A DNA stretch of 64,000 nt from Winogradskyella sp. PG-2 (lineage in GTDB: Bacteria > Bacteroidota > Bacteroidia > Flavobacteriales > Flavobacteriaceae), in NCBI RefSeq assembly GCF_000828715.1, contig NZ_AP014583.1, forward strand, positions 2,850,001 through 2,914,000, read 5' to 3'. The notes under the pieces were generated by a model. The model ran no database searches. It had not been told where the DNA came from and was given only the letters and a program-made list of their open reading frames with translations. Made by a program: the position numbers and the translations under genes. Below, piece after piece: positions 1-64,000 of the stretch. The first letter of the stretch is position 1, and the number at the start of each line of letters is the position of its first letter.

Positions 1-13
1 GCAAACCAGATCA

Positions 14-652
14 TCAATATGATTTTAGAGTAAAATTATACACCCACTTTTTAAATAATATTACACTGAGATATAGTTTTAGTGGCTTAACCTTCAACTT
101 CTGTTTATATTGTAATGTAGGCTTATTAAAATACTCACTTATACTATAATACTTATCAATGTCTTTGTCTTTTAAATATTCATAACTTTTATAGCGTAAA
201 TATGGGGCTAAACTTCTTCCTCTATGAGCTTCAAATGTATAGGTACTATGTACGTAACCTTCTGAAGGTTTTATTTCAAAATTTATGCCTCTAAATGAAA
301 AGGCTTGATGCTTTATAAAAGAATAAGCTGAGATTTCCTCACCATTCTTAAAACCTAAACAGGTATCACCATTTTTAAGATCATTCATTAAATCTTTATG
401 GTCAATTCCTATGACATTTTTTTTAATAAATGTTATTTCCTTTTCACCGAAAATGGATAATTGATATTTTAATTCATCACCTCTAATTTTAGGAGGTTCA
501 ATTTCTATATAACCTATTTCCCAATAATATGGCATAAAATCAAATCCAATTTTCCCTAATTTGTTGCGTATACCATACCAAAACAGTCCGTTCTTAATAA
601 TATTAGAAATCCAACTAATTTTATAGTATAAGTCTTTTCTACTTGCTTCCAT
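14..652 (-). CDS. GNAT-like acetyltransferase domain protein (hypothetical)
   Basis: A 212-residue cytoplasmic protein with no signal peptide. Residues 142-152 (RGRSLAPYLR) resemble the acetyl-CoA-binding motif A of GNAT enzymes. Residues 165-180 (NKPTLQYKQKLKVKP) resemble the usual GNAT ending, where an Asn is followed by a 'KLGF'-like strand. The first 120 residues carry no motif I recognise, and the substrate cannot be inferred. The gene points leftward, and a hairpin of the type seen near the 8.5-kb repeat (721-783) lies upstream of it, so it may belong to the same class of mobile or accessory genes. The GNAT call is by pattern only. Confidence 0.5.
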   Translation of the reverse strand: MEASRKDLYYKISWISNIIKNGLFWYGIRNKLGKIGFDFMPYYWEIGYIEIEPPKIRGDELKYQLSIFGEKEITFIKKNVIGIDHKDLMNDLKNGDTCLGFKNGEEISAYSFIKHQAFSFRGINFEIKPSEGYVHSTYTFEAHRGRSLAPYLRYKSYEYLKDKDIDKYYSISEYFNKPTLQYKQKLKVKPLKLYLSVILFKKWVYNFTLKSY

Positions 653-720
653 TTGGGTTTATTAATATATAATGTGAATAAATATTATAAATCCTATTTT
701 TAATAATGCAAATTGTTATG

Positions 721-783
721 CTTAGGTTCGTAGGATATAAATGGGTTAAAATGTTTTATATCCGATGTTAAACGAAGTTAGTT
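721..783. repeat. Hairpin element related to the one at 8473-8530
   Basis: GGATATAAA (733-741) and TTTATATCC (755-763) form a perfect 9-bp stem. It is followed by GATGTTAAACGAAGTTAG (764-781). The element at 8473-8530 has the same plan: a stem ending in TTATATC, then GACGTTAAGCGAAGTTAA. The rest of the 653-898 gap is AT-rich and must hold the divergent promoters; I see no other gene in it. Confidence 0.55.
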
Positions 784-898
784 GAAAAATTTTATAGAGT
801 CAAGTTTTTGTAAATTCATTTGCATAATATTAAAATGTAAAGTATGTTTGACATATAGTAAAAAAAACTTTACTTAATATAAAATATATTTGTCAATT

Positions 899-1345
899 AT
901 GAATAAGAAAAATTTTGTAGAATGTGAGCGTAATCGCTTACAGAAATTGTTAGATTTTAGATTGCCAACGTCGTTTAAGTGGTTAGGTGTGTTTTTATTA
1001 GTTACAGCTTTTGTTCTGTTTTTTATAAGAAAGCAATTCCCTGAGCATACTGAATTAATTAGAGGCATTGGACGAACAATCTTTATAATTGGTTTATTGT
1101 GTATGTCTTTAGCCAGAGATAAAGAAGAGGATGAAATGACAATAGCTCTTAGAGCACAATCTTATACTATCGCTTTTATTGTTGGAGTGTTCTATGCTAT
1201 AATTATGCCTTATGTGGAATTTGGTGTTTCTAATATTGTGAATTCTGGGGGTGAAGCTTATAAAGAGTTGGGTGATTTTCAACTATTAAGTTTTATGTTA
1301 TTAATACAGTTAGGTTTTTACCATACTTTAAAGCGCAGCAGATAA
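899..1345 (+). CDS. Small multi-pass membrane protein paired with HTH regulator
   Basis: A 148-residue protein. The frame is open from a TTG at 890, but ATG 899 gives a more natural start (MNKKNFVECERN). Hydrophobic segments lie near residues 28-46, 54-72, 90-112 and 126-143, so about four membrane helices, with a charged loop (ARDKEEDEMT) between the second and third. It overlaps the downstream HTH gene by one base (TAATG), which implies translational coupling. A membrane protein translated with a small Xre-type regulator is a common Bacteroidota arrangement in which the membrane partner may sense something. The signal and targets are unknown. Confidence 0.6.
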   Translation: MNKKNFVECERNRLQKLLDFRLPTSFKWLGVFLLVTAFVLFFIRKQFPEHTELIRGIGRTIFIIGLLCMSLARDKEEDEMTIALRAQSYTIAFIVGVFYAIIMPYVEFGVSNIVNSGGEAYKELGDFQLLSFMLLIQLGFYHTLKRSR

Positions 1346-1545
1346 TGGATAATACTATAAAAGTAGAGCGCGCTATTTTAAGATTAACACAAGATGATTT
1401 GGCAAAGAAAATAGGTGTTTCTCGTCAAACGATAAACTCTATAGAAGTGAATCGTTATGTGCCTTCAACTGTATTAGCATTAAAACTTTCTGATCTTTTT
1501 GGTAAGCCTGTAAATGACTTTTTTAAATTAAGTACAGATGATTAG
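1345..1545 (+). CDS. Xre-family helix-turn-helix transcriptional regulator
   Basis: A 66-residue protein made almost entirely of one Cro/C1-type HTH. The scaffold LTQDDLAKKIGVSRQTINSIE (about residues 13-33) matches the canonical Xre helix-turn-helix, followed by the usual VPSTVLALKLSDLFGKPVNDFF tail of the compact YozG-like regulators. It is coupled to the upstream membrane protein through a TAATG overlap, so the pair is probably co-expressed and possibly autoregulated. DNA binding is secure from the motif; the regulon is unknown. Confidence 0.85.
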   Translation: MDNTIKVERAILRLTQDDLAKKIGVSRQTINSIEVNRYVPSTVLALKLSDLFGKPVNDFFKLSTDD

Positions 1546-1568
1546 TTTAGTAATAATTCTAGTGCATA

Positions 1569-2246
1569 TTATTTTAGTTCTACTATAAGTTCTTTCAAGC
1601 CTTCAGTGGCTGATTTAGCAATAACAGTAACTTTATCAGTATTACTAATTGCAGGTTTAGGGTCTATGTAATAAATAGGTGTATCTGGTTGTACATAATT
1701 AATTAAACTTGCGGCAGGATAGACTTGCATACTCGTACCTATTATAACAAGAATATCTGCTGCATAACATATTTTAATTGCAGTATCTATCATTGGGACA
1801 TCTTCACCAAACCAAACAATGTGTGGTCTTAGTTGATATCCCTTTTCGCAAATATCACCTAGGTTAATGTCTTCTTCCCAAACTTTAATATCATTTTGAT
1901 TACCTGTGCTTCGTATTTTTCTAAGCTCTCCATGTAGGTGCACAACATCACTACAACCAGCACGTTCGTGTAAATCATCTACATTTTGAGTTATTATAGT
2001 GACTTTAAAATCATGCTCTAATGTTGCTAAATCTTTATGTGCTTGGTTCGGTTCAACTTCTTTAAGTTGTCGACGTCGTTGGTTATAGAAATCTAAAACC
2101 AATTCGGGATTGTGTCTAAAACCTTCAGGTGAAGCGACTTCCATGACATCATGACCTTCCCATAGTCCATTTGCATCTCTAAAAGTTTTTATACCACTTT
2201 CAGCACTCATACCTGCTCCAGTTAATACGACGATGTGTTTTTTCAT
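1569..2246 (-). CDS. cobB: NAD-dependent protein deacylase, sirtuin (SIR2/CobB) family
   Basis: A 225-residue sirtuin that removes acyl groups from protein lysines using NAD+. Visible are the NAD-binding GAGMSAESGI (10-19) and FRDANGLW, the TQNVDDLH motif (87-93), the catalytic His in HLHGEL (H105), and GTSMQVYPAA near the C-terminus. Tyr54 and Arg57 in FYNQRR form the YxxR pair that in SIRT5/CobB-type enzymes favours succinyl and malonyl lysine. The usual four-Cys zinc site is not complete; only scattered Cys remain, as in short class III bacterial sirtuins. It is divergent from the methyltransferase gene at 2330. Confidence 0.92.
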   Translation of the reverse strand: MKKHIVVLTGAGMSAESGIKTFRDANGLWEGHDVMEVASPEGFRHNPELVLDFYNQRRRQLKEVEPNQAHKDLATLEHDFKVTIITQNVDDLHERAGCSDVVHLHGELRKIRSTGNQNDIKVWEEDINLGDICEKGYQLRPHIVWFGEDVPMIDTAIKICYAADILVIIGTSMQVYPAASLINYVQPDTPIYYIDPKPAISNTDKVTVIAKSATEGLKELIVELK

Positions 2247-2329
2247 ATTCTAAAAGTATAATTTTTCTAATAGATCAACAGTTTTTCTTGTTCATAATGT
2301 TTCAATTTCATTTTACTTATTTTTGAGTT

Positions 2330-2986
2330 ATGCCAGACTTAAAACTTCTAGAATATTTAGAAACCTATCTTACAGATCATAGGAGAGCTCGCTTTGAAAA
2401 TGTTTTAACACAACGTACCAAACATTTTACAGTTGCAACAGAAGATGTCTACCAGTTACACAATACAAGCGCAGTAATGAGGTCTTGTGATGTTTTTGGC
2501 ATACAGGAAGTCAATATCGTTGAAGAAGTCAACTCTAAAAGTATTGATAGAGAAATTGCAATGGGAGCGCAAAAGTGGGTAGATTTAAACCGTTATCATA
2601 CGACTAAATCTTGTATTGAGGATTTAAAAACAAATGGCTATCAGATTGTAGCAACGACTCCACATGGAGAAGATTGTGATTTAATAGATTTTGATATTTC
2701 TAAAAAATCGAGCTTCTTTTTTGGAAGAGAAACCGAAGGCTTATCACAGCAGGTAATAAATAATGCGGATTGTTTTTTAAAAATCCCTATGGTCGGTTTT
2801 ACAGAGAGTTTAAATATTTCTGTATCTGCTGCAATTATTCTTCAGTATGTTACAGCGCAGTTAAGAAAGTCTGATATTAAATGGCAACTCACAGAAGAGG
2901 AACGCATAGAAAAGCGGTTTGATTGGATTAAAAAGACTATAAAAAATTATGATGATATAGTAGAGCATTATAAATCTAAAACTTAA
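2330..2986 (+). CDS. trmH: SpoU-family RNA 2'-O-methyltransferase (TrmH type)
   Basis: A 218-residue SPOUT methyltransferase expected to 2'-O-methylate a guanosine in tRNA (position 18) using S-adenosylmethionine. The three SpoU motifs are seen: HNTSAVMRSCDVFG near residues 43-56, FFFGRETEGLS near 128-138, and IPMVGFTESLNISVSAAI near 151-168, which together make the trefoil knot. The C-terminal charged extension (WIKKTIKNYDDIVEHY) is typical of TrmH rather than RlmB. A TATTTTTG box at 2318-2325 sits just before the ATG. The precise RNA target is inferred from family, not shown. Confidence 0.88.
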   Translation: MPDLKLLEYLETYLTDHRRARFENVLTQRTKHFTVATEDVYQLHNTSAVMRSCDVFGIQEVNIVEEVNSKSIDREIAMGAQKWVDLNRYHTTKSCIEDLKTNGYQIVATTPHGEDCDLIDFDISKKSSFFFGRETEGLSQQVINNADCFLKIPMVGFTESLNISVSAAIILQYVTAQLRKSDIKWQLTEEERIEKRFDWIKKTIKNYDDIVEHYKSKT

Positions 2987-3020
2987 TTTTTTGTAAATTT
3001 ATAAGACTAAATAATAGACT

Positions 3021-3383
3021 ATGGTAGGATGGTTCGAAATTCCGGTAAGCGATATGGATCGTGCAAAACAATTTTATGAAACTGTTTTTAAAGTTGAAAT
3101 TAAAGTTTAAGATTTTGGAGGCACTTTAATGGGATGGCTTCCTAATAATAAAGGAGTTTAAGGAGCAACAGGAAGTTTAGTAAAACAAGAATCTTACGTT
3201 CTTAGTGAAGAAGGTACTTTAGTGTATTTTATGTCTAATGATGTTCAAGTTGAATTAGATCGAGTTGTTGATGCTGGAGGAAAAATTTATCAAGAAAAAA
3301 CTAAAATTTCAGAAGAACATGGTTGTATGGGAGTATTTATAGATTCTGAAGGAAATAGAGTAGCCCTACATTCTAATGCTTAA
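3021..3383 (+). pseudogene. VOC-family (glyoxalase-like) protein, two in-frame TAA stops
   Basis: Reading one frame from ATG 3021 to TAA 3381-3383 gives 120 codons of recognisable VOC fold: an opening VGWFEIPVSDMDRAKQFYE, then TLMGWLPNN, GTLVYFMSNDV, DRVVDAGGKIYQEKT and the closing MGVFIDSEGNRVALHSN. TAA stops interrupt it at codon 30 (3108-3110) and codon 47 (3159-3161). No frameshift is present and everything else is intact, so the damage looks recent. Both could be single C-to-T changes from CAA, though the ancestral codons are inferred. VOC proteins of this kind are usually small metal-dependent enzymes or resistance proteins of unknown substrate. Confidence 0.82.
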
Positions 3384-3388
3384 GAAGT

Positions 3389-4198
3389 TTAGGCTTTACC
3401 TTTTTTTCTACCTTTTTTAAGGTCTTTACTACGTTTAATCACTTTATATTCTTCGTAGCATTCGCTAATAGCATCTAATATTTGAAGATCATTAGCTGTA
3501 TTTATAAAATCTTTAGAGTAATTACATTGGTTAACGATTTCATCTAAGTCAAACTTATTAACTTGTAATAAAACGAGAAGCATTTCTCTATCAAAACGTT
3601 TTGCTAATTGGTTTCTAATTTCATCATCTTCTTTCATTTTCTTTAACTTATGCATCTCGTTAGGCTTTTTGCCAAACATGTTGTATAAGAAGTCTGCAGG
3701 ATTAAAAATAGCACCAAGAACTTTAGTCGCAATATTTGGTTTTCCGGCTTCATAACCTTGACCATATAGTCCAGAAATTCTATAACGGTTATTAGATGTA
3801 ATAGGAACTTGTTTTATATCCACTTCTAAATAACCAGTAAGTTTTAATTGCTTTACTGTTACTTCTTCTAGAGCTAAAGCTAGTTCAGTCATTACAATTT
3901 CTGTATTGCCAAATTTTAACCAGTCGTTAGTCACTCTAACTTTTATGGATTTGTAACCAATGTAAGATAAGTGTAAAGTATCATTGACTTTTGCACTAAT
4001 TTCAAATTCACCATTGTCGTCTGTAGCAACACCTTTAACCTGATTGATGTTTACAATGTTTACTTCAGTCAATGGGCCTTCAGTAGTAGAACTTGTTATG
4101 GTACCTTTAACTATACTAGGAGTTTTGGTGGCAGTGCTGTCTTGACTATAGCTGTTAACTGCAGTAAAACATAAAACTAAAATTAGTAAATAGCGCAT
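3389..4198 (-). CDS. Exported carboxypeptidase-regulatory-like (TonB plug-like) domain protein
   Basis: A 269-residue protein with signal peptide MRYLLILVLCFTAVNSYSQ. Residues about 28-110 form a CarboxypepD_reg-like beta-sandwich: IVKGTITSSTTEGPLTEVNI, VATDDNGEFEIS, and LHLSYIGYKSIKV. This is the domain found at the front of SusC/TonB receptors, but here no barrel follows. The rest is charged and partly helical and ends in a Lys-rich tail (KKGRKKGKA). Envelope location is likely, possibly outer membrane or periplasm; the role is unknown. It is separated from the upstream helicase by a strong terminator. Confidence 0.75.
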   Translation of the reverse strand: MRYLLILVLCFTAVNSYSQDSTATKTPSIVKGTITSSTTEGPLTEVNIVNINQVKGVATDDNGEFEISAKVNDTLHLSYIGYKSIKVRVTNDWLKFGNTEIVMTELALALEEVTVKQLKLTGYLEVDIKQVPITSNNRYRISGLYGQGYEAGKPNIATKVLGAIFNPADFLYNMFGKKPNEMHKLKKMKEDDEIRNQLAKRFDREMLLVLLQVNKFDLDEIVNQCNYSKDFINTANDLQILDAISECYEEYKVIKRSKDLKKGRKKGKA

Positions 4199-4287
4199 AA
4201 AATATATTACGAAGTAAAGGTAGTAAACAAAACGGATTTTAACATATACATCCTACGATTTGACTAAATATTAACATGAAATAACAC

Positions 4288-4314
4288 AAAAAAAGCCTCA
4301 ATTAAGAGGCTTTT
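4288..4314 (-). terminator. Rho-independent terminator of the DEAD-box helicase gene
   Basis: AAAAGCCTC (4291-4299) and GAGGCTTTT (4306-4314) form a perfect 9-bp stem with a 6-nt loop. On the minus strand it is followed by a run of seven T, 12 bases past the helicase stop. Confidence 0.85.
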
Positions 4315-4325
4315 AACATTGTAAA

Positions 4326-6239
4326 TTAATCTCGTCTACGTGAGCGTCTTGGTCTATCAGAACGCGAACCGCTAGAATCTGATCTTCTATCACCTCTAGA
4401 ATCATCATATCGTCTTTCACGACTGTCACTAGAGCGTCTATCATTTCTATTATCATCAGAATGTCTTCTATCTCTTCTGTTTCCTGAGTCAGAACCCGAT
4501 GATCTGTTACCTCTATCATTAGAACGTCTTTCTCCTCTTGGTCTATCATCGCGTCTACGACCTCCACCACCAGAACGTCTATCATTTCTTCCACGACCTC
4601 TGTCGCGTCTTCCGCCACCACTACGACCTCTATTTTCGCTTACTTCTACATTAACAAAACGACCTTCGTGCTTAAAGTCTGTAAAAAATGCTAAGACTTT
4701 TTCTTGCTGCTCTTTTTCTGTATTAAAGAAAGAGAAACTATCTTTTACATCAACTTTAAAGACATCATCTCTACCAAGTTCTAAAACTTCTTTTAAGAAA
4801 TCTTTTAGCTTCATCCAGTCAAAACCATCTTTACGACCAACGTTGATAAAGTAACGCGTATCGTTAGAAGATTTTGCGTAATCACGCCCACGACCTCCTT
4901 CTAAATCTCTAGAATCTACAACACGCAAATCCTTTGATTTTTGGTAGTAATTGAAGAAACGGTTGAATTCAGCAGAGAAGAATTTCTTAATCAATGCTTC
5001 TTTATCAGTATCTGCAAATAATTCGTTGATACTTTCTAGATGCTTGTCAATTTCGTGATTAGTTTCTGTTGCATGAACTTTATTGGCTAAAGACATTAAT
5101 TGTACTTCTACGATTTCCATTCCAGAAGGAATGTCTTTCTTTTCGAACTGCTTTTTAATAATGCGTTCTATGCTTTTTATTTTTCTTGTTTCACTTTTTG
5201 AAACAATGACCATAGAAATACCAGATTTACCAGCTCTACCAGTACGACCAGATCTGTGTGTGTAGGTTTCTATCTCGTCTGGTAGTTGATAATTAATTAC
5301 GTGTGTAATATCATCAACATCAATACCTCGAGCTGCAACATCAGTAGCAACCAACATCTGTATTTGTCTGTTTCTAAACGATTTCATCACCATATCACGC
5401 TGATTTTGACTTAAATCTCCATGTAATGCGCCAGCACTATAACCATCTTCAATTAAATTTTCAGCTACCTTTTGCGTATCACGCTTAGTTCTACAAAAAA
5501 TTACAGAGAATATATCTGGATTTGCATCTGCCAAACGTTTTAAGGCATGATAGCGATCTCTTGCATTGACTAAATAATATTCGTGAGAGACGTTTTTTGT
5601 ACTTTCATTTTTTGTTCCGACTGTAATTTCTGTAGGGTCGTACATAAATTTCTTAGCAATTGTAGACACCTCTTTTGGCATTGTTGCAGAGAATAACCAT
5701 GTACTTTTGTCATCTGGAGTATGTGATAGAATATCTGTAATGTCCTCGTAGAAGCCCATGTTCAACATTTCATCAGCTTCATCTAGTACGCTGTATTGTA
5801 TCTTAGAAATATCAACCATATTGCGGCTAATCATATCTTTCATTCGACCAGGAGTAGCCACAATTATTTGTGCTCCTCGTTTTACTGATCTTGCTTGGTC
5901 AGAAATACTTGCTCCGCCATAAATAGCAGTAACATTTATACCTTTACAGTATTTACCATAAAGTTTTAATTCATTAGTAATTTGTAAACAAAGTTCGCGA
6001 GTAGGAGATAGGATAAGACCTTGTGTGGTTCTACTATCTATATCTATTTTTTGCAACATCGGAAACCCGAAAGCTGCTGTTTTACCTGTACCAGTTTGTG
6101 CCAAAGCCACTAAGTCTTTGTCTTCTTCTAATAAAAGTGGAATTGCTTTTTCTTGGACTTCACTAGGTTTTGTAAATCCTAAATCCGTAATAGCATGCAA
6201 AAGGTCTTCATTAAGACCGAGTTCTTGGAATGTGCTCAT
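4326..6239 (-). CDS. deaD: DEAD-box RNA helicase, DeaD/CsdA-like, with RG-rich tail
   Basis: A 637-residue ATP-dependent RNA helicase likely acting in ribosome assembly, mRNA decay or cold adaptation. Motifs in order: Q motif (FQELGLNEDLL, GFTKPSEVQ), Walker A AQTGTGKTAA (about 46-55), PTRELCLQ, TPGRMKDM, DEAD in VLDEADEML, SAT, then the second RecA lobe with IFCRTKRD and HRSGRTGRAGKSG. Residues about 470-545 form a DbpA/CsdA-type RNA-binding domain (RYFINVGRKDGFDWMKLKDF). Residues about 550-637 are a low-complexity Arg/Gly/Asp/Ser tail (GGGRRDRGRGRNDRRSGGGG), expected to bind RNA loosely. It has its own promoter and a structured leader. Confidence 0.93.
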   Translation of the reverse strand: MSTFQELGLNEDLLHAITDLGFTKPSEVQEKAIPLLLEEDKDLVALAQTGTGKTAAFGFPMLQKIDIDSRTTQGLILSPTRELCLQITNELKLYGKYCKGINVTAIYGGASISDQARSVKRGAQIIVATPGRMKDMISRNMVDISKIQYSVLDEADEMLNMGFYEDITDILSHTPDDKSTWLFSATMPKEVSTIAKKFMYDPTEITVGTKNESTKNVSHEYYLVNARDRYHALKRLADANPDIFSVIFCRTKRDTQKVAENLIEDGYSAGALHGDLSQNQRDMVMKSFRNRQIQMLVATDVAARGIDVDDITHVINYQLPDEIETYTHRSGRTGRAGKSGISMVIVSKSETRKIKSIERIIKKQFEKKDIPSGMEIVEVQLMSLANKVHATETNHEIDKHLESINELFADTDKEALIKKFFSAEFNRFFNYYQKSKDLRVVDSRDLEGGRGRDYAKSSNDTRYFINVGRKDGFDWMKLKDFLKEVLELGRDDVFKVDVKDSFSFFNTEKEQQEKVLAFFTDFKHEGRFVNVEVSENRGRSGGGRRDRGRGRNDRRSGGGGRRRDDRPRGERRSNDRGNRSSGSDSGNRRDRRHSDDNRNDRRSSDSRERRYDDSRGDRRSDSSGSRSDRPRRSRRRD

Positions 6240-6371
6240 TCTTGAGTTATGTATTCGATTATGTTCTGTTGGTGTTACAAAAGAAGCGAATCGACATACT
6301 AAACACTTAAACTTCTAGGTAACACATCCTCACTCTGAGGAATTAATAAACTCAATCCTTATTGAGTTTCG
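6240..6371 (-). promoter_or_regulatory. Structured 5' leader of the DEAD-box helicase gene
   Basis: The predicted transcript has a leader of about 130 nt. It contains a perfect 9-bp hairpin AAACTCAAT / ATTGAGTTT (6347-6368) and a smaller CCTCA-CTC-TGAGG hairpin (about 6328-6340). A long structured leader on a CsdA-type helicase suggests temperature-dependent or autoregulated expression; this is inference. Confidence 0.5.
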
Positions 6372-6376
6372 AGCCG

Positions 6377-6406
6377 CAAAGATAGACTTTTAATTGGATT
6401 GGCAAA
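6377..6406 (-). promoter_or_regulatory. Bacteroidota sigma-A type promoter for the helicase
   Basis: On the minus strand TTTG (6406-6403), an 18-base spacer and TATCTTTG (6384-6377) match the -33 TTTG and -7 TAnnTTTG consensus. The start site should fall near 6371. The repeat element begins only about 15 bases upstream of the -33 box. Confidence 0.75.
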
Positions 6407-6420
6407 TTTTGGTTGCGCTT

Positions 6421-6657
6421 AACGCCCACTGTGTATGGCGTAGTGAGGCGCGCCTCACGGAAAGCCATTGTTGCGCCTGATTAGCTATACACGCTGTTGT
6501 GTGTAGTATCGTTCGGAGTTCTCGTAGACTCGACTAAATATACATAAAATTAGCGAGGTGCGACAAACAGTGGGCGTTGGTATGTAATTAGTAGAAGGGC
6601 AGCGTTTGGAAAACGCGATTCTACGTGCCGCAGGCAATTACATACCAACGTTTAGTG
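6421..6657. repeat. Copy A of a ~237-bp near-identical structured repeat
   Basis: This stretch matches 8247-8482 with about three substitutions and one single-base indel. It is visibly GC-richer than its surroundings. It contains a perfect 16-bp palindrome GTGAGGCGCGCCTCAC (6443-6458), an 11-bp inverted repeat AACGCCCACTG/CAGTGGGCGTT (6421-6431, 6568-6578), and a 15-bp inverted repeat CGTTGGTATGTAATT/AATTACATACCAACG (6575-6589, 6636-6650). The last one encloses a smaller nested hairpin (GTAGAA...TTCTAC). No coding frame is evident. It lies beside the helicase promoter. Confidence 0.9.
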
Positions 6658-6776
6658 TATGGTTAGTTGCTTTGGGATTAAAGATAGCAAAAGGGGACGA
6701 GCTTGAGGTAAATCCGCTGGATTTTCCGATTGGCACATAGACACTCTAGCAATTAATTATACACGGTGTTAGCAAC
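6647..6776. repeat. Imperfect hairpin, recombination-site-like (attC-like outline)
   Basis: Bounded by AAC (6647-6649) and GTT (6768-6770), with complementary GTGTAT (6655-6660) and ATACAC (6759-6764) inside and a loop of about 100 bases between. The right end reads GTTAGCAAC and abuts the stop codon of the gene at 6782-7252. Its inverse, GTTGCTAAC, starts repeat copy B at 8241-8249. This AAC...GTT plus imperfect-stem outline recalls integron attC sites. No integrase is in the window and the assignment is tentative. Confidence 0.4.
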
Positions 6777-6781
6777 TGCCT

Positions 6782-7252
6782 TTATAGCACTAACATTATA
6801 AAATTACCTAACAATGAAACTTGAAGTACAAAAATCAAAATGCTAATTTCCTTTTTGTATTTGTATGCTATTAATATCGTAATAATTACTATTAGCGGTA
6901 ATACTAATCCTGATACTATTCTAAAAGAATAGATCGTACTTTTTCCTGATGAGACTAATTTATGTCTATTTATTTTTTTAAATATTAAAGACTCAGAATA
7001 TTCGATTTGTTTATTCTCAACTGATTTTGCAAAATCTTCTGAAACTGAAAACTGATGTTTAGATGTGATTACTTTGTAAGATATATGTGAGTTTCCACCT
7101 GCATTATAATATGTTTCTCTATTCCTTTCTACTTTGATTACGTCCTCTGTAAACACCTTGCCTGAGAAAGTAAAATCTATCAATATAACTAATGCTAATA
7201 TTATTGTTATTCCATATAGCAAAAGCTGTATTTTGTTCGTTTCTTTAGTCAT
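6782..7252 (-). CDS. Small membrane protein of unknown function
   Basis: A 156-residue protein with a hydrophobic helix near residues 10-30, a hydrophilic 75-residue region (RNRETYYNAGGNSHISYKV...) that probably faces the periplasm, then two hydrophobic helices near 110-132 and 136-155. I recognise no family. Its start overlaps the end of the hydrolase gene by 8 bases, so the two are co-translated, and its stop lies directly against the repeat-associated hairpin. It therefore travels with the hydrolase as a compact two-gene unit. Confidence 0.6.
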   Translation of the reverse strand: MTKETNKIQLLLYGITIILALVILIDFTFSGKVFTEDVIKVERNRETYYNAGGNSHISYKVITSKHQFSVSEDFAKSVENKQIEYSESLIFKKINRHKLVSSGKSTIYSFRIVSGLVLPLIVIITILIAYKYKKEISILIFVLQVSLLGNFIMLVL

Positions 7253-8225
7253 TTTTAATGTTTAATAAGAATTCAAAAACTTGTAAATAAGCATTTTTTT
7301 TTGCGTTTAAATCTCCTTCAGCGGTACCTCCAAATTCATATTCGTAGTTCTTTCCATTAATATTGATTTTTCCGATTCTTAAATCAGACAATTGCTTTGG
7401 ATTTGTAGATATGGAATGTCCAGCGTTCTGATATTTAATACTTTTAAAATTATATTTAAAATTGTTGTTGGTCAATCTATTTTCTATCATATCGGCCATT
7501 TTTGCTGATGGCCAAACTTTATCATCTACTCCAGAGAAGAGTAAAATAGGACCTTTGATTAACTCTACTTTAATATGGCTCTTATGGGTTGAATCAATCT
7601 TAGATAAACCATTTTCCCAATAGTCCAACATTCTTATTTTCTCTGTATCGTTTCCAGAAATTTTAGTCATAGGTAAATACGGAATATCAATTCCGTTATA
7701 TTTCCAACTTGCTTTTAATTCATTAGAATTATAAGGTAAAACAGTATTTGACCAAGAAACAGAACTTGGTGTGTAAGCAATAACTCCGCTTACCATATCT
7801 GGAAATATTGAAGCAATTATTAAAGCTAATTCTGCATTTCTTGATGCTCCCATTACAATAATCTTTTTTGGGTCAACAGATTTTTGTTTTCTTATCCAAT
7901 TTAATGCACTTTCAAAGTATTCTAAATCAATTTCCTCTGGTAAATTCGGCAAACCTTCTTTTCCTATGTAAGGCAATGATATTCCAACCATTTCTTTATT
8001 TGCGATTTCTTGAGACCAATAATCTCCCCATTGTCCGCCACCAATAAGAACAACTGCTGTTTTATTTTCAATATTTTCTTTTGCAAAAAAATTCACTTGA
8101 AAACCGTTTTCGTTTATTGGTTTAGGTTTTATTCCATTAAAAAGAATGCTGTCTATAACTAAATATGAGATAATAATTATAGCGATAACTCCAATAGAAA
8201 TAATTAACTTCCTGTTTATTCTCAT
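7245..8225 (-). CDS. Membrane-anchored alpha/beta hydrolase, BAAT/acyl-CoA thioesterase C-domain type
   Basis: A 326-residue protein if begun at ATG 8225 (MRINRKLIISIGV). The frame stays open to 8294, but those extra 23 codons run into repeat B and are rejected. An N-terminal hydrophobic segment (about 9-27) anchors the enzyme outside the cytoplasm. The nucleophile elbow is MGASRNAEL, i.e. GxSxN where the family normally has GxSxG. The acid is in FSGVDDKVWPS and the His in NAGHSIS. BAAT-type domains cleave or transfer acyl groups; the substrate is unknown. It is translationally coupled to the small membrane protein downstream. Confidence 0.75.
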   Translation of the reverse strand: MRINRKLIISIGVIAIIIISYLVIDSILFNGIKPKPINENGFQVNFFAKENIENKTAVVLIGGGQWGDYWSQEIANKEMVGISLPYIGKEGLPNLPEEIDLEYFESALNWIRKQKSVDPKKIIVMGASRNAELALIIASIFPDMVSGVIAYTPSSVSWSNTVLPYNSNELKASWKYNGIDIPYLPMTKISGNDTEKIRMLDYWENGLSKIDSTHKSHIKVELIKGPILLFSGVDDKVWPSAKMADMIENRLTNNNFKYNFKSIKYQNAGHSISTNPKQLSDLRIGKININGKNYEYEFGGTAEGDLNAKKNAYLQVFEFLLNIKND

Positions 8226-8246
8226 AGTTGGTCTTAGGTTGTTGCT

Positions 8247-8482
8247 AACGCCCACTGTGTATGGCGTAGTGAGGCGCGCCTCACGGAAAGCCATTGTTGC
8301 GCCTGATTAGCTATACACGCTGTTGTGTGTAGTATCGTTCGGAGTTCTCGTAGACTCGACTAAATATACATAAAATTGGCGAGGTGCGACAAACAGTGGG
8401 CGTTGGTATGTAATTAGTAGAAGGGCAGCGTTTGGAAAACGCGATTCTACGTGCCGTAGGCAATTATATACCAACTTTAGTG
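8247..8482. repeat. Copy B of the ~237-bp near-identical structured repeat
   Basis: Direct-orientation partner of 6421-6657. The 16-bp palindrome and the 11-bp inverted repeat are kept intact; one arm of the 15-bp inverted repeat has a base change and loses a terminal G. It is preceded by GTTGCTAAC (8241-8249), the inverse of GTTAGCAAC at 6768-6776. The two copies frame the hydrolase/membrane protein pair. Confidence 0.9.
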
Positions 8483-8530
8483 ATATGAGGCCGTTTTAAT
8501 GCCTTATATCAGACGTTAAGCGAAGTTAAC
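8473..8530. repeat. Imperfect hairpin, recombination-site-like, beside repeat B
   Basis: TGATATGAGG (8481-8490) pairs with CCTTATATCA (8502-8511) with one G-T pair; AAC (8473-8475) lies on one side and GTTAAGCGAAGTTAAC (8515-8530) on the other. The tail matches 768-781 closely. It lies just 3' of the esterase gene (8578-9405). Confidence 0.45.
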
Positions 8531-8577
8531 TTTTTAAAAACAGAAAGTCAATACGTAGAACTACGTAATTTTTATAA

Positions 8578-9405
8578 TCAGTCTATTGTTTTAAACAAAA
8601 CCTCAAAAGCAGTATAAACTGCTAAATGCAAAGCATCTCCATGGTCTTGGTCTTCTAAAAATTTAAAGAAGACCTCTGTATTCTCTTTTCTATTAGCTTC
8701 TAATTTTTTGTAAAGTAATTTCGCATCACGTTCCATAATATCTCCTTCTTTACCAACAGCAACATAAATTTTCTTTTCAGTGCTATAAGCTTTTGGAGTT
8801 AGCTTTAATAAGGATTGGTCGTCCCACCAGAGGCTTGGACTTACTATGATATAGTTATCAAATAACTCTGGTCGCTTAAATAATATTTCTGTTGCTAACA
8901 AGCCACCAAGCGATTGCCCAATGATAGTTTTAGTGTCGTTAATTCTGTACTTATTTTGAATAAAAGGTTGTAGATCTTTTTCAATAAAGCCCATAAAATC
9001 TTCAGATTTACCAGAGGTAGGAAAGTCTTTTTTGTCTTGAGCTATAGTTGTTGGATAGGTAAAATCTCGTTTTCTATCGACATTAGTAATCCCAACAACA
9101 ATAGATTCTGGTACCATATTTATCCAAGAAAATGAGCCAAATTGTACTATACCAGCAACGTGGATAAAGTCTTCATCTATAGAACCGTCTAATAGATAAA
9201 TTACAGGATAGGTTTTTAATGAATCTAATTTATAGCTCTGAGGTAAGTAAATGTTTAGTGTTCTGTTTTCATTTAAGATTTTAGAATGTATCGATACCGT
9301 TTCACCAATATTTATTGGCTTGATAGAGTTAGCTTTACTTTGACCAATAATCTTAAACGGAATTATAACTATTACTAATAGGCAAAGCGCATTAAATATT
9401 TTCAT
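8578..9405 (-). CDS. Exported esterase-D/IroE-like alpha/beta hydrolase
   Basis: A 275-residue protein with signal peptide MKIFNALCLLVIVIIPFKIIGQS. It has the putative-esterase fold: LNIYLPQSY, YPVIYLLDGS, the nucleophile elbow GQSLGG (intact, Ser catalytic), VSPSLWWDD and the His in DQDHGDALH. Members include ferri-siderophore esterases (IroE/Fes) and S-formylglutathione-hydrolase-like enzymes, so it likely cleaves esters in the periplasm or at the surface. The siderophore substrate of IroE cannot be assumed. It is a different branch of the superfamily from the hydrolase at 7245-8225. Confidence 0.82.
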   Translation of the reverse strand: MKIFNALCLLVIVIIPFKIIGQSKANSIKPINIGETVSIHSKILNENRTLNIYLPQSYKLDSLKTYPVIYLLDGSIDEDFIHVAGIVQFGSFSWINMVPESIVVGITNVDRKRDFTYPTTIAQDKKDFPTSGKSEDFMGFIEKDLQPFIQNKYRINDTKTIIGQSLGGLLATEILFKRPELFDNYIIVSPSLWWDDQSLLKLTPKAYSTEKKIYVAVGKEGDIMERDAKLLYKKLEANRKENTEVFFKFLEDQDHGDALHLAVYTAFEVLFKTID

Positions 9406-9432
9406 AACTATTAATTAGGTTTTATTCCATGA

Positions 9433-10311
9433 TTAATTTAGCGCTTTATTTCTATATCGCGCTTGCCGAGTAAGTTTCATGGAGCGCAAAAAATCTAAAT
9501 AGTAATTTTTTCTTAAGTCTTCATTAATAGCACCAGATTTATTACCATTAAAGCCAGATATGATAAAATTGTTTTTATTGTTCTTAGTTAATACAATAGA
9601 GATGTCTTCATTATAAAATTTATATTCTATAAGATTATTTTTATCGTAATAATCACCAACCATAAAGTTTGGTTTGTTCATTTCATCATGCAATAATTCT
9701 ATGCCTGATCTCTCTTTAGCGTAAGCATAAAAATTTTGAATAAACCTTAAAGTAGCTTCATCGCAAATAGATTTTAGTGGGTCTAGGTTTTGAGTTAAAA
9801 AGTAATCTTTTACTCGAGGTAAAAACCTATTAACGACTTTTAGAATAGAGTCTACTCGTGGTTTGAGTCTCTTTTGTTTATTGTAATTTTTAATTTTATT
9901 CTTCGCTTTAGTGATGCGTTCTTCTGTTGGGAATATGCTATTTTCACCTTTTACTCTCCAGTTTTTGTCGCCGTCTTTGCATAAGTGTATTTTGTAGTAT
10001 TCTATACTTGTCATTTCACAGCTGGCACAATCACCATTTATATCTACAGACTTTACGCGCATTCTTAAATCTGCTCTTATGATTCGGGTTTTGAGCATTT
10101 GTTCGTATTTATGATGCAGCATTATAAGACGAAAAAGCGAATCACTTGCAACAGCTTTTAATTCTAAGGAATCATTGGCTCTTAAGTTTATTCTTCCATT
10201 AATAAAACGGTTACAGGTTTCTTTTACGTTTTCTGCTTCGGTCTGAGCATATCCAGAAACCATGAAAGCAAATATTACGAGTACTATAAACTTAGATTTT
10301 AAGGTATACAT
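9433..10311 (-). CDS. Exported protein of unknown function
   Basis: A 292-residue protein with signal peptide MYTLKSKFIVLVIFAFMVSGYAQ. The first half (about 25-125) contains a Cys pair in NGDCASC and a strand IEYYKIHLCKDGDKNWRVKGE that recalls the NTF2-like/DUF4878 fold. A basic helical linker follows (RITKAKNKIKNYNKQKRLKP), then a second half of similar style. I do not recognise a named family. It ends 4 bases before the rdgB start codon's side and shares rdgB's direction, so the two may be co-transcribed. Confidence 0.6.
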   Translation of the reverse strand: MYTLKSKFIVLVIFAFMVSGYAQTEAENVKETCNRFINGRINLRANDSLELKAVASDSLFRLIMLHHKYEQMLKTRIIRADLRMRVKSVDINGDCASCEMTSIEYYKIHLCKDGDKNWRVKGENSIFPTEERITKAKNKIKNYNKQKRLKPRVDSILKVVNRFLPRVKDYFLTQNLDPLKSICDEATLRFIQNFYAYAKERSGIELLHDEMNKPNFMVGDYYDKNNLIEYKFYNEDISIVLTKNNKNNFIISGFNGNKSGAINEDLRKNYYLDFLRSMKLTRQARYRNKALN

Positions 10312-10315
10312 AAAA

Positions 10316-10891
10316 TTATAATGAATTTAAGTAGTCAATAAGGAGCGTTACTGCCTTTCCACGATGCCCAATCTTATTTTTTTCATCTAAGGAAATCTCA
10401 GCAAATGTTTTGGTATAACCTTTAGCTTTAAAAATAGGGTCGTAACCAAAACCACCTTCTCCATGTTTTGTTGAGGTAATTTCGCCTGTACAAACTCCAG
10501 TAAAGGTTTTTAATTTACCTTTAAGATGTAAGGCAACAACGGTTTTAAACTGAGCGCTTCTAGAGTTTTTATTTTCTAATTCTGATAGCAATTTATTCAT
10601 ATTGTCTTCTGCATTACGTTGTGGACCAGCATAACGTGCAGAATACACTCCGGGTTCGCCATTTAAAACTTCAACCTCTAAACCTGTGTCATCAGCGAAG
10701 CAATCGTAACCGTAGTTAGTTTTTACATATTCAGCTTTTTGTATAGCATTGCCTTCAATTGTTGGCTGAGTTTCAGGAATATCTTCAATACATAAAATGT
10801 CTGCTAAACTCAAAAGTTTAATATGGTTTGGAATGAGTTCTTGAACCTCCTTAAGTTTGTTACCATTATTAGTTGCGAAAACGAGTTGCAT
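10316..10891 (-). CDS. rdgB: Non-canonical purine NTP pyrophosphatase, RdgB/HAM1 family
   Basis: A 191-residue house-cleaning enzyme that hydrolyses dITP, XTP and ITP to monophosphates, preventing their incorporation into nucleic acids. The family signature is complete: FATNNGNKLKEVQ at the N-terminus, FADDTGLEVEVLNGEPGVYSARYAG in the middle, and GGFGYDPIF plus AEISLDEKNKIGHRGKA at the end, giving the metal-binding Asp and the base-specificity Asp/Arg. Length is normal for the family. It is divergent from the glycan operon at 10977. Confidence 0.95.
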   Translation of the reverse strand: MQLVFATNNGNKLKEVQELIPNHIKLLSLADILCIEDIPETQPTIEGNAIQKAEYVKTNYGYDCFADDTGLEVEVLNGEPGVYSARYAGPQRNAEDNMNKLLSELENKNSRSAQFKTVVALHLKGKLKTFTGVCTGEITSTKHGEGGFGYDPIFKAKGYTKTFAEISLDEKNKIGHRGKAVTLLIDYLNSL

Positions 10892-10976
10892 AATTATTTG
10901 ACTTTAGTGCTTCAAAGATATAGTAATATATTTTTTGAATTATAATGTTTAGCTTTGAGAATAAACGATAAAAAAA

Positions 10977-12770
10977 ATGCGCTACACAATTTTTGCTTTA
11001 TTAATCTCTTTTAATTTATACTCACAAACTACAGTAGAAAAAGATAGTAGCGGTTGGAATTTATTAGTTGACGGAAAACCCTTTAAAGTTAAAGGTGCAA
11101 CTTTTGGTTACGATAAGGATGTTGAGAACTATGATGTCTATTTTAAGGATTTAAAGTTTTTAGGAGTCAACACCATTAGGACATGGGCAACTGGAGACAA
11201 TACACCACAATTATTAGATGCTGCACAGGCAAATGGAATTAAAGTGATGGTTGGTATATGGATGCGTCATGGCAGACCAGGTATGGAAGATGATGATAGT
11301 TTTAATTATCTCAATGATAAGTTAGGTATGGAAGCTATGTATAATACTGCTATAGAAACTGTTGAAAAATACAAAGACCATCCTGCAGTTTTAATTTGGG
11401 GAATTGGTAATGAAGTTTACCTAAATATGGCTACTGATGAAGAAAAATTAGCCTATTCTAAGTTTTTGGAACGTATTTGTGGTGACATAAAATCTATAGA
11501 TTCTAACCACCCGATTACATCAGTTGAGGCTTGGACTTTTGGTTTATATTGGTGGGAAGAACACGTCCCATCATTAGATATTTATGGTTTAAATAGTTAT
11601 GGTGCTGGTGCAGGTTTTTTGCAAGCTGAATTAGAGAAACGAAATATTGATAAGCCTTATGTAATTACCGAATTTGGAGTTACTGGGGAATGGGATATAA
11701 AGAATGAAAAACATGGTATTAAAGTAGAGCCAACTGATAAAGAAAAGTACGATGCAATCTCAAATGGTTATAACAGTTGGATAGCTAATAAATCTAAATG
11801 TTTAGGAGTCTATATGTTTCATTACAGTAGCGGAAATAATTTTATGGCTCCATGGTTATTTACCCATGTTAATAATTTTAAAAGACCGCAATATTGGGCT
11901 ATAAGAAAGGCATTTACAGGTAATGATCCGAAAAATAATGTTCCTCAAATAATTAATTTTGAATTGCCAGATAAAACCTTTTCTAGCGAAAATTGGATTC
12001 CGGTAATTTTGAAAGTTTCAGATATTGAAAATGACGAATTAGAAGTTAGTTTTTCTTATAATCAGCGCACAGGAAGTAGAAAGCGACGAGACCAAGTACT
12101 TTCGCTAAATCATAGAGGTAACTTTAATGATGGTTTTGAAATTCAGATACCAAAAGAACATGGAGCAATAAAAGTCTATGTTCATGTTAAAGATGACAAT
12201 TCAAATTTAGCAGTAGCATCGACTTCAGTTATGTTGCATAATAAAGAAGCTAGTCTCAAAAAGTATAAAGTGCCTAAAGTAGATTTACCTTTCTATGTTT
12301 ATAGAGAGAATAAAGAGTTGCCTTATTTGCCATCAGGTTATATGGGAAATTATAAAGACATGGTTGTGGATTTAAATTCTAAAGACGAAGCACATTCTGG
12401 TGAAACATCTATTAGAATAAGTTATAATACTGAAGGTGGTTGGTATGGGCTCGCACTTGTAGATCCTGCAAATGATTGGGGAGATATCCTTGGTGGTTAT
12501 GACATTAGCGATGCCAAAACATTTAGTTTTTGGGCAAAATCTAATTTTGATGTCCATGCTACGATTGGATTTGGTCTAATTGATACTGATAAACCATTTC
12601 CTGATACTGCTAAGAAGTCACTTAAAATAAAATTAACAGACGAATGGAAGAAGTTTATTATAAAAACTAAGAAGTTAGATTTGAGTTGCATTCGTTCTGG
12701 TTTGGTTTTGTTCTCTAATGGAAATGGTTACCCATATAAAATCTATATAGATGACGTTGTTTTTGAATAA
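10977..12770 (+). CDS. Exported TIM-barrel glycoside hydrolase (GH2/GH5-like clan A)
   Basis: A 597-residue protein with signal peptide MRYTIFALLISFNLYSQ. Residues about 25-315 form a clan-A TIM barrel: KVKGATFGYD, FLGVNTIRTW, acid/base Glu146 in WGIGNEVYL and nucleophile Glu232 in VITEFGVTG. This architecture hydrolyses or transglycosylates beta-glycans with retention. After a linker there is an Ig-like sandwich (VPQIINFELPDK... about 325-420) and a C-terminal jelly roll (about 435-597) that looks like a carbohydrate-binding module. It heads a four-gene operon; the kinase gene starts 20 bases before its stop. The exact GH family and substrate are uncertain. Confidence 0.82.
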   Translation: MRYTIFALLISFNLYSQTTVEKDSSGWNLLVDGKPFKVKGATFGYDKDVENYDVYFKDLKFLGVNTIRTWATGDNTPQLLDAAQANGIKVMVGIWMRHGRPGMEDDDSFNYLNDKLGMEAMYNTAIETVEKYKDHPAVLIWGIGNEVYLNMATDEEKLAYSKFLERICGDIKSIDSNHPITSVEAWTFGLYWWEEHVPSLDIYGLNSYGAGAGFLQAELEKRNIDKPYVITEFGVTGEWDIKNEKHGIKVEPTDKEKYDAISNGYNSWIANKSKCLGVYMFHYSSGNNFMAPWLFTHVNNFKRPQYWAIRKAFTGNDPKNNVPQIINFELPDKTFSSENWIPVILKVSDIENDELEVSFSYNQRTGSRKRRDQVLSLNHRGNFNDGFEIQIPKEHGAIKVYVHVKDDNSNLAVASTSVMLHNKEASLKKYKVPKVDLPFYVYRENKELPYLPSGYMGNYKDMVVDLNSKDEAHSGETSIRISYNTEGGWYGLALVDPANDWGDILGGYDISDAKTFSFWAKSNFDVHATIGFGLIDTDKPFPDTAKKSLKIKLTDEWKKFIIKTKKLDLSCIRSGLVLFSNGNGYPYKIYIDDVVFE

Positions 12771-13848
12771 TCAAATTATTTCAACTGCACCAGCAAGAAT
12801 CTGTTTGTTTGGAGATCATCAAGATTATTTGCAACTGCCTATTATTGCATGTGCTATAGATAGATATATAAGGATTAAGGCTAAGCCCAATGATAATAGA
12901 ACACTTCACATTTTTAAACACGATTTAAACCAGGAAGATGTTATTCAACTTAATGAACCAGTTAAAATTATCAAAGAAGATTATTTAAGATTATCTCTAA
13001 TAGTTTTAGCTAGATATAATTGTATTCCCAATCAAGGATATGATGTCCATATTTCGGGTAATATTCCTATTAATTCTGGTCTGTCTAGTTCATCTGCTTT
13101 AACTGTAGCATGGGTACAATTCTTAATTGAAGCTTTTGGTATTAATGAGGCTGTTTCTCCAATGTTTGTGGCAAGACTTGCCTACGAAATAGAAGTTATT
13201 GAGCAAAACACCTCTGGAGGTAAAATGGACCAATACAGTATTAGTTTGGGGCATAAGATATTTATGAATACAAAGACAGATGCTATTCACAACTTTACAA
13301 ATATTTTAGAAGGTATGGTAGTTGGTGATTCTGGGGAAGGAAAGGATACTTTAGGCACATTGTCGCATTTAAAAGGTGATGCTTGGAAAGCCATAAATCA
13401 AGTAAAAGCCAAATATTTGGATTTTGATATTACCACTATGAATATTGCGGATTTAGAGAAATTTATGCCTATTGTTAACGAAGCATTACAGCCTATTTTT
13501 GAAGCCGCTGTTCTTAATTATAGTATTACTAAGAATGCAGAAAAAGCGCTTCTAGAAACATATATAGATTATAGTCTAATAGGTGATTTAATGAATCAGC
13601 ATCATGCACTTTTAAGAGATAATTTATTAATCACAACACCTAAGATAGATGCGATGATAAATGCGGCTTTAAAAGCTGGTGCTTATGGAGCAAAGATTGT
13701 GGGTTCTGGTAAAGGTGGTTGTATTGTAGCCTTATCACCCAAAGCGAAAGAGGAGGCTATAATTTATGCCATTAAAAATGCTGGAGCAAAGGATGCCTTT
13801 TTAGTAAAAGAAAGTGAAGGAGCACATATATTATCTCAAATTAAATGA
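12751..13848 (+). CDS. GHMP-family sugar kinase (galactokinase/glucuronokinase-like)
   Basis: A 365-residue cytoplasmic kinase. Motif 1 is APARICLFGDHQDYLQLP (13-30), the sugar-recognition segment seen in galactokinase-type GHMP enzymes (galactokinase itself has GEHTDY). The P-loop is INSGLSSSSAL (107-117), followed by SGGKMDQYS, and motif 3 is KIVGSGKGGCIVAL. Such enzymes phosphorylate the anomeric hydroxyl of a free sugar. It overlaps the upstream glycosidase by 20 bases, and its stop overlaps the nucleotidyltransferase start (ATGA). The operon therefore encodes sugar release, C1 phosphorylation and nucleotide activation. The sugar is not identified. Confidence 0.83.
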   Translation: MTLFLNNQIISTAPARICLFGDHQDYLQLPIIACAIDRYIRIKAKPNDNRTLHIFKHDLNQEDVIQLNEPVKIIKEDYLRLSLIVLARYNCIPNQGYDVHISGNIPINSGLSSSSALTVAWVQFLIEAFGINEAVSPMFVARLAYEIEVIEQNTSGGKMDQYSISLGHKIFMNTKTDAIHNFTNILEGMVVGDSGEGKDTLGTLSHLKGDAWKAINQVKAKYLDFDITTMNIADLEKFMPIVNEALQPIFEAAVLNYSITKNAEKALLETYIDYSLIGDLMNQHHALLRDNLLITTPKIDAMINAALKAGAYGAKIVGSGKGGCIVALSPKAKEEAIIYAIKNAGAKDAFLVKESEGAHILSQIK

Positions 13849-14687
13849 TTAATAGATTAATTATACTCGCTGGAGGAGCTTCTTCTCGCATGAAAAATTC
13901 GCAGGCTGAAAGTGTGTTGGATGCCGAGCAGATTCAACAAGCTAATCAACGTTCTAAAGGTTTAATTGAGGTTGATGACACAGGAAGATCATTGCTGGAT
14001 TATTTATTGAAAAACGCACAAATAGCAGGTTATAAAATAGTATACATTATTACAGGGAAAGATTCGAGTATGTTTAGAGCACGTTATAAGCATCACGCTG
14101 AGTTAAAAATTAAATTTGCTATACAATATATACCAGAAGATAGAGTAAAACCTTTAGGGACTGCAGATGCCGTTTATCAAACACTAGAGCAATATCCTGA
14201 ATTAAAAAAAAATCAATTTTCCGTCTGTAATAGTGATAATTTATATTCTGTTAATGCACTTCAGTCCTTGCTTAATATTAAATCACAAAATGGATGTATT
14301 GCTTATGATAGAGATTATCTTGAGTTTTCAATAGATAGAATTTCAAAATTTGCAGTAATGCAATTTGACCATAATTACCAACTTCTAAATATTATAGAAA
14401 AGCCAGATTTAGAAAAAGTTAAGAACTATAGAGATGTGGAAGGAAAAATAAGAGTTAGCATGAATATTTTCACTTTTGATGGCTCTATCAGTTTTCCTTT
14501 TTTTAAAGATTGTCCAATTCACCCAGAACGTAATGAAAAAGAAATTCCGACAGTTATATCTCATATGCTTAAAGTCAACTCTAAAAGTATGCTTGGCATC
14601 CCATTAGCTGAACATGTGCCAGATTTAACGAGTAAAGAAGATATTATAAAAATGAGTGACTACCTGCGAAAGAATTTCAATTCTTAA
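13845..14687 (+). CDS. Sugar-1-phosphate nucleotidyltransferase
   Basis: A 280-residue protein of the NTP-transferase fold. It opens with INRLIILAGGASSRMKNS (nucleotide-binding G-rich loop), has LGTADAVYQTLEQYP at about 105-119 and the metal-site Asp in FSVCNSDNLYS, and a substrate segment LLNIIEKPDL. It would join a sugar-1-phosphate to a nucleoside triphosphate. It is coupled to the preceding kinase by an ATGA overlap, making a kinase/pyrophosphorylase pair of the salvage kind, comparable in logic to the fused fucokinase/GDP-fucose pyrophosphorylase of Bacteroides. Nucleotide and sugar specificity are not readable by eye. Confidence 0.85.
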   Translation: MINRLIILAGGASSRMKNSQAESVLDAEQIQQANQRSKGLIEVDDTGRSLLDYLLKNAQIAGYKIVYIITGKDSSMFRARYKHHAELKIKFAIQYIPEDRVKPLGTADAVYQTLEQYPELKKNQFSVCNSDNLYSVNALQSLLNIKSQNGCIAYDRDYLEFSIDRISKFAVMQFDHNYQLLNIIEKPDLEKVKNYRDVEGKIRVSMNIFTFDGSISFPFFKDCPIHPERNEKEIPTVISHMLKVNSKSMLGIPLAEHVPDLTSKEDIIKMSDYLRKNFNS

Positions 14688-14727
14688 TAATTAGAATTAT
14701 TTTTAAAATTACTAATCACAATCTATC

Positions 14728-16116
14728 ATGAAAAGAAGAAGCTTTCTTAAAAAAACATCATTGTCAGTAACAGGAGTTGCAGTGGCATCTATTTTGCCTA
14801 GTTGTGCATACAATATAAAGGATAGACCTTCAGCAAGTCAATATATGGGAGGTTTTGCTGCACCAAAATTAGAAACGGTTAGAGCTGCATTTATTGGTGT
14901 TGGTGCTCGTGGTGGTTATCATATGCAGTTTTTAGCTGAATTGCCAGGAACAGAAGTAGTTGCCATTAGTGATTTGTATGAAGATAATGTGAAGAAATGG
15001 GGAGCTATAGCAAATGAAATAGGTAAGGGCGAGCGACATAATGATGTTAGGCTATATCATGGGGATGAAAACCTTTGGAGAACAATGTTAGATGAAGTAA
15101 AGCCAGATGTTGTTTTTATAGCTACTAATTGGAAGAATCATGCACCAATGGCTATCACATCTATGGAAAAAGGCGCTCATGCTTTTGTTGAGGTGCCAAT
15201 GGCTGTGACACTTCAAGAAATGTGGGATATAGTTGATACATCAGAACGTACACAAAAACATTGTATGATGATGGAAAATGTTAACTATAGCCGTGATGAG
15301 TTAATGTTTTTAAATATGTGCAGACAAGGAGTTATAGGCGATGTTATGCATGGTGAAGCAGCCTATATACATGAACTTCGTTGGCAAATGGAAGAACAAG
15401 AACGTGGAACAGGATCTTGGAGAACACATCATTATGCAAAGCGTAATGGTAATTTATATCCTACGCATGGACTTGGACCTGTTGCACAATACATGAATAT
15501 AGCACGACAAGATGATATGTTTAATAGTATGGTGTCTTATTCTACGCAAGCATTGGGAAGACAACTTTATGCTGAGAAAAATTACCCAAAAGATCATAAA
15601 TGGAACCAATTAGAATTTAAAGGAGGTGATTTAAATACGACTATTATAAAAACAAATATGGGTAGAACGATTATGGTACAATGGGATGAAACAAGTCCTA
15701 GGCCATATTCGCGTCATAATTTAGTTCAAGGGACTAAAGGTATTCTTGCAGGATTTCCCACAAGAGCTGCTTTTGATGGTGGTTTTGAAGGAGTAACTGA
15801 TAACCATCATCGTTGGGTTCAAGGAGAGCATTTACAGGCTTTGTATGAGAAGTACGATCATCCTTTATACAAACGTTTAAATAAAGCTGCTAAAGGTAGT
15901 GGACATGGAGGTATGGATGGTATTATGGTATATCGCATTGTAGAATGTCTACAAAAAGGATTGTCTTTAGATCAAAATGTTTATGAAGGTTGTCTATGGA
16001 GTGCTGTTGCACCTTTAAGTGAACAGTCTGTCGCCAATGGTGGTGAGCCACAAGAATTTCCTGATTTTACTAGAGGTAATTGGAAAACTACAAAACCGTT
16101 AAGTGTTATTTCTTAG
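14728..16116 (+). CDS. Tat-exported Gfo/Idh/MocA-fold enzyme, GH109 (alpha-N-acetylgalactosaminidase-like)
   Basis: A 462-residue protein. The N-terminus has twin arginines (KRRSFLKK) and a lipobox-like ILPSC with Cys26, so it is probably a Tat-exported lipoprotein. The Rossmann NAD loop is GVGARG (57-62). Conserved GH109 features follow: NWKNHAPMA, FVEVPMA, NVNYSRDELMFLNMCRQG, GEAAYIHELRW, YPTHGLGPVAQYMNI and SGHGGMDGIM. GH109 enzymes use tightly bound NAD to release alpha-linked GalNAc by transient oxidation. Not every GH109 member has that activity. It closes the glycan operon, 40 bases after the nucleotidyltransferase. Confidence 0.87.
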   Translation: MKRRSFLKKTSLSVTGVAVASILPSCAYNIKDRPSASQYMGGFAAPKLETVRAAFIGVGARGGYHMQFLAELPGTEVVAISDLYEDNVKKWGAIANEIGKGERHNDVRLYHGDENLWRTMLDEVKPDVVFIATNWKNHAPMAITSMEKGAHAFVEVPMAVTLQEMWDIVDTSERTQKHCMMMENVNYSRDELMFLNMCRQGVIGDVMHGEAAYIHELRWQMEEQERGTGSWRTHHYAKRNGNLYPTHGLGPVAQYMNIARQDDMFNSMVSYSTQALGRQLYAEKNYPKDHKWNQLEFKGGDLNTTIIKTNMGRTIMVQWDETSPRPYSRHNLVQGTKGILAGFPTRAAFDGGFEGVTDNHHRWVQGEHLQALYEKYDHPLYKRLNKAAKGSGHGGMDGIMVYRIVECLQKGLSLDQNVYEGCLWSAVAPLSEQSVANGGEPQEFPDFTRGNWKTTKPLSVIS

Positions 16117-16218
16117 TTTTTGTGAGTTTTAGTTAATATTTATGACAATTATCAGCAATAAAGAAGACTAAATTTCGTATCTTAGAAGTAGTAATTATTA
16201 ACTTAAAAGCGATAGATT

Positions 16219-16518
16219 ATGACGGTAAATTTTCAGTATGTAAACACAGATGTAAGTGAAACACTTTCTAATTTCACTAAGGAAAAATTAGACAAACTAT
16301 TTAATAGATATGAATTTTTAATTAACGCAACAGTCCGTATAAAGCATGATGATAACTTTCATGATAAAGGTAAGATTTGTGATATTGAATTAAGTCTACC
16401 AGGACCTCGCATATTTGCAACATCAAATGAAGCAAATTATGAGGTGGCTGTAAGAGCAACTATCAAGGATTTGGAACGTCAACTTAAGAAACGTAAAGAA
16501 GTATATAAAGTATATTAG
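16219..16518 (+). CDS. hpf: Short ribosome hibernation-promoting factor (HPF/RaiA family)
   Basis: A 99-residue protein with the single beta-alpha-beta-beta-beta-alpha HPF/YfiA domain: VNFQYVNTDVSETLSNFTKEKLDKL, then RIKHDD, the strand CDIELSLPGPRIFATS, and the terminal helix YEVAVRATIKDLERQLKKRKE. It binds the decoding region of the 30S subunit and stalls or stores ribosomes in slow growth. The long-form C-terminal dimerisation domain is absent. It is convergent with rlmH, sharing a terminator. Confidence 0.9.
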   Translation: MTVNFQYVNTDVSETLSNFTKEKLDKLFNRYEFLINATVRIKHDDNFHDKGKICDIELSLPGPRIFATSNEANYEVAVRATIKDLERQLKKRKEVYKVY

Positions 16519-16544
16519 ACTAATATATATAAGAAATTAGTTTT

Positions 16545-16586
16545 TAAAACGCGAATCTTATCTATGATGATAAGGTTCGTTTTTTA
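16545..16586. terminator. Convergent terminator between hpf and rlmH
   Basis: An imperfect stem built around CTTATC/GATAAG and CGAA/TTCG (16552-16579) with A-tract and T-tract on either side. It overlaps the last codons of rlmH and could end both transcripts. Confidence 0.65.
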
Positions 16587-17031
16587 ATATTGTAAATCCT
16601 CTATACAGTTGCTCGATAAAAAATAATCTTACCATTTGGTGAGAAAATGTCATTTTAGAAAGACTTAGTTTTCCATTAGCACGTTTATAAACAGCATCTG
16701 AAAACCCATAAGGACCGCCAATCACAAAGACTAATGTTTTTATGCCAGAATTCATATACTTCTGTAGATAATTAGAAAATGCGACAGAATCTAATTGTTT
16801 GCCGTTTTCATCTAAAAGAATTAAAACATCAGAATTTTGAGTTTTTGCTAAAATGAGTTCTCCTTCTTTTTCCTTTTGCTGAGCATCAGAGAGGTGCTTT
16901 ACTTTTTTTAAATCAGCAATAATTTCAAACTCAAACCGAATATAATGTCCAAGTCTTTTTTGGTAATCTTCAATTAATGTTTGAAGATTCTTGTTGTCGG
17001 TTTTGCCTATGGCTATAAGTTTTATATTCAT
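16558..17031 (-). CDS. rlmH: 23S rRNA (pseudouridine-1915-N3)-methyltransferase RlmH
   Basis: A 157-residue SPOUT methyltransferase that methylates pseudouridine 1915 in helix 69 of 23S rRNA. Recognisable segments are MNIKLIAIGKT, LLDENGKQLDSVAFSNYLQ, the SAM-binding knot FVIGGPYGFSDAVY, LSLSKMTFSHQMVRLFFIEQLYRG and the invariant C-terminal EPYHHR. Length and ending fit the family exactly. It faces hpf; both factors concern the ribosome, but they are on opposite strands, so co-regulation is not implied. Confidence 0.96.
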   Translation of the reverse strand: MNIKLIAIGKTDNKNLQTLIEDYQKRLGHYIRFEFEIIADLKKVKHLSDAQQKEKEGELILAKTQNSDVLILLDENGKQLDSVAFSNYLQKYMNSGIKTLVFVIGGPYGFSDAVYKRANGKLSLSKMTFSHQMVRLFFIEQLYRGFTILKNEPYHHR

Positions 17032-17122
17032 GGTTTCAAAGTTATACTTTTTTGGAATTTGGTATTTAGTTTTTGAAGTTTTAATCTTTCAATACCTATT
17101 TTTACAGTAAATAAGATTTTAC

Positions 17123-17980
17123 ATGATTTCAAAAGAACAATTCAATATAGAGATAGACGGAATTATAAGTAATGCCATTAGAGAAGATGTTGGTGATGGT
17201 GATCATAGTTCATTAGCTTGTATTCCTGTTTCAGCTCTAGGAAAAGCCAAACTTTTGGTGAAAGATGAAGGCACTATTGCTGGTATCGAGTTTGCAAAAC
17301 AAGTTTTTGCCTATGTAGATAAAAACATGAAAGTGGAAACTTTAATTGAAGATGGAACTAAAGTAAAATATGGTGATATTGCGTTCTATGTTGAAGGTGC
17401 ATCTCAATCTATTCTTAAGGCCGAACGATTAGTTTTAAATGCTATGCAACGTATGAGTGCGATTGCAACTAAAACAAAAACCTTTGTTGATTTGTTAGAA
17501 GGTACAGGAACTAAAATCCTTGATACTCGTAAAACAACTCCAGGTATAAGAGCACTAGAAAAATGGGCAGTTAAGATTGGTGGAGGTGAGAATCATAGAT
17601 TCGCCTTGTATGATATGATAATGTTAAAAGATAATCATATAGATTTTGCAGGTGGAGTGGACAAAGCAATTAATTTAACCAAAGCTTATTTAAAGGATAC
17701 TAATAGAGATTTAAAAATTATTGTTGAAGCTAGAAACCTAGAGGAGATAAAAGAAATATTAGATTGTGGTGGAGTATATCGTATTCTAATCGATAACTTT
17801 AATTACGAGGATACGCTTAAAGCTGTAAAACTTATAGGTGATCAATGTTTAACTGAATCTTCTGGGGGAATCAATGAAAAAACGGTTAGACATTATGCAG
17901 AATGTGGTGTGGATTATATTTCGTCTGGTGCTTTAACGCATTCAGTTTATAATATGGATTTAAGTCTTAAGGCAGTATAG
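17123..17980 (+). CDS. nadC: Nicotinate-nucleotide pyrophosphorylase (carboxylating)
   Basis: A 285-residue enzyme that converts quinolinate and PRPP to nicotinate mononucleotide, the step feeding de novo NAD synthesis. Signatures: REDVGDGDHSSLA near the N-terminus, AERLVLNAMQRMSAIAT, the DTRKTTPGIRALEKWAV loop, GGGENHRFALYDMIMLKDNH and ESSGGINEKTVRHYAECGVDYIS. All expected active-site Arg, Lys and His residues of those motifs are present. The next gene begins one base after its stop region (17982), so the pair is likely co-transcribed. Confidence 0.96.
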   Translation: MISKEQFNIEIDGIISNAIREDVGDGDHSSLACIPVSALGKAKLLVKDEGTIAGIEFAKQVFAYVDKNMKVETLIEDGTKVKYGDIAFYVEGASQSILKAERLVLNAMQRMSAIATKTKTFVDLLEGTGTKILDTRKTTPGIRALEKWAVKIGGGENHRFALYDMIMLKDNHIDFAGGVDKAINLTKAYLKDTNRDLKIIVEARNLEEIKEILDCGGVYRILIDNFNYEDTLKAVKLIGDQCLTESSGGINEKTVRHYAECGVDYISSGALTHSVYNMDLSLKAV

Positions 17981-17981
17981 G

Positions 17982-18929
17982 ATGTCTAAACACATAGAAG
18001 ATAAATTAGCTAAAATTCCGGTACTTAATATAGTAGTTCGCTTCTTTAAGCAGATCAAATTACCAGGATTTGAAGGTTTATCTATTTATGATTTAATAGA
18101 ACTTTATATCAGAGGCATTGTAAAAGGTGCTTTAACAACTAGAGCAAGCGCCATTGCTTTTAGCTTCTTTACGGCTATTTTTCCGTTTTTGTTGTTTGTA
18201 ATTATTATAATGCCATATATACCAATTGCTAATTTTCAAAATGAGTTTTTAGATTTTTTGAATTCATTTTTGCCTCCTCAAACATCAGATTTCTTTTTCT
18301 CAAATATTTTTGAAAATATAAGTGGTGGTGCAGGAGCAGGTTTAGTATCATCAGTATTTTTACTATCGATGCTTTTAATGGCAAATGGCGTAAATGCTGT
18401 GTTTTCTGGTTTTGAAAATTCATATCATGAGCAATTAACACGGAATGTGTTTAAACAGTATTTGTATGCTTTAGGTATCGCTTTAATTTTAGCGATACTA
18501 GTATTGCTAACCGTTGCCTTTTTTGGTTATTTTCAACTTTATATCATAGAACCTTTATATGAGCAAATTAATCATGAAGCAGTATCCGAAACTAACTCTG
18601 GTGTCGGTTGGGTGATTTTTGCAAAGTATATGTTTTTTGTGCTGATGGTATATTTGGCTACAGCAACGCTTTACTATTTTGGTACAAGAGAAGGTAGAAA
18701 TACGAGATTCTTTTCGGTAGGTGCATTATTAACAACTTTACTCATCATTTTAACGTCATACCTCTTTGGTATTTATATTAATAATTTTTCTCAATATAAT
18801 GAGCTTTACGGTTCAATTGGAGGCTTATTGATTCTATTACTATATCTATGGCTTAATTCTAATATTTTGCTTTTAGGTTATGAGCTTAATGCTTCGCTTC
18901 AGTATTTGAAGAAGTATCCTAAAAAGTGA
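17982..18929 (+). CDS. YihY/BrkB-family inner membrane protein
   Basis: A 315-residue polytopic membrane protein. The YihY signature TTRASAIAFSFFTAIFPFLLF is at about 46-66. Further hydrophobic segments lie near residues 110-135, 155-185, 205-228, 240-260 and 272-295, giving about six helices. The closing SIGGLLILLLYLWLNSNILLLGYELN is characteristic. The family was once mislabelled as RNase BN; its role is unknown, with transport or envelope functions suggested. It follows nadC closely. Its stop codon directly abuts the stop of the regulator on the other strand. Confidence 0.88.
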   Translation: MSKHIEDKLAKIPVLNIVVRFFKQIKLPGFEGLSIYDLIELYIRGIVKGALTTRASAIAFSFFTAIFPFLLFVIIIMPYIPIANFQNEFLDFLNSFLPPQTSDFFFSNIFENISGGAGAGLVSSVFLLSMLLMANGVNAVFSGFENSYHEQLTRNVFKQYLYALGIALILAILVLLTVAFFGYFQLYIIEPLYEQINHEAVSETNSGVGWVIFAKYMFFVLMVYLATATLYYFGTREGRNTRFFSVGALLTTLLIILTSYLFGIYINNFSQYNELYGSIGGLLILLLYLWLNSNILLLGYELNASLQYLKKYPKK

Positions 18930-19676
18930 TTACTTTTCTTTCAGCAATTTTAATAGCTTTGGTTTTTGTCTTTTAGATACTGGCAATTCTTTTCCATTGG
19001 TTAATATCACGCTTCCTCCATTTCCAGATATATAATTAGCGATTTCATCTGTATTTACTAAATAGGATTTATGAATTTTGAAAAACGATGTGTTTTCGAG
19101 AGTAGATTCAAAGTGCCCTAAGTTTTTTGAGACTAATTGACTTTTTTTCTCAGTAAAAACTTTGCAATAACTTTGGTCAGCTTTAAAATAAAAAACATCT
19201 TTAAGTTTAAGGATTTGTAAACCATTTTTTAGAGAAGGAATTACAACGGTTTCTTTAGGTTTATTATTTAGTCTATTAAATAAGATATCTAATTGATTAG
19301 GTACTTGAAACTCTTGTTTAGATTTTTTGAGCAATCGATTAATGGCTTCATTAAATTTGTCTGCAATAACTGGTTTTAATAAGTAATGAATTGCAGAATA
19401 GTCAAAAGCTTCAATAGCATAAGCGTTAAAACCAGTAACAAAAATGATTTCAAAATCAATGGTATTTAATTCATTTAAAAAATCAAAACTTGTTTTATCA
19501 TGTATCTCAATATCTAAGAATGCCAAATCGATTTTTTGTTTGTTTACAACGTCTATTGCCTCCTCAACAGAATTACATTGGGCAACTACTAAAAATTCGT
19601 CTGCAAATGGTTTAAGGTGATATAGAATGCGATCAATTGCGTGTTGCTCATCATCTAATATTAGAGTTTTTATCAT
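18930..19676 (-). CDS. LytTR-family response regulator
   Basis: A 248-residue two-domain regulator. The receiver (1-120) has the acidic pair in LILDDEQ, the phospho-acceptor Asp55 in LAFLDIEIHD, and the switch Lys in YLLKPV. Residues about 145-248 are a LytTR DNA-binding domain: LKLKDVFYFKADQSYCKVFT, FFKIHKSYLVNTDEIANYI and LPVSKRQKPKLLKLL. It lies 4 bases downstream of its cognate TPR histidine kinase (19681-21450), with which it forms a LytS/LytR-type system. Targets are unknown. Confidence 0.93.
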   Translation of the reverse strand: MIKTLILDDEQHAIDRILYHLKPFADEFLVVAQCNSVEEAIDVVNKQKIDLAFLDIEIHDKTSFDFLNELNTIDFEIIFVTGFNAYAIEAFDYSAIHYLLKPVIADKFNEAINRLLKKSKQEFQVPNQLDILFNRLNNKPKETVVIPSLKNGLQILKLKDVFYFKADQSYCKVFTEKKSQLVSKNLGHFESTLENTSFFKIHKSYLVNTDEIANYISGNGGSVILTNGKELPVSKRQKPKLLKLLKEK

Positions 19677-19680
19677 AGAA

Positions 19681-21450
19681 TTAGTTTTTTTCTTCTAATG
19701 GAAGTTGCACAATAACTTGAACACCTTGGTCTTTGTCAACTATCTTAACAAATCCGTTACTATCCTTTTGTTGATTTATAATTTTAATTCTGTTACTTGT
19801 TATATCTATTCCATAGGATTTGTTTTGTTTATTTTCTTTTTTATCCTGTCTCCCAATACCATTGTCATCAATGGTATAGGTTAGAGTACTATCATTTGCT
19901 TTAATATTTATGGTTATAAATCCATTAGATTTAAGAGAGGCTATACCGTGTTTTATGCTATTCTCTAAAAAAGGTTGAATTATTAAAGGCGGAACTAATA
20001 TGTTTTCTAAATCTATATTTTCCGATATATTAAACTCATAATCAAATGCATTTTTAAAGCGTTTTCGTTCTATTTCTAGATACGTTTTTAAGATTTGTAA
20101 ATCATCTTTTAATAAAACAGAATCTTTTTCAGAATTGATTAATGTTTTACGCATTAGATGTGCAAATTTCGCTAAGTAATCTGAAGCCTCATCAATATCA
20201 TTTTTTATAATATAATCTCCTATAGAATTTAAAGAATTTGATATAAAATGCGGATTCATTTGCGATCTCAGCACTTTTAATTCTGTTTCGCTGATGTTAG
20301 CTTGGAATTCTGCTTCTTTAGCTTTTGTAATAGCTCTTTGTTTACGTCTGTATATTATAAAACCAATTATTGAAGCTAATCCAAGTGAAAGTCCACCAAA
20401 TAAATAACCATTTTTAATCAATTTTTGACGCTTAACTTCTTCTTGAGCAATCGCATTTTTCTTATCTGCCTCATATTTGATTTCTTTTCTTGAAATTTCG
20501 AGCTTTCTATCAATACTCGTTATACTATCTTTTATTTTAACGGATTTATGATAAGTTTCTAAAGCATTTTTATAATCTTTTTTTGCAGCATAAATATTTG
20601 CTCTTATTTCCCAAAGGCTGTATTCTAGGCCAGTTCTATTGGTTTTTTTACTTAGTTCAAAAGCCAAATCGCTATATTTTTGAGCTTCTTCATAGTCTTC
20701 AGTTTGAAGATAAATTGTTGAGGCATTAATATAGGCTGCTAATCGTATAATTTCGATATTGTGTTTGTTTACTAGTTCTAAACATTCTTCAATAGTCTCT
20801 ATGGCCTTATCGTATTTTTTAGTTTCTAATAATGAAAAAGATTTATTACACAAAATATTTGCTAGAAATGGATAGTTTGTGGATTTTCTAGATTCTTCCT
20901 CGACTATATTAAAATAATGAATAGATTTTTCATACTCTTTTAGGCTTGCATAAGCAGTAGCTATTGCTATAAGTACATTTTTATCATTAGGGTAATCAAC
21001 TAATACTTGGTTAAAGTTTTTTAACGCTAAATCGAAATCTTGCATTTGATAATAGATCGATCCTATATTATTTAAAAATGAAATTTTATAGGGTTTATAT
21101 CTGTCGTTTGTCTCAATTAATGAAATACCTTCTTGATAATAATCTATTGCTCTAAAAGGATTGGAGTAGACGTATTGATATGTGATTGCAACTTTTTCTA
21201 ATGCAGATATAGTTCCTTTAGTATAATCTAAACTTCTAGCTAATTTCAAGGTCTCTTCATTAAAATGTAACATTAGAGAATCTGGTTGAGTGTAGATTTT
21301 TTTTGTTGCGTACTGTAATCTTAAGTCTATGTAATTAGTATCAATCTCTTTTGAATTAAGTATTCTGTTTTTTAGCGAGTCTAGCTCTTCGTTTTGAGCT
21401 TTTGCATTAAAAATAATGCATAAAAATATTATGAGAGATAAATTTTTCAT
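19681..21450 (-). CDS. TPR-sensor LytS-type histidine kinase
   Basis: A 589-residue kinase with signal peptide MKNLSLIIFLCIIFNAKAQ. A periplasmic sensor of about six to seven TPR units follows (e.g. YYQMQDFDLALKNFNQVL, KYDKAIETIEECLELV), then a coiled linker, one transmembrane helix near 346-363 and a cytoplasmic His_kinase domain. The phospho-acceptor is in QMNPHFISNSLNSI, and the ATP-binding part includes PPLIIQPFLENSIKHGI and IDDNGIGRQ. It is transcribed ahead of the LytTR regulator at 18930. The stimulus is unknown; TPR sensors imply protein-protein input. Confidence 0.92.
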   Translation of the reverse strand: MKNLSLIIFLCIIFNAKAQNEELDSLKNRILNSKEIDTNYIDLRLQYATKKIYTQPDSLMLHFNEETLKLARSLDYTKGTISALEKVAITYQYVYSNPFRAIDYYQEGISLIETNDRYKPYKISFLNNIGSIYYQMQDFDLALKNFNQVLVDYPNDKNVLIAIATAYASLKEYEKSIHYFNIVEEESRKSTNYPFLANILCNKSFSLLETKKYDKAIETIEECLELVNKHNIEIIRLAAYINASTIYLQTEDYEEAQKYSDLAFELSKKTNRTGLEYSLWEIRANIYAAKKDYKNALETYHKSVKIKDSITSIDRKLEISRKEIKYEADKKNAIAQEEVKRQKLIKNGYLFGGLSLGLASIIGFIIYRRKQRAITKAKEAEFQANISETELKVLRSQMNPHFISNSLNSIGDYIIKNDIDEASDYLAKFAHLMRKTLINSEKDSVLLKDDLQILKTYLEIERKRFKNAFDYEFNISENIDLENILVPPLIIQPFLENSIKHGIASLKSNGFITINIKANDSTLTYTIDDNGIGRQDKKENKQNKSYGIDITSNRIKIINQQKDSNGFVKIVDKDQGVQVIVQLPLEEKN

Positions 21451-21652
21451 GGTTGGTGGTTAGGGTTAATTAATAGCAAATTAAAAATACTGCATTTTAA
21501 GGTTTTTATTAAATATTCCCGTTTATGAGTTAAAAGCTCCCGTCAATAAAATGGGCTTAGCTATTTGGCTTTTGTGATTATAGATTTAGGTAAGAAAATA
21601 GTGTTATCGAACTATTAAATAAACTAAAGTATAACTTCTAAAGCCTTTTAAA

Positions 21653-21817
21653 ATGAAAACATTAAAAAGATTTACATTGTTAATTATGATTATCTGTTTA
21701 AACGTTACTTCTTGCTCAATACAAGATGAGATTATTACAGAAGATGATTCTGAAATTTTATCCACTGATCCTGCAAACAAGGATGATGATCCTGAGATTG
21801 AAGACCCATTAGGTTAA
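21653..21817 (+). CDS. 54-residue acidic lipoprotein
   Basis: ATG 21653 to TAA 21815-21817. A Lys-rich start and hydrophobic core (LLIMIICLNV) end in a lipobox VTSC with Cys21. The remaining 33 residues are strikingly acidic (about 14 Asp/Glu, e.g. DPANKDDDPEIEDPLG). It sits alone on the plus strand between two sensor-kinase operons and shares a strong bidirectional terminator with the regulator at 21841. A membrane-bound acidic peptide beside two TPR kinases could be a signal or accessory partner, but nothing in the sequence proves this. Confidence 0.72.
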   Translation: MKTLKRFTLLIMIICLNVTSCSIQDEIITEDDSEILSTDPANKDDDPEIEDPLG

Positions 21818-21825
21818 TCTCATTT

Positions 21826-21870
21826 AATGGAAATAGAGACTTATTGTTTTGACTCTCTATTTCCATTTTT
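21826..21870. terminator. 14-bp perfect-stem bidirectional terminator
   Basis: AATGGAAATAGAGA (21826-21839) pairs perfectly with TCTCTATTTCCATT (21854-21867), followed by a T-run on the plus strand. The right arm lies inside the last codons of the regulator gene (21841-22482), whose stop is in the loop. Confidence 0.8.
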
Positions 21871-22482
21871 GTATTCTGAGTAAATAGAAACCAAGTGCAC
21901 CGAGTTTTTAGCTCCTATTTTTACCGTTAAATTTTTTATATGTGTCTCTACAGTACGACTGCTTATAAAAAGACGGTCTGCAATTTCTTTTTGAGTTAAG
22001 CCAATTGTAAGCAAATTAATAATCTGTTTTTCGCGATTTGAAATATCTAACCATTTACCAATTTGCAGCATAGATTCTATGCTTTTATCTACATATTTTT
22101 CGCCTTTAGATACGGCATTTAAGGCAGCAAGAGTATCGTCAACTCCCAATTGCTTATCTAAGTATCCATCAACTTTTAAATCGTTGAATAAAATCTCATA
22201 GTTATCTATTTTAGCTTGCTGAGTCAGAATTATAATTTTAATTTTTGGGTATAATTCTTTTACTTTTTTTGCAATTGTAAAGCCACTATAATTACTAGAT
22301 TCAAAGTTAATATCTAGTAAGATTACAGAAATATCATCATTAGTTAAAATCTTTAAAGCTTCATTATAATTGCTAGCAAGTCTTACACTGTTAATCTCAT
22401 CCGTATTTTGCTCTAACAATAGTGCTAAACCTTGAGAGAATAACTTAGAATCATCAACAATTAAAATATCTAATTTTTTCAT
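21841..22482 (-). CDS. NarL/FixJ-type response regulator (LuxR HTH)
   Basis: A 213-residue regulator. The receiver has the acidic pair in LIVDDSK (D10, D11), the phospho-acceptor Asp57 in VILLDINFES, and Thr/Lys switch positions in IIILTQQAK and GYLDKQLG. Residues about 145-205 are a LuxR-type HTH: SNREKQIINLLTIGLTQKEIADRLFISSRTVETHIKNL. Its start overlaps the stop of the TPR kinase at 22479 by 4 bases, so the pair is translationally coupled and the kinase is the likely partner. Confidence 0.93.
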   Translation of the reverse strand: MKKLDILIVDDSKLFSQGLALLLEQNTDEINSVRLASNYNEALKILTNDDISVILLDINFESSNYSGFTIAKKVKELYPKIKIIILTQQAKIDNYEILFNDLKVDGYLDKQLGVDDTLAALNAVSKGEKYVDKSIESMLQIGKWLDISNREKQIINLLTIGLTQKEIADRLFISSRTVETHIKNLTVKIGAKNSVHLVSIYSEYKNGNRESKQ

Positions 22483-24497
22483 CGCTTTTTATAACTTGGA
22501 AATTGTACCGAAAACTGAGTGCCAACTTCAACCTTTTTAATATTACATTCACCATTAATTATCTCACAGCGTTGTCTAATATTTAATAGACCTATACCTT
22601 CTTTAAAATCTTTATCTATACCAATGCCATTATCAGTAAAAATAAAATGAATTATATTTTCTGTATCTATGAAATGGTTAATATGAACCTTTGTAGCATG
22701 TGCATGCTTTTCGACATTATTTAATATTTCTAATAATATGCCATAAAAATTATTTTGAACTGATAAATCTAATGTATTAAGCACATCTGGTAATTGGTCT
22801 TCGAGTTCTACAAACACTTTACCATATAGATGAAATTCAGACAATCGAGATGTAATAACTGCAGTAAACTTTTGATGACTCATTTGCATTTCTAACGGTG
22901 ATAAACGATGTGATACAACGCGTATTTGTCGATTAATATTTTTTAATTCATTTGTGGTTTCATCAATCAATACTGTAGGTTCAGTAGATTTTTTTAGAGC
23001 TAAAATTTTTAATCTTAATCCGTCAAAGTTTGTAGTAATAATATCGTGTAGGTCTCTAGCAATACGTTTCTTAATAATTTCTTGACCTTCGTAAATGGCT
23101 TTTAATTTTTCGTGTTTGGTGTTTTGAGATTTAAGTTTTTGTTGTTGTATGTACGCGTAAAATGCAATGATGGCAAGGAAAATTATAAAGCTTAGTATAA
23201 GAAGCACATTGTTTTTGTTATTTATGGCTTTGTTCTTTTTCACTAGTTCTAGCTCCTTATTTTTATTTAATAAATTGAGCTTTAAAATTTCATTCTCTTT
23301 TTTTTCATATTCAAATTTAGACTGAATATTTTGTACGAGTTCTGTCTGTTCTTTATTATAGATTTGTTTGTATAATTCTGAATACTTTAGTTGGTAGTTT
23401 AATGCTGTTTTATAATCTTGTTTTTTCTGGTTGTATTCAACTTGGCTTTCGTAATAATTGAGAAGAATAATATTATCAGAGTTTTTATCAAGTAAATCAG
23501 CAATCTTATCTAAATATAATTTTGAAGGTTTTAAGTTATCGTTTTTTAGTTCTAAACTCAGAATGCCATTATAATTATAGGCCAAACTAATACTATCCTT
23601 TAAAAATGTATTAATTTTTATAGCCTCTATATAATTTTCTCTTGCTAATTTAATATTATTTTGTTTTAAATATGTGTTAGCCAGATTATTTAAAGCTGTA
23701 CTATACTGCTTTGTATTGGGTTTTAAACTTCCTAAAGCTTTATTGTAATTTGCGACTGCTGAATCTAGTATTTCGAGATTGTCATATACATTGGCTAGAT
23801 TATTATAACATCTAGCAATACCATTTTTATTATCTATTTTTTTTTGAAGGGTAAGTGCTTCTAAATGATACTCTAAAGCCTGATTGTAATTTTTGAGACT
23901 ATTATGAATATTGCCTATAGTAATACAAACATTAGCAAGTTTCCTGTCGCTTTTTAAATCGGTAAAACCTTTATAAGCAATTACTAAATAGTGCAGAGCT
24001 TTATCGAATTGCTGCCTGTTTTTATATATTATTCCGGCAGTAAGAAAGGTGTTATTGGCATCATAACTGTCTTGGTTATTTTTGTAAATACTTAGACTTT
24101 TTTCTAAAAAATAGAGTACGCTATCAGGCTGATTTACTTTACGTTTTACTAAAAATAAATTATAATATACTTTCGCAGAATTTTCTGAAGTAGAATCAAT
24201 TTTAATAGCCTCTTTATAGTCATAAGTCGCCTTTTTGTAATCTTTTTTTCTGTAATGCAATAAGCCTATAGTATTAAAAATAATATTTGCTTCTTCAGTC
24301 TTTTCAGCATCTAACCTAATATTTAAGTTATGCTGGTTAAGAGCAATAGCATCTTTTAAATTATCCGCTTTTATTAAACTATCGCTAATTCTTTTTAGTG
24401 ATTGCAAATCGTAATTAGACTTCTGTGCACTTTGAGTCTGTCCATAATTCATTGGAACAAACAAAACACTTAGAACAAAAAGAAAACAATATTTCAT
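22479..24497 (-). CDS. TPR-sensor NarX/DesK-type histidine kinase
   Basis: A 672-residue kinase with signal peptide MKYCFLFVLSVLFVPMNYGQ. About eight TPR repeats (YRKKDYKKATYDYKEAI, LKNYNQALEYHLEAL) make the periplasmic sensor. A coiled coil and a transmembrane helix near 427-448 (VLLILSFIIFLAIIAFYAY) follow. The kinase core has the HisKA_3-like acceptor KKRIARDLHDIITTNFDGL, the N-box LLEILNNVEKHA, and TDNGIGI plus GIGLLNIRQRCE. It belongs to a different kinase class from 19681-21450 although the sensors look alike. It is coupled to the NarL-type regulator. Confidence 0.92.
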   Translation of the reverse strand: MKYCFLFVLSVLFVPMNYGQTQSAQKSNYDLQSLKRISDSLIKADNLKDAIALNQHNLNIRLDAEKTEEANIIFNTIGLLHYRKKDYKKATYDYKEAIKIDSTSENSAKVYYNLFLVKRKVNQPDSVLYFLEKSLSIYKNNQDSYDANNTFLTAGIIYKNRQQFDKALHYLVIAYKGFTDLKSDRKLANVCITIGNIHNSLKNYNQALEYHLEALTLQKKIDNKNGIARCYNNLANVYDNLEILDSAVANYNKALGSLKPNTKQYSTALNNLANTYLKQNNIKLARENYIEAIKINTFLKDSISLAYNYNGILSLELKNDNLKPSKLYLDKIADLLDKNSDNIILLNYYESQVEYNQKKQDYKTALNYQLKYSELYKQIYNKEQTELVQNIQSKFEYEKKENEILKLNLLNKNKELELVKKNKAINNKNNVLLILSFIIFLAIIAFYAYIQQQKLKSQNTKHEKLKAIYEGQEIIKKRIARDLHDIITTNFDGLRLKILALKKSTEPTVLIDETTNELKNINRQIRVVSHRLSPLEMQMSHQKFTAVITSRLSEFHLYGKVFVELEDQLPDVLNTLDLSVQNNFYGILLEILNNVEKHAHATKVHINHFIDTENIIHFIFTDNGIGIDKDFKEGIGLLNIRQRCEIINGECNIKKVEVGTQFSVQFPSYKKR

Positions 24498-24669
24498 GAA
24501 TTGAATAAGAAGAATACCAAGATAGAAAAAATATAAGCTGAAATGTTTTTCAACTCAAAAATTACGGGAATTTACGGATTGTAGTTTTTTACAATATGCT
24601 GTAACATTGAAGTGTAGAATGATCCCTAAGTCTTCCGCTCTTATTTAGTGTTATTATGTTTTGGAAAAA

Positions 24670-24680
24670 AGCTATTAATC
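24670..24680 (+). promoter_or_regulatory. AGCTATTAATC leader motif before an exported-protein gene
   Basis: Near-copies occur at 28486-28500 and 29136-29148, each 17-21 bases before a start codon of the plus-strand envelope cluster. A shared leader or regulatory element is possible; AT-richness makes chance sharing a real alternative. Confidence 0.35.
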
Positions 24681-24697
24681 TAATTCAATAACAAATA

Positions 24698-25981
24698 ATG
24701 AAATCATTAACTAAAATAACAATTCTTGTTATTCTTTTCTTATGTTCTAATTTGTTTGCACAAGAATCTCAAAAGGATGTAAAATACAAAAGAAGTTCGC
24801 TATATACGTTAATGCTTAGTGACGATATAAAAGAAAATAGTGACGTTATTGAATCGACATTTAAAGGTTCTTTAATCCCAGACAAATTCAATAATCATAT
24901 TATAGATTTACGGATTATCCCAAAAGTCGATACTACTCAAATAACCATTTCAGATACAAGCTCTAAGAAGAAGAAAGGCCTATTATCTAAAATCCCAAAG
25001 TTTGGCAAAAAAGATAAAGGCAAGGACAAAAAAATACAACTGGCAATTTATAGTTTTTTGGATAGCATGGATATCGCTAAGTCAATGGTAGCTAAATGGT
25101 TTAATAGGAGTGAATCGGGAGGTTTTAATACAGATTTAATTTCTCAAAGAGGTTTTTATAATGCTACCGATCTCGATATTAAAATATCAAGAAATACTGA
25201 AAGAGGATCAGCAATGCTTTCTGATGCTGGTGAAAAACTTATCAATAACACTTTTGTAATTGTTAACGATTTTAGATATACCAACAAAGAGGAAATAGCG
25301 TCCAAGACTAAAGGGGTTTTAAATACAATTTCGTTAGTGACTAATAATTCTGATATAGCCACAGTATCTGATGTTACTTCTGCTGGATTAGATGTTGCTG
25401 GTAAAGGTTACATTGTTAAAACAAAGGCCTATTTATATAAGTTAGTATGGAATGAAGAAGTAGCGGCTATTTTTTACAACGATTTTTGGACGGAAGATGG
25501 GTCCTTAGATTCAGAAAAAGTAAAGGCATTTAATGAAACCGATATTTTTAAGCTAAAGCTCTTAGGTGAAGAAACGGCTTGGGCAGATGTGCAGAGTACA
25601 ACATTAACACAAAAGACTAATGATGACTTAATTGCATTAGCAACGATAAGGGCCGTAGATAATGTTATAGCAAAACTCCAAAGAAAATACGAAGTTTTTA
25701 GAACAAAATCACCGCTATTAAGTGGTGATCCTATCGCAGCAAAAATAGGGTTGAAAGAGGGTATAGAAAAGGGTGATAAATATGAGGTTTTAGAACAGGT
25801 AATAGACAAAGATGGACATACAGAATATAAACGTGTTGGAGTTATTAAAGTAGATAAAAATCATATTTGGGATAACCGATTTATGGCTGACGAGGAATCT
25901 AACTCTACTATAGAGTATACAACATTTAGCGGCTCAAAGAATAAATACTATTCTGGTATGCTAATCAGACAAATTAATTAA
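24698..25981 (+). CDS. Exported protein, first of the DUF6175-associated set
   Basis: A 427-residue protein with signal peptide MKSLTKITILVILFLCSNLFAQ. A Lys-rich stretch near residues 88-113 (KKKKGLLSKIPKFGKKDKGK) separates a short N-terminal region from the main body. The body includes SLDSEKVKAFNETDIF and a C-terminal part, GLKEGIEKGDKYEVLEQ then VGVIKVDKNHIWDN, that resembles the small beta-barrel following CsgG/FlgT-like domains. I cannot name the family. It heads a run of four closely spaced exported genes and is divergent from the TPR kinase at 22479. Confidence 0.65.
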   Translation: MKSLTKITILVILFLCSNLFAQESQKDVKYKRSSLYTLMLSDDIKENSDVIESTFKGSLIPDKFNNHIIDLRIIPKVDTTQITISDTSSKKKKGLLSKIPKFGKKDKGKDKKIQLAIYSFLDSMDIAKSMVAKWFNRSESGGFNTDLISQRGFYNATDLDIKISRNTERGSAMLSDAGEKLINNTFVIVNDFRYTNKEEIASKTKGVLNTISLVTNNSDIATVSDVTSAGLDVAGKGYIVKTKAYLYKLVWNEEVAAIFYNDFWTEDGSLDSEKVKAFNETDIFKLKLLGEETAWADVQSTTLTQKTNDDLIALATIRAVDNVIAKLQRKYEVFRTKSPLLSGDPIAAKIGLKEGIEKGDKYEVLEQVIDKDGHTEYKRVGVIKVDKNHIWDNRFMADEESNSTIEYTTFSGSKNKYYSGMLIRQIN

Positions 25982-26000
25982 TAACCTAACAACAATATAT

Positions 26001-26522
26001 ATGAAATTTAGAAATATTTTATTGGTAATTATTCTAACTGGATTTAGCCTTAATGCCAATGCGCAGTGGAAAAAAAATAAAGCAAATAAGGATACTAAAA
26101 TATGGAGGTACGATTTAGAGTGTGAAGGGATTGCAAAACAAGGTTCAAAACTTGTAAAAGTATGGTCTTACTCGAAAAATCCTAAACATGCTATTTCACG
26201 AGGAATGAAAAACGCAGTACACGGTATCGTTTTTAAAGGTTATGCAGGTGGTGGACAAGGCTGCACATCTTTAAAACCATTAGTGAAATCTGCTGAAACA
26301 GAAACAAAATTTAAAGAATTCTTTGATAAGTTTTTTGCTGATGGTGGTGAATATTTAAAATATGTTTCTGCTGCTACAGATGGTAGTATTGCTCCAGGTG
26401 ACCGATTAAAAATTAGTAGACGTGAGTATAAAATCGGTGTTATTGTAAACATACAATTTGATCAATTAAGAAAACGTCTAGAAAGCGAAGGAATCATAAA
26501 AGGTTTAACTGCAGGGTTTTAA
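26001..26522 (+). CDS. Small exported protein of the DUF6175-associated set
   Basis: A 173-residue protein with signal peptide MKFRNILLVIILTGFSLNANAQ. The body is basic at both ends and has Cys at CEGIAKQG and GGQGCTSLKP, which could form a disulphide. SKNPKHAISRGMKNAVHGIVFKGYAGG is a Gly-rich central stretch. No family recognised. It starts 19 bases after the 427-aa gene and ends 17 bases before the DUF6175 gene, so co-transcription is nearly certain and shared function likely. Confidence 0.65.
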   Translation: MKFRNILLVIILTGFSLNANAQWKKNKANKDTKIWRYDLECEGIAKQGSKLVKVWSYSKNPKHAISRGMKNAVHGIVFKGYAGGGQGCTSLKPLVKSAETETKFKEFFDKFFADGGEYLKYVSAATDGSIAPGDRLKISRREYKIGVIVNIQFDQLRKRLESEGIIKGLTAGF

Positions 26523-26539
26523 TTAGTTAATTATTAGAT

Positions 26540-27490
26540 ATGAAAAAAAGTATACTACTAGGAATTGCATTTTTATTTGTAAGTGTTATAGTATTTGGAC
26601 AAGCAAAAAAACCAACATTGATGGTAGTGCCAAGTGACGTATGGTGTAATCAAAATGGTTATATGATTAATTATGACGATCAAGGAACTTTAGTTAAAGT
26701 GCCAGATTATAAAAGAGCGTTTCAAGAAAATGCGGAGGTTATTCAAGTCATTAGTCATATAAATGGTATGATGGCAGAGAGAGGATTTCCTCTTAAAAAT
26801 ATGGAATCTGTTATTAAAACCTTAAACTCTAATGCTGCAGAAGATAATTTACGTACATCAAAATCTTCAGGAAGCGGTATTAGTGAAAGCCCAATAGACG
26901 CCTTTAAAAAGGTAGCCAAGGCAGATATTATTATGCAATTGACATGGACTGTTAATAAAACTGGGCCTAAAAAATCGATAACCTTTAATCTTCAGGGTTT
27001 AGATGCTTATACAGATAAACAAATTGCTACAGCAGTAGGTACAGGTGATCCCTCTTTTTCAGCTGAGCTACCTGTATTACTTAACGAAGCTGTACTTGCA
27101 CATATAGATGGATTTAACGATCAATTAATGACTCATTTTGAAGATTTGTTTGAAAATGGTCGGGAAATTATAGTGCGTATTCAAAAATGGGACGATTGGG
27201 ATGGCGATCTAGAAACCGAATTCGATGACGAAGAATTAGGAATTATTATTGAAGACTGGCTGGCGGATAATACGGTTAAGGGACGTTTTAGTACAACAGA
27301 CATGACAGAAAATATGGCATTATTTGAACAAGTAAGAATTCCATTATATAATGATAAAAATAGAGCTATTGATGCCAGGCGTTATGTCCGAGGGCTTAGT
27401 AAGTTTTTGAAAAACGCACCTTACAATATTCCAAACAAATTGGTAATGAAAGGTTTGGGAAGGGCTACCATAATTTTAGGCGGTAAGTAA
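26540..27490 (+). CDS. DUF6175-family exported protein
   Basis: A 316-residue protein with signal peptide MKKSILLGIAFLFVSVIVFGQ. The opening KPTLMVVPSDVWCNQNGYM and the later DIIMQLTWTVNKTGPKKSITFNLQGLDAYT fit my recollection of Bacteroidota DUF6175. The strand pattern resembles the beta/alpha layout of CsgG- and LPP20-type periplasmic proteins. The acidic segment WDDWDGDLETEFDDEELG is distinctive. Function unknown. It is third in the four-gene set. Confidence 0.7.
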   Translation: MKKSILLGIAFLFVSVIVFGQAKKPTLMVVPSDVWCNQNGYMINYDDQGTLVKVPDYKRAFQENAEVIQVISHINGMMAERGFPLKNMESVIKTLNSNAAEDNLRTSKSSGSGISESPIDAFKKVAKADIIMQLTWTVNKTGPKKSITFNLQGLDAYTDKQIATAVGTGDPSFSAELPVLLNEAVLAHIDGFNDQLMTHFEDLFENGREIIVRIQKWDDWDGDLETEFDDEELGIIIEDWLADNTVKGRFSTTDMTENMALFEQVRIPLYNDKNRAIDARRYVRGLSKFLKNAPYNIPNKLVMKGLGRATIILGGK

Positions 27491-27525
27491 TTATAGCGTA
27501 ATAAGGAATAAATAAAACAAATAAG

Positions 27526-28458
27526 ATGAAAAAAATAATATACATATTCTTGTTTTCAGTAACAACTGTGTTGTTTGCACAAGAAAATGATAATGGAATA
27601 ACTTTAGGGAGCTATATACCAGAACAAGCTGAGGGAATTCCTAGCTATGCTCAAAATATGCTTATAAATAAATTGGGGAGAATTATCACAGAAAATGGTA
27701 TTAGCGATAATGTGTATAACTCTAGATTTATTATTACCCCAAATATTACGGTATTAAGCAAAAATATTACTGGTACTGCTCCAACTATGATCGCTCTGAG
27801 TTTAGATTTAACCCTATATATAGGTGACGGCGTCGCTGGTAATTTATTTTCTAGTGAATCGATACAGTTAAAAGGTGTTGGTACTAATGAGAACAAAGCT
27901 TACATGTCAGCGTTAAAGCAAGTAAAACCAAAAAACAAGGAAATTCAGAATTTTATTTCAAAAGGAAAAACAAAAATTTTAGAGTATTACAACGCTAATT
28001 GCCAATTAATGCTCAATAAAGCCCAAAAGTTAGAATCACAGAATGCATTCGAAGAAGCGCTCTTAGTCTTAACCCATGTGCCAGAAGCCAGTGATTGTTT
28101 TAATTCAGTGAAATCAAAAATAAAACCACTTTATACTAAAGCGATAGAGAGAGATTGTACAACTAAACTTAATAGAGCATCTGCAATTTGGGCCGCAAAC
28201 CAAGATATTAAAGCAGCTAACAAAGCCGGATATATTCTTTCAACAATAGAACCAAGTTCATCATGTTTTGGACAAGTAAAAACCCTGTATTCTAAAATTT
28301 CAGCTCGTGTAAAAGATTTAGGCGATAGAGATTGGAACTATGATTTAAAAGTTTTGGAAGTACGAGCTAACGTAATCGAAGCAGCGAGAGATATAGGTGT
28401 TGCATATGGTGAAAATCAACCACAAAGCATGACTTATAATGTAAGAGGATGGTATTAA
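27526..28458 (+). CDS. Exported protein with helical repeats, last of the DUF6175-associated set
   Basis: A 310-residue protein with signal peptide MKKIIYIFLFSVTTVLFAQ. Residues about 25-130 are beta-rich (FIITPNITVLSKNI, LSLDLTLYIGDG). Residues about 150-270 are helical and TPR-like (CQLMLNKAQKLESQNAFEEALLVLTHVPEASDC, and again CTTKLNRASAIWAANQDIKAANKAGYILSTI), with Cys repeated at matching places. It starts 35 bases after DUF6175. A scaffold role at the envelope is a guess from the repeats. Confidence 0.65.
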   Translation: MKKIIYIFLFSVTTVLFAQENDNGITLGSYIPEQAEGIPSYAQNMLINKLGRIITENGISDNVYNSRFIITPNITVLSKNITGTAPTMIALSLDLTLYIGDGVAGNLFSSESIQLKGVGTNENKAYMSALKQVKPKNKEIQNFISKGKTKILEYYNANCQLMLNKAQKLESQNAFEEALLVLTHVPEASDCFNSVKSKIKPLYTKAIERDCTTKLNRASAIWAANQDIKAANKAGYILSTIEPSSSCFGQVKTLYSKISARVKDLGDRDWNYDLKVLEVRANVIEAARDIGVAYGENQPQSMTYNVRGWY

Positions 28459-28518
28459 CAATAAGCAACCTTACCTAAAAATTAAAGCTATTAATTAATT
28501 CTTATAAAACTTAAACTT

Positions 28519-29121
28519 ATGAAGAAAATCATTTTACTATTATCAATTTCCGTATTCGTATTTGCATGTAGCAGTGATGACGATAATGCTGCTAGCGAAT
28601 TTGATGGCTCATTAGAGTCAATCGAAGAATTTTTCACACCAGAGCTAGTAGACGCACTTGGGGATTTAGGTTTTGATATAAATACAGGTAATACACCTCC
28701 GGACGTTGAGGGTTCTTATTTAGCAAGCCCATTTATATTGTCAGCTTCAAACATTCCCTCAGACAATATGGGGCAGGCATTTGCACCTTATGCGGCTACA
28801 TTTAGCAATCAAAATAGCAGTGAGCTTACATTAGATTTTATGGGACAGGGTGGTAGTCAAATAGACGAAGGAACTGGCTCTTTTGTGTCTGGAGACGGAG
28901 CCGAGTTTACTGTATTATTAAAATTGGTATCGCAATCTGACGGCTCAGTAGAAGTTGATACTGCATTTGCAATTTCAGGCACAATGGCAGAAGATGGTAT
29001 TGTAGATATGCAGATTGCAGTACTAATGTTGGATAATAAAGGAAATCCTGACGGGAATTATATATATAACAACCAAGGTAGGGTCTTATTTGATTCAGAT
29101 GGTTTTTCACCAAGACAATAA
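28519..29121 (+). CDS. Exported lipoprotein of unknown function
   Basis: A 200-residue protein whose signal peptide MKKIILLLSISVFVFACSS carries a lipobox with Cys17, followed by the SDDDN acidic retention-like stretch typical of Flavobacteriia surface lipoproteins. The rest is Asp/Ser/Gly-rich beta structure (LTLDFMGQGGSQIDEGTGSFVSGDGAEFTVLLKL). No family recognised. It is preceded by the AGCTATTAATTAA leader motif and follows the DUF6175 set in the same direction after 60 bases. Confidence 0.68.
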   Translation: MKKIILLLSISVFVFACSSDDDNAASEFDGSLESIEEFFTPELVDALGDLGFDINTGNTPPDVEGSYLASPFILSASNIPSDNMGQAFAPYAATFSNQNSSELTLDFMGQGGSQIDEGTGSFVSGDGAEFTVLLKLVSQSDGSVEVDTAFAISGTMAEDGIVDMQIAVLMLDNKGNPDGNYIYNNQGRVLFDSDGFSPRQ

Positions 29122-29169
29122 TAAACTCATTACATAGCTATTAATTAAAATCATAAAAAATCTAAAATC

Positions 29170-30198
29170 ATGAAAAAAATTACAACACTCAGTTTAATGT
29201 TATTATTAACATCAATTTTTATTAATGCCCAAACTACAATTACCGTAGATAATTCTACTGGCGCAGATGCGGATCATGGCGATTTGCAAAGTGCTATCAA
29301 TTCAGCAGCAAATGGAGATATATTATATGTTCATGCTTCTGAGAATACTTATGGTGACATTATTATAGATAAACCTCTAACTATAGTTGGCTTTTCTCAT
29401 AGTGATGCCGATAAGGAAACAATGATTGATGAAGTAAATTTATTAGATAATGCATCTAATGTTAAACTTACTGGTATTCACTTTACAAACGATATTGACA
29501 TTAATAACGATAGTACAATGATTACAGATTTGATCATCGAAAATAATTTTTTTGACAATGGTAGTGAAATTTATTTTGGAGGCGATGCTTTAGTAAGTAA
29601 TATGATTATAAGAGGAAATGTTCTAGATCAAATAGGTACAAACTCAGCGTCCTGGACTAAATATACGAATGCAATTATTTCACAGAATATTATAAAAGAC
29701 GATATAAATGTTTTTTATCACGATTTTGTTACTATCGAAAATAACATTTTTCTAAATGGAGCCTTTGTTACAAATGTTGATGATGACACTGGTGATTTAG
29801 AAGTAGAGGATAGTATATTTTTTACATCATCCAATTCAATTTTTAACCCTAATAGAGATGGTGTTGTTTTTCAAAACTGTTTATCTTATAATGATCTTAA
29901 CGGTGTTATAGACTTAAGTGGAACAAACAATATAAATGATACAAACCCTTTATTTGTAAGTGCAGATGATGATGAATTTGATGCTTTAGAAGATGATTAT
30001 AATTTACAAGCTGGATCTCCAGCTCTAGGAACAGGAGTTGCAGGTGATGATATAGGAATTTATAGCACAAACTCGGCTTTTGTGTTCAATAATTTCGGAT
30101 TTACAGCAGGTATCCCTACAGTTACTATTACAGCAATTACGTCTCAAGTTGCTCCTGGTGGAAACGTTGAGGTAACCATACAATCTAACTCAAACTAA
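29170..30198 (+). CDS. Exported right-handed beta-helix (pectate-lyase-like) protein
   Basis: A 342-residue protein with signal peptide MKKITTLSLMLLLTSIFINAQ. It then reads like a parallel beta-helix: LQSAINSAANGDILYVHASENTYG followed by turns such as LLDNASNVKLTGIHFTND, LIIENNFFDNGSEI and TIENNIFLNGAFV, with stacked Asn at the turns. The domain is common in polysaccharide-binding or -cleaving proteins, but no catalytic set is visible. No T9SS tail is present at the C-terminus. The next gene starts 8 bases later, so the two are a pair. Confidence 0.72.
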   Translation: MKKITTLSLMLLLTSIFINAQTTITVDNSTGADADHGDLQSAINSAANGDILYVHASENTYGDIIIDKPLTIVGFSHSDADKETMIDEVNLLDNASNVKLTGIHFTNDIDINNDSTMITDLIIENNFFDNGSEIYFGGDALVSNMIIRGNVLDQIGTNSASWTKYTNAIISQNIIKDDINVFYHDFVTIENNIFLNGAFVTNVDDDTGDLEVEDSIFFTSSNSIFNPNRDGVVFQNCLSYNDLNGVIDLSGTNNINDTNPLFVSADDDEFDALEDDYNLQAGSPALGTGVAGDDIGIYSTNSAFVFNNFGFTAGIPTVTITAITSQVAPGGNVEVTIQSNSN

Positions 30199-30206
30199 AA
30201 ACAGTT

Positions 30207-31394
30207 ATGAGAAAATTTGTAATAATAGCATGGTGTTGTTTTGCAATTAATCTTGTTAGTGCTCAAAATATTACTTCGGCAGAATACTATTTTGATGACA
30301 GCGATAATGGATTTGGAAGCAACACTATAGTAACAGTAAATCAGCAAAATGAGAATTACACAATCTCAACAGCTGGTTTAAGCGATGGATTTCATGATTT
30401 ATACATTCGGGTTTTTGACCAAGCAGCTGATGGTGGTAATGGTGTATGGAGCCATTATGATAGGTCAACTATTTACATTAATTCTTTTCCGACAGGACAA
30501 GATATAGTGGCTGCTAGATATTTTATAGACAGTGGAAACCCTTTAGATTTAACTGTAAATCCTACAGCTAATCAAATTACAGAAACTTATTCTATTCCTA
30601 TTGGGAGTTTAAGTGAAGGGTTCCATGATTTGTATATACAGACCCAAGATACAGATGGTACCTGGAGCCTTTATGACAGAAAAGTATTTTATGTTTCTGC
30701 ATTTCCATCAGGAGAAGATATCGTAGCTGCTAGATATTTTTTCAATAACGAAACGCCAATAAATCTACCAATAGACACATCGGCGCCTAATATATCTCAA
30801 TCTTATTCACTAGCAACAACAGGTTTAGACGAAGGTTTTCATAATTTTTATATCCAAGCTCAGGATACCGATGGAACTTGGTCGTTGTACGATAGTCAAG
30901 TTATTTATATTGGTGCGTTTGATGAGGTGCCTTCTGATGTGATTTCTGCAGAGTATTTTATAGATGAAGATCTGGGTATTGGGAATAATACAAATTTTAG
31001 TATTACTAACCCTAGCCAAATGATTAGTGTCAATACTTCAGGTCTAGCGATAGGAAGTCATTTATTCTGTGTTAGAGTACAAAATATGGATGGTAGTTGG
31101 TCGCTTTATGATTGTGAGATTTTTATAATAGATCCAGATTTAGGTGATATAGACAATTTGTTTAATTCTGCTAGTATAAATCCGAATCCATTCGTGAGTT
31201 CAATTGAACTAGAAATATCCAAACAAGTAGTTATTGAAAATATTTCTATTTATGATATGACAGGTAAAGTAGTTTACAACACAACTAATGATTTAAGACA
31301 TATAAATTTAGATCATCTTCAGAGCGGGATTTATATTTTAAGTTTATCTACAACAGAAGGAGAAAATGCAAGCTTTAAGATTGTAAAACAGTAG
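30207..31394 (+). CDS. T9SS-secreted protein with four tandem ~90-residue modules
   Basis: A 395-residue protein with signal peptide MRKFVIIAWCCFAINLVSAQ. Four tandem modules repeat the pattern (D)IVAARYFIDSG...GFHDLYIQTQDTDGTWSLYD. The second and third are nearly identical in their key lines; the first and fourth are more diverged. The last about 75 residues (SASINPNPFVSSIELEI...ISIYDMTGKVVYN...LQSGIYILSL) are a type A T9SS sorting domain, so it is exported across the outer membrane and probably surface-attached. A terminator follows. Confidence 0.82.
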   Translation: MRKFVIIAWCCFAINLVSAQNITSAEYYFDDSDNGFGSNTIVTVNQQNENYTISTAGLSDGFHDLYIRVFDQAADGGNGVWSHYDRSTIYINSFPTGQDIVAARYFIDSGNPLDLTVNPTANQITETYSIPIGSLSEGFHDLYIQTQDTDGTWSLYDRKVFYVSAFPSGEDIVAARYFFNNETPINLPIDTSAPNISQSYSLATTGLDEGFHNFYIQAQDTDGTWSLYDSQVIYIGAFDEVPSDVISAEYFIDEDLGIGNNTNFSITNPSQMISVNTSGLAIGSHLFCVRVQNMDGSWSLYDCEIFIIDPDLGDIDNLFNSASINPNPFVSSIELEISKQVVIENISIYDMTGKVVYNTTNDLRHINLDHLQSGIYILSLSTTEGENASFKIVKQ

Positions 31395-31418
31395 TTGTAA
31401 TTTTAGTGTTAGTTAAAG

Positions 31419-31446
31419 ACCATCTCAAATCGAGATGGTTTTTTTG
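31419..31446 (+). terminator. Terminator ending the envelope-protein cluster
   Basis: ACCATCTC (31419-31426) and GAGATGGT (31432-31439) form a perfect 8-bp stem, followed by a T-run on the plus strand. It is the first convincing terminator downstream of 24698. Confidence 0.85.
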
Positions 31447-31492
31447 TATAAATCAATTACATTCATATATTTAACATCCAAATGCTACCATT

Positions 31493-31924
31493 ATGATTAA
31501 AAATACATCTATCTTATTGTTAGTCTGTTTTTCCTTTTCTAACCTCAAGGCACAATCTGTAATTGGTAAATGGAAGACTATAGATGATGAAACAGGCAAG
31601 GCAAGATCTATAGTTGAAATTTACGAAGAGAATGATAAGATTTATGGAAAAATCGTTGATATACTTAATCCAAAAAAGAAAACATCACTTTGTAGCAAGT
31701 GTGATGGAGAAAATAAGAATCAACCCGTTATCGGAATGGTTATTATAAGTGAATTAGAAAAGGATCATGACATCTATGAGGGAGGAACCATTTTAAACCC
31801 AGATAATGGTAAAATTTACAAATGCCGATTAAAACTCGAAGAAGACACTAATACCTTACAAGTAAGGGGTTATTTAGCCTTTTTCTTTAAAACACAGTAT
31901 TGGAAGCGTATTGTAAAAGATTAA
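31493..31924 (+). CDS. DUF2147-family exported protein
   Basis: A 143-residue protein with signal peptide MIKNTSILLLVCFSFSNLKAQ. The family core is IGKWKTIDDETGKARSIVEIYE near the N-terminus, then YGKIVDI, Cys pairs in LCSKCDG, and ILNPDNGKIYKCRLKLEED with LQVRGYLAFFFKTQYWKRI at the end. It is a lipocalin-like small beta-barrel of unknown ligand, periplasmic. It stands alone between a terminator and priA. Confidence 0.85.
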   Translation: MIKNTSILLLVCFSFSNLKAQSVIGKWKTIDDETGKARSIVEIYEENDKIYGKIVDILNPKKKTSLCSKCDGENKNQPVIGMVIISELEKDHDIYEGGTILNPDNGKIYKCRLKLEEDTNTLQVRGYLAFFFKTQYWKRIVKD

Positions 31925-31988
31925 AAAGCTAAGCTTTAATTTCCTTAGGATTAATTTATCTTCGTGCTAGTATTAGTAATCCTAAAGT

Positions 31989-34442
31989 TTGAACTATTTC
32001 CTAGACGTCATATTACCTATTCCGCTTCAAAAAGCATTTACGTATCATATAACAGAAGCTGAAGTAAAATTCCTAAAAACAGGAATGCGTGTTGCGGTAC
32101 CCTTTGGAAAGAGTAAGATTTATACAGCTTTAGCTTATAAAGTTCATAATAATCCACCAGTAGCATATGAAGCCAAAACCATCCATCAGATTTTGGATGA
32201 TGAACCAGTTGTTGAAGATATTCAACTAAAACATTGGGAATGGATTGCCAGATACTATATGTGTAGCTTAGGTGAAGTAATGCGTGCCGCAATGCCAAAT
32301 GCTTTTATCTTAGAAAGTGAAACTATTATTTCTAAGAATGATAAGGCCAATATCAAAGATTCCGAATTAAAGGATGATGAATTTTTAATTTATGAGGCAT
32401 TACAATATCAATCCTCATTGAAGATTCAAGATGTAGTTTCTATATTAGATAAAAAGCGTGTATTTCCTGTAATTAATGGTTTAGTGGAGAAAGGCGTATT
32501 GCAGTTGCAAGAAGAACTTTATGAAAAGTATCAGCCAAAGTTGGTGCGTTATGTAAAACTTCATGAACATCACAAATCTGAAGCAAAGCTTCAAGAATTG
32601 TTAGGGTTATTGAATAGAGCGCCAAAACAACGTGAGGTCATTTTAACCTTATTTACTCTAGAAGCTTCCAAAAATATACCAATAAAAGTTTCAGATTTAG
32701 TAAAACAGAGTGGGACTTCTGCCTCAATAATAAAGGCTTTAATTGATAAAAATATACTAGAAGAATACCATATTAGAACTGATAGAGTTCAATTTGAGGG
32801 TGAAGGTGATGCAAATGCTAAAATATTAAACGAAGCCCAACAGTTTGCTTTTAATGACATTGAAGCATCTTTTGAGACTAAGTCTGTAACGTTGTTGCAT
32901 GGTGTGACCTCTTCTGGTAAAACCGAAATTTATGTACAATTAATTAAAAAACAACTCTCCGTAGGTAAACAAGTGTTGTATTTATTACCAGAAATTGCTT
33001 TAACAACACAATTGGTTCAGCGTTTACAAGATTATTTTGGTGATAAAGTAGCCGTATTTCATAGCAGATACTCTGGTAATGAAAGGGTAGAAGTGTGGCA
33101 GAACATGTTGGGCAATTCAGATAAAGCTCAAGTGATTATTGGTGCGCGTTCATCCTTATTATTACCATTCCATAATTTAGGTTTAATTATTGTTGATGAA
33201 GAACACGAGCAGTCTTACAAACAATTCGACCCAGCACCACGGTATCATGCCAGAGATGCGGCTATTGTATTGGCTAGTTTACATAACGCGAAAACACTTT
33301 TAGGTTCTGCTACACCGAGTTTAGAAAGCTACTTCAATGCCAACCAAGGGAAATACGGTTTGGTTGAATTGAATACACGTTATAATAATGTATTAATGCC
33401 AGATATTGAATTAGTGGATTTGGCCGATAAATACAAGCGTAAACGCATGAAGGGTCATTTTTCGGATCGACTTACAGAAGAAATGACCGAAACGCTTGAT
33501 CAAGGATTTCAAATTATATTATTTCAAAATAGAAGAGGGTTTTCTCCTATTATAGAATGTACAACTTGTGGAACCTCTCCACAATGTCCTAATTGCGATG
33601 TAAGTTTAACCTATCATCAATATAGAAATCAGCTACGTTGTCATTATTGTGGTTACAATTCTGTTATGCTGAAAAGTTGTCAGGCATGTGGAAATACAAC
33701 ATTAGATACTAAAGGATTTGGTACTGAACAGATACAAGAAGAGGTGAAATTACTTTTTCCAAAGAAGAAAGTTGCACGTATGGATTTAGATACTACCAGA
33801 GGTAAATATGGTTTTGAAAAAATTATTAACAGTTTTGAGCAACGTGAAGTTGATATTCTTGTAGGCACACAAATGCTAACTAAAGGTTTAGATTTTAGAC
33901 ATGTAAAGTTAGTAGGTATTATGAATGCAGATAATTTACTCAACTTCCCAGACTTTAGAGCACACGAACGTAGTTATCAATTAATGACTCAGGTTTCGGG
34001 CAGGGCAGGACGTACTGATTTACGTGGTAAAGTTTTAATACAAACCTATAATCCGCATCATAATATTTTACAGCAAGTCTCTACAAATTCTTTTAAAGAA
34101 ATGTATACTGAGCAAATGAATGATCGCTATAATTATAAGTATCCACCAATCTACAGGCTTATTAAAGTAACCTTTAAACACAAAGATTATAATCGTGTTA
34201 ATTTAGCAGCAGACTGGTATGCAAAATCGTTACGACAGGTTTTTAAATCTAATGTTTTAGGACCAGAATATCCGCCAGTATCGAGAATTAGAAATTTATT
34301 CAATAAAAATATCTTAATTAAGATTCCTCAAAATCAATCGTTGGCTAAAACGAAAGAAGCTATTGTTAAAATTGATAATAGTTTTAATGCGATTAAAGAA
34401 TTTAGATCGGTGAGAGTGGTGCTTAATGTAGATAATTACTAA
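31989..34442 (+). CDS. priA: Primosomal protein N' (replication restart helicase PriA)
   Basis: An 817-residue DNA helicase that reloads the replisome at stalled forks. The N-terminal DNA-binding part reads FLDVILPIPLQKAFTY. Walker A is GVTSSGKTEIY, the DEAH-type box is IIVDEEHEQSYKQ, then ARDAAIVLAS and GSATPSLES. The zinc-binding Cys cluster is CTTCGTSPQCPNCDVSLTYH...LRCHYCG...CQACG, and VGTQMLTKGLDFRHV with QVSGRAGR closes the helicase core. The frame opens with a TTG at 31989 just after an in-frame TAA (31983). The first ATG (32083) would delete the conserved N-terminus, so TTG is taken as start. Confidence 0.95.
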   Translation: MNYFLDVILPIPLQKAFTYHITEAEVKFLKTGMRVAVPFGKSKIYTALAYKVHNNPPVAYEAKTIHQILDDEPVVEDIQLKHWEWIARYYMCSLGEVMRAAMPNAFILESETIISKNDKANIKDSELKDDEFLIYEALQYQSSLKIQDVVSILDKKRVFPVINGLVEKGVLQLQEELYEKYQPKLVRYVKLHEHHKSEAKLQELLGLLNRAPKQREVILTLFTLEASKNIPIKVSDLVKQSGTSASIIKALIDKNILEEYHIRTDRVQFEGEGDANAKILNEAQQFAFNDIEASFETKSVTLLHGVTSSGKTEIYVQLIKKQLSVGKQVLYLLPEIALTTQLVQRLQDYFGDKVAVFHSRYSGNERVEVWQNMLGNSDKAQVIIGARSSLLLPFHNLGLIIVDEEHEQSYKQFDPAPRYHARDAAIVLASLHNAKTLLGSATPSLESYFNANQGKYGLVELNTRYNNVLMPDIELVDLADKYKRKRMKGHFSDRLTEEMTETLDQGFQIILFQNRRGFSPIIECTTCGTSPQCPNCDVSLTYHQYRNQLRCHYCGYNSVMLKSCQACGNTTLDTKGFGTEQIQEEVKLLFPKKKVARMDLDTTRGKYGFEKIINSFEQREVDILVGTQMLTKGLDFRHVKLVGIMNADNLLNFPDFRAHERSYQLMTQVSGRAGRTDLRGKVLIQTYNPHHNILQQVSTNSFKEMYTEQMNDRYNYKYPPIYRLIKVTFKHKDYNRVNLAADWYAKSLRQVFKSNVLGPEYPPVSRIRNLFNKNILIKIPQNQSLAKTKEAIVKIDNSFNAIKEFRSVRVVLNVDNY

Positions 34443-34443
34443 T

Positions 34444-34472
34444 AAAAAAATCCCGTTGTTTCCAACGAGATT
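34444..34472 (-). terminator. Terminator of the orphan LytTR regulator
   Basis: AATC-CGTTG / CAACG-GATT stem (about 34449-34472) with one mismatch. On the minus strand it is followed by a run of seven T, just past the regulator's stop at 34528. Confidence 0.7.
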
Positions 34473-34527
34473 AATATATGTCAATATGCATTGAGATATT
34501 CTGCGGATAAATAATAGAGGTAATGTT

Positions 34528-35223
34528 CTACATATTATTTAAAGCATCTACCAATTGCGTCTTTTTATTTCGACTCAATGGAATCTCATATGCACCTACT
34601 TCAACGTTTTTACTGTTAAAGCGGTCAATTTTATCTAAATTCACAATATAAGATTTATGAATTCTTAAAAATTTACCTTCAGGCAATTCCTGTTCAAAAG
34701 CTTTCATAGTAGATAGTACCACTAGACTATTTTCTTCTGTTACGACTTTTACATAATCGCCTAGAGCTTCAATCCACTTAATATCCTTAATATAAACTTT
34801 ACGTTTTTTAAGGTTACTCTTAACAAAGATGTGCTCGCCATCAGTCTCGTTAAAGTCTAATTTTAATTTATGCTGCTCAATAGCTTTCTCTACGGCAGTA
34901 TTAAATCGTTCTTTTGTGATTGGTTTTTGAAGGTAGTCGGTAGCATCGTAATTAAATGCTTTAAAAGCATATTCGGTTTTACCTGTAACAAAAATAATTT
35001 GGGGTTTGTTGTTGAGTACATCTAAGAGTTCAAATCCGTTCAATACAGGCATCTCTATATCTAAAAAGATAAGATCCACCTTGTGTGTATTAAGACCGTT
35101 TTTCGTTTCTAACGCACTGCTGTACTCTGCAATAAGGTTAAGCGAAGAATGATTCTCGATTAACTTCACTATAGAGAGGCGCTGAATCGCAGAATCATCA
35201 ACAACTACACAGTTTAAAGTCAT
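34528..35223 (-). CDS. Orphan LytTR-family response regulator
   Basis: A 231-residue regulator. Receiver: acidic pair in VVVDDS (D9, D10), phospho-acceptor Asp55 in LIFLDIEMPV, switch Lys in YLQKPI. The LytTR domain (about 130-231) has VYIKDIKWIEALGDYVKVVT, FLRIHKSYIVNLDKIDRF and IPLSRNKKTQLVDAL. No kinase gene adjoins it; its partner must be elsewhere. Similar regulators are common in Flavobacteriia. It is divergent from the ribosomal-protein operon. Confidence 0.92.
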   Translation of the reverse strand: MTLNCVVVDDSAIQRLSIVKLIENHSSLNLIAEYSSALETKNGLNTHKVDLIFLDIEMPVLNGFELLDVLNNKPQIIFVTGKTEYAFKAFNYDATDYLQKPITKERFNTAVEKAIEQHKLKLDFNETDGEHIFVKSNLKKRKVYIKDIKWIEALGDYVKVVTEENSLVVLSTMKAFEQELPEGKFLRIHKSYIVNLDKIDRFNSKNVEVGAYEIPLSRNKKTQLVDALNNM

Positions 35224-35407
35224 AACATTAATATTTTATTAGGTTAAGATATCGACAATAGTACAATAATTTCGGTTAAAAAACAAATTTTACCGACAAA
35301 GTGTAATATTTAAGAAAATCTATTGTGAATATACCCACTGAAGTATTGTATTCGTAAACGTTGCCGAACATAGATTTATTAAATAGAAAACTTTACCTGT
35401 AAAAACG

Positions 35408-35438
35408 TTGTCAGAAATAGAATAAATTCTTATTTTTG
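35408..35438 (+). promoter_or_regulatory. Promoter of the rpsF-rpsR-rplI operon
   Basis: TTG (35408-35410), a 20-base spacer and TATTTTTG (35431-35438) match the Bacteroidota -33/-7 consensus. The expected start near 35444 leaves a short leader before ATG 35472. The remaining upstream gap (35224-35407) shows nothing else I can support. Confidence 0.72.
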
Positions 35439-35471
35439 CACCCGTTTTAACAATAAACAAAATAAATTATT

Positions 35472-35834
35472 ATGAATCATTATGAAACTGTTTTCATCTT
35501 AAATCCCGTTTTATCTGACGATCAGATAAAGGAGACAGTTAAGAAATATGAGGATTTCCTCGTTTCTAAAGGTGCTAAGATGATAGCCAAAGAAGATTGG
35601 GGCTTAAAAAAGCTGGCTTATCCAATCCAAAACAAAAAGAGTGGTTTTTATCACTTATTCGAGTACACTGTTGCTGGTGAAGCAATTGAACCTTTAGAAG
35701 TAGAGTTTAGGCGTGATGAGCGTTTTATGCGTTACTTGACTGTGAAATTAGACAAACATGCGATTTCATGGGCTGAGAGAAGAAGAGAAAAAATGAAAGT
35801 TAAAGCAAAAGCAAAAGCAAAAGCAAAAGCGTAA
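35472..35834 (+). CDS. rpsF: 30S ribosomal protein S6
   Basis: A 120-residue ribosomal protein of the 30S platform that pairs with S18. It opens with [22 protein letters not shown], then [24 protein letters not shown] and [19 protein letters not shown], all standard for S6. The C-terminal tail [14 protein letters not shown] is encoded by a tandem AAAGCA hexanucleotide repeat (about 35799-35833). First gene of the operon; rpsR follows after 2 bases. Confidence 0.97.
35799..35833 (+). repeat. AAAGCA hexanucleotide microsatellite inside rpsF
   Basis: About six in-frame units encode the terminal Lys-Ala repeats of S6. Unit gain or loss would change tail length without a frameshift. Confidence 0.85.
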
Positions 35835-35836
35835 TT

Positions 35837-36133
35837 ATGTCATCAATAGAACAACAAGCAAAAGGAAAAAAGGACGGGGAGATTAGATATCTTACTCCTT
35901 TGAACATAGAGACTTCTAAACAAAAGAAGTATTGCCGTTTTAAGAAATCTGGTATTAAGTATGTAGATTATAAAGACGCTGATTGGTTAATGGGCTTTGT
36001 AAATGAGCAAGGTAAATTATTGCCAAGACGTTTAACAGGGACGTCTTTAAAGTATCAAAGAAAAGTATCTGTGGCAGTAAAAAGAGCTAGACATTTAGCT
36101 TTAATGCCATATGTTGCTGATTTATTAAAATAA
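35837..36133 (+). CDS. rpsR: 30S ribosomal protein S18
   Basis: A 98-residue ribosomal protein that binds 16S rRNA with S6. The family core [64 protein letters not shown] is complete apart from its Bacteroidota-style N-terminal extension. It begins 2 bases after rpsF and precedes rplI by 12 bases, the normal operon order. Confidence 0.97.
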
Positions 36134-36145
36134 AATATCATAACG

Positions 36146-36595
36146 ATGGAACTTATATTAAAACAAGACGTTGAAAACTTAGGATTTAAAGACGATATTG
36201 TATCTGTTAAGAACGGTTATGGTAGAAACTTTTTAATTCCTAACGGAAAAGCGATACTAGCTACAATTTCTGCAAAGAAAGTTTTAGCTGAAACTTTAAA
36301 GCAACGTGCTTTTAAAGACAAGAAAATAATAGATGAAGCTAAGAGTGTTGCTGAAGCATTAGCTGGTTTAGAAGTTAAGATTGCTTCTAAAGTAGGTGCC
36401 GGCAGTAAACTTTTTGGTTCAGTAAACAATATTGATTTAGCTGCAGCTTTACAAAAAGAAGGTCAAGAAATTGACAAAAAATTCATCAATGTAATTGGTG
36501 GTAGTGTAAAGCGTTTAGGTAAATACAATGCTGTAATTAGATTACACAGAGAAGTTACTGTAGACTTACCATTTGAGGTAGTAGCAGAAGCATAA
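36146..36595 (+). CDS. rplI: 50S ribosomal protein L9
   Basis: A 149-residue two-domain ribosomal protein. The N-terminal domain has MELILKQDVENLGFKDDIVSVKNGYGRNFLIPNGKA, the linker helix is Lys/Ala-rich, and the C-terminal domain includes GAGSKLFGSVNNIDLAAAL and NAVIRLHREVTVDLPFEVVAE. It ends the S6 operon and is followed by a strong terminator. Confidence 0.97.
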   Translation: MELILKQDVENLGFKDDIVSVKNGYGRNFLIPNGKAILATISAKKVLAETLKQRAFKDKKIIDEAKSVAEALAGLEVKIASKVGAGSKLFGSVNNIDLAAALQKEGQEIDKKFINVIGGSVKRLGKYNAVIRLHREVTVDLPFEVVAEA

Positions 36596-36616
36596 GCTCT
36601 TTTATTAAATAAATTA

Positions 36617-36647
36617 AAACCGTTTAGTTTTCTAAGCGGTTTTTTTA
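36617..36647 (+). terminator. Terminator of the rpsF-rpsR-rplI operon
   Basis: AAACCGTTTAG (36617-36627) pairs with CTAAGCGGTTT (36632-36642) with one G-T pair, then a T-run. Confidence 0.88.
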
Positions 36648-36658
36648 TTCTATAATTT

Positions 36659-37528
36659 ATGAAACGAATTCTTTTATTTTTTTTATTGATAAGCTTTTTA
36701 GGTTGTAAACAATCTAAATCTAATGATGAAATTAAAACTAACAATACGTCTAAGTTAATTGAAGTTTTTAAAGCTTCAAATACTAACTATCCTAATATTA
36801 GTGTACATCGTGGCGGAAAAGGCTTAAAAAATTATCCTGAGAATTGTCTAGAAACTTTACAATATATTAGCGATAGTATTTCTGCGGTATACGAAGTTGA
36901 TATAGCACAAACCAAAGATAGTAAATTAGTTTTAATGCATGATAATTCTATTGAAAGAACAACCAATGGAAGTGGATTAGTTAAGAATTTGACTTATAGC
37001 GAGCTTAGAAAATTTAATTTACAAGATGATTACGGATATGCTACTAATTTTAAAGCTCCTCTGTTTTCTGAAGTTTTAAAATGGTGTGAGGCTAATAATA
37101 TCATCCTTACAGTAGATATTAAAAGAAGTGTAAGCATAGAGAGAGTTATTGAAGTTATTAGAAAAGCTAATGCAGCAGATAATTGTATCATCATTACTTA
37201 TAATGTTGCACAAGCAGAATTAGCTTATAAACATGCTCCAGATATGCTATTATCAGTTTCTACGAGAAATCATAAAGAGTTTGATCGTTTGCTAGAAACT
37301 AATATCCCTACAGAAAATATGTTAGCTTTTACAGGAACACGATTATCTAATGTGTCTCTTTATAAACGATTACATGATGCAGATATAGTTTGTATGCTTG
37401 GTACCTTAGGAAACTTAGATAGGCAAGCCGAAGCACGAGGAAATCAACTCTATACAACTTGGAAAAATAAAGGAATAGATATTTTAGCAACAGATAGACC
37501 TTTTGAAGCTTATATAGCGACTAATTAA
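36659..37528 (+). CDS. Glycerophosphodiester phosphodiesterase lipoprotein
   Basis: A 289-residue lipoprotein (lipobox SFLGC, Cys16). The GDPD fold is plain: first active-site His in VHRGGKGLKNYPENCLET, YEVDIAQTKDSKLVLMHD with metal Glu/Asp and second His, SIERTTNGSG and LTVDIK. It cleaves glycerophosphodiesters to glycerol-3-phosphate and an alcohol, outside the cytoplasm. The final GIDILATDRPFEA is the usual strand-8 ending. The DUF6495 gene follows almost directly, so they may share a transcript. Confidence 0.92.
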   Translation: MKRILLFFLLISFLGCKQSKSNDEIKTNNTSKLIEVFKASNTNYPNISVHRGGKGLKNYPENCLETLQYISDSISAVYEVDIAQTKDSKLVLMHDNSIERTTNGSGLVKNLTYSELRKFNLQDDYGYATNFKAPLFSEVLKWCEANNIILTVDIKRSVSIERVIEVIRKANAADNCIIITYNVAQAELAYKHAPDMLLSVSTRNHKEFDRLLETNIPTENMLAFTGTRLSNVSLYKRLHDADIVCMLGTLGNLDRQAEARGNQLYTTWKNKGIDILATDRPFEAYIATN

Positions 37529-37534
37529 TTGAAG

Positions 37535-38008
37535 ATGAAATATACAAGATTAACAAAAGAGCAGTTTGAAGAATTACACCAAGAATTCATCAATTTTTTA
37601 GCAACGCAGTCTATTACTGCTGATGAGTGGAATGACATAAAAGCAAACAAACCCGAAGTTGCAGAACAAGAATTAGATGTATTTAGTGATTTAGTTTGGT
37701 TGGGGGTTTTAAGTAAGGTCCAATATTTAGAGCATATTTCTCCACAACAAATTCATTTGTTTAAATGTAATGAAAAGCAAATGCGATTGATTGCTTTAAA
37801 AATTGATAAAGAAGAAATTGATTTTACAACTAAAGTTGGCTTTCAATGGCTAAGGGATAATCTGTTATCAGATGATATCGAATTCTTTAATGCAAATAAG
37901 CCTTATTCTGAAGATAAACATTTAGATATTTTTAAAATGATTCAGTCAGGAGCCAATATCACTAAAGGTGAGTTATTTCAATATTTTGAAAAGTTAATCG
38001 GACAATAA
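37535..38008 (+). CDS. DUF6495-family protein
   Basis: A 157-residue soluble protein starting at ATG 37535 (the frame is open from a TTG at 37529). The N-terminus KYTRLTKEQFEELHQEFINFLATQSITADEW, followed by KPEVAEQELDVFSDLVWLGVL, matches my memory of a conserved Bacteroidota family. Function unknown. It contains no signal peptide, catalytic motif or membrane segment. Its stop directly abuts the stop of the permease gene on the other strand. Confidence 0.8.
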   Translation: MKYTRLTKEQFEELHQEFINFLATQSITADEWNDIKANKPEVAEQELDVFSDLVWLGVLSKVQYLEHISPQQIHLFKCNEKQMRLIALKIDKEEIDFTTKVGFQWLRDNLLSDDIEFFNANKPYSEDKHLDIFKMIQSGANITKGELFQYFEKLIGQ

Positions 38009-39250
38009 TTACTCGTAACGTAAAGACTCAATAGGGTCTAACCTTGCAGCTTTTACTGCTGGATACAAACCAGAGATTACAGCAACTATAAAAGCAATAC
38101 TTGTAGCCCATATCATCGCCACCCATGGTGTAGAAAATGTAAGATCAAACTGGTTTGAAACTGCCCAGCCAATTAAAATTCCTAGCATTATACCTAAAAT
38201 ACCACCTAATTGTCCAATAATCACAGTTTCCATAAAAAACTGAAAAGCTATTGTTTTTCGCTTAGCACCTAAAGCTTTACGTACTCCAATTTCTCTAGTA
38301 CGTTCACTGACAGAAACAAGCATTATATTCATTAAAGCAATAGTTGATCCAAAAATGGTGATAATACTTATTATCCAGGCAGCAATATAAAGTGCCGCTG
38401 TATTTTGTGCTACACGATTTAATAGATCATCACTACGCTCAATACCAAAATCACTATTTTCAACAGGATTTAAGCCTCTAATATTTCTAAAGGTTAAAAT
38501 AGCATCTTCCTGAGCACCTTCTAACATGTCTTTTTTATCAACTTTAACACTCAAGGCATAATTGATATTTGCATTTGTAAAAATAGATCGTGCTTTTTGA
38601 ATCGGCATAATAACCCTTAAATCTTGATTATTTCCAAAAGTAGATCCCTTTTCTTTTAGGACTCCAATAACTTTAAATTTAGACCCTCTAACACTTATGG
38701 TTTTATCAATTGGATTGTCTTCTGGGAATAGGGCCTTTTGTAAATCACTACCAATGACACAAACAGCATTACTATTACCAATATCAAAAATGTTTAAGGA
38801 GCGTCCGTTTTCAATTTCTAAGCCAGAATTCTCAATAAAATTTTCATTAGAACCAATGACTGCAACTTCTGGATCTGTCTTTGCGTTTTGATATTTTACT
38901 TCTGCAGCAGCTGTTCCGTAAAAAGAAATACCAACTTTAGTAAATGGATAATCATAGGTATCTTCAAAGTCTTTTATATTTCTGTAATTGATTACAGGAT
39001 TTATTTTTTGACGTTCTCTACTACTACCACGTTGTACTCTAAACTCATAACGTTGAATATTAAATGTATTAGAGCCCATTGAAGAGAAATTGCTTGAAAT
39101 GGTATTTTCTAAAGCAGAAACACCACTTAGAATACCAACCAAAGCCATAATACCAATAGCAATAATTAAAACGGTTAAAATAGTTCTAAGCAATTGACTT
39201 TTAATAGAACCAAAAGCAATTTTAATATTCTCTCTAGCTAGTGAAAACAT
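38009..39250 (-). CDS. MacB-like ABC transporter permease (FtsX superfamily)
   Basis: A 413-residue permease. One N-terminal membrane helix (about 20-42, TILTVLIIAIGIMALVGIL) is followed by a periplasmic MacB_PCD domain (about 50-265), then three C-terminal helices with the FtsX signature VSERTREIGVRKALGAKRKTI and the final ISGLYPAVKAARLDPIESLRYE. It works with an ATPase and often a membrane-fusion protein, neither of which is adjacent in the window, so its partner genes lie elsewhere. Substrate unknown (peptide, lipoprotein or drug export are possible). Confidence 0.92.
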   Translation of the reverse strand: MFSLARENIKIAFGSIKSQLLRTILTVLIIAIGIMALVGILSGVSALENTISSNFSSMGSNTFNIQRYEFRVQRGSSRERQKINPVINYRNIKDFEDTYDYPFTKVGISFYGTAAAEVKYQNAKTDPEVAVIGSNENFIENSGLEIENGRSLNIFDIGNSNAVCVIGSDLQKALFPEDNPIDKTISVRGSKFKVIGVLKEKGSTFGNNQDLRVIMPIQKARSIFTNANINYALSVKVDKKDMLEGAQEDAILTFRNIRGLNPVENSDFGIERSDDLLNRVAQNTAALYIAAWIISIITIFGSTIALMNIMLVSVSERTREIGVRKALGAKRKTIAFQFFMETVIIGQLGGILGIMLGILIGWAVSNQFDLTFSTPWVAMIWATSIAFIVAVISGLYPAVKAARLDPIESLRYE

Positions 39251-39384
39251 AGTTTTATTTAAAGTTAGTTGGGTTGTTTAAAATAATAAGACTACTTAAA
39301 CACCATAAAGTTACTATAAAATCAAAATATCTTGGCTTTGCCTCTAAAAATTATAATATTTTTGTGACAAATCATTCGATTAAG

Positions 39385-40755
39385 ATGGGTCAAAAACCAA
39401 GTATACCTAAAGGCACTAGAGATTTTAATGCAGACGTTGTTGCAAAACGTTCTTTTATCATGCAAACGATTAAGGAGCAGTTTAAGGTATTTGGGTTTCA
39501 GCCAATAGAAACACCAAGTTTTGAAAACTCTGAGACCTTAATGGGTAAATATGGTGATGAAGGTGATCGCTTGATTTTTAAGATTTTGAATAGTGGTGAT
39601 TATTTAAAGAAAATTTCTGAAGAAGACTATAATTCTAAATCTGAAAGTAAAATCACCTCTAATATTTCAGAGAAGGCATTACGCTACGACTTAACAGTAC
39701 CTTTTGCACGTTATGTAGTACAACACCAAAATGAGATAGAATTCCCGTTTAAACGTTATCAATTACAACCAGTTTGGAGAGCAGATCGTCCGCAGAAAGG
39801 TCGTTTTAGAGAGTTCTATCAATGCGATGCTGATGTGGTTGGTTCTAAATCTTTATTACAAGAAGTTGAGTTTATACAGTTATATGATGCTGTATTTACT
39901 ACTTTACAATTAGAAGGTGTTACTATTAAAATAAATAATCGTAAAATTTTATCTGGTATTGCTGAGGTAATTGGTGCCCAAGATAAATTGATTGATTTTA
40001 CGGTTGCTTTAGATAAACTCGATAAAATAGGGGAGGAGAAAGTAAAAGACGAAATGCGTAGCAAAGGTATTTCTGAAGATGGTATATCTAAGCTACAACC
40101 TTTATTTATTTTACAAGGTGATTTTGGAAATCAAATAGAAAGTTTAAAATCTATTTTAAGTCATTCTGAAATTGGCCTAAAAGGAATTGAAGAGTTAGAA
40201 TTTATAAATACAGCAATTTATAATCTCGGATTAAGAACAGCAGACCTACAACTCGATGTAACCCTTGCACGCGGATTAAACTATTACACAGGTGCAATTT
40301 TCGAAGTTTCTGCACCAGAAGGTGTAAAAATGGGTTCTATAGGTGGAGGAGGTCGTTATGACGATCTTACAGGGATCTTTGGTCTTAAAAATATGAGTGG
40401 AGTAGGTATTAGCTTTGGTTTGGATCGTATTTATTTAGTATTAGAAGATCTAGGACTTTTTCCAAATACAGTTACTGATGCAACCAAAGTGTTGTTTATT
40501 AATTTTGGTGAGAAAGAAGCTATGGCATGTTTACAGGCGGTAACGAAATTAAGACAATCTGGAGTGAAAGCTGAACTATATCCGGACGCTGCCAAAATGA
40601 AAAGGCAAATGAACTATGCTAATAGAAGACAAATTCCTTTTGTGGTTTTGGTTGGCGAAGAAGAATTAGCAGCAGAAAGCTTTACTTTAAAAAACATGAA
40701 GTCTGGAGAGCAGCAGAAGTTATCTTATTTTGAACTTTTAGATGCCTTAAAATAA
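39385..40755 (+). CDS. hisS: Histidine--tRNA ligase
   Basis: A 456-residue class II aminoacyl-tRNA synthetase. The frame is open from 39274, but ATG 39385 (MGQKPSIPKGTRDF) matches the normal N-terminus, so the upstream 37 codons are rejected. Motif 2 is FREFYQCDADVVG, the histidine-binding signature is LARGLNYYTGAIFEV, motif 3 is GISFGLDRIYLVLE, and the C-terminal anticodon-binding domain contains AELYPDAAKMKRQMNYANRRQIPFVVLVGEEE. It is divergent from the permease. Confidence 0.97.
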   Translation: MGQKPSIPKGTRDFNADVVAKRSFIMQTIKEQFKVFGFQPIETPSFENSETLMGKYGDEGDRLIFKILNSGDYLKKISEEDYNSKSESKITSNISEKALRYDLTVPFARYVVQHQNEIEFPFKRYQLQPVWRADRPQKGRFREFYQCDADVVGSKSLLQEVEFIQLYDAVFTTLQLEGVTIKINNRKILSGIAEVIGAQDKLIDFTVALDKLDKIGEEKVKDEMRSKGISEDGISKLQPLFILQGDFGNQIESLKSILSHSEIGLKGIEELEFINTAIYNLGLRTADLQLDVTLARGLNYYTGAIFEVSAPEGVKMGSIGGGGRYDDLTGIFGLKNMSGVGISFGLDRIYLVLEDLGLFPNTVTDATKVLFINFGEKEAMACLQAVTKLRQSGVKAELYPDAAKMKRQMNYANRRQIPFVVLVGEEELAAESFTLKNMKSGEQQKLSYFELLDALK

Positions 40756-41038
40756 TGCAACTCTAGATTTTTACTCAACTCTATATAATAGCATATCTTT
40801 TTATGCTTTTAAAGTATTGAATTTACTTATCTAATTTCTCTTTAACGGTTACTTTTTGAATTTCATCGCTAAAAACCTTGATTTTACTAGGATACAAGAC
40901 GATTTTGTGTGTCTTGACGATGTTTTTTACTCTCATTTTCCACTTATCTATTAATTCGATTGTTTATCTAAATAATACAAAGCACTATTGGTTTTGGTTG
41001 TTTATTTGTCTCGAAGTTAAATTGTAAACTTTATAATA
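40756..41038. other. Intergenic region between hisS and a small exported protein gene
   Basis: AT-rich, 283 bases, no terminator clearly attached to hisS. A 37-codon open frame (40936 to 40823, minus strand, starting MRVKNIVKTHK) is possible but unsupported. Confidence 0.4.
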
Positions 41039-41287
41039 ATGAAAAAATTAATAGCCTCAATAATCGTTTTACTAATTGCAACTACTATCTCTTGCGCACA
41101 AACTGAAATAGCTTCTACTAATACTGTTGATAAAACTGAAGTTAAAAAAGAAACTAAGGCTTCGGTGTCTTTAAAGACAAAAGCAAAGGTGTTAAGAATA
41201 AATAGAAAAAAGAATAACGAAATTATAAGTATTAAATCTTACCGAAAGAGCTTAAACATTAAAGTGAAGACGGTAAAGATGTGTTAA
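41039..41287 (+). CDS. Small basic exported protein
   Basis: An 82-residue protein. The N-terminal signal MKKLIASIIVLLIATTISC is followed by AQ, so either signal peptidase I or a lipobox cut (ISC) is possible. The mature part is Lys/Arg-rich (KVLRINRKKNNEIISIKSYRKSLNIKVKTVKMC) with a terminal Cys. Small secreted proteins of this style are frequent next to T9SS genes in Flavobacteriia but have no known role. It faces the giant surface-protein gene at 41384. Confidence 0.65.
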   Translation: MKKLIASIIVLLIATTISCAQTEIASTNTVDKTEVKKETKASVSLKTKAKVLRINRKKNNEIISIKSYRKSLNIKVKTVKMC

Positions 41288-41315
41288 AAATTTAATCTTC
41301 GTATGTTAATAAATA

Positions 41316-41345
41316 AGAAAGTCCTGGTAGAATCAGGAACTTTCT
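41316..41345. terminator. Hairpin between convergent genes
   Basis: AGAAAGT-CCTG and CAGG-A-ACTTTCT form a stem with one bulge. There is no clear T-run, so termination is plausible, not certain. Confidence 0.5.
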
Positions 41346-41383
41346 AAACACTAACTAAAACTAACTAATAAAAAACTAAAACT

Positions 41384-44300
41384 TTATTTAATTATTATCT
41401 TTTTTGAGATTTCACCTTTAACTGTAAGAAGTTTTATAATATAAATTCCAGTGCTAAGCTTTGGCATATTATATTCATCATAGGTGTTTGATCTCATTTT
41501 TTTATTGCTGTAAATTGATTGCCCGTTAATATTAAAAAGTTGAAGTTCTTTTAACTCAATTGATTTAGGATTTAGAATCACTACATTATTTCTATTAACT
41601 GCATGAAAGAATTTTAAATCCTCAATTCCAATTTCATTATTAGATAAGGTTTCAGGCACCTTGAATGTCATAGCAAATCGATTTAAATAATTACCTGCAT
41701 TTAAATCTATTTGGTAGCTTGATTGTCTTAAATTATGATAAATATCTAATACATTGTCATGTAAATAAATACTCAAATCGTCGGGTATATTCTCTAAATC
41801 ATCAATTATAATTTCATTAATTCCATTTTGTGCTGTGTGAAGACCAATTGGTATAACAGTGTTCTCATCTATTGATCCATAACCTTGAATTGAAAATTTC
41901 TCACCTTCAATCATCCAATACATATCATCTATAAGATCATCAAAAATAATAGCATCGAATCCTCTATCTATAGATGATGTAGCGTATTGTTCGTCTATAG
42001 TTAATAATATTTGTCTGTGTATAGTGCCCACGGAGTTAAAGCCTAATCTAAACTTCATCCTAATATCATCTTGAGTTACATCCAAGGTGTTATTAGTTTG
42101 AGTAGATCTTGTAAACACTGAATTACTACTTCCTTCTTTTACAAAAATACGTTGATTATTACTAAATTTCAACGTCCCTGTGTTATCACCAATGACAAAG
42201 AAACCTTGGCCTACTGGTATATATCGTCCTGGTAATTTGGTTGGTGATCCACCAGTAGCTACGTCTGGGTCATTCGTTCCGTAAGATGGAGCAGCTACAG
42301 CACCAGAGAAATTGTAAATTGCATAGCCTCCTTGATATTCAGATAAAATATGTGAACCTCCTCCCCAATGCTCCCAGAAATATAAGGTACCACTTATTAA
42401 AGGTGTTGTGTCTGCAGGTGATTCAGGATCAGTTACATTAGGATCATAATTTAAAATACCACCATTGTCAATAATAAATTGTTGTGCATCTATTGCAGAT
42501 GGATATGGGTTTCCGACTAAATAGCTATTGCCAGCGCTTAGTGTTAACTCAATATCACCATTATTTGGTTTACCAACAAACGTATAGTTTTGGTTATCTA
42601 ATATGGCTCCTGTTCCAGGCCCTTTCATTGTATAACCTTCTCCCGCACTTAAAGTACCTATACTTTGAACATGTTGCCACGAGGCATAGTCGTCATTTTG
42701 ATAATTATCAAATTTCCAGATCCAATATTTTGCTATTCCGATAGGACTGGAATTTGTTCCGTCATAGCCAGAAACAAAATTGATTGACTGAGGATTTTCG
42801 GGATTTGTACCATCCATTAAAACACTCCTTAATGAATAATCATTATTATTACTTGAATTGTTGGTTATACCAACCGGTGAAGACCAGTAATTATAGGTGT
42901 ATGTATCTGAAGTGCCTTGTTGATCGCGTTCAATCTTACCTTTACTAGTAGGGTCTAGCATACTATCATCTCCTTGTATGAGTTGTGATTCTCCTTCTAA
43001 ATCGATAAAACCATCTAGTTTTAGATACCATGATATATTTAATTCTGAATCATCAGTGATATGATATTCAATTGGGTTAGATGAAGAGTCTTCTTCATCA
43101 ATAAATAAACCTAAATGTCTTTGAGTATTGTTAAAAGTGATATCATCATGCTGTACATGAACTATGGACCAATCATAATTTACAGCATCATTTCCGTTAA
43201 CTCCGTCTTCAGTCTTACTTATGGCAATTGCTAAATCTGTATTACCTTGTTGTGAGATGAATGGCATAGGAGCAGATTGGTAAGTAATGGTTTTAATATT
43301 ATATAATTTGGCCCCAGAATCAATATCAACAGTTGGTGTTGTGAGGTCGTCAGTAATATCTCCTTTAAATCCGTCTAAGCGGTAATATCTTATAAGATTA
43401 GACCATGATAATGTTGAAATATCTCGAGGTATTATAGACCCCTTTATGTTACCATTATTTTCTATCTCTTGATAAACTATTTTTTGTAATTCATCCTCAG
43501 TTAATGCTTTATCGAATAATCTTACCTCGTCAATATAACCTTTAAAAAAATATTCCGAATTATTAGCGCTTCGGCTAATTGTAAATAAACTATTTTCTGT
43601 ATTTAGAGCTCCAGTTTTAGACTTTTCTACTATTTCTTCACCATTTATATACAGAACAATAGATCCATCAGAGGCACTATATGTAGCAGCAATGTGAATC
43701 CATTGATTCGTAGCTAGAGAAGCACTATTAGTAAGTGTAGTACCGCTTGCAAATAAATAAAGTTGATTACTATTATTTAAACGTAAGTAAAAATTTTCTT
43801 GCCCAAATAAGACTTTAGTACCAGATGCCGATGGATCTATTTTTATCCATCCCATCAATGAAATTTCGGACCATCCACTTGAAATTGAAACATCCTGGAC
43901 ATAATCGTTACGACCATCAAAAAATAATTGAAGTTTATGATCAATGTTTCTTGGTGATCCAAAAACAGACTCATCTGTATCAAATAGGTCTAATATACCA
44001 TCTCTATCTACATCATTTGTGTCATCTATCTTACCATCATTATTAGTGTCAAGATTTGCATATAAAGTATTAGATATATCATAAGTACTATTGCTATTAT
44101 TATATATATCTATATAGTCTGGTTTACCATCGTTGTCTGAATCTAAAAGAAAGTAAGTATATTCATTACCTTGATTAGAATTTCCATATGCAGTAGCTAT
44201 AGTACTTCCATTAAAATAATCAAATATATCTAAAATACCGTCAGTAAAATATTCTGAGTTTCCATCCGAGTTGAAATCTTTTTCTCTCACAGCATCTGTA

Positions 44301-46306
44301 TCAAGTCCATCACCAACACCATCACCATCTATATCACCATCACCATTTTCATAATTTGAGTCAGCAGTATTTCCAGCACCAGATTCATCTACATCAAAAA
44401 TTGTGTCATTATCACTATCTAAGTCAATAAAATTGGGAGTTCCATCATCGTCCGAATCTAATATTGTTAAACCTTCGAAGGCATCATGCATACCATTTCC
44501 ATTAGAATCATAGAAGGTGTCAATCTTACCTTTACCATTACTTACTGAACCAAATCCAGCCTCAACAATATCTGGAATACCATCATTATCACTATCTAAA
44601 TCAAAAACATCTGCGACACCATCGCTATCGGTATCACAAAGAGTTTGAGTAATATCTATATCATCTATAGCTAAATCATTTCCAGCACCACCAGTTTGAT
44701 TATTATAGAAGTATACATTAAATTCACTAACAGGGAATATTAGGTCTGCCGTAAAATTATACCAATCTCCAGTAGTTTTCTCGGCTGTAGTTGGAGCAAT
44801 GTCACCAGTTGTTATTGAGGCTAATATATTATCATCTACATCTCTAAACTCTACAAGAATATTGGGTCTCAATCGTGTTGCTATTCCGGGTGCGTCAGAT
44901 GTATCCAGATTAATCACCCAAAAACTATAGGTCACTGGAATATTAGGTAAGGCACCAGTTATACTTGCAGTGTAAAAAATACCAGGTTCATATGCTGCAT
45001 TAAACATTGCCATTCTACCATCGGTATCCCCAGATGTATGATCATCCCCAATATACCAATACTGATCGGCCCAAGAAGCTACTTCTTCATTTGGTGTATC
45101 GTTAATGCCATCTCCGTCAGCAGATTTATAATATACAGTATATTCTCCATCGTTAAGGTCTATACCTCCAAAAGTTGGGCAACTTGCTGTTCCATCTTCA
45201 TAACAATAAGTTGTAACTGCATCATATGTTGTGTTTATTTCTGCTCGATTTCCCGTACCAAAGGTTTCATTTAAAAATTTGTAATTAGTAGTTAAAGATA
45301 TGTTTGAGTTTTTACAAGCTAGTTCTTCTACAGAATCCTTTATACCATCATTATCATCATCTATATCTCTATTATCTAAAACACCATCACCATCACTATC
45401 AAAAAAGCTAACGGTAGCTTTTGCGCTAATTAAAAAATTATATGGGTTTTCGTCAGAGTCATCATTATTAATAATCACATTTGTAGTTGTTTGACCGACA
45501 GTTAAAGAATTGAATCTTATTGAAAATGTTGTTGAGCCTAAAATTGATACAGGACTAGAGTAGGTAGTACCTGTAATACTATAGTCTGTTGTATTAGATA
45601 ATGTAATACTTGAAATATTTAGTGCTGCAGTACCATTATTCTCAATAGTAAATGTTCTTGTCATTGTAGTCCCAAGTGCGGCAGAACCATAATCGGTATT
45701 ATCAATATTGTATGGCTCAGTGTCACCATCTACTATATCTAATGAATTACTTTGTAAATTAATTTCGGGTGAAGGCGGATAACCTATAATAGTGACATTA
45801 TCTATAAATAAGTCATTATTATCGTTATTAGCATCACATCGTATTCTAAATTTTCCTATTGTGGTAAACGAGTAATTATTTGCGTCTATTGTTATTGTTT
45901 CTGTATAATTTGTATCATTATTAAAATTAACGACATTTCTATATCTTCCAATTTCTGACCAATTTGCTCCACCATCACTTGAGTATTCAATAAAGAAATC
46001 TAAACCCCACCAAAAACTTTTAGTTCTATAATCAAACTCAATAGATGCTGAGCCATATGATGTTAGACTAATGTTATTAGTGTATATTGCTGATGAATTA
46101 CCAGAATTATCTTGAAGGTTAACACCTTGGGATGAATTCAATGGGGTAGGGTTCACTAAAAAAGTATCTGAACCACCACTATTCCAATTTCCCCATCCAG
46201 AATCAAAATTATCTTGAATTAATGTGGTTTGAGAGTAAGACGAAACACTTATTATAAATAATAAACAGTTAAGAATACTATTGTAAAAAGTAGTTTTATG
46301 TGACAT
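41384..46306 (-). CDS. Giant T9SS surface protein with TSP3 repeats and LamG domain (1640 aa)
   Basis: Signal peptide MSHKTTFYNSILNCLLFIISVSSYSQ. In order: a MAM-like sandwich (about 28-175), one choice-of-anchor-D (ASH/HYDIN-like) domain (about 180-300), Asp-rich TSP3-type calcium repeats (DSDGDGVLDNRDIDDDNDG; then DSDNDGIPDIVEAG and more, about 300-330 and 555-820), a beta domain between them, a LamG-like lectin fold (about 825-985), a long region shared with the next gene, and a C-terminal type A T9SS sorting domain ending in ISKKIIIK. It is expected at the cell surface as an adhesin or glycan-binding protein. Confidence 0.85.
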   Translation of the reverse strand: MSHKTTFYNSILNCLLFIISVSSYSQTTLIQDNFDSGWGNWNSGGSDTFLVNPTPLNSSQGVNLQDNSGNSSAIYTNNISLTSYGSASIEFDYRTKSFWWGLDFFIEYSSDGGANWSEIGRYRNVVNFNNDTNYTETITIDANNYSFTTIGKFRIRCDANNDNNDLFIDNVTIIGYPPSPEINLQSNSLDIVDGDTEPYNIDNTDYGSAALGTTMTRTFTIENNGTAALNISSITLSNTTDYSITGTTYSSPVSILGSTTFSIRFNSLTVGQTTTNVIINNDDSDENPYNFLISAKATVSFFDSDGDGVLDNRDIDDDNDGIKDSVEELACKNSNISLTTNYKFLNETFGTGNRAEINTTYDAVTTYCYEDGTASCPTFGGIDLNDGEYTVYYKSADGDGINDTPNEEVASWADQYWYIGDDHTSGDTDGRMAMFNAAYEPGIFYTASITGALPNIPVTYSFWVINLDTSDAPGIATRLRPNILVEFRDVDDNILASITTGDIAPTTAEKTTGDWYNFTADLIFPVSEFNVYFYNNQTGGAGNDLAIDDIDITQTLCDTDSDGVADVFDLDSDNDGIPDIVEAGFGSVSNGKGKIDTFYDSNGNGMHDAFEGLTILDSDDDGTPNFIDLDSDNDTIFDVDESGAGNTADSNYENGDGDIDGDGVGDGLDTDAVREKDFNSDGNSEYFTDGILDIFDYFNGSTIATAYGNSNQGNEYTYFLLDSDNDGKPDYIDIYNNSNSTYDISNTLYANLDTNNDGKIDDTNDVDRDGILDLFDTDESVFGSPRNIDHKLQLFFDGRNDYVQDVSISSGWSEISLMGWIKIDPSASGTKVLFGQENFYLRLNNSNQLYLFASGTTLTNSASLATNQWIHIAATYSASDGSIVLYINGEEIVEKSKTGALNTENSLFTISRSANNSEYFFKGYIDEVRLFDKALTEDELQKIVYQEIENNGNIKGSIIPRDISTLSWSNLIRYYRLDGFKGDITDDLTTPTVDIDSGAKLYNIKTITYQSAPMPFISQQGNTDLAIAISKTEDGVNGNDAVNYDWSIVHVQHDDITFNNTQRHLGLFIDEEDSSSNPIEYHITDDSELNISWYLKLDGFIDLEGESQLIQGDDSMLDPTSKGKIERDQQGTSDTYTYNYWSSPVGITNNSSNNNDYSLRSVLMDGTNPENPQSINFVSGYDGTNSSPIGIAKYWIWKFDNYQNDDYASWQHVQSIGTLSAGEGYTMKGPGTGAILDNQNYTFVGKPNNGDIELTLSAGNSYLVGNPYPSAIDAQQFIIDNGGILNYDPNVTDPESPADTTPLISGTLYFWEHWGGGSHILSEYQGGYAIYNFSGAVAAPSYGTNDPDVATGGSPTKLPGRYIPVGQGFFVIGDNTGTLKFSNNQRIFVKEGSSNSVFTRSTQTNNTLDVTQDDIRMKFRLGFNSVGTIHRQILLTIDEQYATSSIDRGFDAIIFDDLIDDMYWMIEGEKFSIQGYGSIDENTVIPIGLHTAQNGINEIIIDDLENIPDDLSIYLHDNVLDIYHNLRQSSYQIDLNAGNYLNRFAMTFKVPETLSNNEIGIEDLKFFHAVNRNNVVILNPKSIELKELQLFNINGQSIYSNKKMRSNTYDEYNMPKLSTGIYIIKLLTVKGEISKKIIIK

Positions 46307-46503
46307 AAGCAGAAGTTAGATTTGGGTCTAATTATATACATAAACTTAGAAACTTTATCTAAGTTTTTAAAAACCGTGTTTTACTTTATTGTTATTTTTT
46401 AAAAATGTTCAAACTCTTCATAATCAGGTGTAAACATAATAAAAAAAAATAAAAAATCGATAAAAAGTTTAATTTTATCGACGAAATGCAATTTAAAAAT
46501 AAA

Positions 46504-46532
46504 AAGCCCTGATTTATTCAGGGCTTCTTTTT
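46504..46532 (-). terminator. Terminator of the 2528-aa surface protein gene
   Basis: AAGCCCTGA (46504-46512) and TCAGGGCTT (46518-46526) form a perfect 9-bp stem with A/T tracts on both sides. Confidence 0.85.
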
Positions 46533-46560
46533 AGGTTAAGATTTAAGATTTTGGGTAAAA

Positions 46561-49500
46561 TTATTTAACTAAAACTTTCTTAGTTGCTACTGAACCGCTA
46601 CCAGTGTATAACTTAATAATGTAAGTTCCAGTACTTAAATTCTTAACTTCATATTCAGAGTAACCGCTCTCTGAAATATCTTTAATAGTATATACAGACT
46701 GACCTAAAATATTAAATAGTTCAATCGATTTTACATCTATCAGATTAGGGTTTATTAATATTATTTTTTCTATATCATTAGAATAGAGTATATCTATATT
46801 ACTAATTGAATTATCATCTATTCCTAGAGAATTATAATTAGCATCAAATGTGATTTCAAAACGTTCTTCGTATTGACCCGCGTTTAAGTATACTTCGTAA
46901 TCACTTAATCTTAAGTTATGATAAAGATCTAATTCAATATCATGTACATATATTTCTAAATCATTTGGTACATTTTCTAAATCATCGATAGTGATTGTAT
47001 TTATACCATCAGTATTTGTCTTTACGCCTAAAGGATATATCGACGATTCTTCAGCAATATTACTTGCTTGTATTACATAAGCTTCGTCATTTATCATCCA
47101 ATACATGTCATCTATTAGATCATCGTTTGTTTTGGCATCATATGCCCAGTCTACACCTAAAGATGCTTTGCTATCAATGGTTAAGAGTAATTGTCTATGA
47201 ATTGTATTTACAGAATTAAATCCTATTCTAAATTTCATTCTATAATCAATATCTACAGCATTGAAATTATTTTGAGCAGCATCACCATCTCTTACAAAGA
47301 CAGAACTAGTGCTTCCCTCTTTTTGAAAAGTACGTTGACCATTATTAAACTTAATAGTGCCAGTGTTTTCACCAACAACAAAGAAACCTTGTCCTACAGG
47401 AATATAACGTCCTGGTAGTTTTGTAGGTGTTCCTCCAGTAGCCACATCTGGATCATTTGTTCCATATGACGGGGCTCCAACCGCACCAGAGAAATTATAA
47501 GTGGCATAACCTCCTTGATAATCTGTTAAATAATGAGAACCACCTCCCCAATGTTCCCAGAAGTATAGTGATCCACTAATTGTTGGAGTTAAATCTACTG
47601 CAGGATCATAATCTAACTCAGGACCATTGTCGGTAATAAATTGATCGGCGTCAATAGCTGATGCATAAGGGTTACCAACTAGATAATCATTTCCTGCGTT
47701 TATTGTGAGACTAATATCTCCATTATTTGGCTTACCTAAGTAAACATAATTTTGATCTGTTAATATAGATCCTGTTCCTGGACCTTTCATTGTAAACCCT
47801 TCACCAGCATTAATGTTACCTGTTCGTCTAACATGTTGCCATGCAGAATAATCATCGTTTGGCTGATTAGCATATTTCCATATCCAATAGTCAGCTATCC
47901 CAATAGGATTTGTAGCTGTTCCATCATAACCAGAGTTTACGAAATTGATTGAGTTTGTGCCATCATACATAATATCTTGTACAGTATAACGATAATCATT
48001 TTTAGCTATATCTGTTTCACCAACTGGTGCAGACCAGTAGTTATATGTATATGTATCCGCTGTTCCTTGTTGATCACGTTCTAAAACACCATTACCTAAG
48101 ACATCTAAATCACTATCTTCTTCTTGGATTAATTGAGATTCTCCTTCAAGGTCAATTTTTCCTGTTAATTGCATATAATGAGATACTGTAATTCCGTTTC
48201 CAATATTTGAGCCTGTATCACCAGTTACTGTTAACTCATTGGCATCAATATACATGGCCAATACTTTTCTGTTATCAGCATTTGCAGATGGTAACGATGA
48301 GTTATCTAGAGTTATGTTATGAGATGTTTTAATAATATTCCAATCTACTGTTAAATTAGAATCAACAATAGATTTTGAACCGGGAATATATTGTTCATTT
48401 CCATTTACCCAAGTAGAATTAGAATCCCAATCTCCATTTTGAGTAGACTCAAAAGGTAATGGTGCAGTTTGTCTCGCAACAGTATTTAAATTTCTTAAAG
48501 CTCCTTGATTACCATTGCCAGATGCATCTTCGGTATTAGTATAGCTATAAACTGTCATAGGATAATAGCCTGCTAAATCAGTCCATGGTATAGCGCCAAT
48601 ATCATTTTTAGTTAATGTCGTAGGTAATTCTTTGCCCATAACTTGTCCTGAATTATCTTCAATTTCTTGATTCATAACAAATCTTAATTCATCTTCACGC
48701 AATGCTGTATTCCAAATACGAACTTCGTCTATGTTCCCCATAAAATGTTGAACTGGAGTATTTTTTCCTGCAGCACCAATATAAAAATATTCATCTGTTG
48801 CAATAGGTGCTGTTTTACTATCAGTATTATCCAATACGCCATCAATGTAGAGTGATACTGTAGAGCCATCATAAATTGCTGCAACATGATGCCACACATC
48901 ATTTGGAATTCTAGTGTTTGAGGTAAGAGACTGGTCGCTTCCATTCCTCCAAAAAATTCTCAATTCATTACTATCTGTCATAGTAAAGTCAAAGCCTCGA
49001 GTAAATGCTGCATCTCTTTTAGATAAAATAGAAACTTCACCTGTATCTGCTGCATCTCGTTTTACCCAAGCAGAAATTGTAAAACCAGTAGGCTCTAAAT
49101 CTAATTTGTCTTCTATATCTATATAATCAACAGATCCATCAAAATATATCGAACGCTCTGCAATTACTTGAGGTGCATAGCCAAAAGTGATATATTTTGT
49201 CCCATCAAAATCATAATCTGTTTCTAGATTTCCATTTCCGTCAGAAGTCATTAATCTATAATCTGAATTAGTATCAAATACTCCAGTTGTAGAAATAAAC
49301 ATATAGAAGTTACCAGGTGGTGTAAGATTTCTAATTGCATTTTCTTGCAAACGAATTTTAGCTGAAGAAATATCGCCTCCATTTTCAACTACTTTCCAAA
49401 CACGTTGCATAGCTGTGAAACTTACTTCAGTCGTCAATGCAGGTGCAACACCAGAACTCATGTTTACTGTAATAGTTGTAGCTGCTAAATCTAAATCAGA

Positions 49501-52500
49501 TCCGTTACTTCCCCACATTAAAAATTCTTTATCCCCTAACGTTGTTGGATTTGTTGATTTATTAATATTATTAGTATCATAGATATCTGTTAGACCCATA
49601 GTAAGTATACCTTGTATTCTTCCAGTTCCATCGGTTGCATTATTAATACTTCTAGATTGTTTTTGGTTTAATTCTGAAGCATCGTCTCTACCTATCCCTG
49701 CAATATCATAGTTATAACCAGAATTATCGGATTGGTTCCAGATAATAGTACCATCGCTGTCAACATAATCTTGTGAAGTCCCGTTTACACCAAGAGTAAT
49801 ACCATATTTAACTCCTAAATAGGATTGTATTCTATTACGTTCTTGGGTTAAGTTGGCATCATTTTTTCTAGCTGAGTAAGTAATAACTTCAGCTACTCTA
49901 GCATTTAATGAAGCTTCCCAAGCTTCAGTTCTTCCAAGCCACCATCTTGTGTCACTGGTGTTTATATATGCAGTAAGATCATTTTGAGCAGTTTCTATAT
50001 TATTTGCATTATAGTATAACTCTTGTTGCGTATTAGAGCTATTATTTCTTGTATTCACAATGCCTAAGTTATCGTAACTGGATCCTGTGCCAGCTTCTGC
50101 AACTGCGTACCCATATTGAGGTATATTTGGATCATGTATACCATGGGCATAGCTGATAATTTCACCATTTAATCTACCACCAAAATAACCAAAACCAACA
50201 CCTGTCAAATCAAGTGCTTCAGGTATTTGTATTTTAGAATCACCACAAAAGGCATCCATATATCCGAAAGTACTTGTAAACGGTGTATCATCTGGAATCA
50301 AAACAAGGAAAATTTCTTGGGTATAAAAACCATAATCTCCAGATAAAAACTCACCACTTGTATTGTCATGAGAATAATCAAAATCACTTCTAAAGGTTGT
50401 ATAATTATTTTCAAATTGAATAACAGGATTAAAGTTTACATTTTCAGTCACATTATCGTAGTAAGTTGGTGCTTGTGCAGGTACTTGTACTCTTGCATCA
50501 CTACCAAGACCTTGATCTGTCCAAGATGTAACATTTTGTCCATTTGTATTACTTAAACCATCATCTGCCTTTAGCCATAACCCTAAATCAGCAGTAACAC
50601 CACCAGGCCCCTCTGTAGGTGTCGGTTTGTCTGTCAATGTAATTAAATCGATAGCAATATCGCCTCTTATATTTAAACCTGTGTCACCTCTTAACCTTAT
50701 TCTAACTGTTTGTCCAATGTAACTGCTTAAATCAATGCTTATTGGTGTAAAAGAGGAGTTTCTAGATACATGTGAACGATCAGATTGTGTAAATAAAACA
50801 TTAGGATATGTAATTCCATTATCAGTACTTAGCTCAACGTTTAAGTTTCCTAGAGTACCAGTTACATTAGAGAACATATGATAGAAAAATGTAAATCTTG
50901 GATTGGATGCGCTAGTTAAATCAAAGCATGGACTTATTAATTGAGACGTATCGTTAAGGTTTCCATCAGCTTCAGTATATATGTAATAGTTACCATCTTG
51001 AGCGAAGATTGGTCCTGTGTTTGATGTAGGAGTTGGTCCATTTATTCTGCTCCAATCAAAATCATCTTCTAATCCATTTATGTCCTGTACCCAAAGCCCC
51101 ATACCAGTCTCAAAGCTTTCTTCATATGGGTAAGTTGAAACAGTAGATCCACATACTCCGGGTGTAGTTCCATAACCTTGGATATTGAAATTATAAGGAT
51201 TTTCATCACTATCATCATTTGAGATAGTAAGTGTCGCTGTTTTTAGGCCATCAGTCGCTGGATTAAATGTAATTTGAAATGTTGTATTTGATTGGGCTGC
51301 AATTGGTGAGGTTGGTATGGTAGTTACAGAAAAATCACTAGCATCTGCACCAGATATAGCAATATATGGTGAACCTCCTGTTAAATTTAAATCATTTGTT
51401 CCTCCAAAATTGTATATTGTAAAAGTATTTGTAACAGGAGTACCGGTATATGTTGTTCCAAAATCTGTATCATCGGCTGTTGTTGGAGTTGTGTCGCCAT
51501 CAGGAATTGAAGTACCATTACCTTGAATATCAATTTCTGCAAATGGTGATAGTGCTATAATATTTATTGTATAATCTTCAACTTCACCAAAATTTGGATT
51601 GTTACAAGGGTCCGTTACAGTAATATAATCATCCATCATTACTCGCATTCTTGTAGTACCAGTTATTGCACCAATAGGCACGTTAATGATTCCAGTTTGA
51701 GGTGTAACTGAATCTGGTCCAGCTTGAAAAACAAGCTCTCCTATATCATCAAAATCAAAATCTTGATTAAAATCTATCCAAACGGCATAACCTTCACTAT
51801 AAGTTGTACCGGGCCATGTTGGTGTAATTGAGATAGCGTTGGCACTACCTTGAGTTAAGTTGGTTGATATTGCTGTGAAATCTGAGTATCCTGTAGAAGT
51901 CGTACCTTGTAAAGAGTTATTATTTATAGTACCTAAAGTTACATTTCCTATATATTCGAAACTATCATTAGAAGCAACAGCAGTACAGTATGTAGGTGTC
52001 GTGCCAGTACCTTGAATGCCAAAATTATAAGGGTTTTCATCATTGTCATTATTTCCAATAGATATAGACGCAGTTCTTAAACCTGTTGCACTAGGAGTAA
52101 ATGTAATTTCAAATGTTGTTGATCCAGATGCTGAGATAGAATTGTTAGGAATTGCTGTAATACTAAAATCAGCGGCATTGGAACCAGAAATTGTTACGTA
52201 TGGCGAAGCACCAGATAAAGTTAAAGTGGAGTCACCTGTATTTTGAATAGTAAATGTGTTTGTTGCAGAACTCCCCGTATCCACATTACCAAAGTCAGTA
52301 TCGTCTGCTGTTGATGGTGCAGTATCACCATCTGCAATTGTTGTTCCATTACCTTGAATGTTTATTTCTGGTTCAGGTGTATATCCTGTACCTTGTATAT
52401 TGAAATTATAGGGGTTTTCATCACTATCGTCATTAGTTATTGATAGTGTAGCTGTTCTTAAGCCATCTGCACTAGGGTCAAAAGTAATTTCAAATGTTGA

Positions 52501-54147
52501 AGATCCACTTACACTTATTGGAGTAGACGGTATAGTTGTAACAGAAAAATCTGCTGCATTAGTACCAGATATAGTTATATATGGTGAGCTTCCTGTTAGG
52601 GTTAGATTACTAATACCAGTATTTTGAATTGTGAATGTATTTGCTTGGGTACCGGAAGCTGTTATTATATTACCAAAATCAGTATCATCTGAAGTTACTG
52701 GTGTTGTATCACCGTCAATAATAGTATTTCCATTACCTTGAATATTTATTTCTGGACCAGAAGATGAGTTAACAATTATTCCATAATCTTCAACTTCACC
52801 GTCAAATCCTGTATCACAACTACCAGAGTATGAGTTATATCTTGCAGATACTCTCATTCTTGTTGTTCCAAGTGTTGCACCTAAAGGAATATTTATAGTA
52901 AGTGTTGAGTTAGAAGTTAAACCGTTTGAAACATTATTTGCATCACCTAGATCATAGGATTCTCCCGCATCATCAAAATCATAATCTTGATTCCAATCTA
53001 TCCATACATTAGTGTATACGTCCCACGCACCATCTGTATCAACTCTTACATCTAAATATTCAGTTCCCCCTTGTGTAACCGTTGCAATATCTGTAGCTGT
53101 AAAGTCTTCATATCCATTATCTTTTGGTGATCCATCTGAGTTATTAATTGACTCAAAAGTTACATTGGTTATACCAGTATCAAATGATGTATTACCAGAT
53201 GAAGCACAATATGTTGGTGTAACACCGGTTCCTTCGATATCAAAGTTATATGGATTCTCATCACTATCATTATTTCCAATAGATATAGAAGCAGTTCTTA
53301 ATCCTGTTGCACTAGGTGTAAATGTAATTTCAAATGTTGTTGATCCAGAGGATGCAATTGAGTTATTTGGAGTAGAGGTTACACTAAAATCTGCGGCGTG
53401 TGTTCCAGAGATTGTAACAAATGGTGAAGCACCAGTTAGGGTTAATGTAGTTGACCCTGGGTTTTGTATTGTAAATGTATGTGCTAAAGAACTTACAGTA
53501 TTAACACTCCCATAATCTGTGTCATCTGTAACCGATGGAGTTGTATCACCATCAGTAATTGTAGTTCCATTACCTTGTATATTTATTTCTGGGCCAGATG
53601 CTAAATAACCTTCAATTAAAATATCATCAATGATATTATATTCGTTATTTCTGTTACATGTTCCAGATAGTCTAAATCTAGAATTTACTGTAAAAGTATA
53701 GGTTCCACCACTTAAGGTTTCACTTAGGCTTGTAGAATCACCTGTGCCGTTTCCAGTAAAATCGGTTCCTTTTGTAAAGGTTTTTACAGTTGTCCAAGTT
53801 GATCCGTCATCTGTATATTGAAGATTAAAACCTTCTCCATTTTCTAAATTATATGTTTTTAAACAAAAAGAAAAATCAATGTTAATGTATGAGGATAAAT
53901 CTAAAGTTGGAGATGTAATACGGTTTTGGCTTGTATCATCATCTTTGGTGTAGATACTGTATGAGCCATTACAAGCCCAAGATGCATTATTTAACAAGGC
54001 GACATCACTACCACCATCTGTCCAGCCTTGAAAGCCAGTTTCAAAATCGTAAGATGCGACTGTAACCTGAGAATAAGAAAATAGTGAAAATAGTATAACA
54101 CATAGCATAAGTGTATACCTCCATGCGGAAAGGGTAAAAAATTTCAT
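46561..54147 (-). CDS. Giant T9SS surface protein with anchor-D, GEVED, MAM and LamG domains (2528 aa)
   Basis: Signal peptide near 1-27 (MLCVILFSLFSYSQ). Four choice-of-anchor-D copies (each opening PEINIQGNG or AEIDIQGNG and ending DENPYNFNIQG) alternate with two GEVED domains (WIDWNQDYDFDD, WIDFNQDFDFDD). A MAM-like domain (YPYEESFETGMGLWVQD), a LamG-like domain at LGLWLKADDGLSNTNGQNVTSW, a second at YFDGSVDYIDIEDKLDLEPTG, and a C-terminal half paralogous to 41384-46306 follow, ending with a T9SS sorting domain (LSTGTYIIKLYTGSGSVATKK). It is a surface-anchored adhesin-like protein; its partners are unknown. Confidence 0.87.
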   Translation of the reverse strand: MKFFTLSAWRYTLMLCVILFSLFSYSQVTVASYDFETGFQGWTDGGSDVALLNNASWACNGSYSIYTKDDDTSQNRITSPTLDLSSYINIDFSFCLKTYNLENGEGFNLQYTDDGSTWTTVKTFTKGTDFTGNGTGDSTSLSETLSGGTYTFTVNSRFRLSGTCNRNNEYNIIDDILIEGYLASGPEINIQGNGTTITDGDTTPSVTDDTDYGSVNTVSSLAHTFTIQNPGSTTLTLTGASPFVTISGTHAADFSVTSTPNNSIASSGSTTFEITFTPSATGLRTASISIGNNDSDENPYNFDIEGTGVTPTYCASSGNTSFDTGITNVTFESINNSDGSPKDNGYEDFTATDIATVTQGGTEYLDVRVDTDGAWDVYTNVWIDWNQDYDFDDAGESYDLGDANNVSNGLTSNSTLTINIPLGATLGTTRMRVSARYNSYSGSCDTGFDGEVEDYGIIVNSSSGPEINIQGNGNTIIDGDTTPVTSDDTDFGNIITASGTQANTFTIQNTGISNLTLTGSSPYITISGTNAADFSVTTIPSTPISVSGSSTFEITFDPSADGLRTATLSITNDDSDENPYNFNIQGTGYTPEPEINIQGNGTTIADGDTAPSTADDTDFGNVDTGSSATNTFTIQNTGDSTLTLSGASPYVTISGSNAADFSITAIPNNSISASGSTTFEITFTPSATGLRTASISIGNNDNDENPYNFGIQGTGTTPTYCTAVASNDSFEYIGNVTLGTINNNSLQGTTSTGYSDFTAISTNLTQGSANAISITPTWPGTTYSEGYAVWIDFNQDFDFDDIGELVFQAGPDSVTPQTGIINVPIGAITGTTRMRVMMDDYITVTDPCNNPNFGEVEDYTINIIALSPFAEIDIQGNGTSIPDGDTTPTTADDTDFGTTYTGTPVTNTFTIYNFGGTNDLNLTGGSPYIAISGADASDFSVTTIPTSPIAAQSNTTFQITFNPATDGLKTATLTISNDDSDENPYNFNIQGYGTTPGVCGSTVSTYPYEESFETGMGLWVQDINGLEDDFDWSRINGPTPTSNTGPIFAQDGNYYIYTEADGNLNDTSQLISPCFDLTSASNPRFTFFYHMFSNVTGTLGNLNVELSTDNGITYPNVLFTQSDRSHVSRNSSFTPISIDLSSYIGQTVRIRLRGDTGLNIRGDIAIDLITLTDKPTPTEGPGGVTADLGLWLKADDGLSNTNGQNVTSWTDQGLGSDARVQVPAQAPTYYDNVTENVNFNPVIQFENNYTTFRSDFDYSHDNTSGEFLSGDYGFYTQEIFLVLIPDDTPFTSTFGYMDAFCGDSKIQIPEALDLTGVGFGYFGGRLNGEIISYAHGIHDPNIPQYGYAVAEAGTGSSYDNLGIVNTRNNSSNTQQELYYNANNIETAQNDLTAYINTSDTRWWLGRTEAWEASLNARVAEVITYSARKNDANLTQERNRIQSYLGVKYGITLGVNGTSQDYVDSDGTIIWNQSDNSGYNYDIAGIGRDDASELNQKQSRSINNATDGTGRIQGILTMGLTDIYDTNNINKSTNPTTLGDKEFLMWGSNGSDLDLAATTITVNMSSGVAPALTTEVSFTAMQRVWKVVENGGDISSAKIRLQENAIRNLTPPGNFYMFISTTGVFDTNSDYRLMTSDGNGNLETDYDFDGTKYITFGYAPQVIAERSIYFDGSVDYIDIEDKLDLEPTGFTISAWVKRDAADTGEVSILSKRDAAFTRGFDFTMTDSNELRIFWRNGSDQSLTSNTRIPNDVWHHVAAIYDGSTVSLYIDGVLDNTDSKTAPIATDEYFYIGAAGKNTPVQHFMGNIDEVRIWNTALREDELRFVMNQEIEDNSGQVMGKELPTTLTKNDIGAIPWTDLAGYYPMTVYSYTNTEDASGNGNQGALRNLNTVARQTAPLPFESTQNGDWDSNSTWVNGNEQYIPGSKSIVDSNLTVDWNIIKTSHNITLDNSSLPSANADNRKVLAMYIDANELTVTGDTGSNIGNGITVSHYMQLTGKIDLEGESQLIQEEDSDLDVLGNGVLERDQQGTADTYTYNYWSAPVGETDIAKNDYRYTVQDIMYDGTNSINFVNSGYDGTATNPIGIADYWIWKYANQPNDDYSAWQHVRRTGNINAGEGFTMKGPGTGSILTDQNYVYLGKPNNGDISLTINAGNDYLVGNPYASAIDADQFITDNGPELDYDPAVDLTPTISGSLYFWEHWGGGSHYLTDYQGGYATYNFSGAVGAPSYGTNDPDVATGGTPTKLPGRYIPVGQGFFVVGENTGTIKFNNGQRTFQKEGSTSSVFVRDGDAAQNNFNAVDIDYRMKFRIGFNSVNTIHRQLLLTIDSKASLGVDWAYDAKTNDDLIDDMYWMINDEAYVIQASNIAEESSIYPLGVKTNTDGINTITIDDLENVPNDLEIYVHDIELDLYHNLRLSDYEVYLNAGQYEERFEITFDANYNSLGIDDNSISNIDILYSNDIEKIILINPNLIDVKSIELFNILGQSVYTIKDISESGYSEYEVKNLSTGTYIIKLYTGSGSVATKKVLVK
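51160..53594 (-). repeat. Four ~370-bp direct repeats encoding choice-of-anchor-D domains
   Basis: Copies at about 53219-53594, 52380-52760, 51990-52375 and 51160-51540 share long nearly identical stretches at DNA level (e.g. DENPYNF and GLRTASIS coding segments). GEVED domains fill the two larger gaps. Unequal crossing-over between copies could add or drop domains. Confidence 0.8.
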
Positions 54148-54395
54148 AAGCGGTTAATTTTAGTTTGGGACTAAATTATGCGTCAAACTTAGTGCAATTA
54201 TCCATTAAGTGCAAATAAAATCGATGAAATACACATTTAAAATTTAACTTGTTGAAATTCAAGGAAATAAAATATTTTCTAAGATGAACTGAATATTAAT
54301 CATTAAATAGTTGGATTTTTTTTAATAACTTCAATAACAGTAAATTATATGATTAGTTATACTACATTATTTATTAAGTCTTAAAAATATAATAG

Positions 54396-54800
54396 CTAAT
54401 TAAGCTTGTGCCAAATACCATCAGCATCAAGATAGAAGCTTCCTAAATGATTGAAGTTACATTCTTCAGGTGCGATTATAGATAAAAATGTGGAATCATT
54501 CTCTCTAATGTATAAATGGTAAGTGTCACCAACAACAGGTTCAAAATTAAATGCAGCTGCATATACTAGGTTGTTATATTCAAACTGTTCCATCATTTGG
54601 TCATATGCAACTTTCAGCTCATTATATTTTGTTTGAATATGTTTATTTACCTTATTGATATTCCTATTTTTCCAAGCTATAGAATCTGTAGTCGTGATAA
54701 CTGGTGCTGAAACATCAGTTGCATAAGGTTTTAATGACGCATCATAGCGTTCAGTTTCTGCGTTATATACAACTTGGTCTGGTTTCTTCTCTTTTTTCAT
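54396..54800 (-). CDS. DUF2452-family protein
   Basis: A 134-residue soluble protein starting at ATG 54800 (MKKEKKPDQVVYN). The frame is open to 54857, but that extension runs through a terminator stem and is rejected. The family core ETERYDASLKPYATDVSAPVITTTDSIAWKNRNINKVNKHIQTKYNELK, then QFEYNNLVYAA and FEPVVGDTYHLY, is conserved in Bacteroidota. Function unknown. The gap up to 54147 is AT-rich with nothing I can call. Confidence 0.85.
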   Translation of the reverse strand: MKKEKKPDQVVYNAETERYDASLKPYATDVSAPVITTTDSIAWKNRNINKVNKHIQTKYNELKVAYDQMMEQFEYNNLVYAAAFNFEPVVGDTYHLYIRENDSTFLSIIAPEECNFNHLGSFYLDADGIWHKLN

Positions 54801-54849
54801 ATTGGGCACTAGCTTTAATGCAAAGTTAAGCATTAGTTGATGCAATGAA

Positions 54850-54878
54850 AAAGCCATAACGAGAATAGTTATGGCTTT
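54850..54878 (-). terminator. Terminator downstream of the amidohydrolase remnant
   Basis: AAAGCCATAAC (54850-54860) and GTTATGGCTTT (54868-54878) form a perfect 11-bp stem, T-run on the minus strand. It closes the transcript of the truncated gene at 54899. Confidence 0.85.
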
Positions 54879-54898
54879 AACTTAAAATTAAATTTTTA

Positions 54899-55190
54899 TT
54901 AGTTTTTTATACCAGGTAAACCTGAAGGCTTTTTTGTTTGCCAATTGAAAGTTTCAGCTTTCTTTTCAATAGGTGCAACTTCGTCTAGGGTATTAGCATC
55001 GTAGACTACGCCATTTTTAACAACATGTGTTAATGTGTTTGTGTTTCTTAGGTTATCTAATGGGTTAGCATTCATAATTAAAATATCTGCTACTTTTCTA
55101 ACTTCAATAGTTCCCAAATCATTATCTAAACCTAGAGCTTCACAGCCTTTTATTGTTGCCAAGCGTAGTGCGTCATAATTACTCATACCA
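54899..55190 (-). pseudogene. Amidohydrolase, C-terminal fragment only
   Basis: About 96 residues: GMSNYDALRLATIKGCEALGL, GTIEVRKVADILIMNANPLDN, THVVKNGVVYDANTLDEV and a tail ending NWQTKKPSGLPGIKN. This is the closing portion of an imidazolonepropionase-like amidohydrolase, normally about 400 residues or, in TolB-propeller fusions, about 1000. The metal-binding HxH, Lys, His and Asp sites are all upstream and missing. The homologous frame stops at about 55190, where SprB-type sequence in the opposite direction takes over. The terminator is intact. An internal ATG at 55186 could still start a short peptide of no expected activity. Confidence 0.8.
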
Positions 55191-56870
55191 ACAGATGTAT
55201 TATGTTTTGGTGAATCAACAGGAGAAATAAATGTTAATGTTGTAGGTGGACGAACAGATTATATGTTTTCTTGGACTGGGCCAAATGGATTTGTAAATAC
55301 TAGCCAAAATATTGATAATTTGTTTGCTGGAGTTTATAATCTAACTGTTACTGACAATTCTGGATGTATTGATGCACTACAAGTTGAAATTATTCAAAAT
55401 AGTCAAATAGATATTGATGTTACTGCTATAGAAATAATGTGTTATGGTGATAATGATGCTTCAATAACCATTAATACAATTATAGGCGGAGTTCCACCTT
55501 ATGATATAGCTTGGAGTAATTTTGCTACTGGGAATGTGCAAAGTAATCTTTCACCAGGTACTTATACTATAACCATTACGGATTCAGAAAACTGTTCTAG
55601 AGATTTTCCTACTGTAATTGATGCTCCTCCTATATTTTTAATAGATCCTGTAGTGACACAAATGTCATGTTCTGGTGAAAATGATGCAAGTATTACTCTT
55701 AATTTTGTTGGAGGAGTAGATTCTGTAACTGTAGTTTGGGATGATGATGCCACAGCAGGTACAGAACGAAATAATTTAGCACCAGGAACGTATTCGGTAA
55801 CTATTACTGATGGTATACCTTGTGTGATTCAAGAAAGTTTTACCATATTCAACATATTGCCTTTAGAGCTTTCGGCCAATATTACCAATGCTCTAGATTG
55901 TGATAATACCAATAGTGGTGCTGTAAACTTATTAATACAAGGAGGAACACCTCCTTTTGATGTAGTATGGTCTAATGGGTCTGTAACTGAAGATTTAATA
56001 AATGTACCTCCAAATACTTATGTAGCGAATGTTACTGATGCTAATGGTTGTGAAATACAAGGGAGTTGGGACGTAATTCGATTTGATCCTTTAGTTCTTA
56101 ATGTTGAAACACGAACCGAAGTAGACTGTGAAACAAAATCTTTGAATCAAACTTTTATTGCTATGGCTAGTGGAGGAGTACCACCATTTCAATACAATTG
56201 GTCGAGTGGCACAGTAAGTGGAATAAATAATGAAATGATGACTACAAATGAAGATGGACTTGTAATTTTAGAGGTTGTAGATAGTCAAGGTTGTACAACT
56301 GACTTTAATCTTAATGTTGAATCTCCTGTTTTGGGAGATCCAGATTTTACAATATCTTCGTTTGGATTTTTAAATTTTGGTGTATTTGCGATTCAAGATC
56401 CAATTGAATTTATAAACTCTGCTACAGGTGATTACGAAAGTATATTATGGGATTTTGGTGATGGCAGCTTCTCTTCAGAAGAAAACCCAATACATACTTA
56501 TTTTGAAATAGGAAGTTATATAGTAACACAACGAGTTACTTATCCTTTTGGTTGTGTTTATGAAAAGATAATTACTTTAATTATAGAAGAAGGTTATAAA
56601 TTGATTATGCCAAATGCATTTACGCCAAATGAAGATGGTCTAAACGATCGCTTTGGTCCTGAATATATTGGTCTTAGTAGCTTAGAATTTTATATTTATG
56701 ATACATGGGGAAGCCTTGTTTATTCTGATTTTGGTGATGCGATTGAAGGTTGGGATGGTAAAGTTAAGGATGAAGAGGCTGAAAATGGAAACTATTATTA
56801 CACGTTTACTGCAAAAACCTTTTATGGTAATGTGATTAAGAAACAAGGAGCTTTTGTATATATCAAATAA
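55188..56870 (+). pseudogene. SprB-repeat / gliding-motility C-terminal protein, 5' truncated
   Basis: The SprB-type repeat frame opens right at the junction (TDVLCFGESTGEINVNVVGG), 70 bases before the first ATG (55263), and has no signal peptide. Repeats of the type C-G-(D/E)-N-D-A-S-I...GG-PPY...LSPGTYTITITD-C follow four or five times, then a PKD-like domain (ILWDFGDGSFSSEENPIHTY) and a C-terminal T9SS type B domain (IMPNAFTPNEDGLNDRFGP...EGWDGKVKDEEAENGNYYY). Without the N-terminus it cannot be exported as encoded. The frame downstream is undamaged, so loss is recent, or the join is an assembly error. The PorP/SprF gene follows directly. Confidence 0.78.
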
Positions 56871-56877
56871 AACCAAA

Positions 56878-57882
56878 ATGACATTAAGAAATAATATAAC
56901 AGTTATAGTATTGGTTTTAGTTGGTTTTTATGCCAGTGCTCAAGATCCAATTTTCACTCAATCTAACTATATCCAAGAGTCTCTAAATCCAGGGTTTACT
57001 GGTTTTGAAGATGATGAAAGAATAAGCGCAGGTCTTTTAAGTCGAACACAGTGGCCTAATTTAAATTTAAAGGTTCATACTCAATATTTTTATATTAATA
57101 AATCATATGAAAATAGTAGAAGTTCAGCCTATGGCCTTGGCTTCAATTTTCTTTGGCAAAATGAAGCAGTTAGTAATTATAATTTTTATCAAGCTAATGT
57201 AAACTATGTCCATCGCGTTAATCTAAATGGTGGTTGGTTTTTTAGACCAGCAATCGAAGTAGGTTTTGGGCTAAAGGATGTAAAATTTAAAGGGCTAAGA
57301 TTAGCAGACCAAATTAATATTAATACTGGTGTCATAAACCCAATTTCAGTTGACCCATTCAGAGGTAATACAGATAATGCTAGGTTTATAGATATTTCAT
57401 CAGGTTTTGTTTTTGAGAAAGAAGAGTTGAATGATATTTCATATTGGTTCGGAATTTCTGCTAAACACCTTAATCGTCCTGATACATCATTTATTAGAGA
57501 TCAAAATGTACCCTTAGATATTTTCTATTCACTTCATGGAAATTTCCGCTTTCCATTTTTACTTGATTATCGAATTATGATGACTGCCAATTACATGCAG
57601 CAAGGTGAATACAATCGCTTAGATATAGGATCATTATTTCAAGTAAATCAATTTTTAGTTGGCTTAACTGCTAGTACTAATCCAGCTAAAAATGACGGTA
57701 ATAGCCATTTGTTAACTTCTGTAAATGGCTTTTTAGGGTTAGAGTATGAGGCCTTTAGATTCGGACTGTCATATGATATGGATGTATCTAAAATAGGTCG
57801 TACTAATGGTGTTTACGAATTTTCTGTGACCTATATGTCTCGTTGTAGAACATGTCCTAATGATAGAAGTAGGAAGCGATAA
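56878..57882 (+). CDS. PorP/SprF-family T9SS outer membrane protein
   Basis: A 334-residue protein from ATG 56878 (a TTG at 56854 in frame is rejected). Signal peptide MTLRNNITVIVLVLVGFYASA. The family opening QDPIFTQSNYIQESLNPGFTGFEDDERI is clear, followed by alternating beta strands ending GLEYEAFRFGLSYDMDVSKIGRTNGVYEFSVTYMSRCR. Such proteins sit beside SprB-type adhesin genes and hold the type B C-terminal domain at the cell surface. Here the partner upstream is truncated, leaving this gene possibly without its usual cargo. Confidence 0.9.
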   Translation: MTLRNNITVIVLVLVGFYASAQDPIFTQSNYIQESLNPGFTGFEDDERISAGLLSRTQWPNLNLKVHTQYFYINKSYENSRSSAYGLGFNFLWQNEAVSNYNFYQANVNYVHRVNLNGGWFFRPAIEVGFGLKDVKFKGLRLADQININTGVINPISVDPFRGNTDNARFIDISSGFVFEKEELNDISYWFGISAKHLNRPDTSFIRDQNVPLDIFYSLHGNFRFPFLLDYRIMMTANYMQQGEYNRLDIGSLFQVNQFLVGLTASTNPAKNDGNSHLLTSVNGFLGLEYEAFRFGLSYDMDVSKIGRTNGVYEFSVTYMSRCRTCPNDRSRKR

Positions 57883-57943
57883 TATTTTTATAATACAGAG
57901 GTACTTTTCTTTTAAGTCTTGATATGCAATACTGTACATAAAA

Positions 57944-57972
57944 AAAAGTCCAGCACTTTTGTGCTGAACTTT
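57944..57972 (-). terminator. Terminator downstream of tRNA-Met
   Basis: CAGCAC/GTGCTG core stem extended by AGT/ACT around a TTTT loop (about 57947-57971), with a T-run on the minus strand, immediately after the tRNA. Confidence 0.8.
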
Positions 57973-57980
57973 TACTATTG

Positions 57981-58054
57981 TAGCGAGAACGAGAATTGAA
58001 CTCGTGACCTCCGGGTTATGAATCCGACGCTCTAACCGACTGAGCTACCTCGCC
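57981..58054 (-). tRNA. tRNA-Met (CAT anticodon)
   Basis: 74 bases on the minus strand fold as a cloverleaf: acceptor GGCGAGG with TCTCGCT (first pair G-U), D arm GCTC...GAGC, anticodon loop TTCATAA with anticodon CAT, variable AGGTC, T arm ACGAG-TTCAATT-CTCGT, discriminator A. No CCA encoded. Elongator methionine is most likely; an isoleucine tRNA with modified C34 also carries CAT but its usual body differs. Confidence 0.93.
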
Positions 58055-58183
58055 ATAATTTCGGCTGCAAATATAAAAACAAATTCTACGACAACAAACA
58101 TAACATTCTAAAAAAATAATTTTTAGTTTAAAGTTTTGAATTGCCCCATAATTGTATATATTGAGCATATAATAAATGCATTT

Positions 58184-58576
58184 ATGGACGATAAAGAAAA
58201 ATACGAAATGGAGTTTGTGATACAAGCTTCGCCTACACTTATATATACATACATATCAACACCTTCAGGTTTATCAGAATGGTTTGCAGATAACGTAAAC
58301 TCACGAGGAGAACTATTCACTTTTATTTGGGACGGTTCTGAAGAACAAGCTAAATTACTTAGTAAAAAAAATGGTGAACGTGTGAAATTTCGTTGGCTAG
58401 CAGATGATGAAGATGGAGCATCATATTACTTTGAGATCCGAATTCAAGTTGATGAAATTACTAAAGATGTATCCTTAATGATTACTGATTTTGCTGAAGA
58501 TGATGAGATTGAAGAAGGTAAGATGCTGTGGGAAAATCAAATTGGTAGTTTAAAGCAAGTTTTAGGCTCAAGGTAA
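58184..58576 (+). CDS. START-like (AHSA1-type) domain protein
   Basis: A 130-residue soluble protein from ATG 58184 (the frame extends to 58136, rejected as it precedes the family start MDDKEKYEMEFVIQASP). The fold signature TLIYTYISTPSGLSEWFADNVNSRGELFTFIWDGSEEQAKL and the end helix MLWENQIGSLKQVL match SRPBCC/AHSA1-like proteins that enclose a hydrophobic ligand. Conserved in Bacteroidota; ligand unknown. Confidence 0.87.
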   Translation: MDDKEKYEMEFVIQASPTLIYTYISTPSGLSEWFADNVNSRGELFTFIWDGSEEQAKLLSKKNGERVKFRWLADDEDGASYYFEIRIQVDEITKDVSLMITDFAEDDEIEEGKMLWENQIGSLKQVLGSR

Positions 58577-58597
58577 CACGTAACTAACTCAACTATT

Positions 58598-58642
58598 ATA
58601 TCTTTGTCTCGATTTAATTTAAAGTAAATCGAGACTTTTTTT
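58598..58642 (+). promoter_or_regulatory. Terminator hairpin with embedded promoter box before the class IV aminotransferase
   Basis: GTCTCGATTTA (58606-58616) and TAAATCGAGAC (58625-58635) form a perfect 11-bp stem followed by seven T (58636-58642) that run straight into the ATG at 58643. TATCTTTG (58598-58605) immediately before the stem matches the -7 consensus. It can end transcription of the START-like gene while starting the next transcript. Confidence 0.65.
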
Positions 58643-59494
58643 ATGGTAAATTTTAATGGAACATTAATATCTGCATCAGATTCAAAATTATCAACTCATA
58701 ATAGAGGTTATAAATATGGAGATGCTCTTTTTGAAACTCTAAAAGTAGTTAATGGAAAGATTTTCTATTGGGAAGATCACTATTTTAGATTAATGGCTTC
58801 TATGCGAATTCTAAGAATGGATATTCCCATGACATTTACTATGGAATTTTTAGAATCAGAAATTTTAAAAACGGTTAAGGCTAATGATTTATTAAACACC
58901 TCTGCTAGAATTCGCTTAAATGTTGATAGAGGTGAAGGTGGTAAATATTTACCATCAGATAACTCAGAAGTAAATTTTAATATTGTTGTAGAGCCACATT
59001 ATAGCCCTTTTTACACTATTGATACGGGTACTTCGTACATAGTTGATTTATATAAAGATTATTTTATGGCTCCTGGTTTATTATCTGGATTAAAGTCTAA
59101 CAATAAAGCTATTCAAGTAATAGGGAGTATTTATGCTAAAGAGAATGATTTAGATAACTGTTTGGTATTAAATACAAATAAGAGTGTTATTGAGGCTTTA
59201 AACGGAAATTTGTTTTTAGTTAAAGGAGATAAAATAAAGACCCCACCTTTGGAAGATGGTTGCCTTAAAGGTGTAATGCGAAAACAAATATTAGAGTTAC
59301 TTGTTAAGGATGTTAATTTATTTGTTGAAGAAGCATCTATAAGCTCTTTTGAACTTCAGAAAGCAGATGAGTTATTTATAACAAATGTTATTAAGGGTAT
59401 AGTGCCTATAACAAAGTATCGTAAAAAAACATACGGAACTGATTTTGCTCAGAAGACAATAACTAAATTAAATGCAAAGTTGAGGTTAACTTAA
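58643..59494 (+). CDS. PLP-dependent class IV aminotransferase (aminodeoxychorismate lyase-like)
   Basis: A 283-residue fold-type IV enzyme. Recognised segments: VNFNGTLISASDSKLSTHNRGYKYGDALFETLKVVNG, FYWEDHYFRLMASMRIL, the Lys-containing SGLKSNNKAIQVIGSIYAKEN, LVLNTNKSVIEALNGNLFLVKGDKIKTPPLEDGCLKGVMR, and LFITNVIKGIVPI. It most resembles PabC, which makes p-aminobenzoate for folate, but branched-chain or D-amino acid transaminases share the layout. The start is fixed by homology even though it abuts a terminator. Its stop overlaps the algH stop by 4 bases. Confidence 0.85.
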   Translation: MVNFNGTLISASDSKLSTHNRGYKYGDALFETLKVVNGKIFYWEDHYFRLMASMRILRMDIPMTFTMEFLESEILKTVKANDLLNTSARIRLNVDRGEGGKYLPSDNSEVNFNIVVEPHYSPFYTIDTGTSYIVDLYKDYFMAPGLLSGLKSNNKAIQVIGSIYAKENDLDNCLVLNTNKSVIEALNGNLFLVKGDKIKTPPLEDGCLKGVMRKQILELLVKDVNLFVEEASISSFELQKADELFITNVIKGIVPITKYRKKTYGTDFAQKTITKLNAKLRLT

Positions 59495-60045
59495 TTATAA
59501 CTTGGATTCTCGGGAGCATTAGACCAAATGCTATAATCACCACCAAGTTCTAACATTTTTTCGCGCCAAAATGAAGGGCAACATTTAGATATTATATCAT
59601 TGTCATATACGTTTTCTGATACTAGCCAAGCATTAGACTGGAGTTCACTATCTAATTGTTGTTGATCCCAACCAGAATAGCCTAAAAAGAATCTAATATC
59701 ATCTTTAGATATTTTATCCTCATTAATTAAATCTAAAACCACATTAAAATCTCCTCCCCAAAAAATACCGTTAGATATTTCTATACTATTAGGGATTAAC
59801 TCTGGTGATTTGTGTATAAAATAAAGATTATCCTGTTCTACAGGACCACCATTATAAACGGTGAATTCTGACTCTGTACCTTCAATTAAATCTTTAAGGT
59901 TATAATCTAAAGGCTTGTTTAAGATAAAACCAACCGAACCTAATGCGTTGTGATCTGCTAATAGAATCACAGCACGATTAAATGAAAGATCACCTATAAT
60001 AGATGGTTCCGCAATTAAAAGATTGCCTTTTTCAGGTTTAGTCAT
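59491..60045 (-). CDS. YqgE/AlgH (UPF0301) family protein
   Basis: A 184-residue soluble protein. Signature: KGNLLIAEPSIIGDLSFNRAVILLADHNALGSVGFILNKPLD, then VYNGGPVEQDNLYFIH and GIFWGGDFN, RFFLGYSGWDQQQLDSEL. The family is widespread and lacks a firm biochemical role; the AlgH name comes from an alginate regulation phenotype. The last codons overlap the aminotransferase stop on the other strand. Next upstream on its strand is hup, separated by a terminator. Confidence 0.92.
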   Translation of the reverse strand: MTKPEKGNLLIAEPSIIGDLSFNRAVILLADHNALGSVGFILNKPLDYNLKDLIEGTESEFTVYNGGPVEQDNLYFIHKSPELIPNSIEISNGIFWGGDFNVVLDLINEDKISKDDIRFFLGYSGWDQQQLDSELQSNAWLVSENVYDNDIISKCCPSFWREKMLELGGDYSIWSNAPENPSYN

Positions 60046-60123
60046 TGATTTATCTGCGTTAAAGACAAATAAATCTAGAGTATTTTTTTTAAAAAAGCAA
60101 CTAATGTTATTTAAAATTAGAAC

Positions 60124-60151
60124 AAAAAAAGCCTGCTCATTGAGCAGGCTA
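60124..60151 (-). terminator. Terminator of the HU gene
   Basis: AGCCTGCTC (60130-60138) and GAGCAGGCT (60142-60150) form a perfect 9-bp stem with a 3-base loop. On the minus strand it is followed by a run of seven T. Confidence 0.88.
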
Positions 60152-60174
60152 TGTATTTTTTAAGAAAAAACCTC

Positions 60175-60447
60175 TTAGTTTACAGCACTACTTAAGTCAG
60201 AACCTGCCTTAAATTTTACTACATTTTTAGCTTTAATCTTGATAGTCTTTCCAGTTTGTGGGTTTCTTCCATCTCTCGCAGCTCTTCTTGAAACTGACCA
60301 AGAACCAAATCCTACTAAAGATACTCTGTTTCCTTTTTGTAAAGATCCTTCGATATCAACTAACAAAGAGTCTAATGCTTTCTTTGCTGCTGCTTTAGTA
60401 ATTCCAGCATTCTCTGCCATCCCGTTGATTAAATCTGTTTTGTTCAT
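60175..60447 (-). CDS. hup: HU-family DNA-binding protein
   Basis: A 90-residue nucleoid protein that bends DNA as a dimer. It has MNKTDLINGMAENAGITKAAAKKALDSLL, the dimer strand VSLVGFGSWSVSRRAARDGRNPQTGKTIKIKAKNVVKFKAGSDL with the intact GRNPQTG arm tip and Pro. Length and motif are normal. It has its own promoter about 60 bases upstream and a terminator downstream. Confidence 0.97.
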   Translation of the reverse strand: MNKTDLINGMAENAGITKAAAKKALDSLLVDIEGSLQKGNRVSLVGFGSWSVSRRAARDGRNPQTGKTIKIKAKNVVKFKAGSDLSSAVN

Positions 60448-60511
60448 AAAATATTAAATTTAAATTGTTAAAAAATCGGTTTTTAAATTGTAGTAGTTAA
60501 AAATCCGTACA

Positions 60512-60541
60512 CAAATTTATTAGGAATATTAAGCTACGCAA
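60512..60541 (-). promoter_or_regulatory. Promoter of the HU gene
   Basis: On the minus strand TTG (60541-60539), a 19-base spacer and TAAATTTG (60519-60512) match the Bacteroidota -33/-7 pattern. Transcription should start near 60506, giving a leader of about 60 bases. Confidence 0.7.
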
Positions 60542-60644
60542 GTAATAGCAAGGGAAATAAGCCATTTTGTTGATAACTTGGGGCATTTGTTAATAAAGGA
60601 TTGTGTTTTGTCGGATTTTTTCCTAGGTCAATAACAACAAGGGT

Positions 60645-61604
60645 TTACAGCAGTTTTGCTGATTCAGAAAATTGAAAGCCATTTAATAAGGATTTTATTT
60701 CCATTTTTCGCTTTCCTGGAAGTTGCATTTCTTTAATAATTATGAAACCACCTTCGCATGCTACTTTCAATTCATCTTTTGTAGAAATTATAAAACCACC
60801 TTTATATCTGTGATTAATATTAAGCTTCTCGACTTCATATAACTTTACTGTTACTTGTTCGTTTTCTTTATTATCTAAATAACACCAAGCAGATGGAAAC
60901 GGGTTTAGACCTCGTATCTTATTATATATAGTATCTACTTTTTTTGACCAATCAATTTTACAATTGTCTCTATTCAGTTTGTATGCTGTTTTTAGATCCT
61001 TTGTTTGTGGTTGGATTGTGGTCTCTACAGAATCAAATTCAATTTGCTGAATTGTTTTAATTACTAAATCACTTCCAATCCTCATAAGATTATCATGTAG
61101 CTCTCCAACTGTTTCATCTGGTTCTATATTAGTGCTTTTAGTCATTATAATAGCACCAGTATCAATTTTGTCGTCAATAAAAAAAGTGGTAACACCGGTT
61201 TTTGTTTCTCCATTAATAATAGCCCAATGAATTGGTGCAGCACCTCTATATTGTGGTAGTAACGAGGCATGAAGGTTAAATGTGCCATATTCCGGCATTT
61301 GCCAAACAACTTTTGGTAACATTCTAAAAGCAACAATGATTTGTACATTTGCATTTAATCCGCTTAGTTCTTCAATAAAGGATTCAGCTTTTAAATTTTT
61401 GGGTTGTAAAATGTTTAGACTATGTTTTAAGGCAAACTCTTTCACAGCAGAAGCTCTTAATTTTTGTCCACGACCTGCTTTACGATCTGGGGCAGTTATA
61501 ACTCCTACAACATTATAATCATTACCAAGGAGGGCTTCTAAGGTTGCTACTGCAAAATCTGGGGTACCCATAAATACAATTCGTAAATCGCGTTTCTTTG
61601 TCAT
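60645..61604 (-). CDS. fmt: Methionyl-tRNA formyltransferase
   Basis: A 319-residue enzyme that formylates initiator Met-tRNA using 10-formyl-tetrahydrofolate. Recognised: IVFMGTPDFAVATLEALL at the start, VITAPDRKAGRGQKL, the catalytic segment YGTFNLHASLLPQYRGAAPIHWAIINGETKTGVTTFFID, DTGAI, and the C-terminal OB-like domain (IRGLNPFPSAWCYL, KEMQLPGKRKM). Its start overlaps the recQ stop by 4 bases (ATGA), giving translational coupling. Confidence 0.96.
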   Translation of the reverse strand: MTKKRDLRIVFMGTPDFAVATLEALLGNDYNVVGVITAPDRKAGRGQKLRASAVKEFALKHSLNILQPKNLKAESFIEELSGLNANVQIIVAFRMLPKVVWQMPEYGTFNLHASLLPQYRGAAPIHWAIINGETKTGVTTFFIDDKIDTGAIIMTKSTNIEPDETVGELHDNLMRIGSDLVIKTIQQIEFDSVETTIQPQTKDLKTAYKLNRDNCKIDWSKKVDTIYNKIRGLNPFPSAWCYLDNKENEQVTVKLYEVEKLNINHRYKGGFIISTKDELKVACEGGFIIIKEMQLPGKRKMEIKSLLNGFQFSESAKLL

Positions 61605-63496
61605 AGAATAGAGTAGGTGTTAGCTTGAGTTATTTTAATTTTTTTTGTTTCAATTAATTCTGATAGACTTTTTAGCAAAACTTGTTCAGAACAATTTAGA
61701 TATTGTAATAATTGCCGCGAAGATAAATCTTCTGATTCTAAACTTTTTAAGATTAGATTGGAAATATTGATTTTGATCGATTTTTTATTACTAGAATTTT
61801 CTTCAATACATACAGAACATTTTCCACACTTAGTTTTTGTCTTTTCGCCAAAATAGGCTAATAGTTGTTGGCTTTTACAGACATCGTTATTCTGAATATA
61901 ACTTAGAACTGTTTCTATTTGTTCATGTTTTAATTGATGTTGTTGCTCTATTGTTTTTGCGATTGGGTTTAAAGTAATGTCGTCTTCACGCGGTTTTAAA
62001 AATGTAATCTCAGAATCTGTATTTGCCATTTTAAGACTGATAACTTCATCTTTTTCTAAGCGTTGTAATTGCTCTATGATTAACTTCTCAGATAAATTAG
62101 TTTTGTTAATGATAAGACTGAGATTGACCTTTGTTTCATAATCAAAAATGCCGCCATAAGTTCTTAACAATACTTTGACCAAAGTGTTTAAATCTAAATG
62201 AGTTTCTAGATATGCAAACAACGCTGTATTAGTAATTGTAAATTGAATTTTAGTTCTGAAATTAAAATGTTGAGTAAGAGTAATAATAGCGTTTCTGTCT
62301 AATAACAACAGCGCGTTGTATGTAATACTTGTTTTTAATTTATAGGTATTACAGAAAGATTTAAAATCGAATTGATGCGTGCTATTTTCTCCTTCACCAT
62401 ATGGGATTTGAAAATAATTACACAACTTATTAAATACAGTTTTAACAAAACTAACAGCTGGTAACGTGCTTAAAAATTGATTACGAAGATGATCCTCATC
62501 AATATGTTGTTTTAGAATAATTGCATGCGCTAATTCACCATCTCTACCAGCTCTACCAGCTTCTTGATAATAACTTTCTAAACTTTCAGGTAAATTGAAA
62601 TGAATTACTGTTTTTACATTTGCTTTATCAATTCCCATTCCAAAGGCAGTAGTAGCAACAATAATCTGTTTTTGATTATTAGTCCATTCATATAAGCGTT
62701 GCTGTTTTTCTTTATTAGTAATGCCGCCATGATAAAATGTAGAAGAAAATCCTTTAGCTGATAAAAAGTTATGAATATCAGAAGTTGCTCTTCTGTTTCT
62801 TACATATATGATGGAAGGACCTTGATGCTTCTTTAAAAAATGTTCTAACTGAAATAGCTTGTCATCAGTATGTATAACGCTATATGCAATATTAGATCTT
62901 GAAAAGGAAGCTTTAAATATTTTTGGGTTTGCAAAATCTAAGTTTTCAATAATATCATCAACCACCTTATGTTTTGCTGTTGCAGTTAAGGCAATGCAAT
63001 TTACATGTGGATGTATTTGTCTTAATGCATTTATGTGTTTATAGGCTGGTCTAAAATCATTTCCCCATTGACTGATACAGTGCGCTTCGTCTACAACAAT
63101 TAAATTCACTCGCATCTGCTGAATCCTTTCCTTTACTAATGGCTGTTGTAAACGCTCAGGTGAGAGGTACAAAAACTTATAATTGCCATAGATACAATTG
63201 TCCAATTGTGTATCTAAATCTTTGTAAGACATACCTGAGGTCAAAGCAATTGATTTTATACCTTTTACTTTTAAGGTATATACCTGGTCTTTCATTAAAG
63301 CAATCAAAGGAGATATCACAATACAAATACCATCATTAATTAATGCAGGGATTTGAAAGCATATTGATTTTCCACCTCCAGTCGGCAGCAGTGCAAAAGT
63401 ATCTTGCTTGTTTAATATCGAATTTATGATATCTTCTTGAAGAGGTCTAAATGACGTGTGATTCCAATATCGTTCTAATACTTCTAAAGGATGCAT
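61601..63496 (-). CDS. recQ: ATP-dependent DNA helicase RecQ
   Basis: A 631-residue RecQ-type 3'-5' helicase. Motifs: FRPLQEDIINSIL, Walker A LLPTGGGKSICFQIPALI, DEAH in VVDEAHCISQWGNDFRPAY, LTATAK, YVRNRR, VATTAFGMGIDKANVKTVIHFNLPESLESYYQEAGRAGRDG. A zinc-type Cys cluster CGKCSVC lies near residues 575-580 and a short C-terminal helical region (ESEDLSSRQLLQYLNCSEQ) takes the place of a full HRDC domain. It handles replication-fork and recombination repair. It is translated between an AAA_28-like gene (1 base apart) and fmt. Confidence 0.95.
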   Translation of the reverse strand: MHPLEVLERYWNHTSFRPLQEDIINSILNKQDTFALLPTGGGKSICFQIPALINDGICIVISPLIALMKDQVYTLKVKGIKSIALTSGMSYKDLDTQLDNCIYGNYKFLYLSPERLQQPLVKERIQQMRVNLIVVDEAHCISQWGNDFRPAYKHINALRQIHPHVNCIALTATAKHKVVDDIIENLDFANPKIFKASFSRSNIAYSVIHTDDKLFQLEHFLKKHQGPSIIYVRNRRATSDIHNFLSAKGFSSTFYHGGITNKEKQQRLYEWTNNQKQIIVATTAFGMGIDKANVKTVIHFNLPESLESYYQEAGRAGRDGELAHAIILKQHIDEDHLRNQFLSTLPAVSFVKTVFNKLCNYFQIPYGEGENSTHQFDFKSFCNTYKLKTSITYNALLLLDRNAIITLTQHFNFRTKIQFTITNTALFAYLETHLDLNTLVKVLLRTYGGIFDYETKVNLSLIINKTNLSEKLIIEQLQRLEKDEVISLKMANTDSEITFLKPREDDITLNPIAKTIEQQHQLKHEQIETVLSYIQNNDVCKSQQLLAYFGEKTKTKCGKCSVCIEENSSNKKSIKINISNLILKSLESEDLSSRQLLQYLNCSEQVLLKSLSELIETKKIKITQANTYSIL

Positions 63497-63497
63497 A

Positions 63498-64000
63498 TTA
63501 TAGATTTAGTTGCTCTATAATAAATTGGGTTCTATCTTCAATTGTTCCAAAAGGAACTTCAATACAATTGTAACCAAATTGCTGATAAGTTTTCTTTAAT
63601 TGATGATATATGTCTGTTGCTTCTTTAAAAGTTTCAAATCGTTCTGCATCATCCTTGTAAATTGCTTTCCAAGGAGGTAGTATAAATACATAATCATACT
63701 TATGTTTACTACATATATGAATAAAGTTTTCACTAATGTCTTGGTTAAAGTAAGACATATATGCTAATACATCCGGCATACCACGATCAAAAAATGAAAG
63801 CTTTTCATCTAGATGCTTTGCTGACTTAAAATCATCAACTCTTAGATTAATTAGTGTTGTGTTAAATAAAACAGAATCGCTGACTAAAGCTATTGGATTA
63901 GAATGATTTTCGGTAATATCACCTGAGTTTTGAGCCTCAGCTGTTAATTTACGAATAACCTCTTCAAAACATTTATATCCCTTAGAATTTAAGTCGTCAA
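63498..64000 (-). CDS. AAA_28-type ATPase/kinase-like protein, N-terminus beyond the window
   Basis: The frame is open from the stop at 63498 to the right edge, at least 167 residues; the ATG at 63779 is internal. Seen: GYKCFEEVIRKLTAEAQ near the edge, then ALVSDSVLFN, LSFFDRGMPDVLAYMSYF and YDYVFILPPWKAIYKDDAERF, with a C-terminal VPFGTIEDRTQFII. This is the pattern of small AAA_28 NTPases related to nucleotide/nicotinamide kinases; the P-loop must lie outside. It is first in the AAA_28-recQ-fmt transcript, with 1 base to recQ. Confidence 0.82.
   Translation of the reverse strand, partial: DDLNSKGYKCFEEVIRKLTAEAQNSGDITENHSNPIALVSDSVLFNTTLINLRVDDFKSAKHLDEKLSFFDRGMPDVLAYMSYFNQDISENFIHICSKHKYDYVFILPPWKAIYKDDAERFETFKEATDIYHQLKKTYQQFGYNCIEVPFGTIEDRTQFIIEQLNL

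Follow-up and report, generated by a model that had tools for sequence, protein, structure and literature searches.

Beside deaD, at a short attC-like site, a two-gene cassette very probably lies between two ORF-less cassettes that share its orientation, the three belonging to an integron-like system. The window (the whole stretch analysed, 64,000 nt) covers positions 2850001–2914000 of a Winogradskyella genome consisting of one contig of 3,811,479 bp. Integrons are the best-known bacterial gene-collecting device, and the putative system described here would, judging from sequence, work like one, although by the IntI test (the TIGR02249 cut-off and the IntI insert) its integrases do not qualify it as a member.

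The repeat-framed genes beside deaD

Direct repeat copies at 6421–6657 and 8247–8482 are 96% identical without gaps over 245 nt and 98.3% identical when aligned across 238 nt. Their GC content climbs to 0.45–0.48 in 240-nt windows, vs. ~0.25–0.39 in most nearby windows; parts of deaD come to 0.43–0.44. The GC-richer pair reported in an earlier note is real, but the unit is 229 nt long and bounded by AAC (GTT on the cassette strand), and not 237 bp as the note had it; the two ORF-less cassettes occupy 6421–6649 and 8247–8475 on the minus strand. Direct reading of the first unit reveals an attC-like site within it (6421–6498, minus strand; AAC, GTGTAT/ATACAC arms, GTT), which has the layout of the variable sites described below and was picked up by our site pattern in one variant copy. 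A hairpin formed by GTTGGTATGTAATT and AATTACATACCAAC marks the cassette start (6576–6649, minus strand), its arms being compensated in the sister species G033. Facing the next cassette is a promoter-like stretch (6534–6568, minus strand; TTTG plus TATATTTAG), which we matched by eye to the Bacteroidota promoter consensus and regard as a candidate only. The TATATTTAG stretch is conserved, and our guess is that the repeat may provide the following gene with a promoter.

As the earlier note stated, two minus-strand genes overlapping by 8 nt (7245–7252) lie between the copies. The first encodes an alpha/beta hydrolase of 326 aa (7245–8225; BAAT_C, E 4.2e-27), whose start is likely 8225 rather than the longest-ORF start at 8294, inside the repeat. 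The second encodes a 156-aa protein (6782–7252) that appears by eye, from its hydrophobic stretches, to be a membrane protein and has no Pfam match at E 0.1. A further attC-like site, that of the gene cassette, was missed by the note; it lies at 6647–6770 on the minus strand (72 bits with covariance model R1, whose 58 rows include this site). Its R'' side (GTTAGCAAC, 6768–6776) and the R' side at the other end of the cassette (GTTGCTAAC, 8241–8249), both on the minus strand, are complementary at 9/9 positions.

Between an esterase gene and deaD lies another, short attC-like site (8473–8517, minus strand), which folds somewhat better than its shuffled versions (z –2.2; 9/200 shuffles equally good); the window's own attC-like site, by energy alone, does no better than shuffles (z 0.39). 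The outer R-box half CGCTTAAC on the deaD side (6416–6423, minus strand) is complementary to GTTAAGCG at 8515–8522, and the two outer ends enclose the short site. We read 8473–8517 as the putative landing site of the window block. The esterase gene was also considered as the cassette of the short site and rejected, no matching R' being visible upstream by eye. At gathering thresholds, the only RNA families found were tRNAs, both in the window and across 120 kb that took in array and flanking DNA.

The best 29 of 59 relatives' deaD loci with a match were compared, each with about 1.5 kb of flank. The hydrolase and 156-aa genes were found in none of the 29, in keeping with the earlier note's expectation of relatives without the insert, and rdgB is near deaD in 14 of them. 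G079 carries the esterase gene and, at the same place by deaD, another gene whose ends are nearly complementary, and in G035 an attC-like stretch precedes deaD. The motif GTTAAGCGAAGTT occurs four times in our genome, three times beside the repeat; each of its three further loci adjoins a short attC-like site, and the repeat is present at two of the three. These loci, and the 98%-identical repeats framing the block, would also suit its arrival by homologous recombination between repeat copies instead of site-specific capture, but such recombination alone leaves the first repeat at the site unexplained, and the different gene in G079 has its nearly complementary ends with no repeat in the stretch read. 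We therefore consider arrival by homologous recombination rather unlikely and prefer capture of cassettes at the short site.

Probable cassette arrays across the genome

The fetched regions contain at least 59 matches to the repeat of ≥62 nt; the genome total may be higher, a whole-genome search having scored 40 of 71 first-look candidates. Fifty-six are ≥219 bp and three are fragments, and all match on the plus strand: two in direct tandem at 203.7–204.2 kb, 29 at 2338–2418 kb, 19 at 2521–2580 kb, two in the window and seven at 3266–3280 kb. Three 23-nt matches on the minus strand reflect the palindrome within the repeat and were left out of the counts. A perfect tandem of two copies has a single AAC in common, and a diverged solitary repeat with the same kind of short site lies on the opposite strand at 3246 kb (L296). 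The genes change from copy to copy, as the earlier note had anticipated in proposing a variable cargo flanked by an ORF-less cassette.

Nearly every long repeat copy is followed by a different palindromic site, with the layout AAC, 4–7 nt, an arm (e.g. GTGTAT, GGCTAT or GTATAT), a central part that varies, the matching arm, ~3 nt and GTT. The exceptions are two copies (2354082 and 2357345) and one fragment, which run into other sequence instead. The same palindromic sites also occur between genes without any repeat. A first, loose hairpin scan of a 300-kb region gave near-equal numbers on the two strands (163 vs. 120), and the tightened site pattern gave 85 sites on the plus and 10 on the minus strand of the 300 kb.

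Covariance model R1 was built from 58 sites, 57 of them taken from three arrays on the chromosome (2342–2441, 2521–2580 and 3265–3281 kb; about 100, 58 and 15 kb long). With 150 of 5811 candidates scored, R1 recognised at least 105 sites in this genome with E ≤ 0.01. The three arrays hold 90 of these, every one on the minus strand; the 90 include most of the sites from which the model was built. Two more small clusters of R1 sites are located at 1074–1078 kb (opposite strand) and 1979–1984 kb.

In the site stems, 11/16 pairs are changed on both sides, and covariation is 0.378, compared with 0.092 after shuffling. Because the regular expression demanded AAC/GTT and complementary 6-base arms, there is a bias in nine of these pairs and in the folding energies. 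The inner pairs, which the pattern does not require, show changes on both sides in 6/7 cases. When folded as DNA, the strand opposite the cassette strand is the more stable in 55/58 sites (mean z –3.0 vs. –2.5, the pattern favouring folding on both strands), a preference also reported for attC sites (PMC6393395). The AAC/GTT core, unequal spacers and covarying imperfect hairpin are the features expected of attC in these sites, which were picked partly by arm complementarity. The R-box consensus RYYYAAC/GTTRRRY fits one side in 1/68 regex sites and the other side in 0.

If the units are cassettes, the start of each should complement its own R'' and not that of its neighbour. Exact AAC and GTT were present in 86 of 94 sites (8 dropped), with 82 pairs lying within 6 kb. 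In 69/82 pairs the ends are complementary at ≥6 of 7 positions, and 13/82 fail; with partners shuffled (1000 trials), 3.6 cassettes matched on average and 10 at most. The complementarity often extends to 9–10 nt, as it does over 9/9 positions in the window cassette. The rule holds at the same threshold for 25/32 cassettes ending at the repeat and for 44/50 ending at an attC-like site. In the repeat itself, the start GTTGGTATG and the R'' of the inner attC-like site (reverse complement GTTGTGTGTAG) agree in this genome in GTTG only, so the repeat may be a fusion of two units. In G033, all four copies begin GAT and have ATC in their own R'', and the next cassettes begin GTT.

These ends bear on the idea that the 229-bp unit is a MITE-like, non-autonomous element that targets attC-like sites, with the genes as passengers between two copies. 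The very high identity of the long copies (96–100% to the query) and the strong secondary structure of the ORF-less unit (z –4.6) are what such an element might show. The long copies in the fetched regions, however, all have a single orientation and AAC at both edges, identical 5-bp flanks (the one length compared) surround 0/53 units, the repeat ends follow the cassette rule in G033, and the ends of a gene cassette match each other whether or not a repeat adjoins it. We consider a MITE-like origin improbable. The earlier note's composite of two MITE-like elements fares no better, the AAC/GTT ends being common to the adjacent attC-like sites; repeat ends and common orientation do not support a MITE or a composite transposon. 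As a cassette, the repeat has hairpins partly kept by compensating changes, 8/73 predicted pairs being altered on both sides among nine sequences compared across species. Its suspected role as a carrier needs qualifying: it belongs to the carrier system as one amplified cassette, and many gene cassettes have no adjoining repeat. The note's proposal of a family of accessory-gene carriers in Flavobacteriia was right, the carriers being the attC-like sites of an integron-like array.

Open reading frames of ≥100 aa in two arrays run in one direction in 134/141 cases. When 61 cassettes were compared with the other fetched genomes, three, all of them gene cassettes, matched over 70% of their length, at 72–82% identity. 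Family scans covered 83 of the 144 proteins of the 2342–2441 kb array; DUF6090 was found in 10/83, a ParE-type toxin match in two, and a transposase-type integrase core domain in two. One gene cassette occurs twice in the array (2409281 and 2412919 of the chromosome; 97.6% identity). Just before this largest array are a tRNA gene (L032:5153–5225) and then a split tyrosine recombinase (L055; 2335–2337 kb), perhaps the edge of a genomic island.

Integrases beside the arrays and their relatives

The profile search found five PF00589 matches (tyrosine recombinases) in this genome, none of them in the window, which agrees with the earlier note that mobilisation would have to act in trans. Two adjoin arrays. 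A 355-aa integrase begins at 3281.75 kb, ~1 kb beyond the last R1 site of the 3265–3281 kb array and divergent from it, and a 375-aa integrase lies at 2442.4 kb, ~1.4 kb past the array end at 2441.0 kb, pointing into the array. None of the five adjoins the 2521–2580 kb array. The 375-aa protein represents a second, co-directional integrase type, also observed at L113, L115, L123, L128, L130 and L134.

The two array integrases score 184.6 and 199.5 bits with the IntI model TIGR02249, below its cut-off of 265. With the XerA-type model NF040815 (cut-off 220), the 375-aa integrase passes (242.8) and the 355-aa integrase does not (199.2). Aligned to IntI4, the array integrases have no insert where the two halves of the core meet. 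The spacing from KxR to HxLRH is 58–61 residues in 31/32 array-type integrases (one unreadable by the pattern), 64–65 in the two Xer proteins of this genome, and 100 in 23/30 IntI (five unreadable; two values of 261 are pattern failures). By sequence, array-type integrases thus do without a stretch of about 40 residues found in IntI, the one holding the I2 helix. They also have ~80 aa more in the N-terminal region than Xer-type proteins, and the 355-aa type shares with IntI the ending SPLD. PMC7790495 describes the I2 helix as necessary for cassette capture and as present in no other protein.

In a tree of 60 rows, in which rows were called array-type by similarity, IntI forms one group (100/99) and the other integrases stand apart (84/69); the root is unsure because the sole outgroup is two long-branched Xer proteins. 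Four integrase rows were left out (one duplicate, two short and one fused). The array integrases, lacking the IntI insert, fall outside IntI.

R1 matches were found in all 60 genomes sampled from the genus. In the phylum sample, for which few candidates were scored in each genome, at least 80 of 296 genomes had one. An R1 match lies within about 1.5 kb of the integrase at 16/30 loci of the relatives search, our own locus included. The array-type integrase is within ~2.5 kb of the array 5' end in 4/5 near-complete relatives (G005, G011, G026 and G028), and in the fifth, G034, 7.5 kb separate the integrase from the nearest of the listed sites. Contig C2 of G005 carries attC-like sites from about 2 to 38 kb, and is either an extrachromosomal array or an assembly piece. 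Among named genomes, the best 80 of 305 integrase-related stretches, from Winogradskyella, Hyunsoonleella, Maribacter, Arenibacter and others, included 32 R1-positive loci (30/54 among loci with >1.5 kb upstream). Within these 80, 75/78 R1 matches are upstream of the integrase on the opposite strand, and the other three are downstream on the same strand (L269, L283 and L284). By eye, most of 23 aligned integrases are preceded, at the last junction, by a stretch resembling AACAC(A/T)TATATATGTG. In most of these 23 loci (L049, L214–L264), an inverted repeat, GTATATCA...TGATATAC, is conserved around the likely integrase promoter and is possibly an operator.

True IntI is common elsewhere in the phylum, exceeding the TIGR02249 cut-off in 84/296 sampled genomes (up to seven candidates scored each), and the arrays might on that account be ordinary integron remnants (CALIN) of a lost or trans-acting IntI, to which the adjoining XerA/IntI-like recombinases are unrelated. 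This we judge to have little chance of being right: none of the 30 own-family genomes listed in the phylum sample, nor this genome, exceeds the IntI cut-off, and in different genera R1 sites adjoin the I2-less integrases with the same divergent arrangement. The proximity of integrase and array 5' end in four of the five near-complete relatives, the exception being the gap in G034, also argues against remnants. R1, which was trained on this genome, found no site beside 30 IntI loci, a weak control because the model misses some kinds of attC.

Proposed mechanism and known systems

In the proposed mechanism, an attC-like site would fold into a single-strand hairpin, and a tyrosine recombinase encoded at an array 5' end (3281.75 kb or 2442.4 kb) would cut it at G^TT. 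The circular cassette, presumably excised in this way, would join at a platform site, for which the recurring stretch before the integrases is a candidate, or at the site of another cassette. Rarely, it would join a stray attC-like site, as upstream of deaD. The ORF-less repeat cassette would have multiplied recently.

We lean, by a modest degree, towards a second kind of integron in the Bacteroidota: arrays of folded sites served by a clade of tyrosine recombinases from which the I2 helix was absent from the start or has been lost, and I2 would then be unneeded for capture. The N-terminal extension or another feature would replace I2, and IntI may descend from an I2-less ancestor to which this clade is close. 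Should the arrays be functional, the rule on I2 would no longer hold, a large pool of accessory genes in marine bacteria would become readable, and ideas on how IntI arose could be tested directly. In the open-licence literature searched, we found no description of these arrays or of I2-less cassette integrases, and the system seems to have been overlooked so far. For Bacteroidetes proper, the IntegronFinder 2.0 paper gives one complete integron, in Salinibacter ruber M1 (PMC9024848), in contrast to the true IntI detected in the phylum genomes sampled here. In Winogradskyella genomes the largest arrays comprise a hundred sites or more, and the integrases are without the insert.

Set against the sedentary chromosomal integron, such as the Vibrio cholerae superintegron, the system is alike in its one-way arrays of short cassettes, some of them ORF-less, its hairpin sites with AAC/GTT cores and unequal spacers, the complementarity of each cassette's own ends, the better-folding bottom strand and an integrase beside the 5' end. 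It differs in that the Winogradskyella integrase is without the IntI insert and does not reach the IntI cut-off, the R-box does not conform to GTTRRRY (1/68 sites does), end complementarity often reaches 9–10 nt, and the second integrase is co-directional with its array. Like the attC clusters without integron integrase that IntegronFinder terms CALIN, arrays such as that at 2521–2580 kb lie away from any recognised IntI, but the other arrays here have an integrase, though one below the IntI model cut-off. With XerA/XerC/XerD-type tyrosine recombinases, the array integrases have in common a short core spacing (58–61 vs. 64–65 residues, compared with 100 in IntI), and they are set apart from them by ~80 additional N-terminal residues, by their linkage to arrays and, in the 355-aa type, by the IntI-like SPLD ending.
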